Notes under the pieces: generated by a model
Databases searched by the model: none
What the model was told of the DNA's origin: nothing
The model's input: only the letters and a program-made list of their open reading frames with translations
Shown: in pieces, positions 1 through 64,000 of the stretch
How positions within the stretch are numbered: the first letter of the stretch is position 1
How the letters are laid out: every line of letters starts with the position of its first letter
Translations under genes and position numbers: made by a program
NCBI RefSeq assembly: GCF_900114355.1
Contig: NZ_FOSS01000005.1
Coordinates: 1-64,000 of the forward strand
DNA: 64,000 bases
From: Lysobacter sp. cf310
GTDB lineage: Bacteria > Pseudomonadota > Gammaproteobacteria > Xanthomonadales > Xanthomonadaceae
Direction of reading: 5' to 3'

Positions 1-47
1 ACCAGCGCTTCAAAGGCCCCATGGCCGGCGTAACGTTCGCGTTCTAA
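1..47 (+). CDS. C-terminal end of an outer-membrane beta-barrel protein (partial)
   Basis: Only the last 14 codons lie in the window. The reading frame from base 3 to the TAA at 45-47 ends in residues GVTFAF. Alternating hydrophobic/aromatic residues with a terminal phenylalanine is the usual beta-signal recognised by the BAM complex in outer-membrane barrels. This is inference from a very short piece; the other two frames end differently and cannot be excluded. Confidence 0.4.
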   Translation, partial: QRFKGPMAGVTFAF

Positions 48-64
48 TCGGCGAATCCGCCTAA

Positions 65-137
<73 letters not shown>

Positions 138-310
138 CCCGGCATTGAAGCCCAAAAGCCCCGCACTCACACGACCAACCGTAGACCCGAAGGGCGGCGC
201 GCAGGACGCGCGCCGTTTTTCGAATGGACAGGGATGTCCATTCGAAAAATCCCCGCGCCAGCTCCGAACCCGCAGGGGAGGTTTGGTCACGCTAGCCCTT
301 CTCTTTGGTT

Positions 311-338
311 ACTTTCTCTTGGGCTAGCAAGAGAAAGT
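311..338. repeat. 11-bp perfect inverted repeat
   Basis: ACTTTCTCTTG and CAAGAGAAAGT flank a 6-base spacer. The element sits in a 770-bp gene-free stretch (48-817) that is built almost entirely of repeats. It could act as a transcription end for the upstream gene but lacks a clear T tract. Confidence 0.6.
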
Positions 339-498
339 GACCCGCATGCGCAGCAGGCGGAAGCTGTTGACCTTCGGACCTAGCCGACGAAGCAACAGCA
401 AAAGCAAATCCTCCCCAACCCTCCTTTTTCAAAGGAGGGAGCTAGAAGCAACGGCAAGTGACCCGCATGCGCAGCAGGCGGAAGCCCTTGACCTTCGG
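335..498. repeat. 43-bp direct repeat, two copies 121 bp apart
   Basis: Copies at 335-377 and 456-498 begin AAGTGACCCGCATGCGCAGC and differ at only a few bases. Each is followed by a CAAATCC..CCTCC segment and a stretch containing TTTTTCAAAGGAGGGA. That last motif also appears in the repeats near 9.0 and 14.6 kb. No open frame here looks like a gene; the short frames at 145-616 are repeat-derived. Confidence 0.7.
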
Positions 499-632
499 TC
501 TGAAAAGACGAAAGCGAAACAACAGCAAATCCTCCCCAACCCGCCCGGCCAGCAGGCATAGCCTGCCGGCGTTCACCCGTGCACGAACCTGCGGTTCGTA
601 AGCCGCACGGCTTCACCCTTTTTCAAAGGAGG

Positions 633-694
633 GAGCTGAGAGCTAAGAGCTAAGAGCTAAGAGCTAAAGAACTAAAGAACTAGGAGCTAGGAGC
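633..694. repeat. Heptamer tandem repeat (GAGCTAA type)
   Basis: About eight imperfect units of GAGCTAA/GAACTAA/GAGCTAG run head to tail. The array is AT-richer than its surroundings and non-coding. Function unknown. Confidence 0.75.
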
Positions 695-766
695 AAGTGG
701 TCGGCGTTCGGTCGTGTACGACGAACGACGCGAAGAGCAAGAGCCGTTGCGCCTGCGGCGCCGCCG

Positions 767-802
767 CCCTCACCCCAGCCCTCTCCCGCAAGCGGAAGAG
801 GG
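767..802. repeat. Dispersed CCCTCACCC/GAGAGGG-type palindromic repeat
   Basis: CCCTCACCCC...CCCTCTCCCGC followed by GCGGAAGAGGG forms a stem. The same core recurs at 47969-48057. It lies directly downstream of lpdA, on that gene's 3' side, so it may serve as a transcript end. Confidence 0.6.
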
Positions 803-817
803 AACGGATGGGCGCGA

Positions 818-2632
818 TTACGCCTTCTTCTTCGGAATGTAGAGATCCGTGATCGTGCCCTCGTACACCTCCGCCGCCATCGCCACCGACTCGCTGAGCG
901 TCGGATGCGGATGGATGGTGTGGCCGATGTCGGACGCCTCGCACCCCATCTCGATGGCCAAGGCCAACTCCGAGATCAGATCGCCCGCGTGCACGCCGAC
1001 GATGCCGGCGCCGATCACCCGGTGCGTGGCCTCGTCGAAGATCAACTTGGTGAAACCCTCGCTGCGGCCCAGGCCCAGCGCGCGCGCGCTTGCGGCCCAG
1101 GGGAACTTGCCGACCCCGACCTTCAAGCCCTTGGCCTTGGCTTCGGTCTCGGTGACGCCGACCCAGGCGATTTCCGGATCGGTGTAAGCCACCGACGGAA
1201 TCACCCGCGCGACCCATTCCTTCTTCTCGCCGGCGGCGACTTCGGCCGCGAGCTTGCCCTCGTGGGTGGCCTTGTGCGCGAGCATCGGATTACCGACCAA
1301 GTCGCCGATCGCGAAGATGTGCGGCACGTTGGTGCGCATCTGCCGATCGACCGGAATGAAGCCGCGCTCGGTGACCTGCACACCGGCCTTGTCGGCGTCG
1401 AGCTTGCCGCCGTTGGGCGCGCGGCCCACCGCGACCAGCACGCGATCGAACAGCTGCGCCTCCGGCGCGCTGCCGCCCGCGGTCGCGGGTTCGAACGACA
1501 CCTTGATGCCCTGCTTGCTCGCCTCGGTGCCGGCGGCCTTGACCTTGAGATGCACGGCCACGCCCTGCTTCTTCAGGCGATCGGCCAGCGGCTTGACCAG
1601 GTCCGGATCCGCGCCCGGCATCAGCTGGTCCATGAACTCGACCACGGTGACTTCGCTGCCCAGGGCGCGATAGACCGTGGCCATTTCCAGGCCGATGATG
1701 CCGCCGCCGACGACCAGCAACTTCTTCGGCACCTCCGCCAGTTCCAGCGCGTCGGTGGAATCCATCACGCGCGGATCGTCCCAGGGGAAACCGGGCAGCT
1801 TCACCGCCTGCGAACCGGCGGCGATGATGCATTGCTCGAAACGGATCAGCTGGCTGCCGCCGTCGCCCTGCACTTCCAATTCGTTGGGCGAGACGAAACG
1901 GCCGGTGCCGGTGACCACGCGCACCTTGCGCTGCTTGGCCATGCCGGCCAGGCCCTTGGTGAACTGGCCGACCACCTTGTTCTGCTTGAAATCGCGCAGC
2001 TTGCCCAGGTCGATCTTGGGCGTGCCGAAATCCAGGCCGATGTCGGCCGAATGCGAGGTCTCGTCGATCAGCGCGGCCGCGTGCAGCAGGGCCTTGGACG
2101 GAATGCAGCCGACGTTGAGGCAGACGCCGCCGAGGGTGGCGTAGCGCTCGACCAGCACCGTATCCAGGCCCAGGTCGGCGGCGCGGAAGGCGGCGGTGTA
2201 GCCGCCGGGGCCGGAACCGAGCACCAGCATGCGGCATTCGACGTCGGCCTTGCGGCCGCTGGACGCGGCGGCGCTAGGCGCTGGCGTCGCGGGCGCGGCA
2301 GCCACAGTCGGCGCGCTCGGCGCGGGCGCGGCTTCGGCGGCCTTCGCCGGTGCAGGCGCGGCAGCGGCGGGCGCAGCCTTGGCCTCACTCTCGCCAGCGG
2401 CTTCCAGAACCGCGATCACCGTGCCTTCGGCGACTTTGTCGCCGAGCTTGACGCTGATCGACTTGACCACACCGTCGGCCGACGAGGGCACTTCCATCGT
2501 CGCCTTGTCCGACTCCAGCGTGACCAGGCCCTGGTCCTTCTTGACCGTGTCGCCGACGGCGACCAGCAACTCGATGACCGGTACGTCGTCGTAACCGCCG
2601 ATGTCCGGGACTTTGACTTCAATCGTTGCCAT
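818..2632 (-). CDS. lpdA: Dihydrolipoyl dehydrogenase (E3) with N-terminal lipoyl domain
   Basis: This is the E3 flavoprotein of the pyruvate dehydrogenase complex, which reoxidises dihydrolipoamide with NAD+. At 604 aa it is longer than ordinary E3 (about 470) because residues 1-80 form a lipoyl domain with the ESDKATME motif (lipoyl-lysine K43). An Ala/Pro linker follows to about residue 130. The E3 core then shows the FAD loop GSGPGG, the redox-active pair in CLNVGC, a second nucleotide loop GGGIIG, and C-terminal HPHPTLSE with the catalytic histidine and glutamate. Its start overlaps the 3' end of the next gene upstream by 14 bp, so the two are probably co-transcribed. aceF lies upstream on the same strand; no aceE is seen. 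Confidence 0.97.
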   Translation of the reverse strand: MATIEVKVPDIGGYDDVPVIELLVAVGDTVKKDQGLVTLESDKATMEVPSSADGVVKSISVKLGDKVAEGTVIAVLEAAGESEAKAAPAAAAPAPAKAAEAAPAPSAPTVAAAPATPAPSAAASSGRKADVECRMLVLGSGPGGYTAAFRAADLGLDTVLVERYATLGGVCLNVGCIPSKALLHAAALIDETSHSADIGLDFGTPKIDLGKLRDFKQNKVVGQFTKGLAGMAKQRKVRVVTGTGRFVSPNELEVQGDGGSQLIRFEQCIIAAGSQAVKLPGFPWDDPRVMDSTDALELAEVPKKLLVVGGGIIGLEMATVYRALGSEVTVVEFMDQLMPGADPDLVKPLADRLKKQGVAVHLKVKAAGTEASKQGIKVSFEPATAGGSAPEAQLFDRVLVAVGRAPNGGKLDADKAGVQVTERGFIPVDRQMRTNVPHIFAIGDLVGNPMLAHKATHEGKLAAEVAAGEKKEWVARVIPSVAYTDPEIAWVGVTETEAKAKGLKVGVGKFPWAASARALGLGRSEGFTKLIFDEATHRVIGAGIVGVHAGDLISELALAIEMGCEASDIGHTIHPHPTLSESVAMAAEVYEGTITDLYIPKKKA

Positions 2633-3308
2633 TCGCTACTCCCGCGCCGGCGGCGGCATTGCCGGCCAGCCATTGGTCCAGTTCGTCCAGTTGCGCCGAC
2701 AGTTCGGTCCAGCGGCGCGCGCGCCGCTCGTTGCCGTCGTCGGTCGCCTTGATCAACAGTTCGCTCTGCCGCATCAGCAGTTCGCCGGCGCCGCACTCGG
2801 GCAGCAGGCCGCTCACGCGCATGCCGTCGACCATGAACAGCAGGGTGTCCTCGTCGTGGAAGCTCGCGGCGCGGTCCTCGGGCACGGTCGCGCGCAGCGC
2901 GCGCCGCCAGTCGGCGACCATGCGCTTGGCCAGCGCGGCCGGCATCGGCACTTCGGCGACTTCCGGCTCCTGGTCCACGCGCATGCGCAGGGTGCCGCCG
3001 CTCCAGGACGCGACGCGGTCGTCGGCCTCGGCGTAGCGCAGGCGCCAATCGGCATCGCCCTCGCCCGGGATCAGCAGCAGGCCGCTCTCGGTGCTGTAGC
3101 GCGGCAGGGTGGTCAGGCTGAGCGTGGGCGTGGCGCCGGCCGCGAACAGGCGTTCGACCGCGCTGCCGTGGTTCTCGGTCGCCGGCGGCCAGCCGCGGCC
3201 CAGTTCGGGTTTGCACTCGTCGGCGGCGTACGCCAGTGGCGCGGCCAGCAACAGTGCGGTGATCGTTAACGCGAAGGCGGAAACAGAGAAGGCGCGGGAG
3301 TCGCTCAT
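2619..3308 (-). CDS. Exported hypothetical protein between aceF and lpdA
   Basis: A 229-aa protein with a typical signal peptide: a hydrophobic run TALLLAAPLAYA followed by AADECKP, suggesting cleavage after AYA. The mature part has two or three cysteines (CKPELG, LLPECGAG) that could form a periplasmic disulfide. I recognise no family. It overlaps lpdA by 14 bp, and the upstream NTF2-like gene is 21 bp away, so the group looks like one transcript. A link to pyruvate dehydrogenase is not apparent; it may be a passenger. Confidence 0.8.
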   Translation of the reverse strand: MSDSRAFSVSAFALTITALLLAAPLAYAADECKPELGRGWPPATENHGSAVERLFAAGATPTLSLTTLPRYSTESGLLLIPGEGDADWRLRYAEADDRVASWSGGTLRMRVDQEPEVAEVPMPAALAKRMVADWRRALRATVPEDRAASFHDEDTLLFMVDGMRVSGLLPECGAGELLMRQSELLIKATDDGNERRARRWTELSAQLDELDQWLAGNAAAGAGVANGND

Positions 3309-3329
3309 GGGGCCTGTCGGGATCCTGGG

Positions 3330-3809
3330 TCAGGGCGTGGTCGGGGGAATCACGGTGTTCTGGTCGTACACCAGGCGCCAGCCGTCGGACTCCTTGGCGA
3401 ACACCAGGCTGAGCCAGGCGCTGCGTCGGGTCTGATAGGCGCCGTCGGGCTGCCGGGTCTGCGATTCGTACTTCACCAACGCGACCCCGACGTCGCCGAG
3501 CTCGCGCACCGAATGGATCTGGAAGCGCATGCGCCAGTCCTGCTCGGCGAACCAGTCGACATGCAACTGGCGGAACTGCTCGCGGGTGTCGAGCACCTGA
3601 CCGTTAGGCAGGATCAGGGTGAGCTTATCGCCGCGAGTGACCGTCGCCAGCAGGGCGTCCAAGTCGCGCGCGTTGATCGCCGCCAGGTGCGCGTCCAAGG
3701 TCGCCTGCAGGTTGCGCGGCGGCGGCGCATCGGCGGCCGAGGCCGCCGTCGCCCACAGGCCGACGGCAAGCAACAGCCCGATCGCGCAGTGGCGAAGTCG
3801 GATCGGCAT
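3330..3809 (-). CDS. Exported NTF2-like (SnoaL/DUF4440-type) protein
   Basis: A 159-aa protein with signal peptide LLLAVGLWATAASAA. The mature part starts with the helix pattern LDAHLAAINARDLDALLATV. It continues through ILPNG, RMRFQIHSV and VALVKYESQ to the strand WLSLVFAKESDGWRLVYDQN. This is the usual run of an NTF2-like cone fold: helices, then curved sheet ending W-R-L-V. Members bind small ligands or act as enzymes, and the fold alone does not give the substrate. It lies 26 bp from aceF on the same strand. Confidence 0.75.
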   Translation of the reverse strand: MPIRLRHCAIGLLLAVGLWATAASAADAPPPRNLQATLDAHLAAINARDLDALLATVTRGDKLTLILPNGQVLDTREQFRQLHVDWFAEQDWRMRFQIHSVRELGDVGVALVKYESQTRQPDGAYQTRRSAWLSLVFAKESDGWRLVYDQNTVIPPTTP

Positions 3810-3835
3810 GATCGCGCCCGGCGCCGCGCGGCCGC

Positions 3836-5251
3836 TTACAGCAGCACGCGCCGCATATCGCCCAGCAGCTGGCCGAGGTATGCGGTGAAGCGCGCGGCGG
3901 CGGCGCCGTCGATGACGCGGTGGTCGTAGGACAGCGACAGCGGCAGGATCAGGCGCGGCGCGAACTGCTTGCCGTCCCAGACCGGCTTGGTCGCCGACTT
4001 CGACACGCCCAGGATCGCGACTTCCGGCGCGTTGACGATCGGGGTGAACGCGGTGCCGCCGATGCCGCCCAGCGAGCTGATCGAGAAGCAGCCGCCGCTC
4101 ATGTCGGCCGGGCCGAGCTTGCCTTCGCGCGCCTTGGCCGCGAGTTCGCCGGTTTCCTTGGCGATCTGCAGCACGCCCTTCTTGTCGCAGTCGCGCACCA
4201 CCGGCACGACCAGGCCGTTCGGGGTGTCGGCGGCGAAGCCGATGTGGAAGTACTTCTTCAAGGTCAGGTTCTCGCCCGAGGCGTCGAGCGAGGCGTTGAA
4301 GGTCGGGTACTTCTGCAGCGCGGCCACGCTGGCCTTCATCAGGAACGCGAGCATGGTCAGCTTGAGGCCGGCCTTCTCGTTCTCCTTGTTGAGCGCCACG
4401 CGCAGCGCTTCCAGGTCGGTGATGTCGGCGTCGTCGTGCTGGGTGACGTGCGGGATCATCGCCCAGTTGCGCGCCAGGTTGGCGCCGGACAGCTTCTGGA
4501 TGCGCGACAGCGGCTTGGTTTCGGTCTCGCCGAACTTGCTGAAGTCGACCTTGGGCCAGGGCAGCAGGTTGAGGCCGCCGCCGAGCGCGGGCGCGGCGCC
4601 CGCGCCGGCCGGCGCGCCACCGCCGCCCTGCATCACGCCCTTGACGAAGGACTGCACGTCTTCCTTGGAGATGCGGCCGCCGCGCGCGCTGCCGGCGACG
4701 CGGCCCAGGTCGACACCGAGCTCGCGCGCGAACAGGCGCACCGCCGGGCTGGCGTAGGGCACCTTGTCCGGCAGCAGTTCGTCGGCAGTGAAGGCCACCG
4801 GCGGAGTACGCGGCGGCATGGCTTCGGGATCGGTGCCGGCACCGGCGCCGGCCAGGGCGACCGGCGCGGCGGGCGCAGCAGCGGCAGGTGCCGGAGCGGG
4901 CGCGGCAGCCGGCGCAGCCGCGGCCGCAGCCGGAGCGGCGGGCGCCTCGGCCTTGGGCGGCTCGGCCTTCGGCGCTTCGGCGGCGGCCGGCGTCGCGGCG
5001 GCGGCGCCCTCGCTGGGCTCGATCAGGGCGACCACGCTGCCTTCGGCCAGGTTGTCGCCGATCTTGACCTTGAGCTCGCGCACGATGCCGGCGAACGGCG
5101 CCGGGACTTCCATGGTCGCCTTGTCGGACTCCAGCGTGACCAGTCCCTGGTCCTGCTGGACCGTGTCGCCGACCGCGACCAGCAATTCGATGACGGGGAC
5201 GCCGTCGTAGTCGCCGATGTCGGGGACGCGTGCTTCCTTCAGCTCAGCCAT
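3836..5251 (-). CDS. aceF: Dihydrolipoyllysine-residue acetyltransferase (E2 of pyruvate dehydrogenase)
   Basis: The 471-aa E2 core protein transfers the acetyl group from lipoamide to CoA. Domains in order: one lipoyl domain (ESDKATME, K44), a long Ala/Pro linker (about 80-180), a peripheral-subunit binding domain (YASPAVRLFARELG...GRISKEDV), and the catalytic domain ending in SYDHRVIDGA with the active-site histidine and aspartate. The start is placed at MAELKEA (5251), where the lipoyl domain begins. A longer frame to 5308 adds 19 residues with no domain character. Many proteobacterial E2 proteins carry two or three lipoyl domains; here there is one, and E3 carries another. Confidence 0.97.
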   Translation of the reverse strand: MAELKEARVPDIGDYDGVPVIELLVAVGDTVQQDQGLVTLESDKATMEVPAPFAGIVRELKVKIGDNLAEGSVVALIEPSEGAAAATPAAAEAPKAEPPKAEAPAAPAAAAAAPAAAPAPAPAAAAPAAPVALAGAGAGTDPEAMPPRTPPVAFTADELLPDKVPYASPAVRLFARELGVDLGRVAGSARGGRISKEDVQSFVKGVMQGGGGAPAGAGAAPALGGGLNLLPWPKVDFSKFGETETKPLSRIQKLSGANLARNWAMIPHVTQHDDADITDLEALRVALNKENEKAGLKLTMLAFLMKASVAALQKYPTFNASLDASGENLTLKKYFHIGFAADTPNGLVVPVVRDCDKKGVLQIAKETGELAAKAREGKLGPADMSGGCFSISSLGGIGGTAFTPIVNAPEVAILGVSKSATKPVWDGKQFAPRLILPLSLSYDHRVIDGAAAARFTAYLGQLLGDMRRVLL

Positions 5252-5450
5252 GATCGTGGGGCTCCGCAAATGCGCGAAAACCCTATTGTGGCTGCTGGAG
5301 CCAGCCACGCCAACCGCGGCCTTTGGCGGCTTGCGCGTACGGGCGGGTACTGGGGCCGCGCGGGCGCGCGGCCCGGTCGGGGCCAGGCGGGCGCGACCGC
5401 GGCATTCGTGCCGAAAGGCAGTGCCGCAGGCGCGTCGAGGCCCGCCGCGC

Positions 5451-6239
5451 TTACTTCCTGGTCGTGACCTTGCTCCGCTCGGCCTTCGCGGTCATCAGAT
5501 TCAAGGGCTTGCCGTCGAGGCGGACTTCCAGCGAATCGTCGATCCGATCCAGCTCGACCATGCGCCGGCACAGGCTCTCGGCGCGCACTTCCAGGGCGTC
5601 GGCGCGCGGCTTGACCTTGGCCTCGACCTGCGCGTCCAGGTTCTCCAGGCGCTTGAGCCGGGTCTCGTCGCCGCTGAAGGCCGCGCCGATCGCGCCGCCG
5701 ACGATGTCGCCGATCAGGCTGGGGATCACCTCGGCCACGGCGTCGCCGATGCCCTCGCCCAGGTCGTCGCCGTTGAAATGGGTCGGCGTGACCGAGCGCG
5801 CCAGGCGTGCGTCGATCTGGGCGCGCGCCTTGTCCATCTTGGCGCGCGCGGTCTTGGGATCGCTGCTGAAGCTGGCCGCGACCTCGCCCAGGGCGGTGAA
5901 CGCGATCTCGGCGGCCTCGCGCCCGATCTGCTGGGCCTCGGGCATGGCGGCGCGGGTCTGCTGTTCGAAATCGGCGATGCGGCGGCTGTCGGCCGCGCTC
6001 AGGCTCAGCCACTTGTCGTCCACGAACAGCCGGCCCTGGCGCATCACGATCGCCTTGGGGGTGCCGGTGTCGCGGGTGAAGATCACGCTGCGCTCGTTGA
6101 GGGTCAGCTCGTAGTCGCTCTCGACGTTGCACTCGATCTCCGCGGCCCAGGCGCCGCCGCAGGACAAGGCCAGCAGGGTCAGCGCCAGCAGACGCGGCGC
6201 GAGGGAACGGGCGGGACGGATCTGGGCAGGGCGGCGCAT
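5451..6239 (-). CDS. YggN-like exported protein (DUF2884)
   Basis: A 262-aa protein with a signal peptide ending LLALSCGGAWAAE. The mature part shows the YggN/DUF2884 pattern: cysteine near the start (ECNVESDY), the segment FTRDTGTPKAIVMRQGRLFVD, then long amphipathic helices rich in Ala/Arg. The second cysteine lies near the C-terminus (ESLCRRMVELD). Members are periplasmic proteins of unknown role. It is 200 bp upstream of aceF on the same strand with no terminator seen between, so it may precede aceF in a transcript. Confidence 0.8.
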   Translation of the reverse strand: MRRPAQIRPARSLAPRLLALTLLALSCGGAWAAEIECNVESDYELTLNERSVIFTRDTGTPKAIVMRQGRLFVDDKWLSLSAADSRRIADFEQQTRAAMPEAQQIGREAAEIAFTALGEVAASFSSDPKTARAKMDKARAQIDARLARSVTPTHFNGDDLGEGIGDAVAEVIPSLIGDIVGGAIGAAFSGDETRLKRLENLDAQVEAKVKPRADALEVRAESLCRRMVELDRIDDSLEVRLDGKPLNLMTAKAERSKVTTRK

Positions 6240-6764
6240 CGTCGAACTCCATGTCGGGATGCGGCCATCATGCCGTGCGCGCGGCGGCGCGTCCCCTGCC
6301 GGTGGGGAGCGTGACCTTCGTCATGGCGCGGCGCAGCGGCGCCGCGACAAACGGCAGCGTTCATGGTCGGTTGCAAAGCGCCGCGCGCCGCGATTTCAAG
6401 ACGATCATCGGTATGCGCGTGAGCGACGGCCTCCATACGGTTCGCGCTTCGGCCGATATTCAGCATCGCCGCGCGCCGCGACTCCTTTCCATACGCAGCC
6501 CGCTGCGATGCGGTTTGCGCACAGCCGCGCCATGACCAGCGCAGCGTTCGCGGCGTGCTCGTTCAGCCAGGAAGCGGCGCGCTCGGCGCGCCCTTTCAAG
6601 CTCGGTTCATCACTGCGGGCACCGCCGCGCGACGGCGATCGCGACGCCGCGCGCGCAAAAGTTCCGAGCCGCGCGCTCGCGAAACAAGCACGGTTCATGC
6701 GCGAAGTCCTAGCCTGCGCACGCCTCCCCCAAGGCTCACAAAAGAAACTTAAGGAGTCCACGCC
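6240..6764. other. Gene-free stretch
   Basis: Divergent spacer between the YggN-like gene and the OmpW-like gene. I see no convincing coding frame. AAGGAG about 12 bases before the ATG at 6765 is the ribosome site of the OmpW-like gene. The 5' halves of both promoters must lie here, but no clear sigma-70 boxes stand out. Confidence 0.6.
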
Positions 6765-7409
6765 ATGATGCGTTTTCGTCATTTGACCCTCGCCCTGCTG
6801 GGCACCCTGGCCGTTGCCCCGGCCGCCTTCGCTCAGGACGCCGACACCGGCACCGCGGCGGGCAAGCGTTTCGCCGTCGTCGGCGGCTACGCCCTGTCCG
6901 AGCCGACCAAGAACCCGTCGATCGCCGGCGCCCGCGCCCAGGCCGACGGCGATGGCGCCGCCACCCTCAGCGCCAGCTACTACATCACCGACAACATCGC
7001 GGTCGAAGCCTGGGGCGCGGCCGACAAGTTCGGTCACCGCGTCAACCTCAACGGCGCCAAGGCCGGCAGCGTCGATGCGCAGCCCTACGCCGTGAGCGGC
7101 CAGTACCACTTCGGCGCGCCGGACAAGGTCGTGCGTCCGTTCGTGGGCCTGGGCTACTACGAGTCCAACTACAGCGGCGAGAAGGCCGAGCCGACCGGCG
7201 CATTGGCCGGCCAGCGCATCGGCGTGGAAACCGCCAAGGGCGCGATGGCCACCGCCGGCGTCGACCTCAACATCAACCCGACCTGGTTCGCGCGCGCCGA
7301 CGTGCGCTACCTGCAGGGCAAGTCCGACGCACGCGTCAACGGTGTCAAGGTCGGCGAGGCCGAGTTGAACCCGGTGGTCCTGGGTGTCGGCCTGGGTGCG
7401 CGCTTCTAA
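6765..7409 (+). CDS. OmpW-like outer-membrane beta-barrel protein
   Basis: A 214-aa protein with signal peptide LLGTLAVAPAAFAQD. The mature chain is a run of alternating strands: FAVVGGYALSEP, ATLSASYYITDNIAVEAWG, AVSGQYHFG, VRPFVGLGYYESNY, WFARADVRYLQG. It ends VVLGVGLGARF with terminal phenylalanine, as outer-membrane barrels do. The YITDNIAVE..G pattern and length fit the OmpW/AlkL group (8 strands), which form narrow channels for hydrophobic molecules. AAGGAG precedes the ATG, and a strong terminator follows 30 bp after the stop, so it is monocistronic. Confidence 0.85.
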   Translation: MMRFRHLTLALLGTLAVAPAAFAQDADTGTAAGKRFAVVGGYALSEPTKNPSIAGARAQADGDGAATLSASYYITDNIAVEAWGAADKFGHRVNLNGAKAGSVDAQPYAVSGQYHFGAPDKVVRPFVGLGYYESNYSGEKAEPTGALAGQRIGVETAKGAMATAGVDLNINPTWFARADVRYLQGKSDARVNGVKVGEAELNPVVLGVGLGARF

Positions 7410-7438
7410 GACCAGCGCGGCAACACGCAGCGACAACA

Positions 7439-7470
7439 GGCGGGCCCCGGCGACGGGGCCCGCCCTTTTT
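7439..7470 (+). terminator. Rho-independent terminator of the OmpW-like gene
   Basis: A perfect 11-bp stem (GGCGGGCCCCG / CGGGGCCCGCC) closed by a GCGA tetraloop is followed by CTTTTTG. It lies 30 bp after the stop codon. Confidence 0.95.
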
Positions 7471-7593
7471 GTGCGTCGCCGTCGGTTCCGATCCACGCCC
7501 GCCGCGCGCCGGCGCCGAATCCGGCGCTGGCGCACTGCTGCGCGCGCGCGCGCGTGGCTACACTCGCAGCTTCCGCCCCAGCCGAGTGCCGCC

Positions 7594-8922
7594 ATGCGTC
7601 TACCCGTCCTGCTTGCCCTGCTGCTGCTCGCGCTGCCCGGCGCCGAGGCGCTTGCGAACGAAGCGCCTGCCGCGCCCAAGCGCATCGCGCTGCGCGCCGC
7701 GCGCCTGATCGACACCGCCCACCAGCGCGTGATCGAGCGGCCGCTGGTGCTGATCGAGGGCGAGAAGATCGTCGGCGTATCCGGCGGCGGCGAGGCGCCG
7801 GCCGGGATGGAGCTGATCGACCTGGGGTCTGCCACTCTGCTGCCGGGTTTCATCGATCTGCACGTGCACATCACCGGCGACTCCACCAGCGGCACCGGCA
7901 ACTACTTCGAGGACATCCTCAAGCGCAGCCCGATCGACGATGCGGTGACCGCGCACCTCTACGCCGAACGCACCCTGCATGCAGGCTTCACCACCGTGCG
8001 CAACGTCGGCTCGGCCGAATACATCGACGTCGCCCTGGCGCGCGCGATCGAGCGCGGCCGGCTGCAGGGCCCGCGGATCCTGCCCTCGGGCCTGGCGATC
8101 GGCGCCACCGGCGGCCACATCGACGGCAACACCGGCTTCTCGCCCTATCTGGAATTCCACAACGCCACCGGCGTCGCCGACGGCGTCGAGGCGGTGCGCG
8201 CCAAGGTCCGCGACAACGTCAAGCACGGCGCCGAAGTGATCAAGTTCATGGCCGGCGCCGGCGTGCTCAGCGCCGAGGCCTCGGTGGGCGCGCCGCAGTA
8301 CACCCAGGAAGAGATGAACGCGATCGTCGACGAGTCGCACCGCTGGGGCAAGCGCGTGGCCGCGCACGCGCACGGCGCCGAGGCGATCCGCATGGCGATC
8401 CTGGCCGGCGTCGACTCGGTCGAGCACGCCAGTTTCATCGACGACGAAGGCCTGCGCCTGGCCAAGCAGAAAGGCACCTGGCTGGTCATGGACGTCTACA
8501 ACGACGACTACATCCTGGCCGAGTACTCGCGCCTGGGCTTCCCGCAGCAGATGATCGACAAGGAGAAGCTGGTCGGTCGCACCCAGCGCGAGAATTTCCG
8601 CAAGGCCGTGCACGCGGGCGCGCGCATGGGCTTCGGCACCGACGCCGGCGTCTATCCGCACGGCGACAACCGCAAGCAGTTCCCCAAGATGGTCGAATGG
8701 GGCATGACGCCGATGCAGGCGCTGCGCGCGGCGACCTCGGACGCGGCCGAGCTGCTGGGCTGGTCGGACAAGGTCGGCGCGGTCGAAGCCGGCCGCTACG
8801 CCGATCTGGTCGCGGTGAGCGGCGATCCGCTCGCCGACATCCACGCCCTGGACGCGCAGCCGCTGTTCGTGATGAAAGGCGGCGAGGTGGTGGTGCGGGA
8901 TGCGAAGGCGGTGGCGCCGTAG
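7594..8922 (+). CDS. Secreted metal-dependent amidohydrolase (imidazolonepropionase/Xaa-Pro dipeptidase-like)
   Basis: A 442-aa protein with signal peptide LLALLLLALPGAEALA. The start at 7594 is chosen because this peptide begins there; the frame runs further upstream without sense. Amidohydrolase motifs occur in order: HVHI (first metal pair), GFTTVRNVG, the likely carboxylated lysine in VIKFMAGAG, HAHG, SVEHASFID, and FGTDAGV with the catalytic aspartate, then a composite beta sandwich ending with PLFVMKGGEVVV. Family members cleave dipeptides or lactam/amide bonds; the substrate cannot be read from sequence. Export implies scavenging in the periplasm or medium. Confidence 0.9.
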   Translation: MRLPVLLALLLLALPGAEALANEAPAAPKRIALRAARLIDTAHQRVIERPLVLIEGEKIVGVSGGGEAPAGMELIDLGSATLLPGFIDLHVHITGDSTSGTGNYFEDILKRSPIDDAVTAHLYAERTLHAGFTTVRNVGSAEYIDVALARAIERGRLQGPRILPSGLAIGATGGHIDGNTGFSPYLEFHNATGVADGVEAVRAKVRDNVKHGAEVIKFMAGAGVLSAEASVGAPQYTQEEMNAIVDESHRWGKRVAAHAHGAEAIRMAILAGVDSVEHASFIDDEGLRLAKQKGTWLVMDVYNDDYILAEYSRLGFPQQMIDKEKLVGRTQRENFRKAVHAGARMGFGTDAGVYPHGDNRKQFPKMVEWGMTPMQALRAATSDAAELLGWSDKVGAVEAGRYADLVAVSGDPLADIHALDAQPLFVMKGGEVVVRDAKAVAP

Positions 8923-8939
8923 GGCGCAAGCACTAAAGA

Positions 8940-9036
8940 CAAATCCCCTAAACCCCTTTCCAAACGGGGAACGACATACGACCGAGGGCACGCTTGTCTT
9001 CCCCCTTTGCAAAAGGGGGATCGAGGGGGATTTGCT
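8940..9036. repeat. Dispersed inverted repeat (AAATCCCC ... GGGGATTT)
   Basis: AAATCCCCTAAACCCC at the left pairs with GAGGGGGATTT at the right, and the inner part CCCCCTTTGCAAAAGGGGG is itself a palindrome. The same family appears at 14.5-14.8 kb and in part near 400-630. It lies between two convergent genes. Confidence 0.75.
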
Positions 9037-9046
9037 GTGCCGCCAG

Positions 9047-9493
9047 TTAACCCTTGCGACTCGCTTCGTACATCGCGATGTACTGCTCCACCGAGGTCGA
9101 CGCGATGATCGTGCCGACCTCGTCCGACAGTAGGCCGTCCAGCGACTTGAAGCGCAGACAGCTCTTGCCCATGTCGAGCTTGAGACCGGCGCGCGCATAG
9201 GCCTCGCGCAGGCGCCGCTCGCGCTCGGAGTCGGCGTAGACGCAGTTGAGGTACAGGGAGTAGGCGTTCTTCTGCGCCGCCAACGCGGCGTAGCACAGCG
9301 GTTGCCCGTTGTAGGTCTTGGGGTAGCGCGCGAGCGGAATGTTCCAGGCGATCATGCCGTAGGACATCTCCTCGACATAGCCCGGCGGCAGATGCGCCTT
9401 GACCAGGTCGCGTACGGCCGCGACCACGGCGCGTCGTTCGGGCGCGAGTTCGGCCAAGTAGGCCGCAACCGTCTTGGCGGCGCTGCTGGCCAT
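9047..9493 (-). CDS. DUF1801 (YdhG-like) domain protein
   Basis: A 148-aa cytoplasmic protein. The N-terminal VAAYLAELAPERRAVVAAVRDLV helix, then MSYGMIAWNIPLARYP, LCYAALAAQKNAYSLYL and C-terminal LDMGKSCLRFKSLDGL, match the DUF1801 fold. That is a small alpha/beta domain related to YdhG/SufE-like folds, of unknown biochemical function. Single-gene unit; downstream is the repeat at 8940-9036. Confidence 0.8.
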   Translation of the reverse strand: MASSAAKTVAAYLAELAPERRAVVAAVRDLVKAHLPPGYVEEMSYGMIAWNIPLARYPKTYNGQPLCYAALAAQKNAYSLYLNCVYADSERERRLREAYARAGLKLDMGKSCLRFKSLDGLLSDEVGTIIASTSVEQYIAMYEASRKG

Positions 9494-9692
9494 CAGCCCG
9501 GCCTCCGCGGTCGCGAACCTGACAACGGGGCATCGCTGAGCGTAGCGGGATCGTGGCGCATGGCGGCGTTCGGTGCGGGACTATGGCGGACGCTACGCCG
9601 ATCGCGCCGCGCCGTCATGGCGCGGCGCGGCGAAAGCTGGCGGCAGGCGCGCCCCCCATCCCCGCGCCTGCCGCCAATGACTCTCCGCGACC

Positions 9693-10562
9693 TCAGTCGC
9701 CGATGATGCGCAAGCCGAAGTAGAGCGAGGCCGATTCCACGTACTGCGCGTTGCCGCTGATGTTCATGCGCACGGTGGTGGGCTTCTTGAAGAATTCCTT
9801 GATCTGGGCGTCGCTGAGGCCGTAGGTGTCGGCCAGCGACTTGCGGCTGATGAAGCCGGCGATGCACACCGCCGAGTCGCGCGAGCGTTCGGTGAACGCC
9901 ACGCCCGCCGCCAGCGGCACCTCGAACATTTCCGACGAGGTCATGCCGGTCAGCAGCTTGCCGTTGAACGGCAGGCCCGTGGTCGGGTCGATCAGGCCGG
10001 GCGTGGCCAGGACCGGATTCTCGATGGTCAGCGTCGGCGAATAGCGGAAGCGCGCCAGTACCGGGTTCGCGGTCGGATTGGCGTAGCGCACGGTCAGCAC
10101 CGGCGAAAACCAGTAGCACAGCAGCGACTGGGTGGACTTGCCCGGCAGTGTGATGTGGCCCAGATCCTCGAACGCGAACGAGGTGAATGCCGGCGCCGGA
10201 TTGAGCACCTGGCAGCCCGCATCCGGGTCGGTGCCCGGGCAAGTGTCGGTGAGTTCGACCGCCATATCGGCCAAACCCAGCCAGCGCAGATTGCGGCCGA
10301 AGGAGTCGCTGTCGCCGACGTCCTCGTCGGTAACGGCTGCGCCCGCGATCGAGATCGGCGCGGCGGCCTTGGCGGCGCTGAGCGAGAGCTTGCGTTGACG
10401 GCTGCCGGCGGGAATATCCGCGCCCTGCTTCACCGGTTCCAATACGACTTGATCGCCCGGGCGCTGATAGGCCCATACCGTCGCGGCCGCCACCGCGCTG
10501 AGGAGCAGCAGCGCGACCGCTGCGCGCTTGCCGGTGACGGAGTTCGTCCTGAACGTTTTCAT
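9693..10562 (-). CDS. Exported hypothetical protein
   Basis: A 289-aa protein whose N-terminus (KRAAVALLLLSAVAAATVWAY) is a signal peptide or single membrane anchor. The start at 10562 is where this segment begins; the longer frame upstream is not coding-like. Two cysteines occur in CPGTDPDAGC, and others in LLCYWF and AVCIAGF, so disulfides are likely in the periplasm. The rest is beta-rich (TVRYANPTANPVLARFRYSPTL). I recognise no family and see no informative neighbour; the EamA transporter gene upstream is 68 bp away on the same strand. Confidence 0.7.
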   Translation of the reverse strand: MKTFRTNSVTGKRAAVALLLLSAVAAATVWAYQRPGDQVVLEPVKQGADIPAGSRQRKLSLSAAKAAAPISIAGAAVTDEDVGDSDSFGRNLRWLGLADMAVELTDTCPGTDPDAGCQVLNPAPAFTSFAFEDLGHITLPGKSTQSLLCYWFSPVLTVRYANPTANPVLARFRYSPTLTIENPVLATPGLIDPTTGLPFNGKLLTGMTSSEMFEVPLAAGVAFTERSRDSAVCIAGFISRKSLADTYGLSDAQIKEFFKKPTTVRMNISGNAQYVESASLYFGLRIIGD

Positions 10563-10630
10563 CGAGCCTGCCTGTGTGTGGAGACAGACAGGCAAACGCG
10601 ATACCGGGCTGGGCCCGGCCAGAGCCCGAT

Positions 10631-11515
10631 TCAGGGATGTTCGGATTCGGCGTGCACGCGCTCGCGACGCAGCAGGTACAGGCCGCTGGCGACGATGATC
10701 GCCGCGCCCACCCAGGTGATCGCGTCCGGCAGCACGCCCCACAGGCTGAGGTCGAGCAGCACGCCCCAGACCAGAGCCGTGTATTCCAACGGCGCGATCA
10801 GCGAGGCCTCGCCGAGACGGAAGGCTTCGGTGATCGCGTACTGGCCGAGACCGCCGGCGACGCCGACGCCCAGGATCAGCCACAGATCCGCGCCGCGGAT
10901 CGCGACCCAATCCGGCCAGGCCAGCGCGCCGGCACCGATCGCGAGCATCGCCATCAGCCACACCATCATCGCCTGGGTGCTGTCGGTACGCGCCAGCAGG
11001 CGCACGGTGATCGCGCTGATCGCATAGGCCAAGGCGGCGCCCAGCACCGCCAACGAAGCCAGGCTGAGCATGCCCTCGCCGGTGGGGCGCAGCAGCACCA
11101 GCACGCCGATCAGACCGACCGCGATCGCGATCCAGCGACGCGGGCCGACGCGTTCGCCCAGCAAGGGCACCGACATCGCGGTGATCAGCAGCGGCGCGAC
11201 GAAGAAGATCGAGTACGCGGTGGACAGCGGCAGGGTGCGCAGCGCGTACACGAAGGCCGCCATCATGCCGATGCCGAGCACGCCGCGCAGCAGATGCAGG
11301 GACCAGCGCACGCGCAGCAGCGCCGCCGGCCCCACCGTGGCCAGCGCCCAGGCCAGCACGAACGGCAGCGAGGCTGCGCCGCGCAAGGACGCCACCTGGA
11401 ACGGCGGGTAGCGCGCGCTGAGCAGCTTGAGTCCGGCGTCCATCACCGCGAACAGGCCGACCGCGGCCAGCATGCTCAAGGCCGCGCGGGTCTGGCGCTT
11501 GCGATCGGCGCTCAT
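10631..11515 (-). CDS. EamA/DMT-family inner-membrane transporter
   Basis: A protein of 294 aa with about ten membrane segments in two repeats, typical of the EamA drug/metabolite transporter superfamily: SMLAAVGLFAVMDAGLKLL, RGAASLPFVLAW, LSTAYSIFFVAPLLITAMSVPLLGERVG in the first half, and YAITEAFRLGEASLIAPLEYTALVWG in the second. The paired glutamates in LGERVG and APLEYT are family hallmarks. The start at 11515 (MSADRKRQ) avoids an Arg-rich extension. Substrate unknown. Confidence 0.9.
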   Translation of the reverse strand: MSADRKRQTRAALSMLAAVGLFAVMDAGLKLLSARYPPFQVASLRGAASLPFVLAWALATVGPAALLRVRWSLHLLRGVLGIGMMAAFVYALRTLPLSTAYSIFFVAPLLITAMSVPLLGERVGPRRWIAIAVGLIGVLVLLRPTGEGMLSLASLAVLGAALAYAISAITVRLLARTDSTQAMMVWLMAMLAIGAGALAWPDWVAIRGADLWLILGVGVAGGLGQYAITEAFRLGEASLIAPLEYTALVWGVLLDLSLWGVLPDAITWVGAAIIVASGLYLLRRERVHAESEHP

Positions 11516-11625
11516 GCGGCCGCGTCGCCGCGTACGGCGTTGGAAGGGAAGTCGGGCGTCATGTCCGCGGCCGGGGGAGGCGAACGCCCATCTTGCCGGC
11601 AATCGCGGCCGGCGTCATGGCCCGA

Positions 11626-12153
11626 TCAGGCCAAGCGTCGACAACGCCGGCGCAATCCGAACGCGTAGCTCAGGTAGTAGCCCAGCATCATGCCGCCGAC
11701 CGCGAGCAGGCTGCCCTGGCGCGACAACCAGGCGTCGCGCGCGTCCTGCTGCCCCCACAAGTGCAACGCCTGCACCAGGCCGAAGCCCAGGCGCGCGGCG
11801 ACGATCAGGGTCAGCGCCAGCACCAGCCAGCGATTGGGCGTGTAGTACAGGCCGCCGGGCTCGGGCTCGAACCGGGTCAGGGCCAGCCCGGTCACGCCCA
11901 GCAACAGACCCAGCGCCACGCCGACCGCGGCGTAGACGCTGGCGTCGGCGATCCAGTGACCGACGATCCAGGCGCTGAGAAAGAACAGCAGCAGCGAGGC
12001 GAAGGTCGCCACCAGGTTCAGGGAAATCGTCCAAGCGATCGCGCGCCGGCGCGACTTGCCGTAGCGATAGCGCTGGATCAGCGCCACCGGCAGCAGCAAG
12101 GCCCCGAGCAGCATCATGAGCAGGACGAGCAGCGGGATCAGCAGCAGTTGCAT
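11626..12153 (-). CDS. Multi-pass membrane protein of unknown function
   Basis: A 175-aa protein with four or five membrane segments (LLLIPLLVLLMMLLGALLLPV; AWTISLNLVATFASLLLFFLSAWIV; AAVGVALGLLLGVTGLAL; WLVLALTLIVAARLGFG; LLAVGGMMLGYYLSYAFG) and a basic Arg-rich tail. A conserved-looking RYRYGKSRRRA loop follows the first segment. It may belong to the DUF1453-type small membrane proteins, but I cannot assign it firmly. No functional link to its neighbours. Confidence 0.75.
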   Translation of the reverse strand: MQLLLIPLLVLLMMLLGALLLPVALIQRYRYGKSRRRAIAWTISLNLVATFASLLLFFLSAWIVGHWIADASVYAAVGVALGLLLGVTGLALTRFEPEPGGLYYTPNRWLVLALTLIVAARLGFGLVQALHLWGQQDARDAWLSRQGSLLAVGGMMLGYYLSYAFGLRRRCRRLA

Positions 12154-12263
12154 GCGGCCAGCTTAGACGATGGCGCGGGGCGGGGCGCGCGACCGCAGGC
12201 GCCGCCGCTCCATTGCGGGAGCGGCTCCCCCCAGACAGCGAAGCGAACCCGCCGCAGTCGCGA

Positions 12264-13319
12264 TCAGGCCGCGTTTTCCAGGCTGGCGATGTCGATCACG
12301 AAGCGGTAGCGCACATCGCCCTTGATCATGCGCTCGTAAGCCTCGTTGATCCGGGCGATGTCGATCAGCTCGATATCCGAGGCCACGCCGTGCTCGGCGC
12401 AGAAATCCAGCATTTCCTGGGTCTCGGCGATGCCGCCGATCATCGAACCGGCCAGACGCCGGCGCTTGGAGATCAGCATGCCCGCCGCGACCGGCGCCGG
12501 GGTTTCCGGGATGCCCAGCAGCACCATGGTGCCGTCGACCTTCAGCAGCGACAGGTAGGCGTTGTAGTCGTGCTCGCCCGACACCGAGTCGATGATGAAG
12601 TCGAAGGATCGCGACAGCCGCTTGAACACCGCCGGATCGCGGGTGGCGGCGAAGTCCTGCGCCCCCAGCGCCAGCGCGGCCTCGCGCTTGGACTCCGAGG
12701 TGCTCAGCACCGTGACCTGCGCGCCCATCGCCGCCGCCAGCTTGACCGCCATGTGGCCCAGGCCGCCCAGGCCGACCACCGCCACCCGGTCGCCGGCCTT
12801 GACGCCGTAGTGCTTGAGCGGCGAATAGGTGGTGATGCCCGCGCACAGCAGCGGTGCGGCGCGGTCCAGCGGGATCGAGGCGGGAATCCGCAACACGTAG
12901 TCCTGATCGACCGTGATCCGGGTCGAGTAGCCGCCGTAGGTGGGCGCGCCGCCGGTGCGTTCGCGCGAGTTGTAGGTGCCGGTCATGCCCTGGTCGCAGT
13001 ACTGCTCCAGGCCGTCGCGGCATTGCGGGCATTCGCGGCAGGAATCGACGAAACAGCCCACCCCGACGGCGTCGCCGACCTGGAACTTGTCGACGCCGGC
13101 GCCGATCCGGGCGACGCGGCCGACGATCTCGTGGCCCGGCACCATCGGAAAGATGGAGCCGCCCCACTCGTCGCGTGCCTGGTGGATGTCGGAATGGCAG
13201 ACGCCGCAATACAGGATGTCGATCAGGACCTCGTTCTGACCGGGCTCGCGGCGCTCGATCGAGTGCGGGGCCAGCGGCGACTGGGCGCTGGCGGCGGCGT
13301 AGGCGGCGGTCTTGAGCAT
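12264..13319 (-). CDS. Zinc-dependent NAD(P)H alcohol dehydrogenase (YahK/cinnamyl-alcohol type)
   Basis: A 351-aa medium-chain dehydrogenase reducing aldehydes with NADPH. The catalytic zinc site is visible in CGVCHSDIH and PGHEIVG, the structural zinc site in [15 protein letters not shown], and the Rossmann loop in [10 protein letters not shown]-terminal [21 protein letters not shown] is typical of the YahK/AdhC group that prefers NADPH and aldehydes. The start at 13319 (MLKTAAYAA) fits the family; eight extra upstream residues are possible. Convergent or lone unit; the yajQ gene is divergent. Confidence 0.92.
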
Positions 13320-13466
13320 GTGCGGGGTCCGGTGGCTGAGCAAGGCCCTCAGTTTAGCCAGGCCCGCGTGGGCCCGCCGTCAATGCGCGCGCAACGCTAC
13401 GTGCCGCGGCTGCGCGCCTGCGCTACCCTTTACCTCCCCACCCGCAGCACCGATCCGGATACCGCC

Positions 13467-13949
13467 ATGCCTTCCTTCGACGTCGTCTCCGAAGTCGACA
13501 CCCACGAACTCACCAATGCCGTCGACCAGGCCAATCGCGAGCTGTCCACCCGCTTCGATTTCAAGGGCGTGGAGGCCAAGTTCGAGCTCGACGACAAGTT
13601 CATCAACCAGTCCGCGCCCAGCGAGTTCCAGCTCAAGCAGATGCAGGACATCCTGCGCGCGCGCCTGATCGCGCGCGGCATCGACGGCCGCTGCCTGGAA
13701 TTCGGCGACATCGAGACCAATCTGGCCGGCGCGCGCCAGAAGATCACCGTGCAACAGGGCATCGAGCAGAAGCTGGCCAAGAAGATCGTGGCCGCGATCA
13801 AGGACGCCAAGCTCAAGGTCGAAGCCCAGATCAACGGCGACAAGCTGCGCGTCAACGGCAAGAAGCGCGACGACCTGCAGACCGCGATCGCCCTGCTCAA
13901 GGCCAGCGAGTTCGAGCGCCCGCTGCAGTTCGAAAATTTCCGCGACTGA
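13467..13949 (+). CDS. yajQ: YajQ-family cyclic-di-GMP/nucleotide-binding protein
   Basis: A 160-aa protein matching YajQ over its whole length: N-terminal MPSFDVVSEVD, the RFDFKGV strand, SEFQLKQMQDILRARLI, and C-terminal INGDKLRVNGKKRDDLQ...LQFENFRD. The family has two ferredoxin-like halves. In Xanthomonas a YajQ protein binds cyclic di-GMP and, with a LysR-type regulator, controls virulence genes; that role is from family knowledge. The DUF1415 gene follows 10 bp after the stop, so the two are likely one transcript. Confidence 0.96.
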   Translation: MPSFDVVSEVDTHELTNAVDQANRELSTRFDFKGVEAKFELDDKFINQSAPSEFQLKQMQDILRARLIARGIDGRCLEFGDIETNLAGARQKITVQQGIEQKLAKKIVAAIKDAKLKVEAQINGDKLRVNGKKRDDLQTAIALLKASEFERPLQFENFRD

Positions 13950-13959
13950 GCCCCAGGCC

Positions 13960-14502
13960 ATGGACGCCGAAGCCGAACCTATCGTCGCCACCCGTCGCTG
14001 GCTGGAACGGGCGGTGATCGGGCTGAATCTGTGCCCGTTCGCCAAGGCGGTGGTGGCCAAGGACCAGGTCCGTTACGTGCTCAGCGAGGCGACCACGCCC
14101 GAAGCCCTGCTGGAGGAGCTGGCCTACGAACTGGTCCGGCTGCAGCAGACCGAGCCCGACGAGGTCGACACCACCTTGCTGATCCATCCGCGCGTGCTCA
14201 CGGATTTCCTGGACTACAACGATTTCCTCGACACCGCCGACGCCGCGGTCGAGGCGCTGGAGCTGGACGGCGAGATCCAGGTCGCCAGCTTCCATCCGGA
14301 CTACCAGTTCGCCGACACCGCCTACGACGAGGTCGGCAACTGCAGCAACCGCTCGCCCTATCCGATGCTGCACCTGCTGCGCGAGGCCAGCGTCGAACGC
14401 GCGGTGGTCGCGTTCCCGGATCCGGAGGTGATCGTGGAGCGCAATCTGGAGACCTTGGAGAAGCTCGGCATCGAGGGCTGGCGCAAGTTGTTGTCGCCTT
14501 AA
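13960..14502 (+). CDS. DUF1415 family protein
   Basis: A 180-aa cytoplasmic protein starting 10 bp after yajQ. The N-terminal WLERAVIGLNLCPFAKAV with its Cys-Pro-Phe signature and the later SFHPDYQFADT and NCSNRSPYPMLHLLRE are the DUF1415 hallmarks, common in gammaproteobacteria. The conserved cysteine and histidine might bind a metal or act catalytically, but no activity is established. The downstream region is full of repeats with no further gene on this strand. Confidence 0.88.
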   Translation: MDAEAEPIVATRRWLERAVIGLNLCPFAKAVVAKDQVRYVLSEATTPEALLEELAYELVRLQQTEPDEVDTTLLIHPRVLTDFLDYNDFLDTADAAVEALELDGEIQVASFHPDYQFADTAYDEVGNCSNRSPYPMLHLLREASVERAVVAFPDPEVIVERNLETLEKLGIEGWRKLLSP

Positions 14503-14524
14503 GACCGGACCGCTCCTGCCATCG

Positions 14525-14790
14525 ACCCTCCGCTTTGGGGCTAGGAGGGATTTGCTGTTCGCTGTTGCTATTCGAGCAGAAGCAAATCCCCCCTAGCCCC
14601 CCTTTTTCAAAGGGGGGATGCGACATGGAGGGTCTGCAAACGTTGTTGCGTGCCCCGAGCCCAGGCCGTTCCTGCGCCTGGTCCCCCTCTTTGAAAAAGA
14701 GGGGTTAGGGGAGATTTGCTGTTCGCCGTTGCTACTCAGGCAGTAGCCAATCGCCCTAGCCTCCATTTCAAAGGAGCAGGGAATCACGCC
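14525..14790. repeat. Cluster of three dispersed inverted-repeat units
   Basis: Three related units carry (C)CTAG..GGATTTGCTGTTCGC.GTTGCTA followed by CAAATC and a palindrome TTTCAAAGGGGGG or CTCTTTGAAAAAGAG. Orientation alternates. Same family as 8940-9036. It fills the spacer between two convergent genes and probably ends both transcripts. Confidence 0.75.
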
Positions 14791-14796
14791 CGCCCC

Positions 14797-15507
14797 CTAG
14801 AGGCCCGCCAGCGCCTCATCGCGCAGCCACGGCGCCAGCAAGTCGTGGGCTTCGCCCATGTTGGCGACGATGCGATGGCCCAGCGCGCGCACCTCGGCGC
14901 TGGGCGCGACCAGGTCCGGAATGTGGATCGGGGTCATGCCGGCGGCCAGCGCCGCGCGCACGCCGGCCGGCGAGTCCTCCAGCACCACGCAGCCTGCCGG
15001 GTCCACGCCCAGGCGCTGCGCCGCCAGCAGGTAAATGTCCGGCGCGGGCTTGGGATGCGCGACCTCGTCGCCGCCGACCACCAGCGCGAAATGCGCGAGC
15101 AGGCCGGCGCGCTCCAGCTTGTACAGCGCGCGCGGCCGGCGCGTGGAGGTCACCACCGCGGTCGCCATGCCTTGCGCGGCCAGGCGGTCCAGCAAGTCGA
15201 TCAGGCCCGGCTTCACGGGCAGCCCGGCATCGACGCGCACGTCGTACAAGGCCTGCATCGTGCGCAGCAGCGCCTGCACCTGCGCCTCGTCCAGGCGCGT
15301 GCGCAACAGGTCGTGGCAGGCGCTGTCGTGCAAACCGACCATCGACAGCCACAAGCCATCTTCCAGGTCGTAGCCCAAATCCTGCGCGGCCTGGCGCCAG
15401 CACTCCAGCAACGCCGCTTCGCTTTCGATCATGGTGCCGTCCATGTCGAACAGCACCGCGGCGGGAAGGAACTCGAGCGCGGCGGCGCGCGCGGTGTCGG
15501 TCAGCAT
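14797..15507 (-). CDS. HAD-superfamily sugar-phosphate phosphatase/phosphoglucomutase-like hydrolase
   Basis: A 236-aa HAD enzyme of the beta-phosphoglucomutase/GPH-type subgroup. Motif I is LFDMDGTMIESE, motif II VVTSTRRPRA, motif III lysine in HPKPAPDIYLLA, and motif IV VVLEDSPAGVRAA. The helical cap between motif I and II is the C1 type, which favours small phosphorylated sugars or similar. DMDGT.IES with a downstream serine/threonine is compatible with either phosphatase or mutase activity; sequence does not decide. It is followed 63 bp upstream by rsuA on the same strand. Confidence 0.9.
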   Translation of the reverse strand: MLTDTARAAALEFLPAAVLFDMDGTMIESEAALLECWRQAAQDLGYDLEDGLWLSMVGLHDSACHDLLRTRLDEAQVQALLRTMQALYDVRVDAGLPVKPGLIDLLDRLAAQGMATAVVTSTRRPRALYKLERAGLLAHFALVVGGDEVAHPKPAPDIYLLAAQRLGVDPAGCVVLEDSPAGVRAALAAGMTPIHIPDLVAPSAEVRALGHRIVANMGEAHDLLAPWLRDEALAGL

Positions 15508-15570
15508 CTTGGGTCCTGCAGGATGTCGGCCCGCGACGACAGCCGCGGGCGGTGAACGGCGGCGGCCGGT

Positions 15571-16272
15571 TCAACCGCCAAACAATCGCTCCAGATCGGC
15601 CGCGTCCAGCGCGCGCCATTGCCCGGACGGCAATTCGTCCAGGCCCAGGCCGCCGATGCGGCTGCGATGCAGCGCTTCGACGTGATTGCCGACCGCGGCG
15701 AACATGCGCCGCACCTGGTGATAACGACCTTCGGTCAGCACCAGCCGGGCCTGGCGCGGCGTCAGCGTTTCCAGCGTCGCCGGCGCCAGCGGCGTCTTTT
15801 CCGACTCCAGCATCAACGTGCCGCTGGCGAAGGTCGCCGCTTCGTCGCCGCGCAGATCGGCGGCGAGGCTGGCCTCGTAGACCTTAGCCAGGTTGGCCTT
15901 GGGCGAGACGATGCGATGCAGCAGGCCGCCGTCGTCGGTGAGCAGCAACAGACCGCTGGTGTCGCGGTCCAGGCGCCCGACCGTGGACAACAGCGGCGAG
16001 CGCAGACGGAAGCGCGGCGGCAGCAGGTCGTAGACGATGCGGCCGGGGTCCTTGGTCGAACAGGTGTAACCAACCGGCTTGTGCAGCATCAGCACCAGAC
16101 CCGCGGGCGGATCCAGCGGCGCGCCGTCGATGCGGATGCGCTCATGGCCGACCTGATCGTCGGCATACAGCACTTCGCCTTCCGGGTCGGTGATGCGGCC
16201 TTCGCGGAACATCGCCGCGACTTCCTTGCGGCTGCCGTAACCCAGATTGCCGATCAACTTGACCAGCTTCAT
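15571..16272 (-). CDS. rsuA: 16S rRNA pseudouridine(516) synthase
   Basis: A 233-aa RsuA/RluB-family enzyme. The N-terminal S4-like RNA-binding domain (LIGNLGYGSRKEVAAMFREGRI) is followed by the catalytic motif TVGRLDRDTSGLLLLT with the essential aspartate and by TEGRYHQVRRMFAAVGNHVEALHR. This fits modification of U516 in 16S rRNA by family analogy. The start at 16272 gives an ATGA overlap with the stop of the upstream methyltransferase, so two small-subunit rRNA modification enzymes are translationally coupled. Confidence 0.92.
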   Translation of the reverse strand: MKLVKLIGNLGYGSRKEVAAMFREGRITDPEGEVLYADDQVGHERIRIDGAPLDPPAGLVLMLHKPVGYTCSTKDPGRIVYDLLPPRFRLRSPLLSTVGRLDRDTSGLLLLTDDGGLLHRIVSPKANLAKVYEASLAADLRGDEAATFASGTLMLESEKTPLAPATLETLTPRQARLVLTEGRYHQVRRMFAAVGNHVEALHRSRIGGLGLDELPSGQWRALDAADLERLFGG

Positions 16273-17360
16273 GCGCGCCCCGCCCGGCCGCGCGCGGGCG
16301 CGGCCTCTTTGATCGCCTCGACGATCTTGAAACCGCCCTGCTGGGCGACCGTGCGCACCTGCGCGAATCCGGTCTCCAGCGCGCCCTCGTAGGGCAGATG
16401 GCGATTGGCGACCAGCCACAGCCGGCCGCCGGGATTGAGCGCCTGCGCCGCGACCTCGATGAAGCGGCGGCCGATGTCGGGGCGTTCGGCGCGGCCCTGG
16501 GCGTGGAACGGCGGATTGCTGACGATCACGTCGTAGCGCGCGTCGACGCCGGCGGTCACGTCCTGCCAGCGATAGTCCAGCGCGACCTCGCGCGCCGAGG
16601 CCGGCAAGCGATCAGCGGCCAGGTTCACCCGCGCCAGATCCAGCGCGCGCGCTTCGGCTTCGTACAGATCCACCGCGACGATGCGCGGACAACGCGCGAG
16701 CAGTTCGGCGGCGAGATAGCCGTAGCCCGCGCCGAAATCGGCCGCGCGCCCGGCCAGATCCGCCGGCAGATGCGCGGCCAGCAGCGCCGAGGCCGGATCG
16801 ATGCGGTCCCAGGCGAACACGCCCGGCCGGCTCTGGAAACGTCCGCCCAGGATCGGCCGGATCGCGTCCAGGCCCTGCCATTGCGCGGCCAGCGCCGCGT
16901 CGGCGGGACCGTCCAGCGGCGCGCTCCAGAACACCCGGCATTTGTTCTTGGACAACTGCCCGACCGGGCCGACCAGCTTGCCCAGATCGGTCTCGCCCGA
17001 ACGCGCGCCTTCGTCGTTGCTCATGCAGGCGACCACGCGCCCGCCCGGCGCGGTGCGCGCGAGCGCGCGCGCCATCAGCGCGCGCGCCTCGTCGCGCTGG
17101 CGCGGCGGCAGCATCAGCACCAGCGGGTAACGACGCATGCCGTCGTCCTCGTCCAGGCTCAGGCCCGAGCGCCGCAGCGCCTCGGCCTGCGGCTTGAAGC
17201 TTTGCTCGCAGACCAGGCCGGGGCGCGGCTGCGCATGCAGCGACCAACCGTCGCGCGCGCGCAGGAACAGCGCTCCCCCCTGTGCAGGCCAGCTCAACCG
17301 GCCTTCGGCGAACGGCAGGAACAGGGTTTCGAGGGCGTTATCGGGTGCGTCAGCGCGCAC
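16269..17360 (-). CDS. rsmC: RsmC-like 16S rRNA guanine-N2 methyltransferase
   Basis: A 363-aa SAM-dependent methyltransferase. The N-terminal half is a degenerate methyltransferase-like domain. The C-terminal half has the SAM loop (AADFGAGYGYLA), the acidic residue in VAVDLYEAEARAL, and motif IV VSNPPFHAQG, the NPPF signature of N2-guanine and N6-adenine methyltransferases. Length and two-domain build match RsmC (G1207) or RlmG; RsmC is favoured by size and by coupling to rsuA. The start is GTG at 17360. Confidence 0.85.
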   Translation of the reverse strand: MRADAPDNALETLFLPFAEGRLSWPAQGGALFLRARDGWSLHAQPRPGLVCEQSFKPQAEALRRSGLSLDEDDGMRRYPLVLMLPPRQRDEARALMARALARTAPGGRVVACMSNDEGARSGETDLGKLVGPVGQLSKNKCRVFWSAPLDGPADAALAAQWQGLDAIRPILGGRFQSRPGVFAWDRIDPASALLAAHLPADLAGRAADFGAGYGYLAAELLARCPRIVAVDLYEAEARALDLARVNLAADRLPASAREVALDYRWQDVTAGVDARYDVIVSNPPFHAQGRAERPDIGRRFIEVAAQALNPGGRLWLVANRHLPYEGALETGFAQVRTVAQQGGFKIVEAIKEAAPARGRAGRA

Positions 17361-17487
17361 GGCAGGGTCGAATGCGGATCATCCGATTCATTTTACCTGT
17401 CGCAGCGCGCGGACGCCCGTGCCGGCCACTGCGCCGCCTTCACGCCGCTCCGCGCTAGGGTGCGGGCCGGTCCCGAGGAGCGACGCC

Positions 17488-18237
17488 ATGCGCCTGCTAG
17501 TCCTGCTCTCCGCCCTGTCCATGCCGCTGGTGGCATGGTGGTCGCAACGCGGCGCGTTCGGCCCCGACAACGGCACCCTGTCCGACCGCTATCCGACGCT
17601 GCTGGTCGCCGCCGGCTACGCCTTCGCGATCTGGGGCCCGATCTTTCTCTGCGATGCCCTGTTCGCGTTCTGGCAGTCGCAAGCGCGGCGCGAGCACGAC
17701 GCCACCCTGGCGCGCATACGTCCGGTCGCGGCCGCGGGCTTCGCCCTGACCGCGCTGTGGATGCCGGTGTTCTCGCGGCAATGGTTCTGGTTGGCCTTGC
17801 TGGTGATCTGGGCCGCGCTGGCTTGCCTGGGCTGGTGCGCGCTGCGCCTGTCGCGCGATCCCAGCCCCCTGCCCGGCCAGCGCTGGCTGGCCTGGCTGCC
17901 CTTGTCGCTGCATGCCGGCTGGCTGTCGCTGGCCGCGCTGCTGAACACCGCGCAGACCATCGTCGCCTATCGCCTGCTGCCCAGCGACGACATGCTGGCC
18001 TGGAGCCTGGGCCTGTACGCGGTCGCCGCCGCATTGTTGCTGACCCTCAACGCGCGCATGCGCGGCAATTGGGCGTACGCGCTGGCCGCGCTGTGGGGCC
18101 TGGTCGGCGTGTATGTGCAGCAATCGCGCTCGCCCCTGTCGGGCGCGCCGGTCGCGGCCTGGATCGCACTCGCGATCGCCGCGGTGTTGCTTGCGCAGGG
18201 CCTGTGGCTGCTCCGGCGCACGCGCGGAGCCGCCTAG
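17488..18237 (+). CDS. TspO/MBR-like multi-pass membrane protein
   Basis: A 249-aa protein with about eight hydrophobic segments and many tryptophans. Motifs such as AAGYAFAIWGPIFLCDALFA, LWMPVFSRQWFWLALL and SLHAGWLSLAALLNTA resemble distant relatives of the tryptophan-rich sensory (TspO/MBR) family. Those are found in bacteria and plants as a longer version of the five-helix fold. GAGGAG lies at an ideal distance from the ATG at 17488. Ligand or role is unknown. Confidence 0.7.
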   Translation: MRLLVLLSALSMPLVAWWSQRGAFGPDNGTLSDRYPTLLVAAGYAFAIWGPIFLCDALFAFWQSQARREHDATLARIRPVAAAGFALTALWMPVFSRQWFWLALLVIWAALACLGWCALRLSRDPSPLPGQRWLAWLPLSLHAGWLSLAALLNTAQTIVAYRLLPSDDMLAWSLGLYAVAAALLLTLNARMRGNWAYALAALWGLVGVYVQQSRSPLSGAPVAAWIALAIAAVLLAQGLWLLRRTRGAA

Positions 18238-18309
18238 CGCGAACGCGGGCTTCATGCCACCGCAACATCGGCCGCGCCATGCTGCATGCAAAACGAAGGA
18301 AGCCCACGC

Positions 18310-18567
18310 ATGCGAGCTCTTTTCATCGGCGGAATGGTCGACAACAGCGAACTCGACCTGGACGGCGCGCAGCCGCCGCGCCACTACCCGGAGAACACCG
18401 GCGGCGGGCGGCCGCGTTACCGGCTGCACCACACCGGCCGACGCGAGGGCGCGGTCGCGTATGCGGTGTATGCCGCGCCCGAGCTGGCCGACGATGAGGT
18501 CGAGCGCGTCGCCGAGGAGCGCGGTTACGCGCGACGCTTTCAGGCCGAGCCGCACTCGGAGGCCTGA
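18310..18567 (+). CDS. Small conserved-looking cytoplasmic protein
   Basis: An 85-aa protein beginning MRALFIGGMVDNSELDLDG. AAGGA lies nine bases before the ATG at 18310, which favours this start over one 24 bp upstream. The middle has RYRLHHTGRREGAVAYAVY, a possible strand pair, and an acidic helix (LADDEVERVAEERGY). No family recognised. Codon use matches its neighbours, and the next gene is convergent. Confidence 0.65.
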   Translation: MRALFIGGMVDNSELDLDGAQPPRHYPENTGGGRPRYRLHHTGRREGAVAYAVYAAPELADDEVERVAEERGYARRFQAEPHSEA

Positions 18568-18618
18568 CGCCGGTCACGCGCCTGCGCTCGCCGACGCGAA
18601 CGCAGGCGTCGCGCGGGT

Positions 18619-21114
18619 TCAGTTCTGCAGTTCGCGCAAGGTCACCGACGGCGGCGCGTCGAGCACGCGCCGGGTCGCGTACAGGCCCGCGAGCAAGGCC
18701 GCGACCAGGCCCAGTACCGCGCCGACCACGGCCATGACCCAGTCCACGCGCCAGGGCAGGTCGAACACCTGGGTCGCGATCACGCCGGCCAACACCGAGG
18801 CCGCGGTCGCCGCGACCAGGCCCGACAGCAGGCCGATCGCCGCGAACTCCGAAGCCTGGGCCAGACGCAGCTGGCGGCGGCTGCCGCCGAGCACGCGCAT
18901 CACCCCGCCTTCGAGCAGGCGCTCGTCCTGGCTGGCGCTGACGGCGGCCATCAGGACCAGCACGCCGGCCACCAGCGAGAAATAGAACACCACTTCGACC
19001 ACGGTCGAGACCTGGTCGGCGGTGCCGCGCACCTGCTTGAGCACGGCGTCGACGTCGATCACCGACAGGTTAGGGAAGCGCGCCACCAGGTCCGCGGTGA
19101 AGCGCGTGCGCTGCGGCGGCACGCTCACGGCGGTGATGTAGCTGGCCGGATAACCCTCCATCGAACCCGGCGAAGCGATCACGAAGAAGTTGGGGCGGAA
19201 ACTTTCCCAATCGACGCTACGCAGACTGGTGATGGTGGCTTCGAACGGCTGCCCGGCGATGTCGAACGCGACCCGGTCGCCCAGCTTCCAGCCCAGTTGC
19301 TCGGCGAAGCCTTCCTCGACCGAGACCTCGGGCCGCGCCAGCTTGGCCTCGCCCCAGAAACGGCCGGCGGTGACGCGGTTGTCGTCGCGCAGTTTCGCCG
19401 CCACCGACAGATTGAATTCGCGTTCGGCCAGGCGCTGCGCGCGCTCGCCCTGATCGGCGTAATCGGCGCCGGTGACCGCCTTGCCGTTGCGCGACACCAG
19501 GCGCCCGCGAATCATCGGGTACAAGGTCGGCGCCGCGATGCCCTGCTCGCTCATGAAACCGCGTACCGGCGCGAGCTGGTCGTCCTGTACGTTGATGATG
19601 AAGCGGTTGGGCGCATCGGCGGCAAGCGCGAGCTGCCAGCGGTCAAGCAGATCGGTGCGCACGAAGGTCAGCAGCAGCAGAGCCATCAAGCCCAGGCCCA
19701 ACGCCGACACCTGGGCGATGCTGGTGCCGGCGCGGCGGCTGACGTTGGCCAGCCCATAACGCAGACTACCGCGCAGGCGCGAACGCAGGCGGCGCACCGC
19801 CACGATCAGCAGCCAGGCCAGCAGCGCCAGCACCGCCAGGGTGCCTGCGATGCCGAGCAGCATCGCCGTGCCCAGCGTTGCCGAACCGGCCTTCCACCAC
19901 AGCAGCGCGCCCAGGCCGACGAAACCGGCCAGCGCGACCAGCCAGGCGCTGGGCTCGGTGGGGTCGAGATCGCGGCGCAATACGCGCAGCGCCGGCACCC
20001 GGCGCAACGCCAGCACCGGCGGCGCGCCGAACGCGAGCAGCACGACCAGGCCGACGCCGTAACCCTGCAGCGCCGGCATCAGCCCGGCCGGCGGTATCGA
20101 CAGCTTCAAGGCCTGCGCCAACCAGCTGCCGACCAGCCACTGCAGTCCGAACGCGAGCAGCACGCCGACCGTGCAGGCGACCAGGCCCAGCATCAGCAGC
20201 TCGCCCACGTGCACGCCGACCAGAGTGCGCTGGCTGGCACCGAGGCAACGCATCACCGCGGTGCCGGACAGATGACGTTCGCTGTGGCGGCGCGCGGCCA
20301 TCGCCACCGCGACCGCCGCCAGCACCACCGACACCAGCGCGGCCAAGCCGAGGAATCGGCCGGCGCGGTCCAGCGCGGAGCGGATTTCCGGGCGCGCGTC
20401 GCTGATGGTTTCCAGGCGCTGGCCGCGCCCCAGCGCGGGACGCGCGGCGGCGACGAAAGCTTCGACCGCGGCGGCGTCGCCGGCGATCACCAGGCGATAG
20501 CGGATGCGGCTGCCTTCCTGGATCAGGCCGGTGGCGCCCACGTCGCCGAGGTTGAGGAAAACCTTGGGCGCGATATTGAAATAGTCCAGCGCGGCGTCGG
20601 GCTCCTGCACCACCAGCGCGGCCAGGGTGAAACGCGCATCGCCGATCGCGATGCTGTCGCCCAGCGCGGCGCCCAGGGTGTCGGCGCCGGCGCGGCTCAT
20701 CCAGATCGTGCCGCGCGCGGGCACGCCGTCGGCGTCGCGTTCGCCGCCGCGGTCGGCGACCCGGAACGCGCCGCGCAGCGGGAAACCTTCGCCCAGCGCG
20801 CGCAGCTCGCCCAATTGCAGGCGCTCGCCGACCCGGATCATGGTCTGCAGCTCCATGGTCTCGGTGCGACGCAGGCCGTCGCGCTGCGCGGCGGTGCGCA
20901 AGGCGCCCGCGATGGGCGCATCGGCGCGGACCACGGCGTCGCCGCCGAGCAGGCGGTTGGCTTCGATCGCCAGCGCGCGCTCGGCGCGATCGGTGACGAA
21001 GCCCACCGAGGTCACCGCCAGCACGGCCAGCACCAGCGCGGCGAACAGGATGCGCACGTCGCCGGCCTTGAAGTCGCGGCGCAGCTGGCGCCAGGCCAGC
21101 CCCAGCGTCCTCAC
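18619..21114 (-). CDS. ybbP: ABC transporter permease, FtsX/MacB type (YbbP-like)
   Basis: An 831-aa inner-membrane protein. After an N-terminal helix it has a long periplasmic domain. Three membrane helices follow around residues 260-380, then a pair near 400-450. A second large soluble domain comes next, and the last three helices lie at the C-terminus (VVFYFSLVAGVLVLMAAVSAS; AIGLLSGLVAATAASVLAGVI; WVMAVVGAVLGLVAALLAGLY). This duplicated ten-helix build is that of YbbP. Its ATG overlaps the stop of the ATPase gene, and the pair sits divergent to tesA, as in E. coli. Confidence 0.9.
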   Translation of the reverse strand: MRTLGLAWRQLRRDFKAGDVRILFAALVLAVLAVTSVGFVTDRAERALAIEANRLLGGDAVVRADAPIAGALRTAAQRDGLRRTETMELQTMIRVGERLQLGELRALGEGFPLRGAFRVADRGGERDADGVPARGTIWMSRAGADTLGAALGDSIAIGDARFTLAALVVQEPDAALDYFNIAPKVFLNLGDVGATGLIQEGSRIRYRLVIAGDAAAVEAFVAAARPALGRGQRLETISDARPEIRSALDRAGRFLGLAALVSVVLAAVAVAMAARRHSERHLSGTAVMRCLGASQRTLVGVHVGELLMLGLVACTVGVLLAFGLQWLVGSWLAQALKLSIPPAGLMPALQGYGVGLVVLLAFGAPPVLALRRVPALRVLRRDLDPTEPSAWLVALAGFVGLGALLWWKAGSATLGTAMLLGIAGTLAVLALLAWLLIVAVRRLRSRLRGSLRYGLANVSRRAGTSIAQVSALGLGLMALLLLTFVRTDLLDRWQLALAADAPNRFIINVQDDQLAPVRGFMSEQGIAAPTLYPMIRGRLVSRNGKAVTGADYADQGERAQRLAEREFNLSVAAKLRDDNRVTAGRFWGEAKLARPEVSVEEGFAEQLGWKLGDRVAFDIAGQPFEATITSLRSVDWESFRPNFFVIASPGSMEGYPASYITAVSVPPQRTRFTADLVARFPNLSVIDVDAVLKQVRGTADQVSTVVEVVFYFSLVAGVLVLMAAVSASQDERLLEGGVMRVLGGSRRQLRLAQASEFAAIGLLSGLVAATAASVLAGVIATQVFDLPWRVDWVMAVVGAVLGLVAALLAGLYATRRVLDAPPSVTLRELQN

Positions 21115-21884
21115 GGCACCAGCCTGCCGCTGTCCAGGCGCAGCATGCGGCCGCAGCGCTGGGCCAGGTGCTCGTCGTGGGTGACCAGGACCAGGGTGGT
21201 GCCGGCGTCGGCGTTGAGTTCGAACAGCAGCTCGATGATGGCCTGGCCGGTATGGGTGTCGAGATTGCCGGTGGGCTCGTCGGCGAACAGCAGCGAGGGC
21301 CGGGTCACGAACGCGCGCGCCAGGGCGACGCGCTGTTGCTCGCCGCCTGACAACTGGCGCGGGTAGTGGCCCAGGCGCTGGCCCAGGCCGACCTTGTCCA
21401 GGATCGCCTTGGCCGGGCCTTCGACTTCACGATCGCCGCGCAGCTCCAGCGGCAGCATCACGTTCTCCAGCGCGGTCAGCGAGGGCAGCAATTGAAAACT
21501 CTGGAACACGAAGCCGACCTTCTCGCCGCGCACGCGGGCGCGCCCATCCTCGTCCAACGCCGACAACGGTTCGCCGTCGAGGGCGACGCTGCCGCTGCTG
21601 GGCGTGTCCAGGCCGGCCATCAGCGACAGCAGGGTGCTCTTGCCCGAGCCGGACGCGCCGACGATGGCGACGGTGTCGCCGCGCGCGATATCGAAACCGA
21701 CCCCGTCGAGGATGGTCAGCTCTTCGCCGGGCAGAGCGACGCGCTTGCCCAGGCCTTCGACGCGCAGCGCGGGCGCGCCATGAACGGGGTCGGCGCCGGC
21801 ATCGCGACGGGCGGCGCCGCGGCGGCCCGCATCACGCTGAACGGAACCGGCGCGTACGGCGTGCACTTGAATGGAATCGGCCAT
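21111..21884 (-). CDS. ybbA: ABC transporter ATP-binding protein (YbbA-like)
   Basis: A 257-aa ATPase with Walker A GASGSGKST, Q-loop FVFQSFQLLPSL, signature LSGGEQQRVALARA, Walker B LLFADEPTGNLD and the switch histidine in VTHDEHLA. The LPSLTALENVMLPLEL segment is typical of the LolD/MacB/YbbA branch. The first 35 residues before RVEGLGKRV are low-confidence, so a later start is possible. It overlaps the permease by 4 bp. Family members work on lipoproteins or export; for YbbAP the substrate is not settled. Confidence 0.92.
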   Translation of the reverse strand: MADSIQVHAVRAGSVQRDAGRRGAARRDAGADPVHGAPALRVEGLGKRVALPGEELTILDGVGFDIARGDTVAIVGASGSGKSTLLSLMAGLDTPSSGSVALDGEPLSALDEDGRARVRGEKVGFVFQSFQLLPSLTALENVMLPLELRGDREVEGPAKAILDKVGLGQRLGHYPRQLSGGEQQRVALARAFVTRPSLLFADEPTGNLDTHTGQAIIELLFELNADAGTTLVLVTHDEHLAQRCGRMLRLDSGRLVP

Positions 21885-21931
21885 GATCGTCCTTATGCTT
21901 GCTCCAGCGACATCATCCGGAGGCCTTATTA

Positions 21932-22651
21932 ATGACGCTTAATAAACAAGGATATGCGGCATCGCGGCGCCGGCTTCAATGGGCCATCGGTACCGGGCCC
22001 CTGGCCCTGATCCTGGCCTGCGCCCTGATCGCGACGCCGCTGCAGGCCCAGCCCGCGCGCGCGCAGCCGGCCGCCGCGGCGCCGGCGCCCGCGACCAAGG
22101 CCGCGCGTACCGTGCTGGTGATGGGCGATTCGCTGTCGGCCGGTTACGGCCTGGCGGCCTCGCAAGGCTGGGTCGCGCTGACCGCGCAACGCGTGGCCCA
22201 GACCCGCCCGGGTTGGCGCGTGGTCAACGCCAGCATCAGCGGCGAAACCACCGCCGGCGGCGCCGCGCGCATCGCCGGCGAACTCGCCCGCCACAAACCC
22301 GCGGTGGTGGTGATCGAACTGGGCGCCAACGACGGACTGCGCGGCCTGCCGCTGGCGCAGAGCCGGGCCAATCTGGAGCGCATGATCGCCGCCGCCCAGG
22401 CCGCCAAGGCGCGGGTGCTGCTGATCGGCATGCGCATGCCGCCGAACCTGGGCCGCGAATACACCCAGGGCTTCGAACGCAACTACGCCGAACTCGCCCG
22501 GCGCCACGGCGCGGCGCTGCTGCCGTTCCTGCTGGAGCCGATCGCGCTGGATCGCCAGGCGTTCCAGGACGACAACCTGCACCCGGTCGCGAGCGCGCAA
22601 CCCAAACTGCGCGATCACGTGTGGACCCAGCTGGGGCCGTTGCTGCGCTGA
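21932..22651 (+). CDS. tesA: Periplasmic SGNH esterase / thioesterase I-like arylesterase
   Basis: A 239-aa protein with a signal peptide (LALILACALIATPLQAQ) and an Ala/Pro spacer. The SGNH core shows GDSLSAGYGL (block I serine), SGETTAGG (glycine), GANDGLRG (asparagine) and DNLHPVASAQ (aspartate and histidine). This matches TesA/arylesterases, which hydrolyse acyl-CoA, lysophospholipid and aryl esters. It is divergent from ybbAP, the arrangement conserved in gammaproteobacteria. The start is set at MTLNKQG rather than 33 bp upstream. Confidence 0.93.
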   Translation: MTLNKQGYAASRRRLQWAIGTGPLALILACALIATPLQAQPARAQPAAAAPAPATKAARTVLVMGDSLSAGYGLAASQGWVALTAQRVAQTRPGWRVVNASISGETTAGGAARIAGELARHKPAVVVIELGANDGLRGLPLAQSRANLERMIAAAQAAKARVLLIGMRMPPNLGREYTQGFERNYAELARRHGAALLPFLLEPIALDRQAFQDDNLHPVASAQPKLRDHVWTQLGPLLR

Positions 22652-22797
22652 GCGCGGCGACACGCGCTGCGGGAGCGGCGTAGGCCACGATCGCGCGACT
22701 GCGGCGGCGGCGGTCGCCGCGCGTCCGACGCCACGCGCATGCGCGCCGCGTCCGCGCGCTTGCTATCGTGCGCAGCTCATCCCATCACCGTCGCCGC

Positions 22798-23502
22798 ATG
22801 AGCCGCACCGAACGCCTGTTCGATCTGATCGAGGCCCTGCGCCGGCACCGCCAGCCGATCGCGGCGGCGAGCCTGGCGCAGGAACTGGGCGTGTCGCTGC
22901 GCACGATCTACCGCGACGTGCAGACCCTGGTCAGCCTGGGCGCGCCCATCGACGGCGAGGCCGGCGTCGGCTATCTGCTCAGGCCCGGCTTCTTCCTGCC
23001 GCCGATGAACTTCGCCCAGGACGAGATCGAGGCGCTGGTGCTGGGCGCGCGCTGGGTGCAGCGCCAGGACGATCGCGCCTTGTCGCTGGCGGCCAGCAAC
23101 GCGTTGGCCAAGATCGCCGCGGCCGCGCCGCGCGACCTGCGCGACGCGATCGGCGAGATCGGGCTATGGGTGTCGCCCAGCAACGCCCAACGCGGCGCGC
23201 CCACCACCATGCAGCGCGTGCGCGACGCCATGCGCGACGAGCGCAAGCTGCGCATCCGCTACGGCAGCGGCGACGGCCAGGAAAGCGAGCGCACGATCTG
23301 GCCGCTGGCGCTGGCCTTCTTCGACCACGCGCGCGTGGTCGGCGCCTGGTGCGAGCTGCGCGGCGACTACCGTCATTTCCGCCTCGACCGCATCGTCGCC
23401 CTGGACGTGCTGCCCGACCCGCTGCCGCGCCGGCGCGGCGCGCTGCTCAAGGAGATGGTCGCGCAGCTGTACGCGCCCCACCTGCCCGCCGACGAGCGCT
23501 AG
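22798..23502 (+). CDS. YafY-type transcription regulator with DeoR-like HTH and WYL domain
   Basis: A 234-aa protein. Residues 1-55 are a winged helix with SLAQELGVSLRTIYRDVQTL, a textbook HTH, followed by a linker and a WYL-type domain (LRIRYGSGDGQESERTIWPLALAFFDHARVVGAWCELRGDYRHFRLDRI). Such proteins bind ligands or nucleic acid with the WYL domain and often repress neighbours. Its stop shares the four bases CTAG with the stop of the convergent Crp-like gene. Confidence 0.9.
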   Translation: MSRTERLFDLIEALRRHRQPIAAASLAQELGVSLRTIYRDVQTLVSLGAPIDGEAGVGYLLRPGFFLPPMNFAQDEIEALVLGARWVQRQDDRALSLAASNALAKIAAAAPRDLRDAIGEIGLWVSPSNAQRGAPTTMQRVRDAMRDERKLRIRYGSGDGQESERTIWPLALAFFDHARVVGAWCELRGDYRHFRLDRIVALDVLPDPLPRRRGALLKEMVAQLYAPHLPADER

Positions 23503-24260
23503 TTCGGTTTGGCGCGCGCACGCGGTTCGGCGCGGGCGAAATCGCGGCCCAGATAGGCCTTGCAGCGGAACTGGTCGATATCGTTGATGCGCAGGATGTT
23601 GCGGCGCCGGCTGACCAGGCCGCTGCGATGCCAGGTCTGCAGCTGCGCGTTCAATTTCGGCCGGCTGGCGTTGACCATCGCCGCCAGGATGCTCTGGGTC
23701 GGCGGCAGCGCGACCTCGAAGCCGTCGACCGCGGCGCGACCGCCATCGTGCATGATCGACAGCAGATAGCGCGCCAGGCGCGACTCCAGGCGATGCAGGC
23801 ACATGGTCTCCAGGCTGTCCACGGCCTTGCGCAGGCGCAGGCACAAGGTCGCGTGCGCGCGCTCCAGCAGCACCGGTTCGGAGGTCAGGGCCGGGAAATG
23901 CCGCCGCGACAGCAGCAGCACGCGCGCGGGGCCGTAGGCGATGGCGGTGAAGTTGCGGTCCTTGGCGTCGAGCAAGGCGGTTTCGTCGACGGTTTCGCCG
24001 GCCTCGATGGTGTCGACGATCAGCTCCTGGCCGTCGGGGCCGTACAGGATCTTGTAGATCCGGCCGCGCGCGACCAGGGCGAGGAAATCGCTGGGGTCGT
24101 TCTTGAGGAACAGGGCCTGGCCGTCGCGCAGCGTGCGTTCGGTGGCGTTGCGGGCGACGTGCTCGAGCAGGGTGTCGGGCAAGCCCTGAAACAGCGGAGA
24201 TTGCTCCAGGATCAACTGCCTTGCGCGTGCGTTGGCGGAACGGTCCAGCGTCATGCACAT
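23499..24260 (-). CDS. Crp/Fnr-family transcription regulator
   Basis: About 253 aa. The N-terminal part is a cyclic-nucleotide-binding-type barrel (SPLFQGLPDTLLEHVARNA; GQALFLKNDPSDFLALVARG; IVDTIEAGETVDETALLD). A long dimer helix and a winged helix (LPPTQSILAAMVNASRPKLNAQL, RSGLVSRRRNILRINDID) follow. The cAMP-contact RxS/T pattern is not seen, so the ligand is likely different or absent. Starts at 24260 and 24254 are equally possible; no ribosome site decides. It is downstream of the reb cluster on the same strand, 445 bp after its last gene, so a role in R-body control is possible but only inferred. Confidence 0.85.
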   Translation of the reverse strand: MCMTLDRSANARARQLILEQSPLFQGLPDTLLEHVARNATERTLRDGQALFLKNDPSDFLALVARGRIYKILYGPDGQELIVDTIEAGETVDETALLDAKDRNFTAIAYGPARVLLLSRRHFPALTSEPVLLERAHATLCLRLRKAVDSLETMCLHRLESRLARYLLSIMHDGGRAAVDGFEVALPPTQSILAAMVNASRPKLNAQLQTWHRSGLVSRRRNILRINDIDQFRCKAYLGRDFARAEPRARAKPN

Positions 24261-24704
24261 GCGCACGACCACACGCGCGACGGGGGGCGCGCGTCGGCGC
24301 GCTCGGGTTCGGCGATGGCCCATGGGGCCGAAAACGCGAAAGCGACCGCCGCGAAGCCGTCGCTACCGAATGACCGGCGATAGGCAAGCATGCAGCCGCC
24401 GCGACGCCGGTGGCTGAGGCCGCCGCTGCGTGACGAACGATCCATATTCGATCCCCTGCCGCCGCCAACCGAAGCCGCGCCGGCCTGTGCCGCGATCGGC
24501 GGGCGCCCATCCATTGGGCCGCCTGCGGTTCGGTCGCGGTCGTTCCCTGGGTCCGGACTGAGGCCGCGTGGGCGGCGACGGGTCCGGGCTGGTGCGGGGC
24601 CGACTGCCGGCGCGGACGCCGGCGGACTGCCTCGCGGACGCGGCATCGGGGGCCGCCGCATCCCTTGCGTCCGGCGTCGGGTGTCGCGCCCGACGCCTTC
24701 CGCC
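24261..24704. other. Gene-free stretch with a hairpin at the end of the reb cluster
   Basis: No coding frame is supported. A 9-bp perfect stem (GGCGTCGGG at 24673-24681, CCCGACGCC at 24689-24697) lies just after the stop of the last reb gene, without a T tract. It may be a transcript end or a 3' stabiliser. The remainder holds the promoter side of the Crp-like gene. Confidence 0.5.
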
Positions 24705-25064
24705 TTACGGAGAACCGCTGTTCAAACCCTTGACCGGCTTGGTCCCGGTGAAGGCCTTGAGCACGGTCATCAGGCTGCTCAGGTTGTCGGACACGCCGGT
24801 CTGAGCGACCTTCTCGGTCGCGCCCGCGGCGGCCGTGGTGTCGAGCGTGTAGATCTGCATCACGCCCTGGTTGGCCGCGGCCAGCGCCAGCGTGTTCTGC
24901 TGCTGCTGAGCGGCGACGGCGTTCTCGAACAGGATGCCGGTCGAGTGCGCCAGGCTCTGGTAGATCGAGCCCATCGCGAAGGCCGGCGCTTCGCCGATCA
25001 CCTTGACGTTGGACTGGGTGACGGCATCGGTAATCTGGTCGTTGACGGCGGTGGGAAATGCCAT
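24705..25064 (-). CDS. rebB: RebB-family R-body protein
   Basis: A 119-aa protein of the RebB (killing trait) family, the subunits that polymerise into coiled protein ribbons called R-bodies. The family pattern is plain: VNDQITDAVTQSNVKVIGEA, then GSIYQSLAHSTGILFENAV, then an amphipathic QQQQNTLALAAANQGVMQI helix. GAGGA lies seven bases before the ATG. It is nearly identical to the preceding gene at 25151-25471 over about 100 residues but has an extra tail (FTGTKPVKGLNSGSP). Confidence 0.9.
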   Translation of the reverse strand: MAFPTAVNDQITDAVTQSNVKVIGEAPAFAMGSIYQSLAHSTGILFENAVAAQQQQNTLALAAANQGVMQIYTLDTTAAAGATEKVAQTGVSDNLSSLMTVLKAFTGTKPVKGLNSGSP

Positions 25065-25150
25065 GAGGTCATCCTCGTTGTGCGGTCATCAGGAACGTGC
25101 GCGCCTGGGAGATCCGGCAGATGGCGCGGTGGCCATCGGCCGGGGATCCC

Positions 25151-25471
25151 TTACTTGAAGGCGTTGAGCACGGTGAGCAGGCTGGTCAGGTTGTCGGAGA
25201 CGCCGGTCTGGGCGACCTTCTCGGTCGCGCCCGCGGCGGCGGTGGTGTCGAGGCTGTAGATCTGCATCACGCCCTGGTTGGCGGCGGCCTGCGCCAGCGT
25301 GTTCTGCTGCTGCTGCGCGGCGATGGCGTTCTGGAACAGGATGCCGGTCGAGTGCGCCAGGCTCTGGTAGATCGAGCCCATCGCAAAGGCCGGCGCTTCG
25401 CCGATGACCTTGACGTTGGATTGGGTGACGGCATCGGTGATCTGATCGTTGACGGCGGTCGGGAAAGCCAT
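25151..25471 (-). CDS. rebB: RebB-family R-body protein (near-duplicate)
   Basis: A 106-aa RebB protein differing from the downstream copy at only a handful of positions (for example FQNAI for FENAV, LTSLLTVLNAFK at the end). A GAGGAG ribosome site lies seven bases before the ATG. In its leader GTACGG-N6-CCGTAC (25493-25510) forms a 6-bp inverted repeat. Two near-identical copies plus two diverged ones in the same cluster suggest that different subunits, or a higher dose, are needed for ribbon assembly. Confidence 0.9.
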   Translation of the reverse strand: MAFPTAVNDQITDAVTQSNVKVIGEAPAFAMGSIYQSLAHSTGILFQNAIAAQQQQNTLAQAAANQGVMQIYSLDTTAAAGATEKVAQTGVSDNLTSLLTVLNAFK

Positions 25472-25544
25472 GGTTTAACTCCTCGGGGTCGTGTACGGCC
25501 CATGCCGTACGTTTCAAAGAACGCTGCGGAACCCGCCTTGTGAA

Positions 25545-26123
25545 TCAGGCGGACGACGCGGCGGACGGGGTCTTGCGGGCGCCGGCCTCGGCGCGCCCGG
25601 CTTCGAGCACGGCCTCGATCTGGCGCGTGAGCGGGCCGTACTGGCGCTCGAAACAGGCTTCGACTTCGGCCTTGATCAGGATCGCGAGGCGGTCGGCGAT
25701 CTGCGCGATCGCCAGCTGCGCGGCCGCGGTTTCGCCCACGCCGGCGCCCTTCAGCTGCGAGGGCCGCAGGTCGTCGAGCGTGCGCGAAGACTCCAGCAAA
25801 CGCAGGATCGCCTGCTCTTCGCGGGTCAGCGGGGGCGTCGACGCGGCGCCCTTGGCGGGCGCCGCGGCCTCGCCGGGGGGCGCGCTGGCGGCGCCGAGCA
25901 CGCTCTTCATCGCCGCCTCCACGCGCTGCCGGCCCTGATCCACGATGTCGGCGGCATGGCGCCGGGCCTGGTCGGTGTAACCGCCCAGCACGGCTTCGTC
26001 CGCGCTCAGGGTGGTCAGGAACTCGGCCAGCTGCTTGCGCTCGTTCTCGTCCAGATCGTGGCCCAGCCACTGGCGCGCGAACTCATGCACCTGCTCGGTC
26101 AACTCGTTCCGGCTTACGCTCAT
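25545..26123 (-). CDS. Unknown cytoplasmic protein of the reb cluster
   Basis: 192 aa from the ATG at 26123. A TTG start at 26159, overlapping the upstream stop as TTGA, would give 204. It is mostly helical: NELTEQVHEFARQWL and ENERKQLAEFLTTL near the start, a Pro/Ala linker in the middle, and an amphipathic C-terminal part (QLAIAQIADRLAILIKAEVE, then a conserved-looking CFERQYGPLTRQIEAVLE). No family recognised. Position between the deaminase-like gene and the rebB pair argues for a role in R-body assembly, regulation or immunity. Confidence 0.75.
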   Translation of the reverse strand: MSVSRNELTEQVHEFARQWLGHDLDENERKQLAEFLTTLSADEAVLGGYTDQARRHAADIVDQGRQRVEAAMKSVLGAASAPPGEAAAPAKGAASTPPLTREEQAILRLLESSRTLDDLRPSQLKGAGVGETAAAQLAIAQIADRLAILIKAEVEACFERQYGPLTRQIEAVLEAGRAEAGARKTPSAASSA

Positions 26124-26155
26124 GGCACTACTCGCAGGCGTTGGGGGACGGGCGC

Positions 26156-26386
26156 TCAACGCGCACGCAGCAATTGGGTGAGCGCGCGCAGCACGTCGGG
26201 CTGCATCAGGCGCTCGAGCACTTTCACCAGCTCGGGATCCAGCGCCTTGTCGGCGGCCGCGGCGGTGACGGGCGGGGAGGCCGGCGGCGACGCGGGCGCC
26301 GATGGGTCGGCCGACTTCCCGGCCGCTGCCGGCGTATCGGCACCGTCTATCTCTTCATGCAGCAGGTGTTCGACGAGTTCGTTCAT
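26156..26386 (-). CDS. Small unknown protein of the reb cluster
   Basis: A 76-aa acidic protein: N-terminal NELVEHLLHEEIDGAD, an Ala/Pro/Ser-rich centre, and a C-terminal helix (DPELVKVLERLMQPDVLRALTQ). The two terminal helices joined by a flexible linker look like an adaptor or partner peptide. It lies 82 bp after the deaminase-like gene, and its stop abuts or overlaps the start of the next gene. No family recognised. Confidence 0.65.
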   Translation of the reverse strand: MNELVEHLLHEEIDGADTPAAAGKSADPSAPASPPASPPVTAAAADKALDPELVKVLERLMQPDVLRALTQLLRAR

Positions 26387-26468
26387 CGCAAGCTCCTGGC
26401 GGTGCCGGCCGCGCGCGCCGCGCGGCCGGGAAGGAAAGCGTCCACGCCGAGCGCGGACGCGGCGGCAC

Positions 26469-28706
26469 TCACTTCTTGTCCGGCTTGGGCCGGGTCAAGG
26501 TGACCACCGAGGCCGGCGACTTGAAGCCGTACATCGTCTCCACCCCCAAGGCCGTGTTCGACTTCAGGCTCAGCGACGAATTCACCGTGGTTTTCCAGTA
26601 GTCGGTGGCGATCGTTATCACCAGGTCCTGCAGAGAGAGCATGGTCTGGTTCAGCACCCGGGTCTGGCCGGGCGGCAGCAGTTGGTAGGCCAGCAGAATC
26701 ACCATGCGCAGGAACTCGTCCTGGACGTCGGTGTGCTCCACGCCCTGACCGTCGGCGCCCAACAAGTACGAACGCCAGTTGTTGAACAGGGTCAGCACTC
26801 GGCTCAGGGCGTCGAACCAGTACGACTTGACCTTGGTCTGATCGGCCAGCTGCACCACCAGCGCGGAATAGAGCTTGTAGTAGGCGCCGACATTCTTGAG
26901 AGTGCAGATAGGCGCCATGCCTGTGGTCAGCTGGCTCTTGATCCAGGTCGCGTTGGTCTCGTCGTTCAACACATCGGTCAGACTGGACTGGGCGCGCACC
27001 ATCGCGATGAGCTCCGCGACCTGCGCCTGCGTCAACGCATTCGCGCCGAGGTAGGCCACCGCGTTTCCGGCCTGGTGCAGCACGTCGGTGTCGATGTAGC
27101 CGTCCAGATGACGGAAGCCGCGATTGATGCGATAGCCCTCGACCGAATCGAACAGGCCGGAGGCGCCGGTGATCGCGTTGCTGCCCATGTTGGTATCGAA
27201 CGCGATCAGCGGATAGCGCGCCGCCATGTAGTTTCGGTAGTAATAGGCATGCCCGAGCCGGAACGCGAACTGCTGGCTACCGGAAAAGAACGCGTACCAG
27301 GTTTGCTTCTGCGGCGCCCATATGGTGTCCAGCGTCTCGCTCATCGCCATCTCGCTGCGCTTGCCGTTGTAGGCGACGATGGCGATGCTGGCCGGGCTGT
27401 TGATGTCGAAGCGGCGCAGGGTGCAGCCGCCGTGGGTCAGCGAATCGCTGCGGAAGAGCTCGTCGAACAGGCCCGACACGTCGCTCTTCTTGCGCGGTGC
27501 GGCGCCGCGGCTGCCGCGCGGCTCATCGGCGAGGCGGCCCTGGGCGGTGGCGACACCGCGCGCGATGTAGGCCGAGTAGGCGCGATAGAAGTCCTCGCCG
27601 GGCGGCTCGGCCGCATTGACGTAGTAATAGCCGATCATCGATCGGTTGTCGGTGGTCGAAGCCGCGCCCTCGCCGCAGTGGATGTGGCAGATCAGCTGTT
27701 GCGAGCGCGCGCCATCGCCGCTGTTGAAGTTCTTGTTCAGATCCGATTGGTTCTCGAACAGGAACCGGAAGAACTGGCCGAAGTCGGCGACCTTGGTCTC
27801 GGTGCCGAGCAGGTCGATGCCGATCACCGTGCTGGTGCCGGGGCCGGTCAGCAGCGGCAGGATGACCTCCTTCAACTCCTTGCTCAGACTATCGCCCGGC
27901 ATGTAGCCGGCCGACGTGTGCACCAGCAGGCGATAGCTGCTCTGGTCGTCCGGATTCAACTTGTTGAAGGCCTGGGCGATCTGGTCCGCGGCCACGATCT
28001 CGTCGGCGCCCATCGCGGCCTGGATGCAGCGCACCCCGCTCTGGTACAGAAAAGCGTAGGTCGCCAGCATCCACTGTTCGTAGCGGCCCTTGTACTTGGG
28101 ATCGCGCCGCACCGCCTTCATTAGGCTGGAACGGGTCTTGTAGCAGTCGTCGAAGGGCGTGTACTTGTTGGCGCTGTAGATCTTGTTGTTGAAATAGCGC
28201 AGCACCTTGATCAGTTCCGGATTACCCTGCACGCGGGTGCGCAGCTGAGTACGGATCTCCTCGTACAGCTCGGGACTGGTGGCGAAGGCGTTGATCAGAT
28301 TCGGCGACAGCGACCAGCGCCGCGCCAGCACCACGCAGGCGACATAGATGGATTCGGCCGCGCATTCGCCGCGTTCGTACTGGGCCTTGTTGACCTTGCT
28401 GGCCAGGGCATTCAGCGGATTGCCGTTCTCGATCATCATCTGCAGGGCCAGATCGAACAGCGCGATCGTGCCTTCCACGATCGCCTCGTCTCCGCTTCCG
28501 CCCCCCATGATCCCGGCCAGCGACAGGCGCAGGCCTTTGGGCACGGTCACCTCCATCGGGTCACCTTTCGGCGGCTGGTAGGTGATCTTGTATTCGCTGG
28601 ACGCATCCAGCCGCCCTTCGACCGGCAGGATGCCGCCGAAGTGACTGTGGTAGTCGAACGGGTACTGCTGCATCGCCACGGGCGAGGTCAATTCGAAAAA
28701 GGCCAT
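26469..28706 (-). CDS. Divergent adenosine-deaminase-like metal hydrolase of the reb cluster
   Basis: 745 aa, about twice the length of ordinary adenosine deaminase. All five deaminase motifs occur in order: DYHSHFGG (metal histidines 20 and 22), VIGIDLLGTE (296-303, like VVGIDLAGDE), HCGE (343-346, like HAGE), RLGH (483-486, like RIGH), and TNMGSN..TG followed 30 residues later by YIDTD (539-541, where deaminases have NTDD). Insertions of about 100 residues lie before motif 2 and between HCGE and RLGH. The C-terminal 190 residues have no deaminase counterpart. The start is MAFFELT. Whether it deaminates, and what, is not known. Large deaminases of this kind also occur as RdrB in RADAR phage defence, but no RdrA ATPase is here. 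Confidence 0.7.
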   Translation of the reverse strand: MAFFELTSPVAMQQYPFDYHSHFGGILPVEGRLDASSEYKITYQPPKGDPMEVTVPKGLRLSLAGIMGGGSGDEAIVEGTIALFDLALQMMIENGNPLNALASKVNKAQYERGECAAESIYVACVVLARRWSLSPNLINAFATSPELYEEIRTQLRTRVQGNPELIKVLRYFNNKIYSANKYTPFDDCYKTRSSLMKAVRRDPKYKGRYEQWMLATYAFLYQSGVRCIQAAMGADEIVAADQIAQAFNKLNPDDQSSYRLLVHTSAGYMPGDSLSKELKEVILPLLTGPGTSTVIGIDLLGTETKVADFGQFFRFLFENQSDLNKNFNSGDGARSQQLICHIHCGEGAASTTDNRSMIGYYYVNAAEPPGEDFYRAYSAYIARGVATAQGRLADEPRGSRGAAPRKKSDVSGLFDELFRSDSLTHGGCTLRRFDINSPASIAIVAYNGKRSEMAMSETLDTIWAPQKQTWYAFFSGSQQFAFRLGHAYYYRNYMAARYPLIAFDTNMGSNAITGASGLFDSVEGYRINRGFRHLDGYIDTDVLHQAGNAVAYLGANALTQAQVAELIAMVRAQSSLTDVLNDETNATWIKSQLTTGMAPICTLKNVGAYYKLYSALVVQLADQTKVKSYWFDALSRVLTLFNNWRSYLLGADGQGVEHTDVQDEFLRMVILLAYQLLPPGQTRVLNQTMLSLQDLVITIATDYWKTTVNSSLSLKSNTALGVETMYGFKSPASVVTLTRPKPDKK

Positions 28707-28792
28707 GGACGGGGCTCCTAAGGTCTGCGCCGCAAGGCGGCATTCGGGTCCGGAGCGCATCGCGGCGACGCGCTCTCGCGGGGTTCGTCAGG

Positions 28793-29788
28793 TCAGGACG
28801 ACGCGCTCTTGTGGTTCTGCAGCACGCTGGCGTACTTGGAGATGCTCTGATCGATGCGATCGATGGCGAAGCTCGCCGCTTCGGCCTCCATCGCGCCGGC
28901 GGCGGCCGCGACCGCGGCGGCCGCGCCCATCAGGATGTCGGTGGCGAGCACGCCCAGCGCGTCCTCGGCGGCCTTCTCCAGCTGGTTCTCGACCAGGTTC
29001 TGGGTCATCTCCTTGAGCAAGATGCCTTGGCTGGCCAGCGCGAGCTTGCTGACGCCGTCGAAGTAGGCCGCCGCCGACTGCGCGACCAGGCCGGCCGCCT
29101 GGGTGATCATCATGTTGGGCGGAATCGCGATCTGCGACGGCGCGTACTGCGCGGTCTCGGCGTTGCTCAGCTGCACCGCCTGCACGATCTTCTGATTGAG
29201 CGCGTCGGTCGGCGGGCTGGCGGCCGCGGACTGGGCCAGCATCTGAGTATTCATCGTCGCCAGCACGCTCGGCGGCGGCGCGGGCGGGTTGGCCGGCGGA
29301 TCCGATGCGGTGCCGGAGCCGGTCGTGCCGGAACCGCCGCCGCCCGATCCGCCACTACCCGATCCGGTGGTCCCGGAGCCGGTGGCCGCGGAGCCGGTGG
29401 TGCCGCTGCCGGCCGTGCCCGATCCGGTGCTGCCGCTGTCCGTCGTGCCCGATCCCGTCGTGTCGCTACCGGTCGTGCCCGAGTCGGTGGTGCCGGAGCC
29501 CGTCGTGCCCGAACCACTGGCGGGATCACCCGCCGCGGCGGTGGTCGCGCTGGGCGTCGCGCCCGTATCGGCCTCGGCGGCAGGTGTGATCGCGGGCGTC
29601 GTCGCCGTGGCCGCGGGGGTCGTGCTCGCCGCCGCCGCGAGCGAGGCGGGCGTGGCCGGATCGGCGGGTATCGCCGCGGTCGCCGGGGCGGCGGGCGTTG
29701 CGGGCGCCGCTGGACTCGCCGGCGTTGCGGGCGCCGCCGGCGTCGTCGCGGGCGCGGTCGGCGGGTTGTTCCTGTTCCAGAAAGGCAT
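28793..29788 (-). CDS. RebB-domain protein with long low-complexity N-terminal region
   Basis: 331 aa. Residues 1-75 are Ala/Pro/Thr repeats and about 75-165 a Gly/Ser/Thr region built of GSGTT-type units. From about 190 the chain reads LNQKIVQAVQLSNAETAQYAP and then AAGLVAQSAAAYFDGVSKLALASQGIL. These align with the QITDAVTQSNVKVIGEAP and STGILFENAVAAQQQQ parts of the small RebB proteins. A long hydrophobic Ala-rich helix follows (ILMGAAAAVAAAAGAMEAEAA). It is probably a large R-body component with a flexible head that could decorate the ribbon or anchor it. It lies 41 bp after the first rebB gene. Confidence 0.75.
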   Translation of the reverse strand: MPFWNRNNPPTAPATTPAAPATPASPAAPATPAAPATAAIPADPATPASLAAAASTTPAATATTPAITPAAEADTGATPSATTAAAGDPASGSGTTGSGTTDSGTTGSDTTGSGTTDSGSTGSGTAGSGTTGSAATGSGTTGSGSGGSGGGGSGTTGSGTASDPPANPPAPPPSVLATMNTQMLAQSAAASPPTDALNQKIVQAVQLSNAETAQYAPSQIAIPPNMMITQAAGLVAQSAAAYFDGVSKLALASQGILLKEMTQNLVENQLEKAAEDALGVLATDILMGAAAAVAAAAGAMEAEAASFAIDRIDQSISKYASVLQNHKSASS

Positions 29789-29829
29789 GGCGCTACTCCC
29801 CTACTCAACGTCCGCTGTCGCGGGGGCGG

Positions 29830-30069
29830 TCATGACGACTTCTCGCCTATGGCCATGATCAGACCGACCGCCTTGGACACCACCGCGGTCGAGATCTGGT
29901 TGAGCACTTGCTGGCTGTGCACGGCGTTCTGCAACGACAGGCCGGCCGAGTGGCTGGCGACCTGGTAGAGCGCGGCGATCGCCTGCGCGGGGGCCTCGGC
30001 CACGACCTTGACGTTGGTCTGGGTGACGGCATCGGTAATTTGCGAATTCACGGGCGTGGTGTCGGCCAT
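29830..30069 (-). CDS. rebB: Small RebB-family R-body protein
   Basis: A 79-aa RebB protein: NSQITDAVTQTNVKVVAEAP and LYQVASHSAGLSLQNAVHSQQ match the family, but the tail is different and short (VVSKAVGLIMAIGEKSS). It is the first structural gene after the sigma factor gene and the most diverged of the small RebB copies. The 203 bp between it and the sigma gene could hold a promoter; the sequence there contains GGCCGTACGACG and GGCGTACGACG. Confidence 0.88.
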   Translation of the reverse strand: MADTTPVNSQITDAVTQTNVKVVAEAPAQAIAALYQVASHSAGLSLQNAVHSQQVLNQISTAVVSKAVGLIMAIGEKSS

Positions 30070-30272
30070 GGACCTGTCCTTGGGAGTCGCGTGTTTGATG
30101 GAGTCCCCGACCAGCGCCGCGCCGAGGCGTTCCGCCGCGCGTGCCCGAAACCCGGCACGCGCGGCGTCCTATGGCCGTACGACGGCGCGGAGGCGGCGTC
30201 GGCGTACGACGTTTGATGCGATAGCTATGGGTTAAACGCGCCGCGTCCGATTCTGTGAACGCGGCCGCGCCT

Positions 30273-30827
30273 TCAATCGCGGTCCACCGCGACCTTGATC
30301 CGCTCGCGCAGCAGCTGGACCCGCTTGCGCGCCAACGGCTGGTTGATCGCCAGGCGCTCGGCGATCGCCGGGTACGGCAGGTCGTCGATGAAGCGGTAGA
30401 CGAACAGGCGCTTCTGGTCGCGGCTGAGCGAGGCGACCGCGGTGATCACCCGGCCCAACTGCTCTTCCAGCTCCATGCGCTGCAGCGCGGACAGGTCCAG
30501 GCCCTGGGCCACGCCCTCGGCCTCGATGTCGACGCCGCGGTCGAAGACCTCGCCGTCGCGGCCGTTGCGGCGCACGCTGTCCAGGAACACGTGGCGCAGG
30601 ACCACGAACAGGAAACCCTCGGGGTCGCTCATCGCGTCCGGCGAGCGGCGCATGAACAACAGAGCCTTGATGGCGGTGTTGGCGAGCAAGTCGTCGGCGC
30701 GGTCGCGGTGGCCGTCCGAGAGCCTGCGGGCGCGCCGGTCCAGTTCCGGCTTGGTCGCTCGCCAGGCTTTCACGAACATCTCGTCGGCTAGGCCCAGTTC
30801 TTGCGATCCATCGCCCGGCTTGTTCAT
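30273..30827 (-). CDS. ECF-type RNA polymerase sigma factor of the reb cluster
   Basis: 184 aa. Region 2 covers RADDLLANTAIKALLFMRR to GFLFVVLRHVFLDSVRR, and region 4 is LSRDQKRLFVYRFIDDLPYPAIAERLAINQPLARKRVQLL, an HTH that would read the -35 element. No anti-sigma gene is adjacent. The ATG at 30827 follows AGGAGGT by seven bases. An upstream frame to 30854 is unlikely. It heads the reb cluster on the same strand, so it probably directs the reb genes. Its ribosome site is partly inside a hairpin. Confidence 0.88.
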   Translation of the reverse strand: MNKPGDGSQELGLADEMFVKAWRATKPELDRRARRLSDGHRDRADDLLANTAIKALLFMRRSPDAMSDPEGFLFVVLRHVFLDSVRRNGRDGEVFDRGVDIEAEGVAQGLDLSALQRMELEEQLGRVITAVASLSRDQKRLFVYRFIDDLPYPAIAERLAINQPLARKRVQLLRERIKVAVDRD

Positions 30828-30838
30828 CACCAACACCT

Positions 30839-30859
30839 CCTGTGTTGAGTACACACAGG
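30839..30859 (-). promoter_or_regulatory. Hairpin overlapping the ribosome site of the reb sigma gene
   Basis: On the mRNA strand CCTGTGT and ACACAGG pair across a 7-base loop. The 3' arm ends in the first half of the AGGAGG ribosome site. Opening this stem would be needed for full translation, so it may be a translational switch; the DNA palindrome could alternatively be a protein site. Confidence 0.45.
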
Positions 30860-30925
30860 CGAGTCTGGTGAGACGCTCACGGAAAGGCTGTTACCTGGGT
30901 GACACGGCAGGGCGATTTTCCACTA

Positions 30926-30942
30926 CTGACAAAACCTGTCAG
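30926..30942. promoter_or_regulatory. Palindrome CTGACA-N5-TGTCAG
   Basis: A 6-bp perfect inverted repeat in the 199-bp divergent spacer between the reb sigma gene and the GST gene. It is a candidate operator for either direction. Confidence 0.35.
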
Positions 30943-31026
30943 CCCCCTTGCCTACAAGGACCCGATGGCGGACGCGTCGCCGGCGGCGGCTCCGCCCGGC
31001 TCGCGCTGCCTGTCCGAGGACCCCTC

Positions 31027-31623
31027 ATGCTGACCTTCTATCACGCGCCGCGATCGCGCTCTTCGAGCATCCTTTATCTGCTCGAGGAACTGGGCGTCGC
31101 CTACGACGTGCTCAAGATCGATATCCACGCCGACGACGGCGCGCCGGAAAGCTATCGCGCGATCCATCCGCACAAGAAGGTGCCGGCGATCGTGCACGAC
31201 GGCGTGGTGGTGATCGAGCGCGCGGCGATCTGCGTGTATCTGGCCGATGCGTTTCCGCAGGCCGGGCTGGCGCCGGCCATCGACGATCCGATGCGCGCGG
31301 CGTATCTGAGCGCGCTGGTGTATGCCGACGCCGTGCTCGATCCCTGCCTGGTCGCGCACGCGCACGCATGCGACTACGCGCCGCGCGCGTTCCCGTTCGG
31401 CGCCTACGAGGAGGTGCTGGGCTATCTGGAGCGACGACTAAGCGCGCACGCCTACGCCGCCGGCGCGCGCTACAGCGCGGCCGATACGCAGTGGGCCCAT
31501 GGCCTGGATCGGGGCATGCGCGTGCTCGGCGCGATACCGGAGCGGCCGGTGTTCAAGGCCTATCTGGCGCGGATCGCGGCGCGGCCGGCGTTCCAGCGCT
31601 ATCGCGCCCTGAGCTACGCCTAG
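31027..31623 (+). CDS. Glutathione S-transferase
   Basis: A 198-aa GST. The thioredoxin-like N-domain has FYHAPRSRSSSILYLLEELG, with a serine cluster at the catalytic position. The cis-proline is in HKKVPAIVHDG, and VIERAAICVYLADAF is the glutathione-binding ERAA form of the usual ESxAI motif. The helical C-domain follows, with YSAADTQWAHGLD. GAGGA precedes the ATG at 31027. Its stop shares CTAG with the stop of the convergent anti-sigma-like gene. Detoxification or a specialised conjugation is likely; substrate unknown. Confidence 0.9.
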   Translation: MLTFYHAPRSRSSSILYLLEELGVAYDVLKIDIHADDGAPESYRAIHPHKKVPAIVHDGVVVIERAAICVYLADAFPQAGLAPAIDDPMRAAYLSALVYADAVLDPCLVAHAHACDYAPRAFPFGAYEEVLGYLERRLSAHAYAAGARYSAADTQWAHGLDRGMRVLGAIPERPVFKAYLARIAARPAFQRYRALSYA

Positions 31624-32099
31624 GCGGCGTGCGCGCGCTGGTCGCGGCCGCCGAGATCGGACATGCGATCCCACAGCCAGGTGCCGCCCGCGCACAGTCC
31701 CAGCACCGGCAACCAGGCGCCCAAGCCGGACGGCATCCGCGCCAGCGGCGCGGCGATCGCATCCCACCACGCACCGCCGTAGCTGGCGACCACGTACAGC
31801 GCGACCGCGGCCATGACCAGGATCAAGCCGTTGAGCAGCCATTGTTCGAGGCGGTCGCCAAGCGTGGCGCTGGCTTCGACCCGACGCGCCACCTGGGCCG
31901 CGAAATCCGCCGGCAGCGGCTCCATCGCCGGCGCGCGCAGGGCGCGCACCAGCAAACGGTACTGGGCCACGCGCGCATCGCCGGCGTCCATCGGCAGGCC
32001 GGCGCGCTCGTCGCGCAGGGCGCGTTCCTGCGCCAGCCATTCCTGGGCTTCGCGCTGCTCGCGATCGTCGGGCGGAGGCGGAGTGTGGGACATGTTCAT
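31620..32099 (-). CDS. Membrane protein coupled to ECF sigma factor (probable anti-sigma factor)
   Basis: 159 aa. A soluble N-terminal part (EWLAQERALRDERAG ... YRLLVRALRAPAMEPLPADFAAQVARRVE) precedes two membrane segments (NGLILVMAAVALYVVASYGG and GLGAWLPVLGLCAGGTWLW). The EPLPADFAAQVARRVE element is common in anti-sigma-like proteins paired with ECF sigma factors in Xanthomonadaceae. There is no zinc-finger motif. Its ATG overlaps the sigma stop as ATGA, so the two are made together, which fits sigma/anti-sigma stoichiometry. Confidence 0.78.
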   Translation of the reverse strand: MNMSHTPPPPDDREQREAQEWLAQERALRDERAGLPMDAGDARVAQYRLLVRALRAPAMEPLPADFAAQVARRVEASATLGDRLEQWLLNGLILVMAAVALYVVASYGGAWWDAIAAPLARMPSGLGAWLPVLGLCAGGTWLWDRMSDLGGRDQRAHAA

Positions 32100-32683
32100 G
32101 CGGTGACTCCCATGCTGGACTGCAGGCGCTCGCGCAGCAAGGCCCGAGTCCGGAACAGATGGCTCTTGATCGTACCCTCGGCGAGGCCGGTGATGCGCGC
32201 GATCTCGACGATCGGCACCTCGTCCAGGTGATACAGGGTCAGCAAGGTCCGCTGCAGCGGCGGCAGCGCCTCGATCTGGGCGTGCAGGGCGGCGGCGACC
32301 TCGGCGTCGGCGCAGGCCGCCTCCAGGTCGAAGCCGTCGCTGACCTGGTCCAGCGGCGACAGCGCGTCCTCGTCGTCGGCGACCTCCAGGATGGGGATGC
32401 GCTTGCGTTCCAGATGGCGCTTGGCCACCGAGTAGGCGACCTGGCCGATCCAGGACTTCAGCGCGCTCTCGTAGCGGTACTGGTGCAGGCACTGGTGCAC
32501 GCGCAGGAAGGCTTCCTGGCAGAGCTCGCGGGTATCGTCCGGCTGGCGGACCATGCGCTGGATGATGTGCCAGCACAGGCCCTGGTACTCGCGCACCAGA
32601 CGCTCGAACGCCCCCGGCGCGCGCGCCAGTACGGCGTCCACGAGCGCGCGATCGTCGTTGGCGGGGGGCGGGGGAACGGTCAT
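32096..32683 (-). CDS. ECF (RpoE-type) RNA polymerase sigma factor
   Basis: A 195-aa sigma factor: region 2 FERLVREYQGLCWHIIQRM ... ELCQEAFLRVHQCLHQYR ... SWIGQVAYSVAKRHLERK, and region 4 LPPLQRTLLTLYHLDEVPIVEIARITGLAEGTIKSHLFRTRALL. It is coupled to the membrane protein downstream. A promoter of the form TGCAACC-N14-CGTATCC lies 11 bp upstream of the start, and an identical one faces the divergent membrane gene. Autoregulation and shared control are therefore likely. Confidence 0.93.
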   Translation of the reverse strand: MTVPPPPANDDRALVDAVLARAPGAFERLVREYQGLCWHIIQRMVRQPDDTRELCQEAFLRVHQCLHQYRYESALKSWIGQVAYSVAKRHLERKRIPILEVADDEDALSPLDQVSDGFDLEAACADAEVAAALHAQIEALPPLQRTLLTLYHLDEVPIVEIARITGLAEGTIKSHLFRTRALLRERLQSSMGVTA

Positions 32684-32693
32684 CTAGGGCAGT

Positions 32694-32721
32694 GGATACG
32701 TCGCGGGGGCGAATGGTTGCA
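32694..32721 (-). promoter_or_regulatory. ECF-type promoter for the sigma/anti-sigma operon
   Basis: Reading the minus strand, TGCAACC (32721-32715) and CGTATCC (32700-32694) are separated by 14 bases. Both boxes and the spacing are identical to those at 32800-32827. The leader before the ATG at 32683 would be only a few bases. Confidence 0.75.
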
Positions 32722-32799
32722 ATGCCGGCACACGATTAGTGAGGCGACCCGCCGCCCCCCCAGCTGGACCGCCGGCCACCGGCCGGCCATGCTGGGGTC

Positions 32800-32827
32800 T
32801 GCAACCGTTCCGACGGCGGCCGTATCC
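32800..32827 (+). promoter_or_regulatory. ECF-type promoter for the 109-aa membrane protein gene
   Basis: TGCAACC at 32800-32806 and CGTATCC at 32821-32827, spacing 14, followed by ATTGCCCC. It is the exact counterpart of the promoter in front of the divergent sigma factor. Confidence 0.75.
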
Positions 32828-32859
32828 ATTGCCCCGAGACCCAATCCCGAGACCGTGCC

Positions 32860-33189
32860 ATGGAGCTAGATTTCCTCATCCCCGTCACCCTGTTCCTCTG
32901 CGTCACCTACGCCATCAAGTTCGTGGTCGATGCCCGCTTCCGCAGCAAGCTGATCCAGCAGGGCAGCGGCTCGGAAGAACTGATCCGCTCCCTGGTTCAG
33001 GGCGAGGATCAGCGCCGCCGCCACTCCTCGCTGCGCTGGGGCCTGCTGGCCCTCACCCTGGCAGTCGCCTTCGCCCTGATCGAGGCCTTCGGCTGGCGCG
33101 ACGTGACCCCCGGCGTGATCGCCGTGCTGCTGGGCGCGACCGGCCTGGGCAACCTGGCTTACTACGCGCTTTCGCGCCGCCTTTCGTGA
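32860..33189 (+). CDS. Small inner-membrane protein, likely member of the adjacent ECF regulon
   Basis: 109 aa with an N-terminal membrane helix (FLIPVTLFLCVTYAIKFVVD), a charged cytoplasmic loop (RSKLIQQGSGSEELIRSLVQGEDQRRRHSS) and two further helices (LRWGLLALTLAVAFALIEAFG; VIAVLLGATGLGNLAYYALS). This matches small DUF6249-like proteins found beside ECF sigma/anti-sigma pairs. The promoter at 32800-32827 matches that of the sigma gene. It may take part in sensing at the membrane. Confidence 0.8.
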   Translation: MELDFLIPVTLFLCVTYAIKFVVDARFRSKLIQQGSGSEELIRSLVQGEDQRRRHSSLRWGLLALTLAVAFALIEAFGWRDVTPGVIAVLLGATGLGNLAYYALSRRLS

Positions 33190-33268
33190 ATGCGCCACGG
33201 CGCATCCGCGCGAGCGGATGCGCCCGCCCCACCACGCACGCGTCGCGACGACGCGTGCGCGCCGCGCG

Positions 33269-33709
33269 CTAGCCGCTCATCCGGTCCAGCATCGTGCGCA
33301 GCACCGGGATCGTGGTGACGTCGTCCACGCCCTTCATCGCCATCACGACCTCGCGCAGATCGGCCAGCGCGCCCGGCGATTCCACCTGCACCAGCGCCAT
33401 CAGATCGATCTCGCCGGCGACGCTGTGGCAGAACCGAAGCTGCGGCAACTGCGCCAGCAGGGGCATCACGTCGTCGCAGCTGAAGCCGTCCGCATAACGC
33501 ACCAGCAGCCAGGCCTGCAGCGGATCGCCGTCGCGGCCCAGGCGCACGGTGTACTGCGCGATCACCCCGCCCGCCTCCAGCCGCTGCAGGCGCTCCTGCA
33601 CGGTGCTGCGCGACAGCCCCACCGCCTTGGCCAGAGCGACCGTGGACAGGCGCGCGTTGTCCTGCAGCAGCGCGATCAACTGGCGATCGATGGCATCCAG
33701 CGCTTTCAT
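33269..33709 (-). CDS. Lrp/AsnC-family transcription regulator
   Basis: A 146-aa protein: N-terminal HTH (LDAIDRQLIALLQDNARLSTVALAKAVGLSRSTVQERLQ) and C-terminal RAM ligand-binding domain (LLVRYADGF ... CHSVAGEIDLMALVQVESPGALADLRE ... GVDDVTTIPVLRTML). Such regulators respond to amino acids and bind as octamers. The start at 33709 gives the usual MKALDAID opening; the frame extends far upstream without sense. It is divergent from the ABM monooxygenase and isochorismatase-like pair, which it may control. Confidence 0.92.
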   Translation of the reverse strand: MKALDAIDRQLIALLQDNARLSTVALAKAVGLSRSTVQERLQRLEAGGVIAQYTVRLGRDGDPLQAWLLVRYADGFSCDDVMPLLAQLPQLRFCHSVAGEIDLMALVQVESPGALADLREVVMAMKGVDDVTTIPVLRTMLDRMSG

Positions 33710-33811
33710 GGTCGGATCCGGCGTTATGTCGGTGCGACCGGCATTGTGCCGGGTTGAGACCGGCGCCGGCGAGTGCGCACAGTACCCGCCACCCCGATGC
33801 CGTGCGTGCCC

Positions 33812-34195
33812 ATGTCCGATACCGCCCCCAGCCCGCGCTTCGCCGCGCTGCCGCCGCCGCCCTATTACGCGGTGATCTTCTCCTCGCAGCGCAACCGCTG
33901 CGACGAGGCCGGCTATGCGGCCACCGCCGAGCGCATGGTCGAGCTGGTGGTCGAACAGCCCGGCTTCCTCGGCTACGAATCCACACGCGACGGCAGCGGC
34001 TTCGGCATCACCGTGGCCTACTTCGACAGCGAAGCCGCGATCGCGGCCTGGCGCATGCACGCCGAACACACCCTCGCGCGCGAGCGCGGCCATCGCCTCT
34101 GGTACCAACGCTTCGAACAACGCGTGGCCCGCGTCGAGCGCGCCTACGGCGGACCGCGCCCCGCTCCCTCCCCACCCGACGAGACCACGCCATGA
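33812..34195 (+). CDS. ABM-superfamily (antibiotic biosynthesis monooxygenase-like) protein
   Basis: A 127-aa dimeric alpha/beta-barrel protein: strand YYAVIFSSQR, helix EAGYAATAERMVELVVEQPGFLG, strand GFGITVAYFDSEAAIAAWRMHAEHTLAR, then helix WYQRFEQRVARVERAYG. The PGFLGYES and YFDSEAAIAAWR..H motifs are characteristic. Members act as small cofactor-free oxygenases or heme-degrading enzymes; the role here is not known. It overlaps the next gene as ATGA, so the two are coupled. Confidence 0.85.
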   Translation: MSDTAPSPRFAALPPPPYYAVIFSSQRNRCDEAGYAATAERMVELVVEQPGFLGYESTRDGSGFGITVAYFDSEAAIAAWRMHAEHTLARERGHRLWYQRFEQRVARVERAYGGPRPAPSPPDETTP

Positions 34196-34773
34196 AGCTC
34201 GACCCGCGCAGCACCGCCCTGATTCCGATCGACGTACAACAGGGCTTCGACTATCCGCCCTGGGGCCCGCGCAACAACCCGGCCATGGAGGCCAACGGCC
34301 TGCGCCTGCTCGCGGCCTGGCGCGACGCCGGCCTGACGCCGATCCACGTCCGCCACGACTCGGTGATCGAGGGCTCATCCTTGCGGCCCTCGCATCCGGG
34401 CAACGCGTTCCGGCCCGGATTCGAGCCCTTGCCCGGCGAAGCGCTGGTGAGCAAGTCGGTCAACGCCGCCTTCATCGGCACCGATCTGGACCTGCGCCTG
34501 CGCCGGCTCGGCATCGACTGTGTGCTGCTGTTCGGCATCAGCACCGACATGTGCGTGTCGACCACCGCGCGCGTGGCCGCCAACCTGGGCTACCGCGTCA
34601 TCGTCGTCGCCGATGCCTGCGCCTGTTTCGATCTGCGCGACGAACACGGCCGCATCGTCGCCGCCGACGATATCGCGCGCGCGCACCTGGCCACGTTGCG
34701 CGCCGAGTTCGCCGAAGTCGTCGACAGCCAGGACGTGATCGCGGCGCTGCGTGCGCGGTCGCAAGCGGCGTGA
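34192..34773 (+). CDS. Isochorismatase-like cysteine hydrolase
   Basis: A 193-aa protein of the isochorismatase-like family: IPIDVQQGFD with the catalytic aspartate, lysine and aromatic region at LVSKSVNAAFIGTDLD, the cis-peptide loop and the nucleophilic cysteine in GISTDMCVSTTARVAANLGY. These enzymes cleave amides such as nicotinamide, or hydrolyse carbamoyl groups. It is translationally coupled to the ABM protein upstream. The pair may degrade a small aromatic or amino-acid-derived compound sensed by the divergent Lrp regulator. Confidence 0.9.
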   Translation: MKLDPRSTALIPIDVQQGFDYPPWGPRNNPAMEANGLRLLAAWRDAGLTPIHVRHDSVIEGSSLRPSHPGNAFRPGFEPLPGEALVSKSVNAAFIGTDLDLRLRRLGIDCVLLFGISTDMCVSTTARVAANLGYRVIVVADACACFDLRDEHGRIVAADDIARAHLATLRAEFAEVVDSQDVIAALRARSQAA

Positions 34774-34899
34774 TCGCGACGCAGGCATCGCAACGACCGT
34801 TGATGAGGCGACGAACGGTCTTGCAACTAAATTTTAACGGGCGTAATGTGCGCGACCTCGGCCCAGCGCGGCCATACGCAGACTTCGAATCTTCCGCCA

Positions 34900-35021
34900 T
34901 GAACGTCTTCATCGACATCGCCAAATCGCTCCAGCCGCGGCCCTTGCGCCACGGTAAGGACGCGTGCGCGCCGATGAACGTCGGCGATCGCATCGAAGCG
35001 CAGCTGCGCACTCCACACTGA
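34900..35021 (+). CDS. Possible 40-aa small protein
   Basis: MNVFIDIAKSLQ begins the frame, which ends LRTPH at a TGA. There is no clear ribosome site. Support comes only from its position inside the promoter-terminator unit at 34821-35106 and from ending 13 bp before the first hairpin. Confidence 0.25.
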
Positions 35022-35068
35022 CCTTGCCTATGCGGGAGGTCGGTGACCCCGACCTCCCGAGGAACGCG

Positions 35069-35106
35069 AACGCCCTCGGGTTCGAAACCCGGGGGCGTTT
35101 TGTTTT
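35069..35106 (+). terminator. Rho-independent terminator
   Basis: ACGCCCTCGGGTT and AACCCGGGGGCGT pair around a short CG loop and run into TTTTGTTTT. Confidence 0.9.
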
Positions 35107-35158
35107 CCGCGTCCGCGAAGGATCACTCTTCCTTTAATTCAGCGGTTTCCAGCCGGCC

Positions 35159-35317
35159 CCGAAGCATCCGCGCGCATTCGCGCGCCGCAGGGGCGTTGTC
35201 GTCGAGGCGCCGCAAGGCGCTGTGTCCGGATGCTTCGGCACGGGCGGTAGGGCGGGAGAACGCAAGGCATGGGGCGCACGCGCCCGCACGAATTGGCGTC
35301 TGGCGACAGACGCCAAT
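35159..35317 (+). ncRNA. Strongly structured non-coding segment upstream of the tRNA-like elements
   Basis: CCGAAGCATCCG (35159-35170) pairs perfectly with CGGATGCTTCGG (35225-35236). Inside lie CGCG-CATT-CGCG and GCGCC-GCAA-GGCGC hairpins, giving a three-way shape of 78 bases. A second hairpin, ATTGGCGTCTG-GCGA-CAGACGCCAAT, follows at 35292-35317 with a GNRA-type loop. No frame here looks coding. It may be a structured RNA linked to the RNA-repair genes, or operators; strand is assumed from the downstream operon. Confidence 0.4.
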
Positions 35318-35423
35318 GCGAAACATCGATCGAACGTTCCGCAGCGGCACGGGTTCGCATCCCGTCCGGTGCGCGCGGCCCTGCCGTTGCGTATGCCACG
35401 GGACGCCAGCGGTGTTTCGAAAA

Positions 35424-35492
35424 GCGACGTTAGCTCAGAGGCAAGAGCGGCGGATATTCCGCAGGTCGCCGGTTCGAGTCCGGCACGTTGAT
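35424..35492 (+). ncRNA. Degenerate tRNA-like element 1 (3-base anticodon loop)
   Basis: The D arm GCTC-N8-GAGC (35433-35448) and T arm GCCGG-TTCGAGT-CCGGC (35468-35484) are canonical. The acceptor GCGACGT/ACGTTGA pairs in six of seven positions, with a G-A mismatch at the end pair. Only 19 bases separate the D and T stems instead of the usual 23. The anticodon arm is GCGGA-TAT-TCCGC, a 5-bp stem closed by three bases, so it cannot decode. No CCA is encoded. Confidence 0.6.
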
Positions 35493-35566
35493 CACTGGAT
35501 AGCTCAGACGGTTAGAGCATCGGACTTTAATCCGACGGTCGCGGGTTCGAATCCCGTTCCGACAAC
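35493..35566 (+). ncRNA. Degenerate tRNA-like element 2 (6-base anticodon loop)
   Basis: The D arm is GCTC-N9-GAGC (35502-35518), and the T arm GCGGG-TTCGAAT-CCCGT (35541-35557). The anticodon arm TCGGA-CTTTAA-TCCGA has a 6-base loop; adding one T would give a lysine-type CTTTTAA loop. The acceptor is poor, with TGGA/TCCG only, and there is no CCA. It directly abuts element 1, and both point toward the slipin-RtcB operon. Confidence 0.6.
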
Positions 35567-35567
35567 T

Positions 35568-35955
35568 GCCTTTCACGCAGTCAGTGATACCGGGGGCGCA
35601 AGCCCCCACCCGGAAACGCCCCTTGCGGCGTTTCGACCGACGCCGCGTTTCGATGCGGCGGAGGACGGAGCGCCGCAGCGGCAACGACGCCGGACCCGCG
35701 CCCACGAGGCGAGGGACCGCGGCGGACGGCCGGACGCGACGGAACAGCGTCGCGCACCGGCTCCGCCACGGACCCTCGCCCAGCGCGCGCGGGTTCCGCG
35801 CCGACGCCGTCGGGGGCGCTTCCACCCCCTTCCGCTTTGCGGTCGCCGCGTGCGCGTGCGACCGCGACGTCCACGCAGCGCGCGACGAACGATCCGGTCG
35901 CGCGCCGTCCACACGACCGGATCGAAACCCGCAGAACACCTAAGGAGAAAGCGTC
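35568..35955 (+). other. Leader of the RNA-repair operon, rich in hairpins
   Basis: 388 bp without a supported gene. Hairpins include GGGGGC-GCAA-GCCCCC (35592-35607) and GAAACGCC-N6-GGCGTTTC (35613-35634). Others are GCCGC/GCGGC near 35642 and GCGACG-N6-CGTCGC near 35741. A TAAGGAGA ribosome site lies at the end. I see no sigma-54 consensus, which RtcR-type control would need. Confidence 0.45.
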
Positions 35956-37086
35956 ATGTTCTGGAACAAGCGGGTCGTGGTCGGCGACGCCGAGCGCGCC
36001 CTGATCTACCGCAACCGCCGTTTCGAGCGCGTGCTCGGACCGGGCGTCTATCGCATCGTCGACTGGCGCGGCCGCACCGAGGTGGTGCTGCACGACATCG
36101 CCAAGCCGGAGTACGCCGGCAAGGACACCGACGCGCTGGTGGCCGCGCTGGGCGCGCGTCTGGGCGAACACTTCGTCCTGGCCGACATCGGCGTCGATCA
36201 GGTGGGCCTGGTGATGAAGAACGGCAAGCTCGAGGACCTGCTCGCGCCGGGCTCGCGCAAGCTGTACTGGAAGGGCCTGGTCCCGATCGAGGTCGTCGCC
36301 ACGACCCTGTCGGCGGGTCTGGAGCTGCGGAGCGAGATCGCGCAGCGCCTGCGCCAGATCGGCCTGCTCGATCGCGTCGCTCTGGCGGTGACCGTGCCCA
36401 ACGATTCGGCGGGCCTGCTCTACGTCGACGGCAAGCTGGTGCGCACGCTGGACGCCGGCAGCTACGCCTACTGGAATTTCCAGAAGAACGTCGCCGTCGA
36501 GCTGGTCGAGCTGCGCGTGCAGTCGGTCGAGGTCTCGGGCCAGGAGCTGTTGACGCGCGACAAGGTATCGCTGCGCGTGAACCTGGCCGCGAGCATGCGC
36601 GTGACCGATCCGGTCGCCACGCGCAGCAAGGTGGCCAAGGTCAATGACTACCTGTACCGCGAGCTGCAGTACGGCCTGCGCAAGGCGGTCTCGGCCAAGA
36701 CCCTGGACGAGCTGCTCGGCGACAAGGCCTCGCTGGACGCCGACATCTACGGCTACGTGCGCGACCAGCTCGACGGTCTCGGCGTGGAAGTGCTGGGCGT
36801 GGGCGTCAAGGACGTGATCCTGCCGGGCGAGATGAAGGAAATCCTCAACGGCGTGGTGCAAGCGGAGAAGACGGCCCAGGCCAACGTGATCCGCCGTCGC
36901 GAGGAGGCCAACGCCACGCGCAGCCTGCTCAACACCGCCAAGCTGATCGAGGACAGCCCGACGCTGATGCGCCTGAAGGAGCTGGAGGCGCTGGAGAAGG
37001 TCACCGAGAAGATCGACAAGCTCACCGTCTTCGGCGGCCTGGACGGCGTGCTCAAGCAGCTGGTCAGCCTCAAGAGCGGCGGCTGA
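35956..37086 (+). CDS. Slipin-like SPFH/band-7 protein of the RNA-repair operon
   Basis: 376 aa. It opens MFWNKRVVVGDAERALIYRNRRFERVLGPGVY, the usual slipin start but without a membrane hairpin, so it is probably soluble. The SPFH core (ELVELRVQSVEVSGQELLTRDKVSLRVNLAASMRVTDP) is followed by a coiled coil (LNGVVQAEKTAQANVIRRREEANATRSLLNTAKLIED). SPFH proteins form ring-like oligomers. Association of slipins with RtcB ligases is a recurrent operon pattern. AAGGAGA precedes the ATG by eight bases. Downstream are the unknown protein and rtcB. Confidence 0.88.
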   Translation: MFWNKRVVVGDAERALIYRNRRFERVLGPGVYRIVDWRGRTEVVLHDIAKPEYAGKDTDALVAALGARLGEHFVLADIGVDQVGLVMKNGKLEDLLAPGSRKLYWKGLVPIEVVATTLSAGLELRSEIAQRLRQIGLLDRVALAVTVPNDSAGLLYVDGKLVRTLDAGSYAYWNFQKNVAVELVELRVQSVEVSGQELLTRDKVSLRVNLAASMRVTDPVATRSKVAKVNDYLYRELQYGLRKAVSAKTLDELLGDKASLDADIYGYVRDQLDGLGVEVLGVGVKDVILPGEMKEILNGVVQAEKTAQANVIRRREEANATRSLLNTAKLIEDSPTLMRLKELEALEKVTEKIDKLTVFGGLDGVLKQLVSLKSGG

Positions 37087-37191
37087 AGGGGTGATCCGTG
37101 GAATCCCGGATGACGACTCGGCCGCCGACCCACACCGAGAACGCCGCTCCCCAGGGAGCGGCCATCGCATCCCATTCCATTGGAAACCCTT

Positions 37192-37995
37192 ATGCGTAAG
37201 GACATGTACAAGGTCATCGTGGAACGGCCGCGGCGCGGAGGTCGCTACAGCAGCGAACGCCGCCCCTCGACCGATCCCGAGGACCAGACCCAACGCGAAA
37301 GCCTCAAGTTCCGCCATCGTTCGCACAAGTGGCTCAACGAGAACCTCAACCCGCTGCGGCGCTACCTCGAAGGACAGGTGGGCCGGCGCTGGGACCAGGT
37401 CTACTCGGAGCTGTGCGCGCGCATCGACCGCCGCAACACCGTGCAGCAGCACATCCACCAGCACCTCGACCAGTTCGTCGCGCTGCGGGTGGTCGCGTTC
37501 GACGGCAGGCTCCACCTCGACCACGGTTGGGGCGGCCTGAAACCGCTGAGCGATCCCTGGTCGCCGAAGTTGTACGTGGATCCGGACAGCGGCTTGCTGC
37601 TGAACAACGATGAGGCGATCGCGGCCAGGCGTGCGCTGCGGCGTCGGCGCGCGCTCGAACGTGCGGCGAAGGCGTCGCCGGATCTGCGTCGCGTCGACGA
37701 ACTGCATCAGCTGCGCCGCATCGACGGCATCTGGTACGAGGTCGAACTGGCCCCGTTGCCCGAAACGGCCGCACTGACGAGCGTACGCGGCAAGCCGGCT
37801 CAGTTCACGATGCCGTTCGATGTGATCGCCAGGCGCCCGGCCCGCTGGATCGGCAAGCCCTGCGGTCATCGCGCCTGCGGGGCCTGCAAACCTTACGGTC
37901 GCAGCGACCTGTACGCGCGCAGCAAGCGCCAGCTGAATCGGCACGAGCTGCAGCGTTACGGCTTGCGTAACCACGACGGCGAACATCTGCATTAA
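37192..37995 (+). CDS. Unknown basic protein of the slipin-RtcB operon
   Basis: 267 aa from the ATG at 37192; a TTG at 37180 is possible. It is rich in Arg and His: FRHRSHKWLNENLNPLRRYLEGQVGRRWDQVYSEL, then QQHIHQHLDQFVALRVVAFDG, and a C-terminal CGHRACGAC cluster that could bind zinc, followed by a basic tail (YARSKRQLNRHELQRYG). The pattern suggests an RNA-binding protein. I recognise no named family. It sits between slipin and rtcB, with an unusually strong hairpin separating it from rtcB. Confidence 0.8.
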   Translation: MRKDMYKVIVERPRRGGRYSSERRPSTDPEDQTQRESLKFRHRSHKWLNENLNPLRRYLEGQVGRRWDQVYSELCARIDRRNTVQQHIHQHLDQFVALRVVAFDGRLHLDHGWGGLKPLSDPWSPKLYVDPDSGLLLNNDEAIAARRALRRRRALERAAKASPDLRRVDELHQLRRIDGIWYEVELAPLPETAALTSVRGKPAQFTMPFDVIARRPARWIGKPCGHRACGACKPYGRSDLYARSKRQLNRHELQRYGLRNHDGEHLH

Positions 37996-38006
37996 GAGAG
38001 AAGCAA

Positions 38007-38039
38007 GCGCTGGCGCCGCGGACTCCGCGGCGCCAGCGC
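38007..38039 (+). promoter_or_regulatory. 15-bp perfect inverted repeat between the unknown protein gene and rtcB
   Basis: GCGCTGGCGCCGCGG and CCGCGGCGCCAGCGC surround three bases (ACT). There is no T tract, so termination is unlikely to be complete. It ends just before the AGGAG ribosome site of rtcB. Likely roles are partial attenuation or an mRNA processing/stability element. Confidence 0.65.
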
Positions 38040-38053
38040 ACAGGAGCGACACC

Positions 38054-39268
38054 ATGAATCATCAATACGAACTGCTGCATGCACCGGGCGCCACGCCGAT
38101 CAAGGGCTGGGTGCGCGGCGTACCGCTGGACGAACAGGCCCACCGCCAGTTGCAGAACATCGCCGCCCTGCCCTTCGTCGGGCCCTGGGTGGCGGTGATG
38201 CCCGACGTCCATCTGGGCAAGGGCGCGACCGTGGGATCGGTGGTGCCGACCCGTGGCGCGATCGTTCCGGCCGCGGTCGGCGTCGACATCGGCTGCGGCA
38301 TGGCCGCGGTGCGCACCACCCTGCGCGCCAAGGACCTGCCCGACAGCCTGGCCCTGCTGCGCTCGTCGATCGAACGCAGCGTGCCGGTCGGCAACGGTCC
38401 CGGCGGCGATCACCGCAAGCGACCCGACAGCATCGACACCCGGCTCGCGCAGTCCGGGCTGATGGCGCGGCTGGAGGCCGTGCGCGCGCGCCATCCGAAG
38501 ATCCGCTACGACAAGGTGGACAAGCAGCTGGGCACGCTCGGCGGCGGCAACCACTTCATCGAGATCTGTCTGGACGAGGCCGATGCGGTGTGGGTGATGC
38601 TGCACTCGGGTTCGCGCGGCACCGGCAACCTGATCGGCACCTACTTCATCGAGCTGGCCCGGCGCGAGCTGGAGCGGCGCGTGCTCGGCTTCCACCTGCC
38701 CGACAAGGACCTGGCCTTCTTCCTGGAGGGCGAGCCCCTGTTCGAGCACTACGTCGAGGCGGTGTCGTGGGCGCAGGACTACGCGCGCCACAACCGCGAG
38801 GCGATGATGGCGCGCGTGCTGCACGAGCTGCGCCAGCGCCTGCCGAAGTTCCAGTTGGAGAAGATGGCGGTCAACTGCCACCACAACTATGTGCAGCGCG
38901 AGCAGCACCACGGCGAATCCCTGCTGGTCACCCGCAAGGGCGCGGTCAGCGCGCGCGCGGGCGAGCTGGGGATCATTCCGGGCAGCATGGGCACGCGCAG
39001 CTACATCGTGCGCGGCAAGGGCAACGCCGACAGCTTCCACAGCTGCAGCCACGGCGCCGGCCGGGTGATGAGCCGCACCCAGGCGCGTCAGAGCATCACC
39101 CTCAAGCAGCACCGCGAGGCCACCGCCCACGTCGAATGCCGCAAGGACGCGGCGGTGATCGACGAATCGCCGGCGGCCTACAAATCGATCGACGCGGTCA
39201 TGGCCGCGCAGACCGATCTGGTCGAGGTGCTGCATACCTTGCGCCAGGTGATCTGCATCAAGGGATGA
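38054..39268 (+). CDS. rtcB: RtcB RNA ligase
   Basis: A 404-aa ligase that joins RNA 2',3'-cyclic phosphate (via 3'-phosphate) to 5'-OH ends using GTP and manganese. Motifs: MPDVHLGKGATVGSV, GVDIGCGM with the metal-binding cysteine, LGGGNHFIE, HSGSRGTG, INCHHNY-like NCHHNYV, and SCSHGAGRVMSR with the histidine that becomes guanylylated. Length equals E. coli RtcB. AGGAG lies seven bases before the ATG. There is no RtcA cyclase or RtcR regulator in the window. With slipin and the two tRNA-like elements upstream, repair of cleaved tRNA is the likely task. Confidence 0.97.
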   Translation: MNHQYELLHAPGATPIKGWVRGVPLDEQAHRQLQNIAALPFVGPWVAVMPDVHLGKGATVGSVVPTRGAIVPAAVGVDIGCGMAAVRTTLRAKDLPDSLALLRSSIERSVPVGNGPGGDHRKRPDSIDTRLAQSGLMARLEAVRARHPKIRYDKVDKQLGTLGGGNHFIEICLDEADAVWVMLHSGSRGTGNLIGTYFIELARRELERRVLGFHLPDKDLAFFLEGEPLFEHYVEAVSWAQDYARHNREAMMARVLHELRQRLPKFQLEKMAVNCHHNYVQREQHHGESLLVTRKGAVSARAGELGIIPGSMGTRSYIVRGKGNADSFHSCSHGAGRVMSRTQARQSITLKQHREATAHVECRKDAAVIDESPAAYKSIDAVMAAQTDLVEVLHTLRQVICIKG

Positions 39269-39287
39269 GGTCGGTCGCCATGGGCGC

Positions 39288-39320
39288 AGCGCCGCTCCGC
39301 GAGGGGCGGCGCTTTTTTTG
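39288..39320 (+). terminator. Rho-independent terminator of the RNA-repair operon
   Basis: AGCGCCGCTCC and GGGGCGGCGCT pair over a GCGA loop, followed by seven T. It lies 20 bp after the rtcB stop and ends the operon. Confidence 0.95.
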
Positions 39321-39525
39321 TCCGGCGGCCGCCGCGCGACCGGCCCGAATCGGCGGTCCAAGACCGCCGTCCGTCGCAATTTTGCGAACGCAACAAAACG
39401 TAACAGCCGGATTGCGACGCGGTGCGCGATTCCGGCCCTCGCCAGCGCCGCACGGGTAACGGATAGTTAACCGGCCGGGCGTATCGTCGTCCTGGCAGGG
39501 GGCCCGCTCAAGGAGAGGTGGAGCC

Positions 39526-39762
39526 ATGAACGATCTGGCATTGGATGCCGCGTCGTCTCACGCGACCCTGTCGCATGAGGACCGCGAATTGGCCGTCACC
39601 TACGGCATCGAAGCGCGCCGGCACCACGCCGAACGCGCGTGGACCGACATACAACACGAACTCGCCGCCGGCTGGGCGCGCATGCGCGGCTATCGGCGCG
39701 CGCAATGGCCGGACGTGGTCGATCACGTCGAGGCCGCCTGGCACGGCGCGATCCGCCTGTAG
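39526..39762 (+). CDS. Small unknown cytoplasmic protein
   Basis: A 78-aa protein with AGGAGAGG at the right distance from the ATG. It reads LSHEDRELAVTYGIEARRHHAERAWTDIQHEL ... MRGYRRAQWPDVVDHVEAAWHG, two or three amphipathic helices with many His and Trp. It resembles small stress-associated proteins of unknown function but I cannot name a family. The spacer before it (39321-39525) includes an AT-richer patch that may be its promoter. Confidence 0.7.
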   Translation: MNDLALDAASSHATLSHEDRELAVTYGIEARRHHAERAWTDIQHELAAGWARMRGYRRAQWPDVVDHVEAAWHGAIRL

Positions 39763-39789
39763 ACCGGCGGGCGCGTCGCGCGGCTGCGC

Positions 39790-40713
39790 TCAGGCCTCGG
39801 CCGGCCGCGGCCGCCGCGGCCATTGCCAGCGCAGATTGACGCCGAGCGTGCCCAGCACGATCAGGGACACGCCCAACATCTGCACCCCGCCCAGGACGCT
39901 GCCGTAGAGCAGGTAGTCCAGCAGCAGCGCGATCACCGGATACACGAAGGCGAGCACCGCGATGGTCACCACCGGCAGGCGCGGATAGGCCGAGTAGAAC
40001 AGCACGTAGCACACGCCGCTGTGGATCAGGCCCAGACCCGCCAGCCAATACCAGTGCGGGCCGACCTGGGCGACCGCGGCGTAGTCGGCGAACGGCGCCA
40101 GCATGGCCACGCCGACCAGGCATTGGATCAGCACCACCGCGAACGGGCGCTCGCGGCTGATCCGACGCGACAGGATCAGCGAAGCGCCGCACAGCAGGGC
40201 GGCGACGAAGGTCAGGCCGATGCCGATCAGATAACCCGCATCGGCGCTGCGCCACAGCTTGATCGGATCGGCCGAGCAGGCCACGCCGACGAAGGCCAGC
40301 GCGGTCCAGGCCCAGTCGGCCGGACGCGTGCGCTCGCCGAAGAACAGCGCCGCCATCGCCAGCATCGCGAACGGAAAGAAGTGGTAGACCATCGTCGCCA
40401 CCCCGATCGACGAACGCGCCATGCCGGCGAACAGCGCGACCCAGTTCAACACCAGCAGCACGCCGCTGACGATCGCGGCGCGAATCAGCGCGGGCTCGCC
40501 GCCGAGCCCGCGCAGGTGGCCGCGCGCCAGGCCCCAGGCGATCAGGAAGCCGCTGCCGAACACGCAGCGGAAGAACACCGTGGTGATCGCGTCCTGACCG
40601 CCCTCGTGGGCGAACACGCCGACCGAGCCGATCAGGATCTCGGCGACGAACAACTGGATCAGCGCGGTGCGCGATTCGGCGGGGCTGACGGCGGGGGCGG
40701 CGGTCGGGTTCAT
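39790..40713 (-). CDS. EamA/DMT-family transporter divergent from MocR regulator
   Basis: 307 aa with ten predicted membrane helices in two EamA repeats: IQLFVAEILIGSVGVFAHEGG, MARSSIGVATMVYHFFPFAMLAMAALFFGERT, then LIQCLVGVAMLAPFADY and YPVIALLLDYLLYGSVLG. The FFGERTRPADW and YGSVLGGVQ parts are the usual repeat ends. It is divergent from a MocR-type regulator with direct repeats between them, so it is probably the regulator's target. Export or uptake of an amine or amino acid is plausible. Confidence 0.9.
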   Translation of the reverse strand: MNPTAAPAVSPAESRTALIQLFVAEILIGSVGVFAHEGGQDAITTVFFRCVFGSGFLIAWGLARGHLRGLGGEPALIRAAIVSGVLLVLNWVALFAGMARSSIGVATMVYHFFPFAMLAMAALFFGERTRPADWAWTALAFVGVACSADPIKLWRSADAGYLIGIGLTFVAALLCGASLILSRRISRERPFAVVLIQCLVGVAMLAPFADYAAVAQVGPHWYWLAGLGLIHSGVCYVLFYSAYPRLPVVTIAVLAFVYPVIALLLDYLLYGSVLGGVQMLGVSLIVLGTLGVNLRWQWPRRPRPAEA

Positions 40714-40737
40714 GCGAGCAGGCTAGGGCCGCGCGCG

Positions 40738-40782
40738 CGACCGGTACAGATTCAGTTAGACTCGGTTTCGACCGGTACAGAT
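40738..40782. promoter_or_regulatory. Direct-repeat operator candidate for the MocR regulator
   Basis: The 14-mer CGACCGGTACAGAT occurs at 40738-40751 and again at 40769-40782, 31 bp apart (three helical turns on the same face). It lies between the divergent transporter and regulator genes. MocR-type proteins such as GabR and PdxR bind direct repeats in such positions. Confidence 0.65.
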
Positions 40783-40814
40783 GCGCAGGCCCGTGGCCTG
40801 CCGGGAGGCCCGCC

Positions 40815-42233
40815 ATGGCCAATGAGCTGCTCTACGAACGCCTGGCCGAGCGCCTGCGCGGCCAGATCCAGCGCGGCGCCCTGCGCGCAGGCGAACGCCT
40901 GCCCTCGCTGCGCCGGCTCGGCCGCGACCAGCGCATCAGCCTGGCCACCGCGGTCGAGGCCTATCTGCAACTGGAGCGCGAGGGCCTGATCGAAGCGCGT
41001 CCGCGTTCGGGCTATTACGTGCGCGCGCCGGCGGCGCCGGCGCCGCGCGCGAGCAGTCATCGCCGCCCGCGCGCGCCGCAGCCGATCCGCAACCCGGCCC
41101 TGCTCGGGGTGCTGGACGTGCTCGGCCGCTGCGACCTGATCTCGCTGCACGCGGCCACGCCCGCACCCTCGCTGCTGCCCACCGCCGCGCTGGCCGCGGC
41201 GGCCTCGCGGGTGATGCGCCGCAACGCCCAGGCCGCGCTCAGCTATGCGGTGCCGCAGGGCCTGGCGCCGCTGCGCGCGCGCATCGCCCAGCGCTACGCG
41301 CAATGCGGCGTCGACGTCGACCCGGACGAGATCGTGATCACCGCCGGCGCGATGGAAGCGATCAGCCTGTCGTTGCGCACGGTGGCGCGCGCGGGCGACG
41401 TGGTCCTGGTCGAAACCCCGACCTATTACGGCCTGCTGCAAGCGGTGGCCGAACTGGGCCTGCGCGTGATCGAGATCCCCAACCGCCCGGGCCAGGGCAT
41501 CGATCCCAGCCGCTTGTCCGAGCTGCTGGAACGGCATGCGGTGCGCGCGGCGGTGCTGGTGCCCAACTTCAACAATCCGGTCGGCAGCCTCACCGGCGAT
41601 GCCGACAAGCGCCGCATCGTCGCCGCCTGCGCCGCGCACGGCACGGTGCTGATCGAGGACGATCTGTACGGCGAGCTCGCCTATTCCGGCGAACGCCCCA
41701 GCCCGCTGCGCCGCTACGACGAGGGCGGCGGCGTGATCACCTGCGGCTCCTATTCCAAGATGCTCGCGCCGGGCCTGCGCGTGGGCTGGGTGCTGGGCGG
41801 GCGCTGGGCGACCGCGCTGTTGCGCGCGAAGTGCTTCTCGACCGTGGCCACTTCCACGCTGTCGCAACTGACCATCGTCGAGTATCTGGAGCGCCACGAC
41901 TTCGACCGCGGCCTGCGCCGCCTGCGCCGCGAACTGGCGATCAACGCCCAGCGCTACCGCGAGGCGATCGCGCTGCATTGGCCGGCCGGCACCTGCGTGA
42001 GCGCGCCGGCCGGCGGCATGGCCCTGTGGCTGGAACTGCCGCCGCAGGTCCAGGGCCAGGCGGTGTTCGAAGCCGCGCTCGCGCGCGGCATCGGCACCCT
42101 GCCCGGGCATCTGTTCTCCAACCGCGGCGACTACGGCCGCCACCTGCGCCTGAGCTGCGGCCAGCCCTGGAGCGAGCCGGTCGAAACCGCGCTGCGCACG
42201 GTCGGCGGACTGGCCGCCGCGCTGGCCGGCTGA
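40815..42233 (+). CDS. MocR-type regulator: GntR HTH fused to PLP aminotransferase domain
   Basis: 472 aa. The N-terminal winged helix is RLRGQIQRGALRAGERLPSLRRLGRDQRISLATAVEAYLQLEREGLIEARPRSGYYV. A linker leads to a fold-type I aminotransferase domain with YAVPQGLAPLRARIAQRY, PNFNNPVGSLT, the acidic EDDLYGELAY and the PLP lysine in CGSYSKMLAPGLRVGWV. These proteins sense an amine or amino-acid metabolite through PLP and control a neighbour. The divergent EamA transporter is the obvious target. Confidence 0.95.
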   Translation: MANELLYERLAERLRGQIQRGALRAGERLPSLRRLGRDQRISLATAVEAYLQLEREGLIEARPRSGYYVRAPAAPAPRASSHRRPRAPQPIRNPALLGVLDVLGRCDLISLHAATPAPSLLPTAALAAAASRVMRRNAQAALSYAVPQGLAPLRARIAQRYAQCGVDVDPDEIVITAGAMEAISLSLRTVARAGDVVLVETPTYYGLLQAVAELGLRVIEIPNRPGQGIDPSRLSELLERHAVRAAVLVPNFNNPVGSLTGDADKRRIVAACAAHGTVLIEDDLYGELAYSGERPSPLRRYDEGGGVITCGSYSKMLAPGLRVGWVLGGRWATALLRAKCFSTVATSTLSQLTIVEYLERHDFDRGLRRLRRELAINAQRYREAIALHWPAGTCVSAPAGGMALWLELPPQVQGQAVFEAALARGIGTLPGHLFSNRGDYGRHLRLSCGQPWSEPVETALRTVGGLAAALAG

Positions 42234-42313
42234 GGGCGAAACCGCGACCGCTGTCCGCCCGCCGCGAGGGCCGGCGTTGGAGCATGAGGGAACCACCGCA
42301 CAGGGAGTGCAGC

Positions 42314-43132
42314 ATGAACATCGGCAACAACAATTTGGTCCTGAGCAAATATCCGGCGGCGATCGAGAAGCATCCCGACGCCAGGCGCGCCCTGTGTTTC
42401 GGCGACTCCTGGTTCCAGTACGTGCCGCATCCGACCGACCTCAACAAGCAGATCGCGCGGCTGTTCAAGCGGACCCTATTCCTGCGCGAGGGCGTGGCCG
42501 GCCGCGACAGCGCGATGTGGAAGGCGGCGCTGCCGCGCATCCAGCGCGAGATCGGCACCTTCGGCTTCGACGCGATCCTGCTGTCCAACGGCGGCAACGA
42601 CATCGTCGGCGAGGAGCTGCGCGAATTCGTCAAGACCGCCGCGCAACCGCAGTCCACCGGCGCGGGCCCCTGGGGCGAGATTCCGCCGGAAGTGTTCGAC
42701 CACATCCGCCTGGAAACCTTCGAACACGCGCTGCGCTACGCGATCAAGGACATGAAGGAAGTGGTGCAGATGCGCGACCTGCTCTCGCGCGACACCATCA
42801 TCTACGTGCACACCTACGACTACATCTTCCCCAGCGGCAAGGCGTTCAAGCTCGGGCCGTTCACCATGGGGCCCTGGGTCAAGCCGTTCCTGGACAATGT
42901 CGGCCTCACCGATCCCAAGGGCCAACGCGTGGTCACGACCTGGCTGGTCGATCAGTTCGCGCGCGCGCTGCGCGCGTTCGTGTCGCAGAACGCCAACATG
43001 CGCCTGGTCGATTCGCGCGGCACGCTCAAGACGGTGTCGCAGTGGGAGAACGAGATCCACCCGGTCGCCAGCGGCTTCGAGGCGATCGCCAAGAAGTGCT
43101 GGAAACCCGCCCTGACCGGCGTGCTGGAGTAA
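42314..43132 (+). CDS. SGNH/GDSL-fold hydrolase
   Basis: A 272-aa protein with no signal peptide. Block I is LCFGDSWFQYV (serine), block II glycine is in REGVAGRDS, block III is LLSNGGNDIVGEE (asparagine), and block V is NEIHPVASGFEAI (catalytic histidine). Family members hydrolyse esters or thioesters, or deacetylate sugars. The opening NIGNNNLVLSKYPAAIEKHPDARR has no signal peptide, so it acts in the cytoplasm or leaves by another route. The exported deoxyribosyltransferase-like gene follows 65 bp later on the same strand. Confidence 0.82.
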   Translation: MNIGNNNLVLSKYPAAIEKHPDARRALCFGDSWFQYVPHPTDLNKQIARLFKRTLFLREGVAGRDSAMWKAALPRIQREIGTFGFDAILLSNGGNDIVGEELREFVKTAAQPQSTGAGPWGEIPPEVFDHIRLETFEHALRYAIKDMKEVVQMRDLLSRDTIIYVHTYDYIFPSGKAFKLGPFTMGPWVKPFLDNVGLTDPKGQRVVTTWLVDQFARALRAFVSQNANMRLVDSRGTLKTVSQWENEIHPVASGFEAIAKKCWKPALTGVLE

Positions 43133-43197
43133 GCCGCCGCTGGGCTAGACTGCGGGCGCGCCACGCGGCGCGCCCCACCGTCCCGCCCGAGGTCGCG

Positions 43198-43758
43198 ATG
43201 AAAACCTGGCTGCTGTGCTTCCTGTCGCTGCTGTCCGCGCCCACGCTGGCCGCGCAGGTCGCGGCGCCGCCGGCGCCCGCGTCCGTCACGGTCAAATCCC
43301 CGCAGCCGCTGCCCACGGACGACCGCCTCAAGGTGTTCCTGGCCGGCAGCATCGACATGGGCGGCAGCGAGAACTGGCAGGCGCGCGTCGAGCAGGCCCT
43401 GGCCGACGAGGGCGTGGTGCTGTTGAACCCGCGCCGCGAGGACTGGAACCCGGCCTGGAAGCCCTCGGCCGCCGAGCCGGAATTCCGCAAGCAGGTCGAA
43501 TGGGAACTGAGCGCGCTCAACCGCGCCGACGTGATCCTGATGTATTTCGCGCCGGCCTCGCAGAGCCCGATCACCCTGCTCGAACTGGGCCTGCACGCAC
43601 CCTCCGGCAAAGTGCTGCTGGCCTGCCCGGAAGGCTATTGGCGCAAGGGCAACGTCGACATCACCGCCGACCGCTACGGCGTACCGCGCTACGAATCGCT
43701 GGAGGCGCTGATCGCCGGCGTGCGCGCGCGCCTGGCCGAACTGCGCCGGCAACGCTAG
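43198..43758 (+). CDS. Exported nucleoside 2-deoxyribosyltransferase-like protein
   Basis: A 186-aa protein. Signal peptide LLCFLSLLSAPTLAAQ is clear, which is unusual for this fold. The mature part has the deoxyribosyltransferase pattern: LKVFLAGSIDMGG, ALADEGVVLLNPRREDWNP, WELSALNRADVILMYFAPASQSPITLLELGLHA with the likely catalytic glutamate, and VLLACPEGYWRKGNVDI. Such enzymes exchange or hydrolyse the base of deoxynucleosides. Secretion suggests action on external DNA-derived nucleosides, or a toxin-like use; both are inference. Confidence 0.8.
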   Translation: MKTWLLCFLSLLSAPTLAAQVAAPPAPASVTVKSPQPLPTDDRLKVFLAGSIDMGGSENWQARVEQALADEGVVLLNPRREDWNPAWKPSAAEPEFRKQVEWELSALNRADVILMYFAPASQSPITLLELGLHAPSGKVLLACPEGYWRKGNVDITADRYGVPRYESLEALIAGVRARLAELRRQR

Positions 43759-43821
43759 GCGCGTGGTCTCAGGCTGTGCGATGAGCCCGGTCCATACTGA
43801 TCGACCCATGCGAGGCCGTGC

Positions 43822-44973
43822 ATGAGCGAAGCGCGCAATATCGTCGTCTGCCTGGACGGCACCAACAATTCCCCCGCCGACGCGCGCACCCATGTGCAGC
43901 GCCTGTACCGGCTGATCGAAAAGTCCCCGTCCCAGCTCACCTACTACCAGCCCGGCGTGGGCACGCTGGAGCCGATCGGCGTGCTCGGCCCGATGCGGCG
44001 GCGGCTGCTGATGGGGCTGGACTCGGCCAGCGGCTGGATGCTGCAGCGGCATGTCTGCGCCGCCTACGAATTCCTGTCCGACGCTTACCGCGAAGGCGAC
44101 CGCCTGTACCTGTTCGGTTTCAGCCGCGGCGCCTATTCGGTGCGAGTGCTGGCGGGCATGCTCAACACGGTGGGCCTGCTGCAGCCGGGCATGCATGAGA
44201 TGGTCGCGTTCGCCTGGCAGGCCTATGCGAGCATGCCCACGCCGCCGCGCCGGACCGCGACGCCGCCACCGCGCCAGCAGCAGGCGCTGCGCGACTACTT
44301 CCGTCGCATCCGCAGCTTTCGCAAAAGCTATTCGCGGCGCGTGTCGGTGCATTTCCTCGGCTTGTGGGACACGGTCAGCTCGGTCGGCCTGCCCTGGCTG
44401 CCGCGCGTGTACAGCCACACCGCGTCCAACCCCAGCGTCGCCACCGTGCGCCAGGCGATGGCGCTGGACGAGCGCCGCGGCAACTTCGTGCAGAACCTGT
44501 GGACGCGCACGCCGCCGCCCGGACAGGACGTGCGCGAGGTCTGGTTCGCGGGCGGCCACGGCGATGTCGGCGGCGGCTATCCCAGCGGCGGCCGCGAACT
44601 GGAGCTGGCGCGCATCCCGCTGGCCTGGATGCTGCGCGAAGCCGAGGCCGCGGGCCTGCGCAGCGAGCCGCGCGCGCGCGCCGATGCCGGACTGCCCGAT
44701 CTGGACGATCACGAGACGCTGCGTCGCTTCGCGCTGGCGCCGCGCCACGACGAGATCCGGCGCTGGCTGTGGCAGCTGTCCGAACGGCTGCCGATCCCGC
44801 GCTGGTCGCAAACCGCCGACGGGCGCTGGCAGCGCCGCTGGCAACCGCATCGCGAGCGCGCGCGCACCCTGCGCGAAGGCGCGCTGGTGCACGAGAGCGT
44901 GTACCTGCGCCGCGAGTCGGACCCGAACTACCGCCCCGTCAACCTGCGCGAGGACGCGCGGCGGGTGCGTTGA
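43822..44973 (+). CDS. DUF2235 alpha/beta-hydrolase-like protein
   Basis: A 383-aa protein. N-terminal RNIVVCLDGTNNSP, then YYQPGVGTLEP, and the nucleophile elbow FGFSRGAYSVRVLAGML identify the DUF2235 family. Later VSVHFLGLWDTVSSVG and VWFAGGHGDVGGGYP (with likely acid and histidine residues) complete the signature. Some members are phospholipases delivered by type VI secretion; no VgrG, PAAR or other secretion gene is nearby, so a housekeeping lipase-like role is as likely. Confidence 0.88.
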   Translation: MSEARNIVVCLDGTNNSPADARTHVQRLYRLIEKSPSQLTYYQPGVGTLEPIGVLGPMRRRLLMGLDSASGWMLQRHVCAAYEFLSDAYREGDRLYLFGFSRGAYSVRVLAGMLNTVGLLQPGMHEMVAFAWQAYASMPTPPRRTATPPPRQQQALRDYFRRIRSFRKSYSRRVSVHFLGLWDTVSSVGLPWLPRVYSHTASNPSVATVRQAMALDERRGNFVQNLWTRTPPPGQDVREVWFAGGHGDVGGGYPSGGRELELARIPLAWMLREAEAAGLRSEPRARADAGLPDLDDHETLRRFALAPRHDEIRRWLWQLSERLPIPRWSQTADGRWQRRWQPHRERARTLREGALVHESVYLRRESDPNYRPVNLREDARRVR

Positions 44974-44982
44974 GCGCTCGCC

Positions 44983-45678
44983 TCAACGCGTGGGCGCGCC
45001 CTGCCCGAACAGGATCCGGCGCTGCTCCTCGCTGATGCTGGTGTTGGGCGCGTAGGCATCGGGCGTGTCGGCGTAGGCGGCCTGCACCGCCGGGCGCTCG
45101 CGCATGCGCTCGAACCAGCGTCGCAGCTCCGGGAAGTCCTGCAGCGACTGGCCATGCGATGCGTGCGGCACGATCCAGGGGTAGCAGGCCATGTCGGCGA
45201 TCGAATACGCATCGGCGATGTAGTCGCGCCCGGCCAGCCGGCGATCGAGCACGCCGTAGAGGCGATGGGTCTCGCGGGTGTAACGGTCGATCGCGTAGGG
45301 CACCTTTTCCGGCGCGTAGATGTTGAAGTGACCGATCTGCCCGGCCATCGGGCCGAGCCCGCCGACCTGCCAGTACAGCCATTGCAGGGTCTGCGCGCGA
45401 CCGCGCGCGTCGCTGGGCAGGAAGCGGCCGATCTTGTCGGCCAGGTACTGCAGCATCGCGCCGGATTCGAACAGCGCCAGCGGCGCGCCGCCGTCGGCGG
45501 GCGCGTGGTCGACCAGGGCCGGAATCTTGTTGTTGGGCGAGATCTTCAGGAACTCGGGTTCGAACTGTTCGCCCTTGCCGATGTTGACCGGCAGCAGGCG
45601 ATGCGCAAGCCCGGACTCGAGCATGAACAGTTTGAGCTTGAGGCCGTTGGGCGTGGGCCAGAAATACAGGTCGATCAT
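44983..45678 (-). CDS. Glutathione S-transferase, YghU/YfcG (Nu) type
   Basis: A 231-aa protein. It opens [20 protein letters not shown] with the asparagine of the TPNG active-site loop characteristic of Nu-class GSTs. The cis-Pro motif is [10 protein letters not shown] and the glutathione site is [13 protein letters not shown]. The C-domain has [17 protein letters not shown] and [13 protein letters not shown]. Nu-class enzymes use glutathione as disulfide reductases or peroxidases. Its start overlaps the stop of the haloalkane dehalogenase gene (ATGA), so they are coupled. Confidence 0.93.
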
Positions 45679-46622
45679 GAGCGAACTCCGGCAAAGGGGG
45701 AGGCGGGATCGCCGGCTTCGACGCCGCGAACCTCGGCGACGAAGTCGCGCAAGGCGCGGCCGATCTCGTCCGGAGCATCTTCCTGCAAATAATGGATGCC
45801 GGGTACCGTGACCTCGCGCTGGTTGAGCCAGCTGCGACAGAAACGCCGCGCGCGCCCGGTCAGCAAGGCGCCGGGCTCGGCGTTGACGAACAGTTTGGGG
45901 ATGGGGCTCCAGGCCAGCCACTGCGCATTGGCCTCGACGCAGGCGGCGACATCGGCCGGGCTGTCCTCGATCGGCAGCTCGCGCGCCCACACCAGGGTCG
46001 GGTCGCGCGCCTCGGGCGCGCGGAACGGCGCGCGGTAGGCGTCCATCTCGTCCTCGCTCAGGGTCCGCAGCACGCTGCGCGGCAACACCTGCTCGACGAA
46101 GAAGTTGTGCTCGCGCACCAGACGTTCGCCGTCCTCGGAACGCAGCGCGCGGAAGATGCGATCGCGGCCGTCCGGGAAGTCCTCCCAACGCCGCGGCTGC
46201 ACCAGCGCCTCCATGTAGGCGATCGCCTGCACGCGTTCGGGATGCCGGCGCGCCCAGTCGAAGCCCAGCGCCGAGCCCCAGTCGTGCAGCACCAGCACCA
46301 CGCGCTCCAGCGCCAGCGCGTCGAACCAGACATCGAGATGACGCGCGTGATCGGCGAAACGGTAGCCGCCGTCCGCGGACGCGCCGCTGCCGCCCATGCC
46401 GACCAGATCCGGCGCCAGGCAGCGGCCCAGGTCGCCGACATGCGGGATCACGTTGCGCCACAGATAGGACGAGGTCGGATTGCCGTGCAGGAACACGATC
46501 GGGTCGCCGGCGCCGCTGTCGACGTAGCGCAGGGTGGTGCCGAGCACGTCGAGTTCGCGGCGCGGATGCGGATCGTGCGCGGCGATCTCGGCCGCCGGCG
46601 GGAGGGGAGCGGAGCGGGCCAT
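45675..46622 (-). CDS. Haloalkane dehalogenase
   Basis: A 315-aa alpha/beta-hydrolase. [16 protein letters not shown] contains the oxyanion loop and halide-binding asparagine, [22 protein letters not shown] has the nucleophilic aspartate and halide-binding tryptophan, and [16 protein letters not shown] has the catalytic histidine. This set defines haloalkane dehalogenases, which release halide from chlorinated or brominated alkanes. The start at MARSAPLPP (46622) is preferred to 45 bp upstream. Coupling to a Nu-class GST suggests a small detoxification unit for halogenated compounds. Confidence 0.92.
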
Positions 46623-46873
46623 CGTCCGGACCTGGCTGGGGAGACGGGACCAGCTTAGGTCTGCCATGGCTCCCTAATCAGGTCCAGATTCCTTGGATTG
46701 AGTGGAACCAGTCTTGCCGAACCAGCGCCCACGCGGGCGCCACCGGCGTCCGAATGGGATGCAGCGTCGCGCCATTGCGCCTGCAGTGCGGCCGCCCCGC
46801 CCTCATGTGAATCCGGCCACGCGAAGCCACCGCCCGGCGCGCGCGCATTCCCCACCGCTATCCGACCGCCCCC

Positions 46874-47935
46874 ATGCATCGCATCGCACTGCTGCTACTG
46901 CTCCTGCTCGGCGCCCACGCCGCCCACGCCGCCCGCGCCGCCCGCGCCGACGAGCGCGAAACCTGCGTCACCGGCCATACCAAGCTGCCGCCCACGGTCA
47001 ATTTCCGCGTCGACAACGACCTGTTCGGCGGCCAGGACCAGGGTTACAGCAACGGCGTGCAGCTGACCCTGGTCTCGCCCAACCTGGTCGACTACACCGA
47101 CGACCCCTGCCTGCCGCGGCTGGCGCGCTGGATCAACCGCCACGTCAGCGCGCTCACGCCGGAAGGCTTCGAGCAGCAGAACATGGTGGTGAGCTTCGCC
47201 CAGGGCATCTTCACCCCCACCGACTACAGCCGCCGCGACCTGATCGAGGACGACCGGCCCTACGCCGGCGCCCTGCTCGCCAGCCTGGGCTACAACGCGC
47301 GCAGCGGCGACCACCTGCGCACCACCCAGCTGCAGTTCGGCATCGTCGGCCCTTCGGCCTACGGCAAGCAGGTCCAGAACGAGGTCCACAAGCTGCTCGG
47401 CGACGAGACCTTCCAGGGTTGGGACCACCAGTTGCACGACGAGCCGGTGGTGCGTTTGGTCCACGAGCGCATGCGCCGCTACTCGGCCGGCGACGAGGAA
47501 AACGGGCCTTGGGGTTGGGACGCGATCACCCACTACGGCGGCAGCCTGGGCAACCTGGCGACCTATGCCAATGCCGGCGCCGAATGGCGCTTCGGCCGCC
47601 ACCTGCCCGACGATTTCGGCAGCACGCCGCTGCGTCCGGCCGGCGAGAACACCGCGCCCACGCGCCAGCATCGCGGCGCCAACCAGTTCGGCGCGCATCT
47701 GTTCCTGACCCTGGACGCGCGCTGGGTGTTGTACGACATCACCCTGGACGGCAACAGCTTCCGCGACAGCCACAGCGTCGACAAGCGCCCCTTCGTCGCC
47801 GACGCCGGCTACGGCCTGGCCTTCATGTACGGCCGCTGGAAGTTCGCGCTGGCGCGCTATCACCGCAGCCGCGAGTTCGAGGGCCAGAAGCAGACGCCGG
47901 TGTTCGGAAGTTTCACTATCAGTCGGACGCTTTGA
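46874..47935 (+). CDS. lpxR: LpxR-family lipid A 3'-O-deacylase-like outer-membrane protein
   Basis: A 353-aa protein with signal peptide LLLLLLGAHAAHAARAA. The mature barrel begins VNFRVDNDLFGGQDQGYSNGVQLTLVSP, with the conserved N-D-N/D and Q-G-Y-S-N-G residues of the LpxR (DUF2219) active site. FTPTDYSRRDLIEDDRPYAGALLASLGYN and QLQFGIVGPSAYGKQVQNEVHKLLG then follow. LpxR removes the 3' acyloxyacyl chain of lipid A in the outer membrane. The C-terminus FGSFTISRTL is barrel-like. Confidence 0.92.
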   Translation: MHRIALLLLLLLGAHAAHAARAARADERETCVTGHTKLPPTVNFRVDNDLFGGQDQGYSNGVQLTLVSPNLVDYTDDPCLPRLARWINRHVSALTPEGFEQQNMVVSFAQGIFTPTDYSRRDLIEDDRPYAGALLASLGYNARSGDHLRTTQLQFGIVGPSAYGKQVQNEVHKLLGDETFQGWDHQLHDEPVVRLVHERMRRYSAGDEENGPWGWDAITHYGGSLGNLATYANAGAEWRFGRHLPDDFGSTPLRPAGENTAPTRQHRGANQFGAHLFLTLDARWVLYDITLDGNSFRDSHSVDKRPFVADAGYGLAFMYGRWKFALARYHRSREFEGQKQTPVFGSFTISRTL

Positions 47936-47968
47936 GCGAAAGCCAACGCATTCGCGCTACGCGCTCAT

Positions 47969-48057
47969 CCCCTCACCCTGACCCTCTCCCGCGCGCGGGA
48001 GAGGGGATTCGAGTAAGGATGCGATGTCTGGCCCCTCTCGCGCTGGGGTGAGGGGCC
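47969..48057. repeat. Dispersed palindromic repeat pair
   Basis: CCCTCACCCTGACCCTCTCCC...GGGAGAGGGGA is followed by a second palindrome, GGCCCCTC...GAGGGGCC. Same family as 767-802. It lies between the converging lpxR and metallophosphatase genes. Confidence 0.7.
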
Positions 48058-48175
48058 GCTTGCGAGCCGCTGGCTCGCGCCGCACCGAAGACCCGACCGC
48101 GAGGCGGTCGGGCCGGGGCACAGGGTGGACTGCGAACGCTCGCGGCGTCCTCAGCGGTTCGGCGTCACGCCCGCC

Positions 48176-50542
48176 TCAGAACGTCACGCTCCAACTGTCG
48201 ATCTTGCCGATATCGCCGCCCGCGTTGTCGTTCACCCGCAACTTCCAGGTGCCGTTGAGCGTTTCGCTGGACAGGTTCAAGGTCACCGTCTTGTTGACGT
48301 TGTCCGCGCTGCCGCCGCTACGGTTGTGGATGTTGTAGAGCGACCCGTCCGGCGCCACCAGGTCCACCTTCAGATCGCCCTGGTAGGTGTGCACGATCGC
48401 CACCGTCACCGAGGCATTGCTGGGCGCGTTGCCGCTGCGGCCGGACACCGCGATCGGGCTCTCGACCGTGGTGTTGTCGCCGATGGCGTAATCGGTGGCG
48501 TTGCTGTAGGTCTGCACGCCGCTGCCGGTCACCGTGACCGAGGCGGTCTTGGTGTTGCTGGCGCCGCCGTTGTCGGTCACCGTCAGGCTCACCGTGTAGG
48601 TGCCCGCGGCCGCGTAGGTCTTGCTCGGATGGGTCGCGGTCGAGGTGGTGCCGTCGCCGAAGGCCCAGCTGCGCGAGACGATGCTGCCGTCGCTGTCGCT
48701 GGAGCTGTCGGTGAAGGCCACGCTCAGCCCGCTGGCGGCGGCGCTGAAGTTCGCCACCGGTGCCGCATTCCCGCCGCTGCCGGTATAGCTCAGGCTGAGC
48801 TTGGGCGCGCTGGCGCCCTCGCGCGAGCTCCAATCCACGCCGTCGACCACGCCCGAGGTGTTGACCAGGACCACGCCGTGATTGGCGACCGCGCCCGAGG
48901 CCCAGTTCTCTACCAGCTGCACACCGGCGGCGTTGAGCGCGATGGTCTGGGTGCCGGTGGCGCTGGGCGTGACCGTGCCCAGCTTGCTGCCCAGCGTCGC
49001 GCCGGCGTAGGTCGCGTCGGCCTCGGTCCAGGCGCCGGTGACCTGATACAGATCGTAGGCGCCGTTGGACAAATTGCTGACGTTGAGCGACACCGTCGCC
49101 GAGGTGATGTCCAGTCCGGCCGCGGCGCCCACGTTCCAACCCATCAGGCCGCGCAGCTGCAGGCCTGCGTCGTCGCCGTCGGCATACAGCACCGCGCCGT
49201 TGTCGCGGCTGCCGTTGGACTTCACGGTCACGTCGCGCACCGCGTCCAGGGTCATGCTGTTGGCCGGCGGCGCGCCCTTGTTGCAGGTGCCGCTGAAGCT
49301 GTCGGTGTAGCTGCTGCCGGCCTTGGGCACGAACTCGCCGGTGTAGCCGGTCGCGGTGAGGCTGAGCTTGAGCACGCCGTGGGTGCTGGCGTTGCTGGCC
49401 TCGAGCAGGGGATGGCTGCCGTTGAGGCCGTAGAACGCGCGGCCGCCGGTGCCGACCAGGACCTGGCGGATGCCGTCGCTGGCCGCGGCCTGGCTCGGAT
49501 TCATCTTGCCGTAGCGCTGGTAGTTGTGGTCGTGACCGACCAGCACCAGGTCGGCCTTGGCCGCGTACAGCGCGTCCCAGAACGGCTTCACCTGGCTGTA
49601 GCCGGTGTAGTTGCCGCGGCTCACCAGCGGATGATGGAAGTAGGCCGCCGTGCAGGGCTTGGTGTTGGCGGCCAGATCGTTCTGCAGCCAGGTGATCTGG
49701 GCGCTGGCCACGCTGCCGCCGGACATGGTGTTGAGGGCGATGAAATGCCACTCGCCCACGTCCCAGCTGTAATAGCCCTTGCTGCGATCGCCGGCCGGAC
49801 CGGTCTGGGCGCCGACGCCGTTGAAGTAGTCGAAGTAGCCGCTGGCGCCGCTGGTGTTGTACTCGTGATTGCCGGGAGTGGGGCTGGTCAGGGCCTTGAA
49901 GCGGCCCCAGGTCGGCGCGTAGCGGTTGTTGTACTCGCTGAGCGTGCCGCTGCTGTAGGCGTTGTCGCCGGCGGTGAACACCGCGGTCGGGTTGATCGCC
50001 ACGATCAGGTCCGAGGTGCCTGCGCAGGCGTTGCCGCTGCTGTCGCAGATGTCGCCGGCGCCGGCCACGATCACCGGGCTGGCGGCCAAGGCGCGCGTGC
50101 CGTAGTCGTAGCTCTCCAGCTCGAAACGGCTGTCGGGATTGCCGAAGTAGGGCTGGATCTCGACGCAATCGCCGCGCAAGGCGCGCGCGTGGAAGGAGCG
50201 GCCGTTCCAGTGCCCGCCCTCGAAGTGGTAGACGTCGCCGCCGGAGCTGCGGATGACCAGGGAATCGTAAGGTTTGAGCTCCAGCGTCTTGAAGCCCAGG
50301 CGTATCCATTTGGCGCCGGCCTGGCAGACGCGATTACTGGGCGCGGCCAGCATCGAGGCGCCACGCGCGGGCGCGATGCGCTGGGTGACCGCATCGTCTT
50401 CCGACAATTGCAGGGTGCGTTGCCCGGCGCTCGCATTCGGCGCGAGTACGAGCGCGCCGGCCAGCGCGAGCGTCGCGGTCGCGCCGTGGCGCAGCCGTTC
50501 CTTGTGGGTCTTGTTCACTGGAATCTTCCTGGTTGGTTCCAT
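48176..50542 (-). CDS. Secreted multidomain metallophosphoesterase with PKD and P domains
   Basis: 788 aa. A signal peptide ([18 protein letters not shown]) leads to a calcineurin-like phosphoesterase domain: [34 protein letters not shown] and [10 protein letters not shown], all five metal-site blocks in order. Next comes a DNRLRE/CBM-like beta domain (about 390-550), a PKD domain ([22 protein letters not shown]), and a C-terminal proprotein-convertase P domain ([22 protein letters not shown]). P domains at the C-terminus are common on Lysobacter secreted enzymes. The likely role is hydrolysis of phosphate esters outside the cell. Confidence 0.92.
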
Positions 50543-51325
50543 CGTGGCTGTGCGGCTTGCGCCGGTTCGCTGCGCTCAAGGCGATGCGTGCGGCGGGCAA
50601 TGGCCCCACCGGATACGCGACTCCGATCGCCGCCGGACGCGGTGCGCCGGCGCAACGGATGGCAGTCCACCGACGGCACGGCCCTCACGGACCGTCGGTG
50701 CAATCGCCGCGCACGCGCCCCCTGCGCCTGCACTGCGTGTTCGCGCCCCTAGCGGACTGCGCCGCTTGCGGGGTCCGACGACAACGCAGCGGATCATCCT
50801 TGCGTTGCGGCCGCGCGACTGTGGCCGGCATCACAACGCGGCGCGCCGCCACGACGCCGGTCTGCGTTCGCGAGCGCTATGCTGTCGCAACTTTGTTGCA
50901 ATCAGGCGTTAGGCTGAGGAGTCTTCTCCGTCCTGCGTCTGCGGCCGTCCCGTCGTCCGGCACCCTGGCATGCGCCGCCGATGAAGTTCGCCGACGCGGA
51001 TGCGTTTGTGGGAGCGGCGTAAGCCGCGATTGCGCAAGGCACGGGGCGACGCTATCGCGGCTTACGACGCTCACACACGAAGCAACGGCTTCTACCCGGG
51101 GGATGACGAGTCGGCGGTGCGCTCGCGCAACGAAACCGACGATCGGTGCTGACGATCCAGGTTCGCCATCGCCACGGATCGCGCCCCTGGCTAGCGCGCA
51201 CGACCGTTCATCGGCCCAAGACCGCTGCATGACCGATCCGCACGCGCGGCGATTGACCTGCACCGCGCGCGGAGCGAGGATCGCACGCTGCGCGCGACCC
51301 GTGCGCCCAACGCTAGGACGGCCCC
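50543..51325. other. Gene-free stretch of about 780 bp
   Basis: I find no frame with coding character on either strand. It contains the dispersed element at 51007-51076 and the promoter regions of the flanking divergent genes. An AT-richer patch near 50875-50905 might hold a promoter. Confidence 0.55.
51007..51076. repeat. REP-like inverted repeat (GGGAGCGGCGTAAGCCGC type)
   Basis: TGTGGGAGCGGCGTAAGCCGCGAT and ATCGCGGCTTACGACGCTCACAC are imperfect inverted copies around 23 bases. A half copy lies near 22668-22690 (GGGAGCGGCGTAGGCCACGA). The small inner palindrome GCGGCGTAAGCCGC is typical of xanthomonad intergenic repeats. Confidence 0.75.
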
Positions 51326-51730
51326 ATGAGCACGCGCATCCGCGGCGTCTTCGACGTCGAAATGATTCCGCAACCCGCCGACGAGGCTGCAGCCGGGCGC
51401 TACATCGGCCGCATGCGTTTGGACAAGCGCTACCACGGCGAGCTTGAGGCCGGCAGCCAGGGCCAGATGCTGGCGTTCCGCAGCGGCGTCGCCGGCTCGG
51501 CGGGCTATGTCGCGATGGAGCGCGTCGAAGGCAGCCTGGCCGGTCGTCGCGGCAGTTTCGTGCTGCAGCACAGCGCGATCATGGACCGCGGCACGCCTAA
51601 TCTGGTGTTGCAAGTGGTGCCTGATTCCGGCGACGAGGAGCTGACCGGACTGAGCGGCCGCATGGCGATCGACATCGTCGACGGCAAGCACTACTACGAC
51701 TTCGATTACGAGTTGCCGCCGACGCCCTGA
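51326..51730 (+). CDS. DUF3224 family protein
   Basis: A 134-aa beta-rich cytoplasmic protein. The pattern RIRGVFDVEMIPQP, GRMRLDKRYHGELEAGSQGQML, GYVAMERVEGSLAGRRGSFVLQHSA and the final YDFDYELP is that of DUF3224, a small lipocalin/allene-oxide-cyclase-like barrel. Function is unknown. It is a lone gene, convergent with the epimerase. Confidence 0.88.
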   Translation: MSTRIRGVFDVEMIPQPADEAAAGRYIGRMRLDKRYHGELEAGSQGQMLAFRSGVAGSAGYVAMERVEGSLAGRRGSFVLQHSAIMDRGTPNLVLQVVPDSGDEELTGLSGRMAIDIVDGKHYYDFDYELPPTP

Positions 51731-51754
51731 TCGCGACGCGCCCGCCGACCGGTC

Positions 51755-52738
51755 TCAATCGACCGGGTACGGGCCTTCGGCGAAGGTTGCGGCGTGATAC
51801 CCCTTGCTGCCGATCGCGCGCGCCAGATCGCTGCGCAGGTCCTCGCCCGCGGCCAGGCGCTGCAGGGCGTGGGCGAAGTCGTGGCGCGGGCGCCAGCCCA
51901 GCTCGTCGCGGGCGCGCTGGTTGACGTAGACGCGCTCGATACTGGGGAACATGCGCCAGCCGCGGCGCGCGTACTCGGCCGCATAAGCGGGCGCGTAGCG
52001 CGCGACCACCGCCGGCGCGTCCTCGCGCAGCTGCTGCAGGTCCTCGCGCGTGAACGGCGTGGTCGCGCTGATGATGTAGCGGCCGAAGCCGATCGCCGGC
52101 GCGCGCGCGATCGCGAGCAGGTGCGCGTCGACCACGTCCTCGATGTCCACGCGCCGGTACAGCAGCTCGTTGGCCTTGATGTTGGCGTCCTCGTAGGCAT
52201 CGCGCGAGGCCTTGAGGTCGTCCTGCTCGGGGAAGAAGCGCGAGGTGCGCAGCACCAGCACCGGCAGCCCCTGCTTGTGCTGGAACAGCTCGCACACGCT
52301 CTCGGCCGCGACCTTGGTGACGCCGTAGATGTTGCGCGGTACCGGCACCACGTCCTCGGTGACCCAGGCCGCGGGCGCGCCGGGCGGCGGCGTGAGGGCG
52401 CGGCCGTAGGCGCTGGTGGTGCTGGTGAACACGAACGCGCCGACGCCGGCGGACACCGCCTCTTCGAGCAGATTCAGCGTGCCGGAGATATTGGTGTCGA
52501 CGAAGTCCTGGCGGCTGTGGGTGGCCACATGCGGCTTGTGCAGGGTCGCGGTGTGCAGCACCGCGTCGACGCCGCGCATGCAGCGCGCGACCAGGGCGCG
52601 GTCGACGATGGAGCCGACCGTATCGGTGCAGGCGGAGGCGATCACGTCCAGTCCGTGCGCGTCGTGACCGTCGTGGCGCAGGCGGCGCATCAGCGCTTCG
52701 CCGAGGTGGCCGGCACTGCCGGTGACCAGGATCTTCAT
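51755..52738 (-). CDS. NAD-dependent epimerase/dehydratase (extended SDR)
   Basis: A 327-aa extended short-chain dehydrogenase: MKILVTGSAGHLGEALMRRL carries the GxxGxxG cofactor loop. FVFTSTTSAYG has the catalytic serine/threonine, and NIYGVTKVAAESVCELF is the YxxxK motif with tyrosine and lysine. AVLHTATLHKPH lies at the substrate side. The cofactor is probably NAD(H), from acidic residues after the second strand (GLDVIA). It may be a UDP-sugar epimerase or dehydrogenase; the substrate is not evident. Confidence 0.9.
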   Translation of the reverse strand: MKILVTGSAGHLGEALMRRLRHDGHDAHGLDVIASACTDTVGSIVDRALVARCMRGVDAVLHTATLHKPHVATHSRQDFVDTNISGTLNLLEEAVSAGVGAFVFTSTTSAYGRALTPPPGAPAAWVTEDVVPVPRNIYGVTKVAAESVCELFQHKQGLPVLVLRTSRFFPEQDDLKASRDAYEDANIKANELLYRRVDIEDVVDAHLLAIARAPAIGFGRYIISATTPFTREDLQQLREDAPAVVARYAPAYAAEYARRGWRMFPSIERVYVNQRARDELGWRPRHDFAHALQRLAAGEDLRSDLARAIGSKGYHAATFAEGPYPVD

Positions 52739-52860
52739 GCGGGGCGTTCCGAAGGCGCGGGACGCGACGGCATCCCGTGCCTGGCATTGTCCCCTATCGC
52801 GGCCAAGGCCGCCATGCGCGCGGCCGGCTAAGATCGGCCCAGTCCATCGGGAGCATGGTC

Positions 52861-53199
52861 ATGATCGTGAGGGTATGGCACGGCCGCACGCCGCTGGCCC
52901 GCGGCGACGCGTATGCGCGCTTCCTGGCCGAACGCGCGATCCCGGATTACCGCGCCACCGCCGGCAATCTCGGCGCCGGCGTGCTGCGCCGCGACGAGGG
53001 CGAGGTCAGCCATTTCCTGACCGTGAGCCTGTGGCCATCGCGGGACGCGATCGCGGCCTTCGCCGGCGACCCGATCGAGGTCGCCAAGTACTACCCCGAA
53101 GATCGCGACTTCCTGCTCGAGTTCGAGCCGGACGTGCGCCACTACGATCTGGTCGGCGCCGAATTCGGCGCGGCGATCGCCGGTTTCGCGGGCGCCTGA
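52861..53199 (+). CDS. ABM-superfamily monooxygenase-like small protein
   Basis: 112 aa. IVRVWHGRTPLARGDAYARFLAERAIPDYRATAGNLGAGVLRR and EVSHFLTVSLWPSRDAIAAFAGDPIEVAKYYPEDRDFLLEFEPDVRHY give the dimeric alpha/beta-barrel pattern, with WPSRDAIAAFAG and the conserved AKYYPED. GGGAG lies seven bases before the ATG at 52861, which makes this start better than the ATG at 52855. Likely role as for other ABM proteins; ligand unknown. Confidence 0.82.
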   Translation: MIVRVWHGRTPLARGDAYARFLAERAIPDYRATAGNLGAGVLRRDEGEVSHFLTVSLWPSRDAIAAFAGDPIEVAKYYPEDRDFLLEFEPDVRHYDLVGAEFGAAIAGFAGA

Positions 53200-53299
53200 C
53201 CGTCAGCGCCCGCTGCGGGGATGCGCGGCCGCGATGCGAGGGTGTCATCATGCGCGCGACAGGCCGCGATCCGGCGCGCGGCCGTAACGGAGCGCACCG

Positions 53300-53917
53300 A
53301 TGCTGCTGCACATCGCCTATCTGATCGCGATCGCCGCCGAGGCCATGACCGCCGCCCTGGTCGCCGGCCGCCGCAACATGGACTGGCTGGGTGTGTGCGT
53401 GATCGCCTGCATCACCGCCCTGGGCGGCGGCACCCTGCGCGACGTGCTGCTGGGCCACCATCCGTTGGGCTGGGTCGAGCACCCGATCTATCTGGGCGTC
53501 ACCATCGGCGCGGCCCTGCTGACGGCGCTGGTCGCGCCGGTCATGCGCAAGCTGCGCACCGCCTTCCTGCTGCTGGATGCGCTGGGACTGGTGGTGTTCA
53601 CCATCATCGGCTGCAACGTCGCCAGCTCGATGCAGCTGCCGTTCTTCATCGTCCTGATCAGCGGCATGATCACCGGCACCTTCGGCGGCGTGCTGCGCGA
53701 CCTGCTGTGCGGGCAGATCCCCTTGCTGTTCCAGAAGGAGCTGTACGCGACGGTGTCGCTGCTGACCGGCCTGCTCTACGTGCTGGCGCAGCGCTCGGGC
53801 CTGGCCCACGACCTGGCCATGTTCGGCGCGATGGCGATCGGCTTCACGGTGCGGGTGCTGGCGATCCGCTACCACTGGGAGATGCCCAAGTTCGTCTATA
53901 AGGAAGACTGGGACTGA
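53300..53917 (+). CDS. TRIC/UPF0126 family cation channel (YadS/YicG-like)
   Basis: A 205-aa protein with seven membrane helices made of two repeats plus one. Family signatures appear at GRRNMDWLGVCVIACITALGGGTLRDVLLG in the first repeat and VASSMQLPFFIVLISGMITGTFGGVLRDLLCGQIPLLFQKELYA in the second, each with GG..RD. Bacterial TRIC homologues form trimers that conduct monovalent cations. The gene ends 23 bp before a strong terminator, so it is probably a single unit. Confidence 0.93.
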   Translation: MLLHIAYLIAIAAEAMTAALVAGRRNMDWLGVCVIACITALGGGTLRDVLLGHHPLGWVEHPIYLGVTIGAALLTALVAPVMRKLRTAFLLLDALGLVVFTIIGCNVASSMQLPFFIVLISGMITGTFGGVLRDLLCGQIPLLFQKELYATVSLLTGLLYVLAQRSGLAHDLAMFGAMAIGFTVRVLAIRYHWEMPKFVYKEDWD

Positions 53918-53940
53918 GGGTGGCTGACTGCCGCCATCGA

Positions 53941-53972
53941 CGCCGCCCGCGCTGGGCGGCGTTTTCGTTTGT
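53941..53972 (+). terminator. Rho-independent terminator of the TRIC-like gene
   Basis: CGCCGCCC and GGGCGGCG pair across GCGCT, followed by TTTTCGTTT. The facing operon on the minus strand ends 27 bp later. Confidence 0.92.
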
Positions 53973-53998
53973 ACGCGAGGGCGAGGACCGCGACGGCG

Positions 53999-55573
53999 CT
54001 AGCGCGGCGGCGAGGCCGGTGCGGTAGCGGGTGCCGTAGCAGGTGCCGTAGCAGGTGCCGTCGCGGGCGCCGTCGCGGGCGCCGTAGCGGGTGCCGTTGC
54101 TGGCGCGGTTGCGGGTGCGGTCGCGGGCGCTGTGGCAGGGGCCGTCGCGGGTGCGGTCGCAGGTGCCGTAGCGGGCGCGGTCGCGGGTCGAGCCGCGGTC
54201 GCAGGTGCTGTCGCGGGTGCGGTGGCGGGTGCCGTGGCAGGTGCGGTCGCGGGTCGCGCGGCCGCGGCCGGCGCGGTCGCGGGTGCCGTCGCAGGTGCCG
54301 TCGCGGGTGCTGTGGCCGGTGCAGTGGCAGGCGCGGTAGCCGGCGCGGTGGCGGGCGCCGGTCGCGGCGCCGGCGGACGCGCGGCGTCGGCGATCGCGGT
54401 GTCCATCGCCGTGCGGCGCTCGCGGTCGCCTTGCTGCTGCGAGGCCAGGCGTGCGTTGCGGGCGACGTTGGGATCGGGTTCGGCGGTGGGATTGATCGAG
54501 GCGTTGCGGATGCGGTCGGCCTGCGCCTGCGCGGCCATCTGGTTCAACGGCAGATAGTCGCTGCGGAAGTTCAGCTCGACCGAAGAGTTGAGCTCCAGAT
54601 CGGTGTTCATTTCCTCCGAACTCTGCGAACGCTGGGTGGAGACGTAGCCGATGTTGTTCTCGATCTCGGCGCTGGCGCCCCAGGGCCCGACACCGAAGCT
54701 GCCCGAGGCGCGCACGCGGTTGTTCATGTTGAACTGGCTGCCGCGGTCCTCGCTGGCGACGCTGCGGGTGTCGACGTGGAAGCGCATCGAGGCGTTGATG
54801 CGGCCGCTGTCGATCACGATCCGCTGCATGCCCAGCATGACCATGGTCGCGAGCATCTGCTGGCGCTGGCGCGCGATGTAACGCCGCGCCAGCGGCACCA
54901 GCTGCTCGGGATTGCTGGCGTCCACCGACTCCTCCGGCTGCATGCCGAGCTGGGCGCGGATTTCCTCGGCGGTCGGCATCGAGGCGCCGCCGCGCAAACG
55001 CAGGCGGATCTCCGCGGCCTCCTCGGGATCGACCTCCTCGCCTTCCTCGGGCTGCTCGTACTCGATCTGCTGCGGAAAGTGCTCGGCCACCCACTGGCGG
55101 ACCTGGATGATGCTGAACTGGCTGCGCTCGAAACCCTCGGCCGAGGCCGAGACGCTGTTGAGCAATTGCACGTACATCTGCATCTGCTGCGAGCTGGAAT
55201 CCAGCATGGCCCGGAACACGCCGTTGATCAGATCGGTCACGAAGCGCGGGAACGAGACCGCGTTGAGCACGTTGCGGGTGGTGTCGGCGACGCGGTCGGC
55301 GGCCGCGGCGAAACCCGGCTGGTCCTGCGCGCGCGCCAGCGGCGGCGGGCGCTGCGCGATCTCGTCCTCGGCCTGGCCTTCCTCGGCGATCAGGTCCGCC
55401 GCCAGCGCCGACACCCGCACCATCGAACGCGCGAGCGACTGGCGATCGATGTCGGACAGGTGCTGATAGTTGGGCGAGCGTTCCAGCACGTCGCGCACGG
55501 CGCTGCGGATCCACGGCGGCGGTGCGGCGGCGGCCGGCGCGGGCACGGCGGCGCGGGCGACGGCGGCGCTCAT
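53999..55573 (-). CDS. Paralogue C of unknown three-member family, with Ala-Pro-Ala-Thr tail
   Basis: 524 aa, no signal peptide or membrane helix. The N-terminal part (RDVLERSPNYQHLSDIDRQSLARSMVRV), the middle (FPRFVTDLINGVFRAMLDSS, then QWVAEHFPQQIEY), the strand MVMLGMQRIVIDSGRINA and SVELNFRSDYLPLNQMA match the 459- and 418-aa proteins of the operon in the same order. Unlike them it ends in about 120 residues of APAT repeats broken by AARP units. The tail is likely an extended flexible spacer. The start follows the upstream stop by one base. Last gene of the operon; function unknown. Confidence 0.8.
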   Translation of the reverse strand: MSAAVARAAVPAPAAAAPPPWIRSAVRDVLERSPNYQHLSDIDRQSLARSMVRVSALAADLIAEEGQAEDEIAQRPPPLARAQDQPGFAAAADRVADTTRNVLNAVSFPRFVTDLINGVFRAMLDSSSQQMQMYVQLLNSVSASAEGFERSQFSIIQVRQWVAEHFPQQIEYEQPEEGEEVDPEEAAEIRLRLRGGASMPTAEEIRAQLGMQPEESVDASNPEQLVPLARRYIARQRQQMLATMVMLGMQRIVIDSGRINASMRFHVDTRSVASEDRGSQFNMNNRVRASGSFGVGPWGASAEIENNIGYVSTQRSQSSEEMNTDLELNSSVELNFRSDYLPLNQMAAQAQADRIRNASINPTAEPDPNVARNARLASQQQGDRERRTAMDTAIADAARPPAPRPAPATAPATAPATAPATAPATAPATAPATAPAAAARPATAPATAPATAPATAPATAARPATAPATAPATAPATAPATAPATAPATAPATAPATAPATAPATAPATAPATAPATAPASPPR

Positions 55574-55574
55574 C

Positions 55575-56465
55575 TCAGGCCGCCGCGGACAAGGCCGGCG
55601 CCGCGGCCGCTGCCGGTGCGGCGGCGCGGCCCGACAGCCAGCGCTGGGCGGCGCCGATCAGTTCGTAGTCGTCGGCCGCGATCTGCGGCGCGGCGTCGGC
55701 GTAGTGTTCGGCCAGCCACAGCAGCACGGTCTGGCCGGCCCGACCCTGATCGACGTGGCGCTGCACGCCGCTCGCGCTCTGCCCCTGTTGCGAACCCGCG
55801 ACCGCGACCAACTGCCACAGCGAGTTCACCCCGAACGCGGCCTGCAGCATGCGATCGCGCAGGAAGCCCAGGGCCAGGTTGATGTTGGCGACGATGTCGC
55901 GCGCGGCCAGGGTCGCCATCGGGTCCATGCGCAGGGCCAGGAATTCGCCCAGCGCACCGCAGGCGGTCTCCAGCGCCACCCGCTCGCGCAGGTCGCCGCC
56001 GTCGGCCTGGGCGACGATGGCCTCGCACAGACCCGCCATCAGGCGTTCGAAGTAGGGCGTTTCGATCACCCGCGCGAAGATCGCCTGACGCTCGTTGGCG
56101 TCCAGGCGTTCGCGGCGCGCGCGCCAGAAGCCGTTGATCAGTTGCGCGCCCGGGCCCAGGGGCTGGCTGATCGCGCCGCTGGCGAACAGGCCGGCGATCT
56201 GCTCGGCGGTGGGCAGCAGGCCGGCGGCTTCGAGTTCGGCGGCGAAGTACAAGGGCGCGGCGGCCTGCAACTGGGCGCGGTCCATCGCATTGGGCGCGCC
56301 CGGCGGCAGGTCGATCGCGCCTTCCAGCGGATCGGCCGACAAAGCGATCACCAGCGCCGACTGGCGCTCCAGCGCGGACAGCGACAGCGCCAGCGCGCGC
56401 AGCAGCGGTTCGTGCTCGTGGCGCGGCGCGATCACGATGTCCGGCGGCGGCGGGGCCAGGCGCAT
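55575..56465 (-). CDS. Unknown protein homologous to the C-terminal half of the 699-aa protein
   Basis: 296 aa, helical, no membrane segment. AFGVNSLWQLVAVAG ... RAGQTVLLWLAEHY ... YELIGAAQRWLSG parallels AFGARDMWQVIDQVN ... RAGAVIIRWLANNH ... WDLLQACEQWLAV in the 699-aa protein. LINGFWRARRERLDANERQAIFARV likewise parallels LFNYYKKAGERITEGERRDLYMRV. So the domain occurs twice in the operon, once alone and once fused behind a coiled coil. An Ala-rich tail ends it. The start lies 10 bp after the preceding gene. Function unknown. Confidence 0.75.
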   Translation of the reverse strand: MRLAPPPPDIVIAPRHEHEPLLRALALSLSALERQSALVIALSADPLEGAIDLPPGAPNAMDRAQLQAAAPLYFAAELEAAGLLPTAEQIAGLFASGAISQPLGPGAQLINGFWRARRERLDANERQAIFARVIETPYFERLMAGLCEAIVAQADGGDLRERVALETACGALGEFLALRMDPMATLAARDIVANINLALGFLRDRMLQAAFGVNSLWQLVAVAGSQQGQSASGVQRHVDQGRAGQTVLLWLAEHYADAAPQIAADDYELIGAAQRWLSGRAAAPAAAAAPALSAAA

Positions 56466-56475
56466 GCGCGGGCCC

Positions 56476-57732
56476 TCAGCGATTGCCGCTGCCCTGCGCG
56501 CCGCCGGCGGCGCCGCCGCCCGCGCCGCGTGCGCCAGGCACGTAGTTCGGATCCACCGGAGTCGAATTGCCCTGGATCGCGGCGATCATCGCCGGCGAGG
56601 CCAGCTTCTCCATCGGGAAATAGTCCGACTTGAAGTTCACCCGCACCTCGCCGGTGAGCTTGGCCTTCATGTCCTGCTTGGATTCGGAGTCCTCGCTGAC
56701 CGAGGACGAGACCGTGGTCATGTGGCGCTGCACGTTCTCGTTGACCGAGCCCGCCGCGCCCCAGCCGAAGTGCACGCCGGCCGCGCTGCGGTTGCGGTTC
56801 ATGCTGGACTGGCTGTCGTAGAGCGAGGCGCCGGCCGAACGCGAGGCTTCGTCGGTGGCGCGGAAGTCGAACACCACCTTGGCGTTGATCGCGCCGTCGG
56901 TGACCACGATGCGGTTGATGCCCAGGATCACCATCGACGACAGCAACTGCTGGCGGCTGCGCGCCATCTGCACGCGCGCGGCCTGCACCAGGCGGCCTTC
57001 CTGCTCGGGATCGGACAGGTCGGTGATGGGCTGGGCGAGCTGCAGCTCCTGGTTCATGCGCGTCATCGCGGCCTGATCGTCGTCCTGGTTGGTCATGGTC
57101 AGGCGCGGTCCCGCGCCCTCGCCGTCGCTGGTGTCCAGGCCGAGATCGCCGGGGAAGCGATCGACCAGCCAGTCGCGCGCGTTGTTGAGGCTGATGTTGT
57201 CGGCGGCGAACTGGTCGACGGTTTGGGCCACCGACTTGAGCAGTTCGCCGTAGGCGTTCATCTGCTGGATCGAGGCGTTGACGATGGCCTGGAACACGTT
57301 CTGGATCAGGCCGCCGACGAAGGCCGGAAAATCCACCGAACCGATGTACTTCTTGAAATTGTCAGCGCCCTGCTCGACCGAGCCGGCCTTGAAGTCGCTG
57401 CCGGCGAAGGTGCCGATCTTGTCGGAGGCCTTGCCCTTGGCCTGATCGACTTCGCCCGCGAGCGCGCGCGCCAGGCCGTCTTCGCTGCCCTGCGACTTCG
57501 ACAGGATGCCCTGCCCCGGCGTGAGCTCCTGCTTGGCCAGGCCGTCGGGATTGGACATGTAGGACGCCACCCGCACCATGTTGCGCGCGAGCTCCTGCTG
57601 CTCGGCCACCGGCAGCTGGCGGAAGCCGGGCGAGGATTCGAGCAGACGCCGCACCTGCGGGCGCACCGCCGACAAGGTGTCGTCGTCCAGCCAGGCCGGA
57701 GAGGCGGCTGCGCTACGCACGGGTACGCTCAT
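56476..57732 (-). CDS. Paralogue B of unknown three-member family
   Basis: 418 aa, no signal peptide. It shares with its two paralogues: RRLLESSPGFRQLPVAEQQELARNMVRVASYM, then DFPAFVGGLIQNVFQAIVNASIQQMNAYGELL, RDWLVDRFPGDLG, MARSRQQLLSSMVILGINRIVVTDGAINAKVVFDF and GEVRVNFKSDYFPMEKLASP. The segment after VFDF is Ser/Asn-rich and variable. A glycine/alanine tail ends the chain. The pattern is that of a structural protein with conserved helices and a conserved beta core. Function unknown; spacing to neighbours is 10-30 bp. Confidence 0.8.
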   Translation of the reverse strand: MSVPVRSAAASPAWLDDDTLSAVRPQVRRLLESSPGFRQLPVAEQQELARNMVRVASYMSNPDGLAKQELTPGQGILSKSQGSEDGLARALAGEVDQAKGKASDKIGTFAGSDFKAGSVEQGADNFKKYIGSVDFPAFVGGLIQNVFQAIVNASIQQMNAYGELLKSVAQTVDQFAADNISLNNARDWLVDRFPGDLGLDTSDGEGAGPRLTMTNQDDDQAAMTRMNQELQLAQPITDLSDPEQEGRLVQAARVQMARSRQQLLSSMVILGINRIVVTDGAINAKVVFDFRATDEASRSAGASLYDSQSSMNRNRSAAGVHFGWGAAGSVNENVQRHMTTVSSSVSEDSESKQDMKAKLTGEVRVNFKSDYFPMEKLASPAMIAAIQGNSTPVDPNYVPGARGAGGGAAGGAQGSGNR

Positions 57733-57762
57733 GGCCTTAGCTCCACGTCGTGCGGGCCGCGA

Positions 57763-59142
57763 TCAGGGCGTGGCCGGCGCGGTGGTCGGCGCGGGCGCGG
57801 CGGCGGCGGGCGTCTGGGTGCCGCCCGCGGCGGGCGCGGGCGCGGCCGCGGGCGCGGGTCGTCCGGCCATGGTCTTGACCATGCCGGGCTGCGCGTTCAT
57901 CTGGATCGCCGCGATCGACTCCGGGTTGGCGAGCTTTTCCAGCGGCAGGTAGTCGCTCTTGAAGTTGACCTCGACTTGGCCGGCCAGACTGGCCTTGGCC
58001 TGCAGCGAGGAATCGCTCTGCAGCTGCGAGGTGCTCATCATCTTGATGATGGGTTCCTCGTTGTACTTGTAGTTGCCCTTGGCGTAGTAGCTGCTGTCGC
58101 GGCGCTCGACGTTGCCGTCGGAGGAGCGCGTGTAACCGCCCACGTCGCGCTTGCTCTCGTACTCGCCCTCGCTGGAGCGCTTCATCTGGACGTTGCCGTA
58201 GGCGTCCTTCTGATGGTCCATCTTGGTGGCGCTGTAGCGGTAGCGGCTGTTGTCGCGGGCCTGGAAGTCGTACATGACCTTGGCCGAGATGCGGCCGTCG
58301 GTGACCACGATGCGGTTGATGCCCAGCATCACGATGGTCGCCAGCAGCTGCTGGCGGCCGGTGGCGATCTGGGTACGCGCGGCCGGCACCAGCAGGGCCT
58401 CGACCAGTTCGTCGTCGAGCCGGGTCAGCGGCTTGTCCAGCGGCAGGGATTGATTGAGGCGCGCGACCGCGGCGCGCTCGTCCACGTCCTGGCGCAGGGC
58501 CACGCGCGGTTCGCCCGCGCTCTGCCCGCCTTCGCCGCCGAAGCCGCCGAAATCGCCCCAGTCGCTGCCGCCGCCCATCTGCAGTTGGAAGATGTCGGGG
58601 AATTGCTCGACCAGATGATCGCGGCCCTGGTTCTGGGTGGTGTTGTCGTCGCGGAACTGGTTGAGGCTCTTGGAGACGTCGGCGACCAGCTTGGCGTAGG
58701 CCTCCATCTGCTCGATCGACGAGGTCACGATGGAGTGGAACACGCCGTTGATCAGGCCGCTGACGAAGGTCGGGAAGTTGACCGCGTTCATCAGCGCGCC
58801 GGCCTGCTCGACGCCGGTGCGCAGGGCCTGGCCGAACTCGGGCTGGTCGTCCTGCTTCAGCGGCTGCGAGGCGTCGTCGCCGGCGAGCGCGCGCACCTGC
58901 GGGCTGTTGTCCTTCAGGCGCATGCCGTCGGGCTCGGCCAGGTAGCTGCCGATGCGGACCAGGCCCTGGGCCAGGATCTCGCGCTTCTCCGGCGCCAGTT
59001 CGTTGAAGGCCTGGCTGCGCTGCAGCAGGTCGCGCACCGCCAGGCGCGCGGATTCGTGGGTTTCGCGGCTCGCCGTCGGCGCCGGCGCGGTCGGCCGCGC
59101 GCTGGGCGGGAAGATGGCGGATCGGGCGCTTGCGGGTGACAT
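57763..59142 (-). CDS. Paralogue A of unknown three-member family
   Basis: 459 aa, no signal peptide. The common blocks are RDLLQRSQAFNELAPEKREILAQGLVRIGSYLAEPDG, then NFPTFVSGLINGVFHSIVTSSIEQMEAYAKL, RDHLVEQFPDIFQ, ATGRQQLLATIVMLGINRIVVTDGRISAKVMYDF and GQVEVNFKSDYLPLEKLANP. An Ala/Pro/Thr-rich tail of about 40 residues ends it. Between VMYDF and the last block lies a highly polar stretch (Tyr, Lys, Asp, Ser). It is the first of the three copies in transcription order. Function unknown. Confidence 0.8.
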   Translation of the reverse strand: MSPASARSAIFPPSARPTAPAPTASRETHESARLAVRDLLQRSQAFNELAPEKREILAQGLVRIGSYLAEPDGMRLKDNSPQVRALAGDDASQPLKQDDQPEFGQALRTGVEQAGALMNAVNFPTFVSGLINGVFHSIVTSSIEQMEAYAKLVADVSKSLNQFRDDNTTQNQGRDHLVEQFPDIFQLQMGGGSDWGDFGGFGGEGGQSAGEPRVALRQDVDERAAVARLNQSLPLDKPLTRLDDELVEALLVPAARTQIATGRQQLLATIVMLGINRIVVTDGRISAKVMYDFQARDNSRYRYSATKMDHQKDAYGNVQMKRSSEGEYESKRDVGGYTRSSDGNVERRDSSYYAKGNYKYNEEPIIKMMSTSQLQSDSSLQAKASLAGQVEVNFKSDYLPLEKLANPESIAAIQMNAQPGMVKTMAGRPAPAAAPAPAAGGTQTPAAAAPAPTTAPATP

Positions 59143-59215
59143 GGCATTGACTCCGTTTCGGTGCGTGCGCTTGGACGACGCGGCGAGGCTGACGATCCGC
59201 TCCGGTGGCGCGGCC

Positions 59216-60274
59216 CTACTGCAGGCCGCGCGCTTCCTCGATGCTGTCGCGCATCTCGAATTCGATCGGGCGCACGTACAGGCTGATGCGCGCCGGCGAG
59301 CTCGGATTGACGCGGATGCTGAGCACCGAGAAGTGGCCCTGCTCGCGCGCCTCCTCCATGCCGAAGGCTTCCAGCCAGCGCGACAGCGCGGCCAGTTGGC
59401 GCGGCCGCTCGGCCAGGCCGAGCTTGAGCAGATCGAGGAAGCGCGCCGGCAGGTCGGGAATCGCCGCGAGCAGGATTTCCAACTTGAGCTCGGCGCCGTC
59501 CGGAGTTTCGCGCACGCCGACCAGCACGCCGCCGTCGGGCAGCTCGAAGCGTCCGCCCAGGGCCACGCCGACGATGCGCATCAGGCTGGGCAGCTGATGG
59601 CCGATGCCGAGCCGGTTCATCATCGGCCCTAGCGCCGACACCTGCAGCTTGCCGCGATGCAGGAAGGTCACGCGCTGGCTGCCGGATTCGCGCTTGCAGC
59701 CGATCGAGGTGAAGATCGGCATCAGGCTGGGCATCTCCGCCATCACCTGGCGGGTGAGCATCCCCAGGCCCGGCGACAGCGCTTCGATCTGGCTGGGCAG
59801 CAGCTCGTAGTAGATCTTGGCCGCGTACAGGCCATCCTCGTCGAAGGCGCTGCCGAACCAGGCCCCGTAGTTCATCCAGCTCAGGCCGCCGAAGCCGCGC
59901 CATTCCTCGCTGCGCGAATCGAACCAGCGCAGCGCATCGCGGCCGAACACCGGCTGCACCAGCCGGCGCATCTCGCGCGTGGCCTCGTCGCGCCGGGCCA
60001 TCGGCGGCGCGCCGGGGCCCAGCGGTTCGATGGTGAAACGCAGGATGTCCGGCTCGGTCTCCGAGAACGACGGCTCGTACGGCACCGCGCCGGGCGTGAG
60101 CGCGTTGCGGGCGTAGGAGACGTCGTCGTCGGGCAGGCGGAAGGTGCGGTCGATCAGCGAGTCCAGGTACGGCAGGGGATCGCGCGTGCCCAGGGCGCGC
60201 GCGGCGGTGGCGAGCGAACGCTTGACGTGCGTCGCCATGGGTTGCTTGCCGTGGTTGCTCGGGGGCTGGTTCAT
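59216..60274 (-). CDS. Unknown 352-aa protein of the S8-protease operon
   Basis: 352 aa, no membrane helix. Alternating strands and amphipathic helices: EPDILRFTIEPLGPG, YAAKIYYELLPSQIEALSPGLGMLTRQV, QRVTFLHRGKLQVSALGPMM, GGVLVGVRETPDGAELKLEILL, HFSVLSIRVNPSSPARISLYVRPIEFEM. The repeated strand-with-Tyr/Arg plus helix units recall ABBA-type prenyltransferase barrels, but the similarity is only in pattern and I do not assign it. It lies between the 699-aa protein and paralogue A with short spacers of 41 and 73 bp. Confidence 0.75.
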   Translation of the reverse strand: MNQPPSNHGKQPMATHVKRSLATAARALGTRDPLPYLDSLIDRTFRLPDDDVSYARNALTPGAVPYEPSFSETEPDILRFTIEPLGPGAPPMARRDEATREMRRLVQPVFGRDALRWFDSRSEEWRGFGGLSWMNYGAWFGSAFDEDGLYAAKIYYELLPSQIEALSPGLGMLTRQVMAEMPSLMPIFTSIGCKRESGSQRVTFLHRGKLQVSALGPMMNRLGIGHQLPSLMRIVGVALGGRFELPDGGVLVGVRETPDGAELKLEILLAAIPDLPARFLDLLKLGLAERPRQLAALSRWLEAFGMEEAREQGHFSVLSIRVNPSSPARISLYVRPIEFEMRDSIEEARGLQ

Positions 60275-60315
60275 TGCGGTACTCCCGTAGGGGCTTCAGG
60301 CGGCTGGGGACGCGA

Positions 60316-62415
60316 TCACATCAACGGCATCGAGCCGTTGAGGCCGCCGGTCAGCGATTCGATCGCTTCGCGCGCGAACGCGGGCATCTCGATCGGCTTG
60401 CTGGTGATGACCGGCGACTCGGTCGACTGCGAGTAGTGCTCGACGCTGTCGTCCTGCACGCCGCCCACCGCCAGCCACTGCTCGCAGGCCTGCAGCAGGT
60501 CCCAGTCGTTGGGGTCGACCGTGGGCTGGTCGCTGCCGCGCAGTTGCGGGTTGGTCAGCGCGGCCAGCGAGATCACCTCGCCGAAACGGCTGCTCAGGCG
60601 CTGATGGTTGTTGGCCAGCCAGCGGATGATGACCGCGCCGGCGCGGGCCTGGGTGCGGTAGCGGTGGGTGTTGCGGGTGCCGCCCAGGTAGTTGGCGTTG
60701 ACCTGATCGATCACCTGCCACATGTCGCGCGCGCCGAACGCGCCGCGGATTTCCGGATCGCTGAGCTGATCGCGGAATTCCAGGATCATCTGCTGCAGTT
60801 CGGTCGCGGCGAAATAGGCGATGCCGTAACCGTTGAGCGACAGATTCGCGCCCAGGTCGTAGCCGGCCTTGCGCACCTGCTCCTGCGACACCGCCACCGG
60901 GATGTTGCTGCGCAGGAGGCGGTCCACGCTGACCTGACGGCCGAACGAGGACACCGCCGAGACGAAGCGCATCCACAGCTCGTTGAAGTCGCGGTTGGGC
61001 TGGTTGGCGTTGGGGTCGCCGCCCGGGGCGCCGAACACGCGCATGTACAGATCGCGGCGCTCGCCTTCGGTGATGCGCTCGCCGGCCTTCTTGTAGTAAT
61101 TGAACAGGTAGTCGCCGGCCTTGCCGCGGCCCAGCGGCAGCAGCCCGGCGCGGAACAGCTCGACGATGCGTTCGACCACCTGCGGCATGCGCATCTCTTC
61201 CAGCATGTAGGCGAAGTAGATCGCCTGCACCGCATGCAGGTTCTCGCGGATGATCTCGACGTCGGTGGCCGCTTCCAGGTCCGGCAGCATGATTTCCATG
61301 GCCGACGGAGGCGCGCCGGAGACCACGCCGGTCTGCATGTCGTAGACGTTCTGGATCCGACTGGCCAGCCAGGCGTCGTTGGCGCTGACGCCGTCGGTGG
61401 CCAGGCGGCGCACCACCGCGGCGACGTTGCGCCCGCTGAGCGCGCAGACGTTGTCGCTGGCGGCGGGCACGAAGGCGTCGCCGGTGTCGCGCATGTCCTC
61501 GGCGACCGCGGCATCGCTGGCCTCCTCCTGCGCTTCCTCGGCGGCGGCGCGCGCGGCGGCCGCGGCGTCGGCGGCGCGGCGCGCTTGCGCGGTCGCGGCT
61601 TCGGCGGCCTTGTTGGCGCTGGCGACGGCGCGGCGCGCGGCGGCCAGTTCGGCCTTGCTCGGCTTCTCGTCGCCCAGCGCCTCGAGTTCCGCCTGCTTGT
61701 CCTTGGCGGTCTTGGCGGCGGCACGCGCGCTCTCGCGCGCGCTCGCGGCGGCCTGATCGGCCTCGCGCGAGCGCGCCAGCGCGGCCTGGGCCGCGGCGAC
61801 CGCGTTGCGCTTGGCGGCGGAGCCGTCGAGGGCGTCGTAGCGCGTGCGCGGATCTTCGTTGGGATCGATGCAGCCGACGATGGCCGGGTCGATCAATCCC
61901 GATTCGATCTGCGACTTGAGCACCACGGTGTAGCGCTGCCCGAGCTGGGCATAGGCGGCGTCGAACAGGGCGCGGTTCTTGCGGTACTCGCCCTGGGCGG
62001 TGCTGATGCGCTGGACGAAATCCGGACGCGCCGCGTCGGTGTAACCGTCGACCTGGAGCAGGCCGCAGATCGAGGCGATCTCGCGCTCGTACTTGTCCAG
62101 CGGCTCGATCAGGTTGCCGGTCATGCGCTGCGAGCCGAGCAGGCCGTACTTGTGCACGAACTGCTTCTTGCGCTCCAGCTCTTCCCAGGACTCCTGCTGA
62201 TGGGTCGCGGCGACCACCTGGTAGAAGCGGTCGATGACCACATCGCTGCCGAGCTGCTTCTTGATCTGCGCCAGCTCCTCGAGCTGGCGGCTGCTCAATC
62301 CGCCGCTGGTGTCGGCGGTCTTCTGGATGGTCTCCAGCACTTGCTGGCGGGCACGCAGCTCCTGGCGCTTCTTCAGCTCGCGCTCGCCCAGGTCAACCAG
62401 CAGGATACGTTTCAT
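60316..62415 (-). CDS. 699-aa coiled-coil protein of the S8-protease operon
   Basis: The N-terminal 200 residues are helical (GERELKKRQELRARQQVLETIQ; SRQLEELAQIKKQLGSDVVIDRFYQVV). From about 205 to 300 there is a long Ala/Glu/Arg coiled coil (READQAAASARESARAAAKTAKDK ...). The C-terminal half contains the domain also found alone in the 296-aa protein (YLFNYYKKAGERITEGERRD; AFGARDMWQVIDQVNANYLGG). It ends FAREAIESLTGGLNGSMPLM. Its ATG overlaps the stop of the 45-aa frame (ATGA). No family recognised; a scaffold or shaft protein is one possibility. Confidence 0.82.
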   Translation of the reverse strand: MKRILLVDLGERELKKRQELRARQQVLETIQKTADTSGGLSSRQLEELAQIKKQLGSDVVIDRFYQVVAATHQQESWEELERKKQFVHKYGLLGSQRMTGNLIEPLDKYEREIASICGLLQVDGYTDAARPDFVQRISTAQGEYRKNRALFDAAYAQLGQRYTVVLKSQIESGLIDPAIVGCIDPNEDPRTRYDALDGSAAKRNAVAAAQAALARSREADQAAASARESARAAAKTAKDKQAELEALGDEKPSKAELAAARRAVASANKAAEAATAQARRAADAAAAARAAAEEAQEEASDAAVAEDMRDTGDAFVPAASDNVCALSGRNVAAVVRRLATDGVSANDAWLASRIQNVYDMQTGVVSGAPPSAMEIMLPDLEAATDVEIIRENLHAVQAIYFAYMLEEMRMPQVVERIVELFRAGLLPLGRGKAGDYLFNYYKKAGERITEGERRDLYMRVFGAPGGDPNANQPNRDFNELWMRFVSAVSSFGRQVSVDRLLRSNIPVAVSQEQVRKAGYDLGANLSLNGYGIAYFAATELQQMILEFRDQLSDPEIRGAFGARDMWQVIDQVNANYLGGTRNTHRYRTQARAGAVIIRWLANNHQRLSSRFGEVISLAALTNPQLRGSDQPTVDPNDWDLLQACEQWLAVGGVQDDSVEHYSQSTESPVITSKPIEMPAFAREAIESLTGGLNGSMPLM

Positions 62416-62549
62416 GACGGTTCTCTCGCGTTGGTAACGGATTGGGAGGAGCAGGACGGGGTGGAGCGGGCGTGGCGCACGGCGTTACGCTGGTCTGCCG
62501 CGGCGCCCGCGTGCCTGCGGGACTTGCTGTTGTGTCGTTTGCTCGCCAT
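62412..62549 (-). CDS. 45-aa very basic small protein, translationally coupled to the 699-aa gene
   Basis: The frame opens MASKRHNSKSRRHAG and ends NAREPS. GAGGAG lies seven bases before the ATG, a stronger site than most genes here. The TGA overlaps the ATG of the 699-aa gene as ATGA, which marks it as a coupled cistron. The peptide is rich in Arg, His, Ser and Ala and would bind nucleic acid or acidic protein, or may only serve as a leader for translation. Confidence 0.55.
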   Translation of the reverse strand: MASKRHNSKSRRHAGAAADQRNAVRHARSTPSCSSQSVTNAREPS

Positions 62550-62616
62550 GGGGCTCTCCTCGGCAGCGTTGCGTGGTGCGTGTGTGTGACGGTTGCATCG
62601 GTTGCGTGGTAGGGGT

Positions 62617-63999
62617 TCAGGCCGCGGCCAGCGCAGCTGGCGGTTCGACCGGTTCGTCGCCTTCGTCGCGGATCGCGCGGTCGATGCGCGCGTCCAGCGC
62701 CTGCAGCGCGGCCATCGCGTCGACCACGCCGTGGCCGCAGCCTTCGACGCCGGCGCTTGCGAACGGGCGCGCGCTCTCGATCAGGACCTCGCGCGCCTCG
62801 ACGCTGTCCAGCGGCCAGGCGCGGCGCTGCGAGCGCGAGGCCAGCAATCCGCAGATCGCGGCCACGAAGGGCGAAGCGAAGCTGGTGCCGCTGGCGGTCT
62901 GGTATCCCTCCAGGCCGCAGGTGAGGATGTCGCGCCCGGGCGCGCAGATCGCCACGTGCTCGCCGCGCGTGCTGAAGCTGGCCGGGCGGCGCTGGCTGTC
63001 GATCGCGCCGACCGCGATCACGCCTTCGTGCGCGGCCGGGTAGTACTTCTCGGTGAGGCCGGAATTGCCGCTGGCCGCGACCAGGATCACGCCGCGCGCG
63101 AGCGCGTAGCGCACGATCTCCTCGTGCGGCTTGGGCGCGTCCGCACCCAGCGACGATTCGGGCGTGCCGAAACTCATGTTGATGACCTTCACGCCCAGAT
63201 CGATCAGGCGTTTCATGCCGGCATCGATGTTGTCCAGGGCGCCGACGCCGAAACGGCGATCGTCCGCGCCCACCGCCGCGCCCAGCACCCGCACCGGGGT
63301 CAGGCCGCAGGCGCCGGCGCCGCCGGGCGGGATGTCGCGGCCGCGCGCGACCAGGATCCCGGCGCAGCCGGTGCCGTGGCCGACCTCGTCCTGCGGGCGT
63401 TCGCCGCGCTGGCGGTAGTCGCCGACCAGAGTCAGGCCGCCGACCGTGGCCGGATCCAGATCGACGCTGTCGAAGCCGGCGCGCAGCCGCGTCGACAGCT
63501 CTTCGTGCTGGACCGCGACGCCGGTGTCGGCCAGGCCGATCACGGTGGCCGGATCGCCGGGCTCGTAGGCCAGCGCCTGCGGCAGGCGGATCAGCTCGCG
63601 CGCCCAGGCGCGTTCGGCCGTGCGTGCGGCAGCGGGCGTGGCGAACGGTGCGCTGCACAGGTGATCGGCGCCGACGCGCTCGACCATCGGCAGCTCCGCC
63701 AGCGCCTGCAACAGCTTGTAGGCGCCGCTGGGATCGCGCAGCTCGATGCGCAGCACGCGGGCCACGCCGCTGAGCTGTTCGATCTCGTCGAAACGGCGCG
63801 CGCCGCTCACCGCGCGCGCGCTGCGCGGCGTACGCGCGCTGTGCAGGCGCGCGGCGCGGAACGCGCCGGCGTGATGGCGCAGCAGGCGATCGATCACGCC
63901 GCCGTCGATGTGCTCGGCGATCGGCGTGCCGTATTGAGTGCAGGCGCGCAGGCCGGGCAGGTGCTCGGGCACTTCGCCCAGGCGCAGGGTGACCAGCAG
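62617..63999 (-). CDS. S8-family (subtilisin) serine peptidase, N-terminus outside the window
   Basis: At least 460 aa. The frame stays open to the window edge (LLVTLRLGEVPEHLPG), so the start is missing; a GTG at 63972 is the first possible start inside. A prodomain-like segment (VARVLRIELRDPSGAYKLLQALAELPMVERVG) precedes the catalytic domain. That domain has aspartate in IGLADTGV, histidine in GHGTGCAGI, oxyanion asparagine in AASGNSG and serine in SGTSFASPFVA. It ends with an acidic Ala-rich tail and no sorting domain. It is the most upstream operon gene seen and probably processes the other products. Confidence 0.9.
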   Translation of the reverse strand: MLVTLRLGEVPEHLPGLRACTQYGTPIAEHIDGGVIDRLLRHHAGAFRAARLHSARTPRSARAVSGARRFDEIEQLSGVARVLRIELRDPSGAYKLLQALAELPMVERVGADHLCSAPFATPAAARTAERAWARELIRLPQALAYEPGDPATVIGLADTGVAVQHEELSTRLRAGFDSVDLDPATVGGLTLVGDYRQRGERPQDEVGHGTGCAGILVARGRDIPPGGAGACGLTPVRVLGAAVGADDRRFGVGALDNIDAGMKRLIDLGVKVINMSFGTPESSLGADAPKPHEEIVRYALARGVILVAASGNSGLTEKYYPAAHEGVIAVGAIDSQRRPASFSTRGEHVAICAPGRDILTCGLEGYQTASGTSFASPFVAAICGLLASRSQRRAWPLDSVEAREVLIESARPFASAGVEGCGHGVVDAMAALQALDARIDRAIRDEGDEPVEPPAALAAA

Positions 64000-64000
64000 G

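Follow-up and report, generated by a model that had tools for sequence, protein, structure and literature searches.

What are two tRNA-like elements, neither of which resembles a normal decoding tRNA, doing in front of the genes of an RNA-repair operon? The question is raised by a locus of Lysobacter sp. cf310 that lies within the first 64,000 nucleotides of contig NZ_FOSS01000005.1 (assembly GCF_900114355.1), the whole stretch of DNA that was analysed and to which we refer as the window. The initial annotation of this DNA described two tandem tRNA-like elements at 35424-35566 with anticodon loops of 3 and 6 nucleotides, imperfect acceptors and no CCA, and placed them directly 5' of an RNA ligase operon. 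Here we describe a larger conserved structured RNA that encloses both elements and goes beyond what was annotated, and we argue that it may be the RNA partner of one subfamily of slipins. The elements, E1 and E2, and the genes that follow them are these.

35424-35491, + strand: E1, tRNA-like element with a shortened anticodon arm (3-nt loop); Rfam tRNA, 44.1 bits
35493-35564, + strand: E2, tRNA-like element with a four-bp acceptor (6-nt anticodon loop); Rfam tRNA, 48.1 bits
35956-37083, + strand: slipin, an SPFH/Band_7 protein of 376 aa; Pfam Band_7, 1.1e-29
37192-37992, + strand: 267-aa protein of unknown family; no Pfam or NCBIfam match
38054-39265, + strand: RtcB RNA ligase; Pfam RtcB, 2.1e-124

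Two tRNA-like elements upstream of slipin

The Rfam tRNA model, whose gathering score is 29, matches the window at 35424-35492 (44.1 bits) and 35497-35560 (48.1 bits), which bears out the two annotated elements; these are the lowest two scores among the 47 tRNA matches of the whole genome, and ARAGORN called no tRNA in the window. Direct reading agrees with the annotation on the loop lengths, the imperfect acceptors and the missing CCA. In E1 six of the seven acceptor pairs are formed, the D stem is GCTC/GAGC, the anticodon arm reads GCGGA-TAT-TCCGC and the T arm GCCGG-TTCGAGT-CCGGC. E2 forms only the inner four acceptor pairs, one of them a G.U, and combines a perfect D stem with the anticodon arm TCGGA-CTTTAA-TCCGA and the T arm GCGGG-TTCGAAT-CCCGT, which includes one G.U. 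Both elements have the D arm, the T arm and the elbow bases of a canonical tRNA, and both lack its 7-nt anticodon loop with U33 (3 nt in E1, 6 nt in E2), its 7-bp acceptor and its 3' CCA; the annotation was right that they are not normal decoding tRNAs.

Conservation of the elements across slipin loci

Conservation was assessed in 45 slipin loci that were collected via the slipin or the 267-aa protein, the RNA not being a selection criterion. The set spans gamma- and betaproteobacteria, including Lysobacter, E. coli, Citrobacter, Photobacterium and Burkholderia, with many genomes from the window's class, one Clostridia record (L089) and five genomes from another class of the phylum (L115-L119), which we infer to be probably the Alphaproteobacteria. 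Within the window's class, and not counting the window, 14 of 274 genomes encode a full-length slipin relative (E<1e-70), as do 14 of 249 Pseudomonadota genomes when the window is counted (E<=1e-60); nine plasmid or megaplasmid records contain slipin relatives, six of which were taken into the set. None of 50,697 phage records contains a slipin relative at E<=1e-10, and a phage origin was rejected. In the Burkholderia stagnalis locus L090, two overlapping slipin matches at 6001-7587 may represent a partial duplication.

At least one element lies 5' of slipin in all 13 Lysobacteraceae loci (the window, L001-L006 and L023-L028). When the parse tolerates deviant anticodon arms, 40 of the 45 loci have one or more elements, a count that includes L065 and L111, where the parse is wrong though a real element is visible by eye, and L070 and L090, where the match lies more than 700 nt away; in 900 Markov-randomised regions the same parse returned 4 matches. 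Under a stricter threshold, 34 of 45 loci have an element no more than 700 nt from slipin and on the same strand, and the 31.5 kb directly 5' of slipin contain 53 matches versus 20 in the 1,044.7 kb elsewhere in the same loci, an enrichment of about 88-fold. Eighteen of those 20 fall in four tRNA-array loci and in L090, with one each in L074 and L089. The arrays, which lie around or 5' of slipin, consist of largely normal tRNAs (L067, 940-4317; L109, 6368-9412; L110, 6542-7710; L070, 4709-5904) and comprise, according to ARAGORN and with the elements of the RNA included, 13, 8, 4 (one of them E2) and 5 tRNAs, respectively; they suggest that RNA-repair loci are linked to an inducible supply of tRNAs.

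In the five loci where nothing was parsed (L066, L076, L087, L089, L092), a hairpin resembling a T arm, if not more, is visible by eye in each. The leaders of E. coli and Citrobacter are reduced, again by eye, to a core hairpin and a T arm, so complete tRNA bodies are not required everywhere. This E. coli leader together with slipin is matched in 1624 of 5426 complete E. coli genomes, 1621 of them at a coverage of at least 80%.

A larger structured RNA around E1 and E2

Alignment and folding place E1 and E2 in a predicted structured RNA of about 600 nt that is composed of a 5' core, E1, E2, an isolated anticodon-stem-loop mimic (ASL) and a folded 3' domain. Its parts in the window, beyond E1 and E2, are listed below.

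35292-35317, + strand: perfect 11-bp inverted repeat just 5' of the core, kept in 12 of 12 aligned Lysobacteraceae sequences
35319-35421, + strand: 5' core of the RNA (alignment, RNAalifold, covariance model R1)
35320-35328/35410-35418, + strand: core helix P1, which with P2 closes a junction
35335-35340/35400-35405, + strand: core helix P2, which with P1 closes the junction
about 35345-35368, + strand: core hairpin P3, inside the P1/P2 junction
to about 35397, + strand: core helix P4 with a bulged UA, inside the P1/P2 junction
35565-35581, + strand: ASL, 5 bp with a 7-nt loop CU-NNN-A-A/C, abutting the 3' end of E2 (alignment)
35593-35606, + strand: hairpin GGGGC-GCAA-GCCCC with a GNRA loop, two-sided changes at 2 of 5 pairs (RNAalifold, 11 Lysobacteraceae sequences)
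35612-35823, + strand: 3' domain closed by the long-range helix 35612-35622/35813-35823 (RNAalifold consensus, 11 Lysobacteraceae sequences)
35890-35924, + strand: possible 11-bp hairpin 35890-35900/35914-35924 before the ribosome-binding site (direct reading; RNAalifold prefers another pairing)

The inverted repeat shows two-sided changes at 5 of its 11 pairs, its innermost pair being lost to a gap in one sequence, and it could be either an RNA hairpin or a DNA operator. Across the 12 sequences aligned over 35291-35421, two-sided changes are seen at 15 of 45 predicted pairs; P4 is invariant within Lysobacteraceae and was set by hand from distant sequences, replacing the RNAalifold pairing. 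In L002 the P3 loop contains 164 bases with long inverted repeats (3115-3278), compared with about 7 in other Lysobacteraceae, and the stem is intact. Further upstream, at 34900-35110 of the window, a short ORF (about 40 aa, by eye) is followed by a terminator-like hairpin with a TTCGAAA loop, both 5' of the RNA; this terminator block is conserved in Lysobacteraceae.

The covariance model R1 was built from 12 Lysobacteraceae cores, and its E-values are rough. Of 25 distinct loci from outside the family, it locates the core in 13 at E<=0.1, 5' of slipin and on the right strand, the best of them, L103 and L104 from another class, at about 1e-9; inside the family it also matches G071 (L102). Its matches in L088, L090 and L091 (E 0.002-0.007) are correctly placed too, as is a weak one in L089 (E 0.19). 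Off-target matches occur in L088 at 11977-12070 (E 0.0033, better than the on-target E of 0.0065), in the window at 48062-48161 (E 0.049), in L037 at 1828-1927 (E 0.1) and in L003 at 3528-3578 (E 0.019). Over 200 genomes nine were matched at E<=0.1, two of them strongly (G000, G071); the seven weak matches (E 0.002-0.097), none of which belongs to the slipin genomes of the phylum search, were taken as chance, and R1 is too narrow for phylum-wide co-occurrence. The core was also aligned over 42 of the 45 loci using anchors chosen by eye, R1 being the less biased test; this alignment omits L002 because of its insertion (R1 finds the core there) and L067 and L076, in which the core was not located. 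Here pairing in P3 and P4 reaches 92.9%, two-sided changes number 64 where shuffled alignments give 16.1, and 30 of 500 shuffles reach the observed number of pair types.

The ASL was aligned in 27 of the 45 loci (25 distinct), leaving unused the scan hairpins of L003, L067, L076, L087, L109 (its own E2 arm), L110 and L111. It is 99.2% paired and shows two-sided changes at 4 of 5 pairs (48 changes versus 14.1 in shuffles) with a covariation score of 0.975 versus 0.226; the number of pairs with a two-sided change, reached by 392 of 500 shuffles, and the number of pair types, reached by 185 of 500, are not above chance. C32, U33 and A37 are each present in 26 of 27 loops, a conservation that is due partly to selection of the sample, because the hairpins were gathered via a scan for the loop consensus. 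Just 3' of the ASL, seven loci (L063, L064, L065, L068, L072, L108, L110) display by eye a GNRA/UUCG-type and a T-arm-like hairpin, as if a third tRNA without a D arm were present.

Since the GNRA hairpin and the large 3' domain follow in Lysobacteraceae, to which the evidence for the 3' domain is confined, structure is predicted for most of the sequence between about 35319 and slipin; in the 11-sequence Lysobacteraceae alignment of 35582-35955, two-sided changes are found at 30 of 62 predicted pairs.

What E1 and E2 keep and lose

The E1 alignment comprises 21 copies: L117, L118 and L119 were left out as low-scoring and irregular, L023, L075 and L112 were added from ARAGORN, and the middle one of the three elements of L074 was used. 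The E2 alignment covers 33 of the 45 loci in 32 distinct rows and counts as E2 the single elements of L063, L064, L068, L072, L073, L088 (GNRA-capped), L109 and others; it omits L065, L067, L108, L110 and L111, the five unparsed loci, and L070 and L090, whose elements lie more than 700 nt away.

In E1, 94.0% of pair cells are formed (69.2% in shuffled alignments), and 95 two-sided changes (24.9 in shuffles) include all seven acceptor pairs and all five anticodon-stem pairs. U8, A14, G19, T54, T55, C56, A58 and C61 are invariant in all 21 copies. Nineteen of 21 copies (20 of 24 with L117-L119 restored) have an anticodon arm that falls short of the standard 17 nt, and a 7-nt loop with U33 is present in a single copy (3 of 24 with the same three restored). 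A GNRA tetraloop caps the anticodon arm in 3 of 21 (L003, L027, L028) and caps the single element of L088 as well, and the elements of L090, L118 and L111 have a similar look. Some E1 copies, namely those of L115, L116 and L118, end in CCA.

E2 is kept differently along its length, with 89.1% of pair cells formed overall, made up of 100% in the T arm, 99.2% in the D arm, 96.2% in the anticodon stem and 70.5% in the acceptor, whose three outer pairs are unpaired in 14-22 of the 32 distinct rows. Two-sided changes affect all five pairs of the anticodon stem; U8 is found in 30 of 33 copies, and A14, G19, T54, T55, C56, A58 and C61 in all 33. Of the 33 copies, 24 have an anticodon arm of 17 nt and 18 have a 7-nt loop with U33, these 18 being made up of 13 of the 20 copies outside Lysobacteraceae and 5 of the 13 inside. 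Because of these 18, the description of E2 copies with a 7-nt loop as non-decoding rests on the acceptor.

Compensatory changes are thus present in every arm of E1 and E2, as well as in the core and the ASL, and exceed shuffled and slid controls on most measures. The pairing of the arms and the invariance of the elbow argue that selection has kept an L-shaped tRNA body with a five-bp anticodon stem and, in E1, no anticodon.

Slipin as the constant neighbour among the loci seen

Three genes accompany the RNA in the window, and the annotation tied the elements to the RNA-repair operon as a whole. That tie stands; the constant neighbour of the RNA among the loci seen, which were chosen by slipin or the 267-aa protein, is slipin and not RtcB or the 267-aa protein. 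The slipins belong to a subfamily that in the window (35956-37083) has an N-terminal region of about 145 aa before Band_7, with repeats resembling 'V..xERGLxF..xxxxLxPGxY'. The core lies 270-740 nt 5' of the slipin ATG in 40 of 42 loci and farther away in L070 (1517) and L090 (906), the slipin start of the latter being uncertain.

A tblastn search places the 267-aa protein beside slipin in the 13 Lysobacteraceae loci and in no other member of the set, and its closest records come from Lysobacter and other Lysobacteraceae/Xanthomonadaceae. Its AlphaFold model has a mean pLDDT of 69, and a Foldseek search with this weak model returned no match at E<=0.001. A tie of the RNA to this protein was rejected: the other 32 slipin loci are without it (tblastn) and most carry the RNA, and six control loci with the protein and without slipin (L007, L008, L029-L032) gave no tRNA match, L030-L032 having weak matches to the protein only and L029 holding RtcR and RtcB.

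The position directly 5' of an RNA ligase operon, correct in the window, does not hold as a general rule. The rtcB gene is located 5' of the RNA in L064, L072 (with rtcA), L108 and L110, where the core is present, and in L067, where only the elements are; because rtcB precedes the RNA in these five loci, the RNA is not simply the 5' end of the operon. In L115-L119, tblastn finds no RtcB in the roughly 11 kb covered, and the RNA still stands with slipin. Another repair gene, RlaP (PF10127), follows slipin in E. coli, and RlaP relatives are near slipin in 9 of 45 loci.

Sigma-54 promoters and RtcR in part of the loci

Seven loci (L087, L088, L090, L092, L111-L113) have a sigma-54 promoter with at most two mismatches 32-37 nt before P3. 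All except L087 also have an adjacent rtcR. Two further two-mismatch sites lie off the core (L002 at -286, L090 at -1257), and weaker sites are frequent on both strands. The scan gave no site in five other loci with an adjacent rtcR (L072, L074, L076, L091, L108), two of which, L074 and L091, have near-sites by eye in which GA replaces the GC at -12, and no well-placed site in the Lysobacter loci; the genome of the window encodes RtcR on another contig. RtcR is above the cut-off in 17 of 33 slipin genomes. In Salmonella, RtcR is activated by tRNA fragments (PMC7790460).

TROVE matches exceed the cut-off in 3 of the 33 slipin genomes and are partial and away from the slipin locus. In two genomes divergent TROVE-domain matches are situated about 1 kb from rtcR and off the slipin locus (G062 C1:370052, G116 C1:5019041), and two RNA-repair modules may share one regulator there.

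A proposed cognate RNA for slipin

With a probability of about one in two, we read E1 and E2 as domains of a conserved structured RNA that would serve one slipin subfamily as its cognate RNA in RNA repair, a reading drawn from comparative sequence analysis. The slipin RNA would most likely be a trans-acting tRNA mimic that serves a slipin-centred repair machinery. Upon tRNA breakage RtcR would switch on the RNA together with the enzymes, in several lineages from the sigma-54 promoter; the RNA might then be excised from a longer transcript and assemble with slipin into a particle that promotes tRNA repair. In the E1 form, its tRNA bodies would escape ordinary charging and decoding and would present little target for anticodon nucleases. 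The tRNA bodies may be what the slipin-RtcB/RlaP machinery binds as its RNA ligand; they would hold or recruit those parts that recognise the elbow, and damaged tRNAs would be handled on a membrane scaffold.

The reading is supported by the compensatory changes in the arms of E1 and E2, the core and the ASL, by the combination of invariant elbow bases with a free or shortened anticodon loop, by the enrichment of elements 5' of slipin and by the ability of a model made from Lysobacteraceae only to locate the core in 13 of 25 outside loci. It is further supported by the RNA remaining beside slipin where rtcB precedes it or is not found, by the negative slipin-less loci with the 267-aa protein, and by the sigma-54 sites before P3 with RtcR adjacent in six of the seven. 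Several observations count against it: Lysobacter has no well-placed sigma-54 site and, in the window's genome, RtcR is on another contig; five loci with adjacent rtcR have no site in the scan; the E. coli and Citrobacter leaders are reduced; many E2 loops are 7-mers with U33; and L067, L109 and L110 carry full tRNA arrays.

As a long shot, the functions of a tRNA might be split among the parts, with an undecodable and uncuttable body (E1), a short-acceptor body (E2) and a free anticodon loop (ASL). An RNP on the slipin membrane cage would then capture broken tRNAs via their elbows, while the ASL would report nuclease attack when cut and be re-sealed by RtcB, making the RNA scaffold, uncleavable reference and damage sensor at once.

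Alternative explanations

The main rival to a cognate RNA, possible if clearly the less probable, is a cis-acting leader. As a 5' UTR or intercistronic leader, the RNA would set slipin expression: intact tRNA-like folds or bound repair proteins would keep slipin off, cleavage of the ASL or E2 loop or competition from broken tRNAs would turn it on, and RtcB could reset the switch by ligation. The location of the core 270-740 nt ahead of the slipin ATG in 40 of 42 loci and the retention of anticodon-loop mimics that a nuclease could cut are what such a leader would have; yet neither a terminator nor clear sequestration of the ribosome-binding site is visible by eye near slipin in the window, the size, the 3' domain and the tandem tRNA bodies go beyond the needs of a switch, and RtcR already provides damage-dependent transcription in several lineages.

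Next comes punctuation, in which the elements would be RNase P/RNase Z signals for cutting the transcript and freeing the core RNA or the mRNA. These enzymes read the acceptor and T arm, so anticodons would be free to change, and the well-kept acceptor and T arm of E1, the CCA that ends some E1 copies and an E. coli leader that retains little beyond the T arm all fit. RNase P does not require an anticodon stem, but in E1 and E2 alike each of the five pairs of that stem is maintained through two-sided changes, the outer acceptor pairs of E2 are mostly unpaired, and the retention of an extra anticodon-loop mimic is left unexplained; we consider this alternative unlikely.

Still less probable is a reserve or decoy role, in which the locus would respond to tRNA cleavage by replacing the lost tRNAs or by soaking up the anticodon nucleases, the Lysobacter versions having degenerated. 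It draws on the full arrays at L067 (13, ARAGORN), L109 (8) and L110 (4, one being E2), on the U33 7-nt loops of E2 in 13 of 20 loci outside Lysobacteraceae and on Anabaena, where a single repressor controls rtcB, a slipin gene and an operon of 26 tRNA genes (PMC10272220). E1 speaks against it: as 20 of 21 copies lack the 7-nt loop with U33, E1 neither replaces a tRNA nor offers the usual cleavage site, and the annotation's proposal of a decoy for anticodon nucleases fits it poorly, a short or capped loop leaving little to cut. The annotation's other two suggestions, that the elements mimic damaged tRNA or recruit the repair proteins as guides, may apply.

Dead tRNA genes left in an intergenic region would account for abnormal loops, imperfect acceptors and missing CCA, but the annotation's own signs of decay, absence from close relatives or random loss of the arms, are contradicted by the alignments, in which the elements occupy an equivalent position in many genera, every arm shows compensatory change and the elbow bases do not vary, and this explanation is rejected for the RNA family.

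Comparison with known systems

In kind, the association of a tRNA-like RNA with slipin is known. The abstract of a 2016 study by Burroughs and Aravind (Nucleic Acids Res) reportedly names SPFH/Band-7 modules of RNA-repair systems that have 'a novel tRNA-like molecule' as their cognate noncoding RNA, and on this ground we rate the association as known. The likeness is a tRNA-like RNA beside a Band-7 gene, parallel to Y RNA with TROVE; under the strict threshold, 34 of the 45 loci in our set have a tRNA-like RNA that adjoins the Band-7 gene of an RNA-repair locus, with Band_7, RtcB and RlaP identified by Pfam. What is apparently new is the detail: the architecture with its 5' core, the pairing of E2 with a non-decoding E1 whose loops are shortened or GNRA-capped, the anticodon hairpin detached from any tRNA, and the spacing of the sigma-54 promoter. 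The accessible portions of the literature on combinations of RtcB, slipin and tRNA-like RNAs yielded no description of this RNA, and Rfam 15, run on the leaders of 38 of the 45 loci (L090, L109-L111, L114, L116 and L119 left out), matched only tRNA at gathering scores. GOLLD and ROOL are large ornate structured RNAs associated with tRNAs; neither has an Rfam match in the window or the leader.

A conserved RNA with a tRNA elbow and no anticodon would provide a concrete ligand with which to approach the role of slipin and the recognition of broken tRNAs. Lysobacter root isolates carry it, the 1621 E. coli genomes counted above have a reduced form, and annotation tools read such elements as odd tRNAs, ARAGORN labelling them 'tRNA-???' in the loci of relatives.

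The canonical tRNA (Rfam RF00005) shares the D and T arms and the elbow bases; it differs in that here the anticodon loop is short or altered, the E2 acceptor is short, CCA is absent in the window and the elements are embedded in a larger RNA. The trn operon of Anabaena under TrcR resembles the slipin loci in that tRNA genes are co-regulated with rtcB and a slipin gene under translational stress, and differs in being a separate megaplasmid operon of 26 tRNA genes that is co-regulated in trans and is no slipin leader (PMC10272220).

The bacterial Y RNA YrlA (Rfam RF02553; rsr-yrlBA-rtcBA operons) is likewise a tRNA-like RNA inside an RtcB operon. No YrlA fragments were seen on tRNA cleavage, YrlA did not prove to be a nuclease substrate, and its tRNA-like domain was suggested to inhibit the nuclease competitively (PMC7790460). 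Identity with Y RNA was rejected, since Rfam YrlA scores 30.0 bits in the window against a gathering score of 69 and no TROVE match occurs in G000 or at the slipin loci. YrlA has a different architecture and neighbours Rsr/TROVE, in contrast to the slipin found here. If our reading is true, the slipin RNA would be a TROVE-independent tRNA mimic built into an RNA-repair operon, and would be the partner of slipin as Y RNA is the partner of Rsr.
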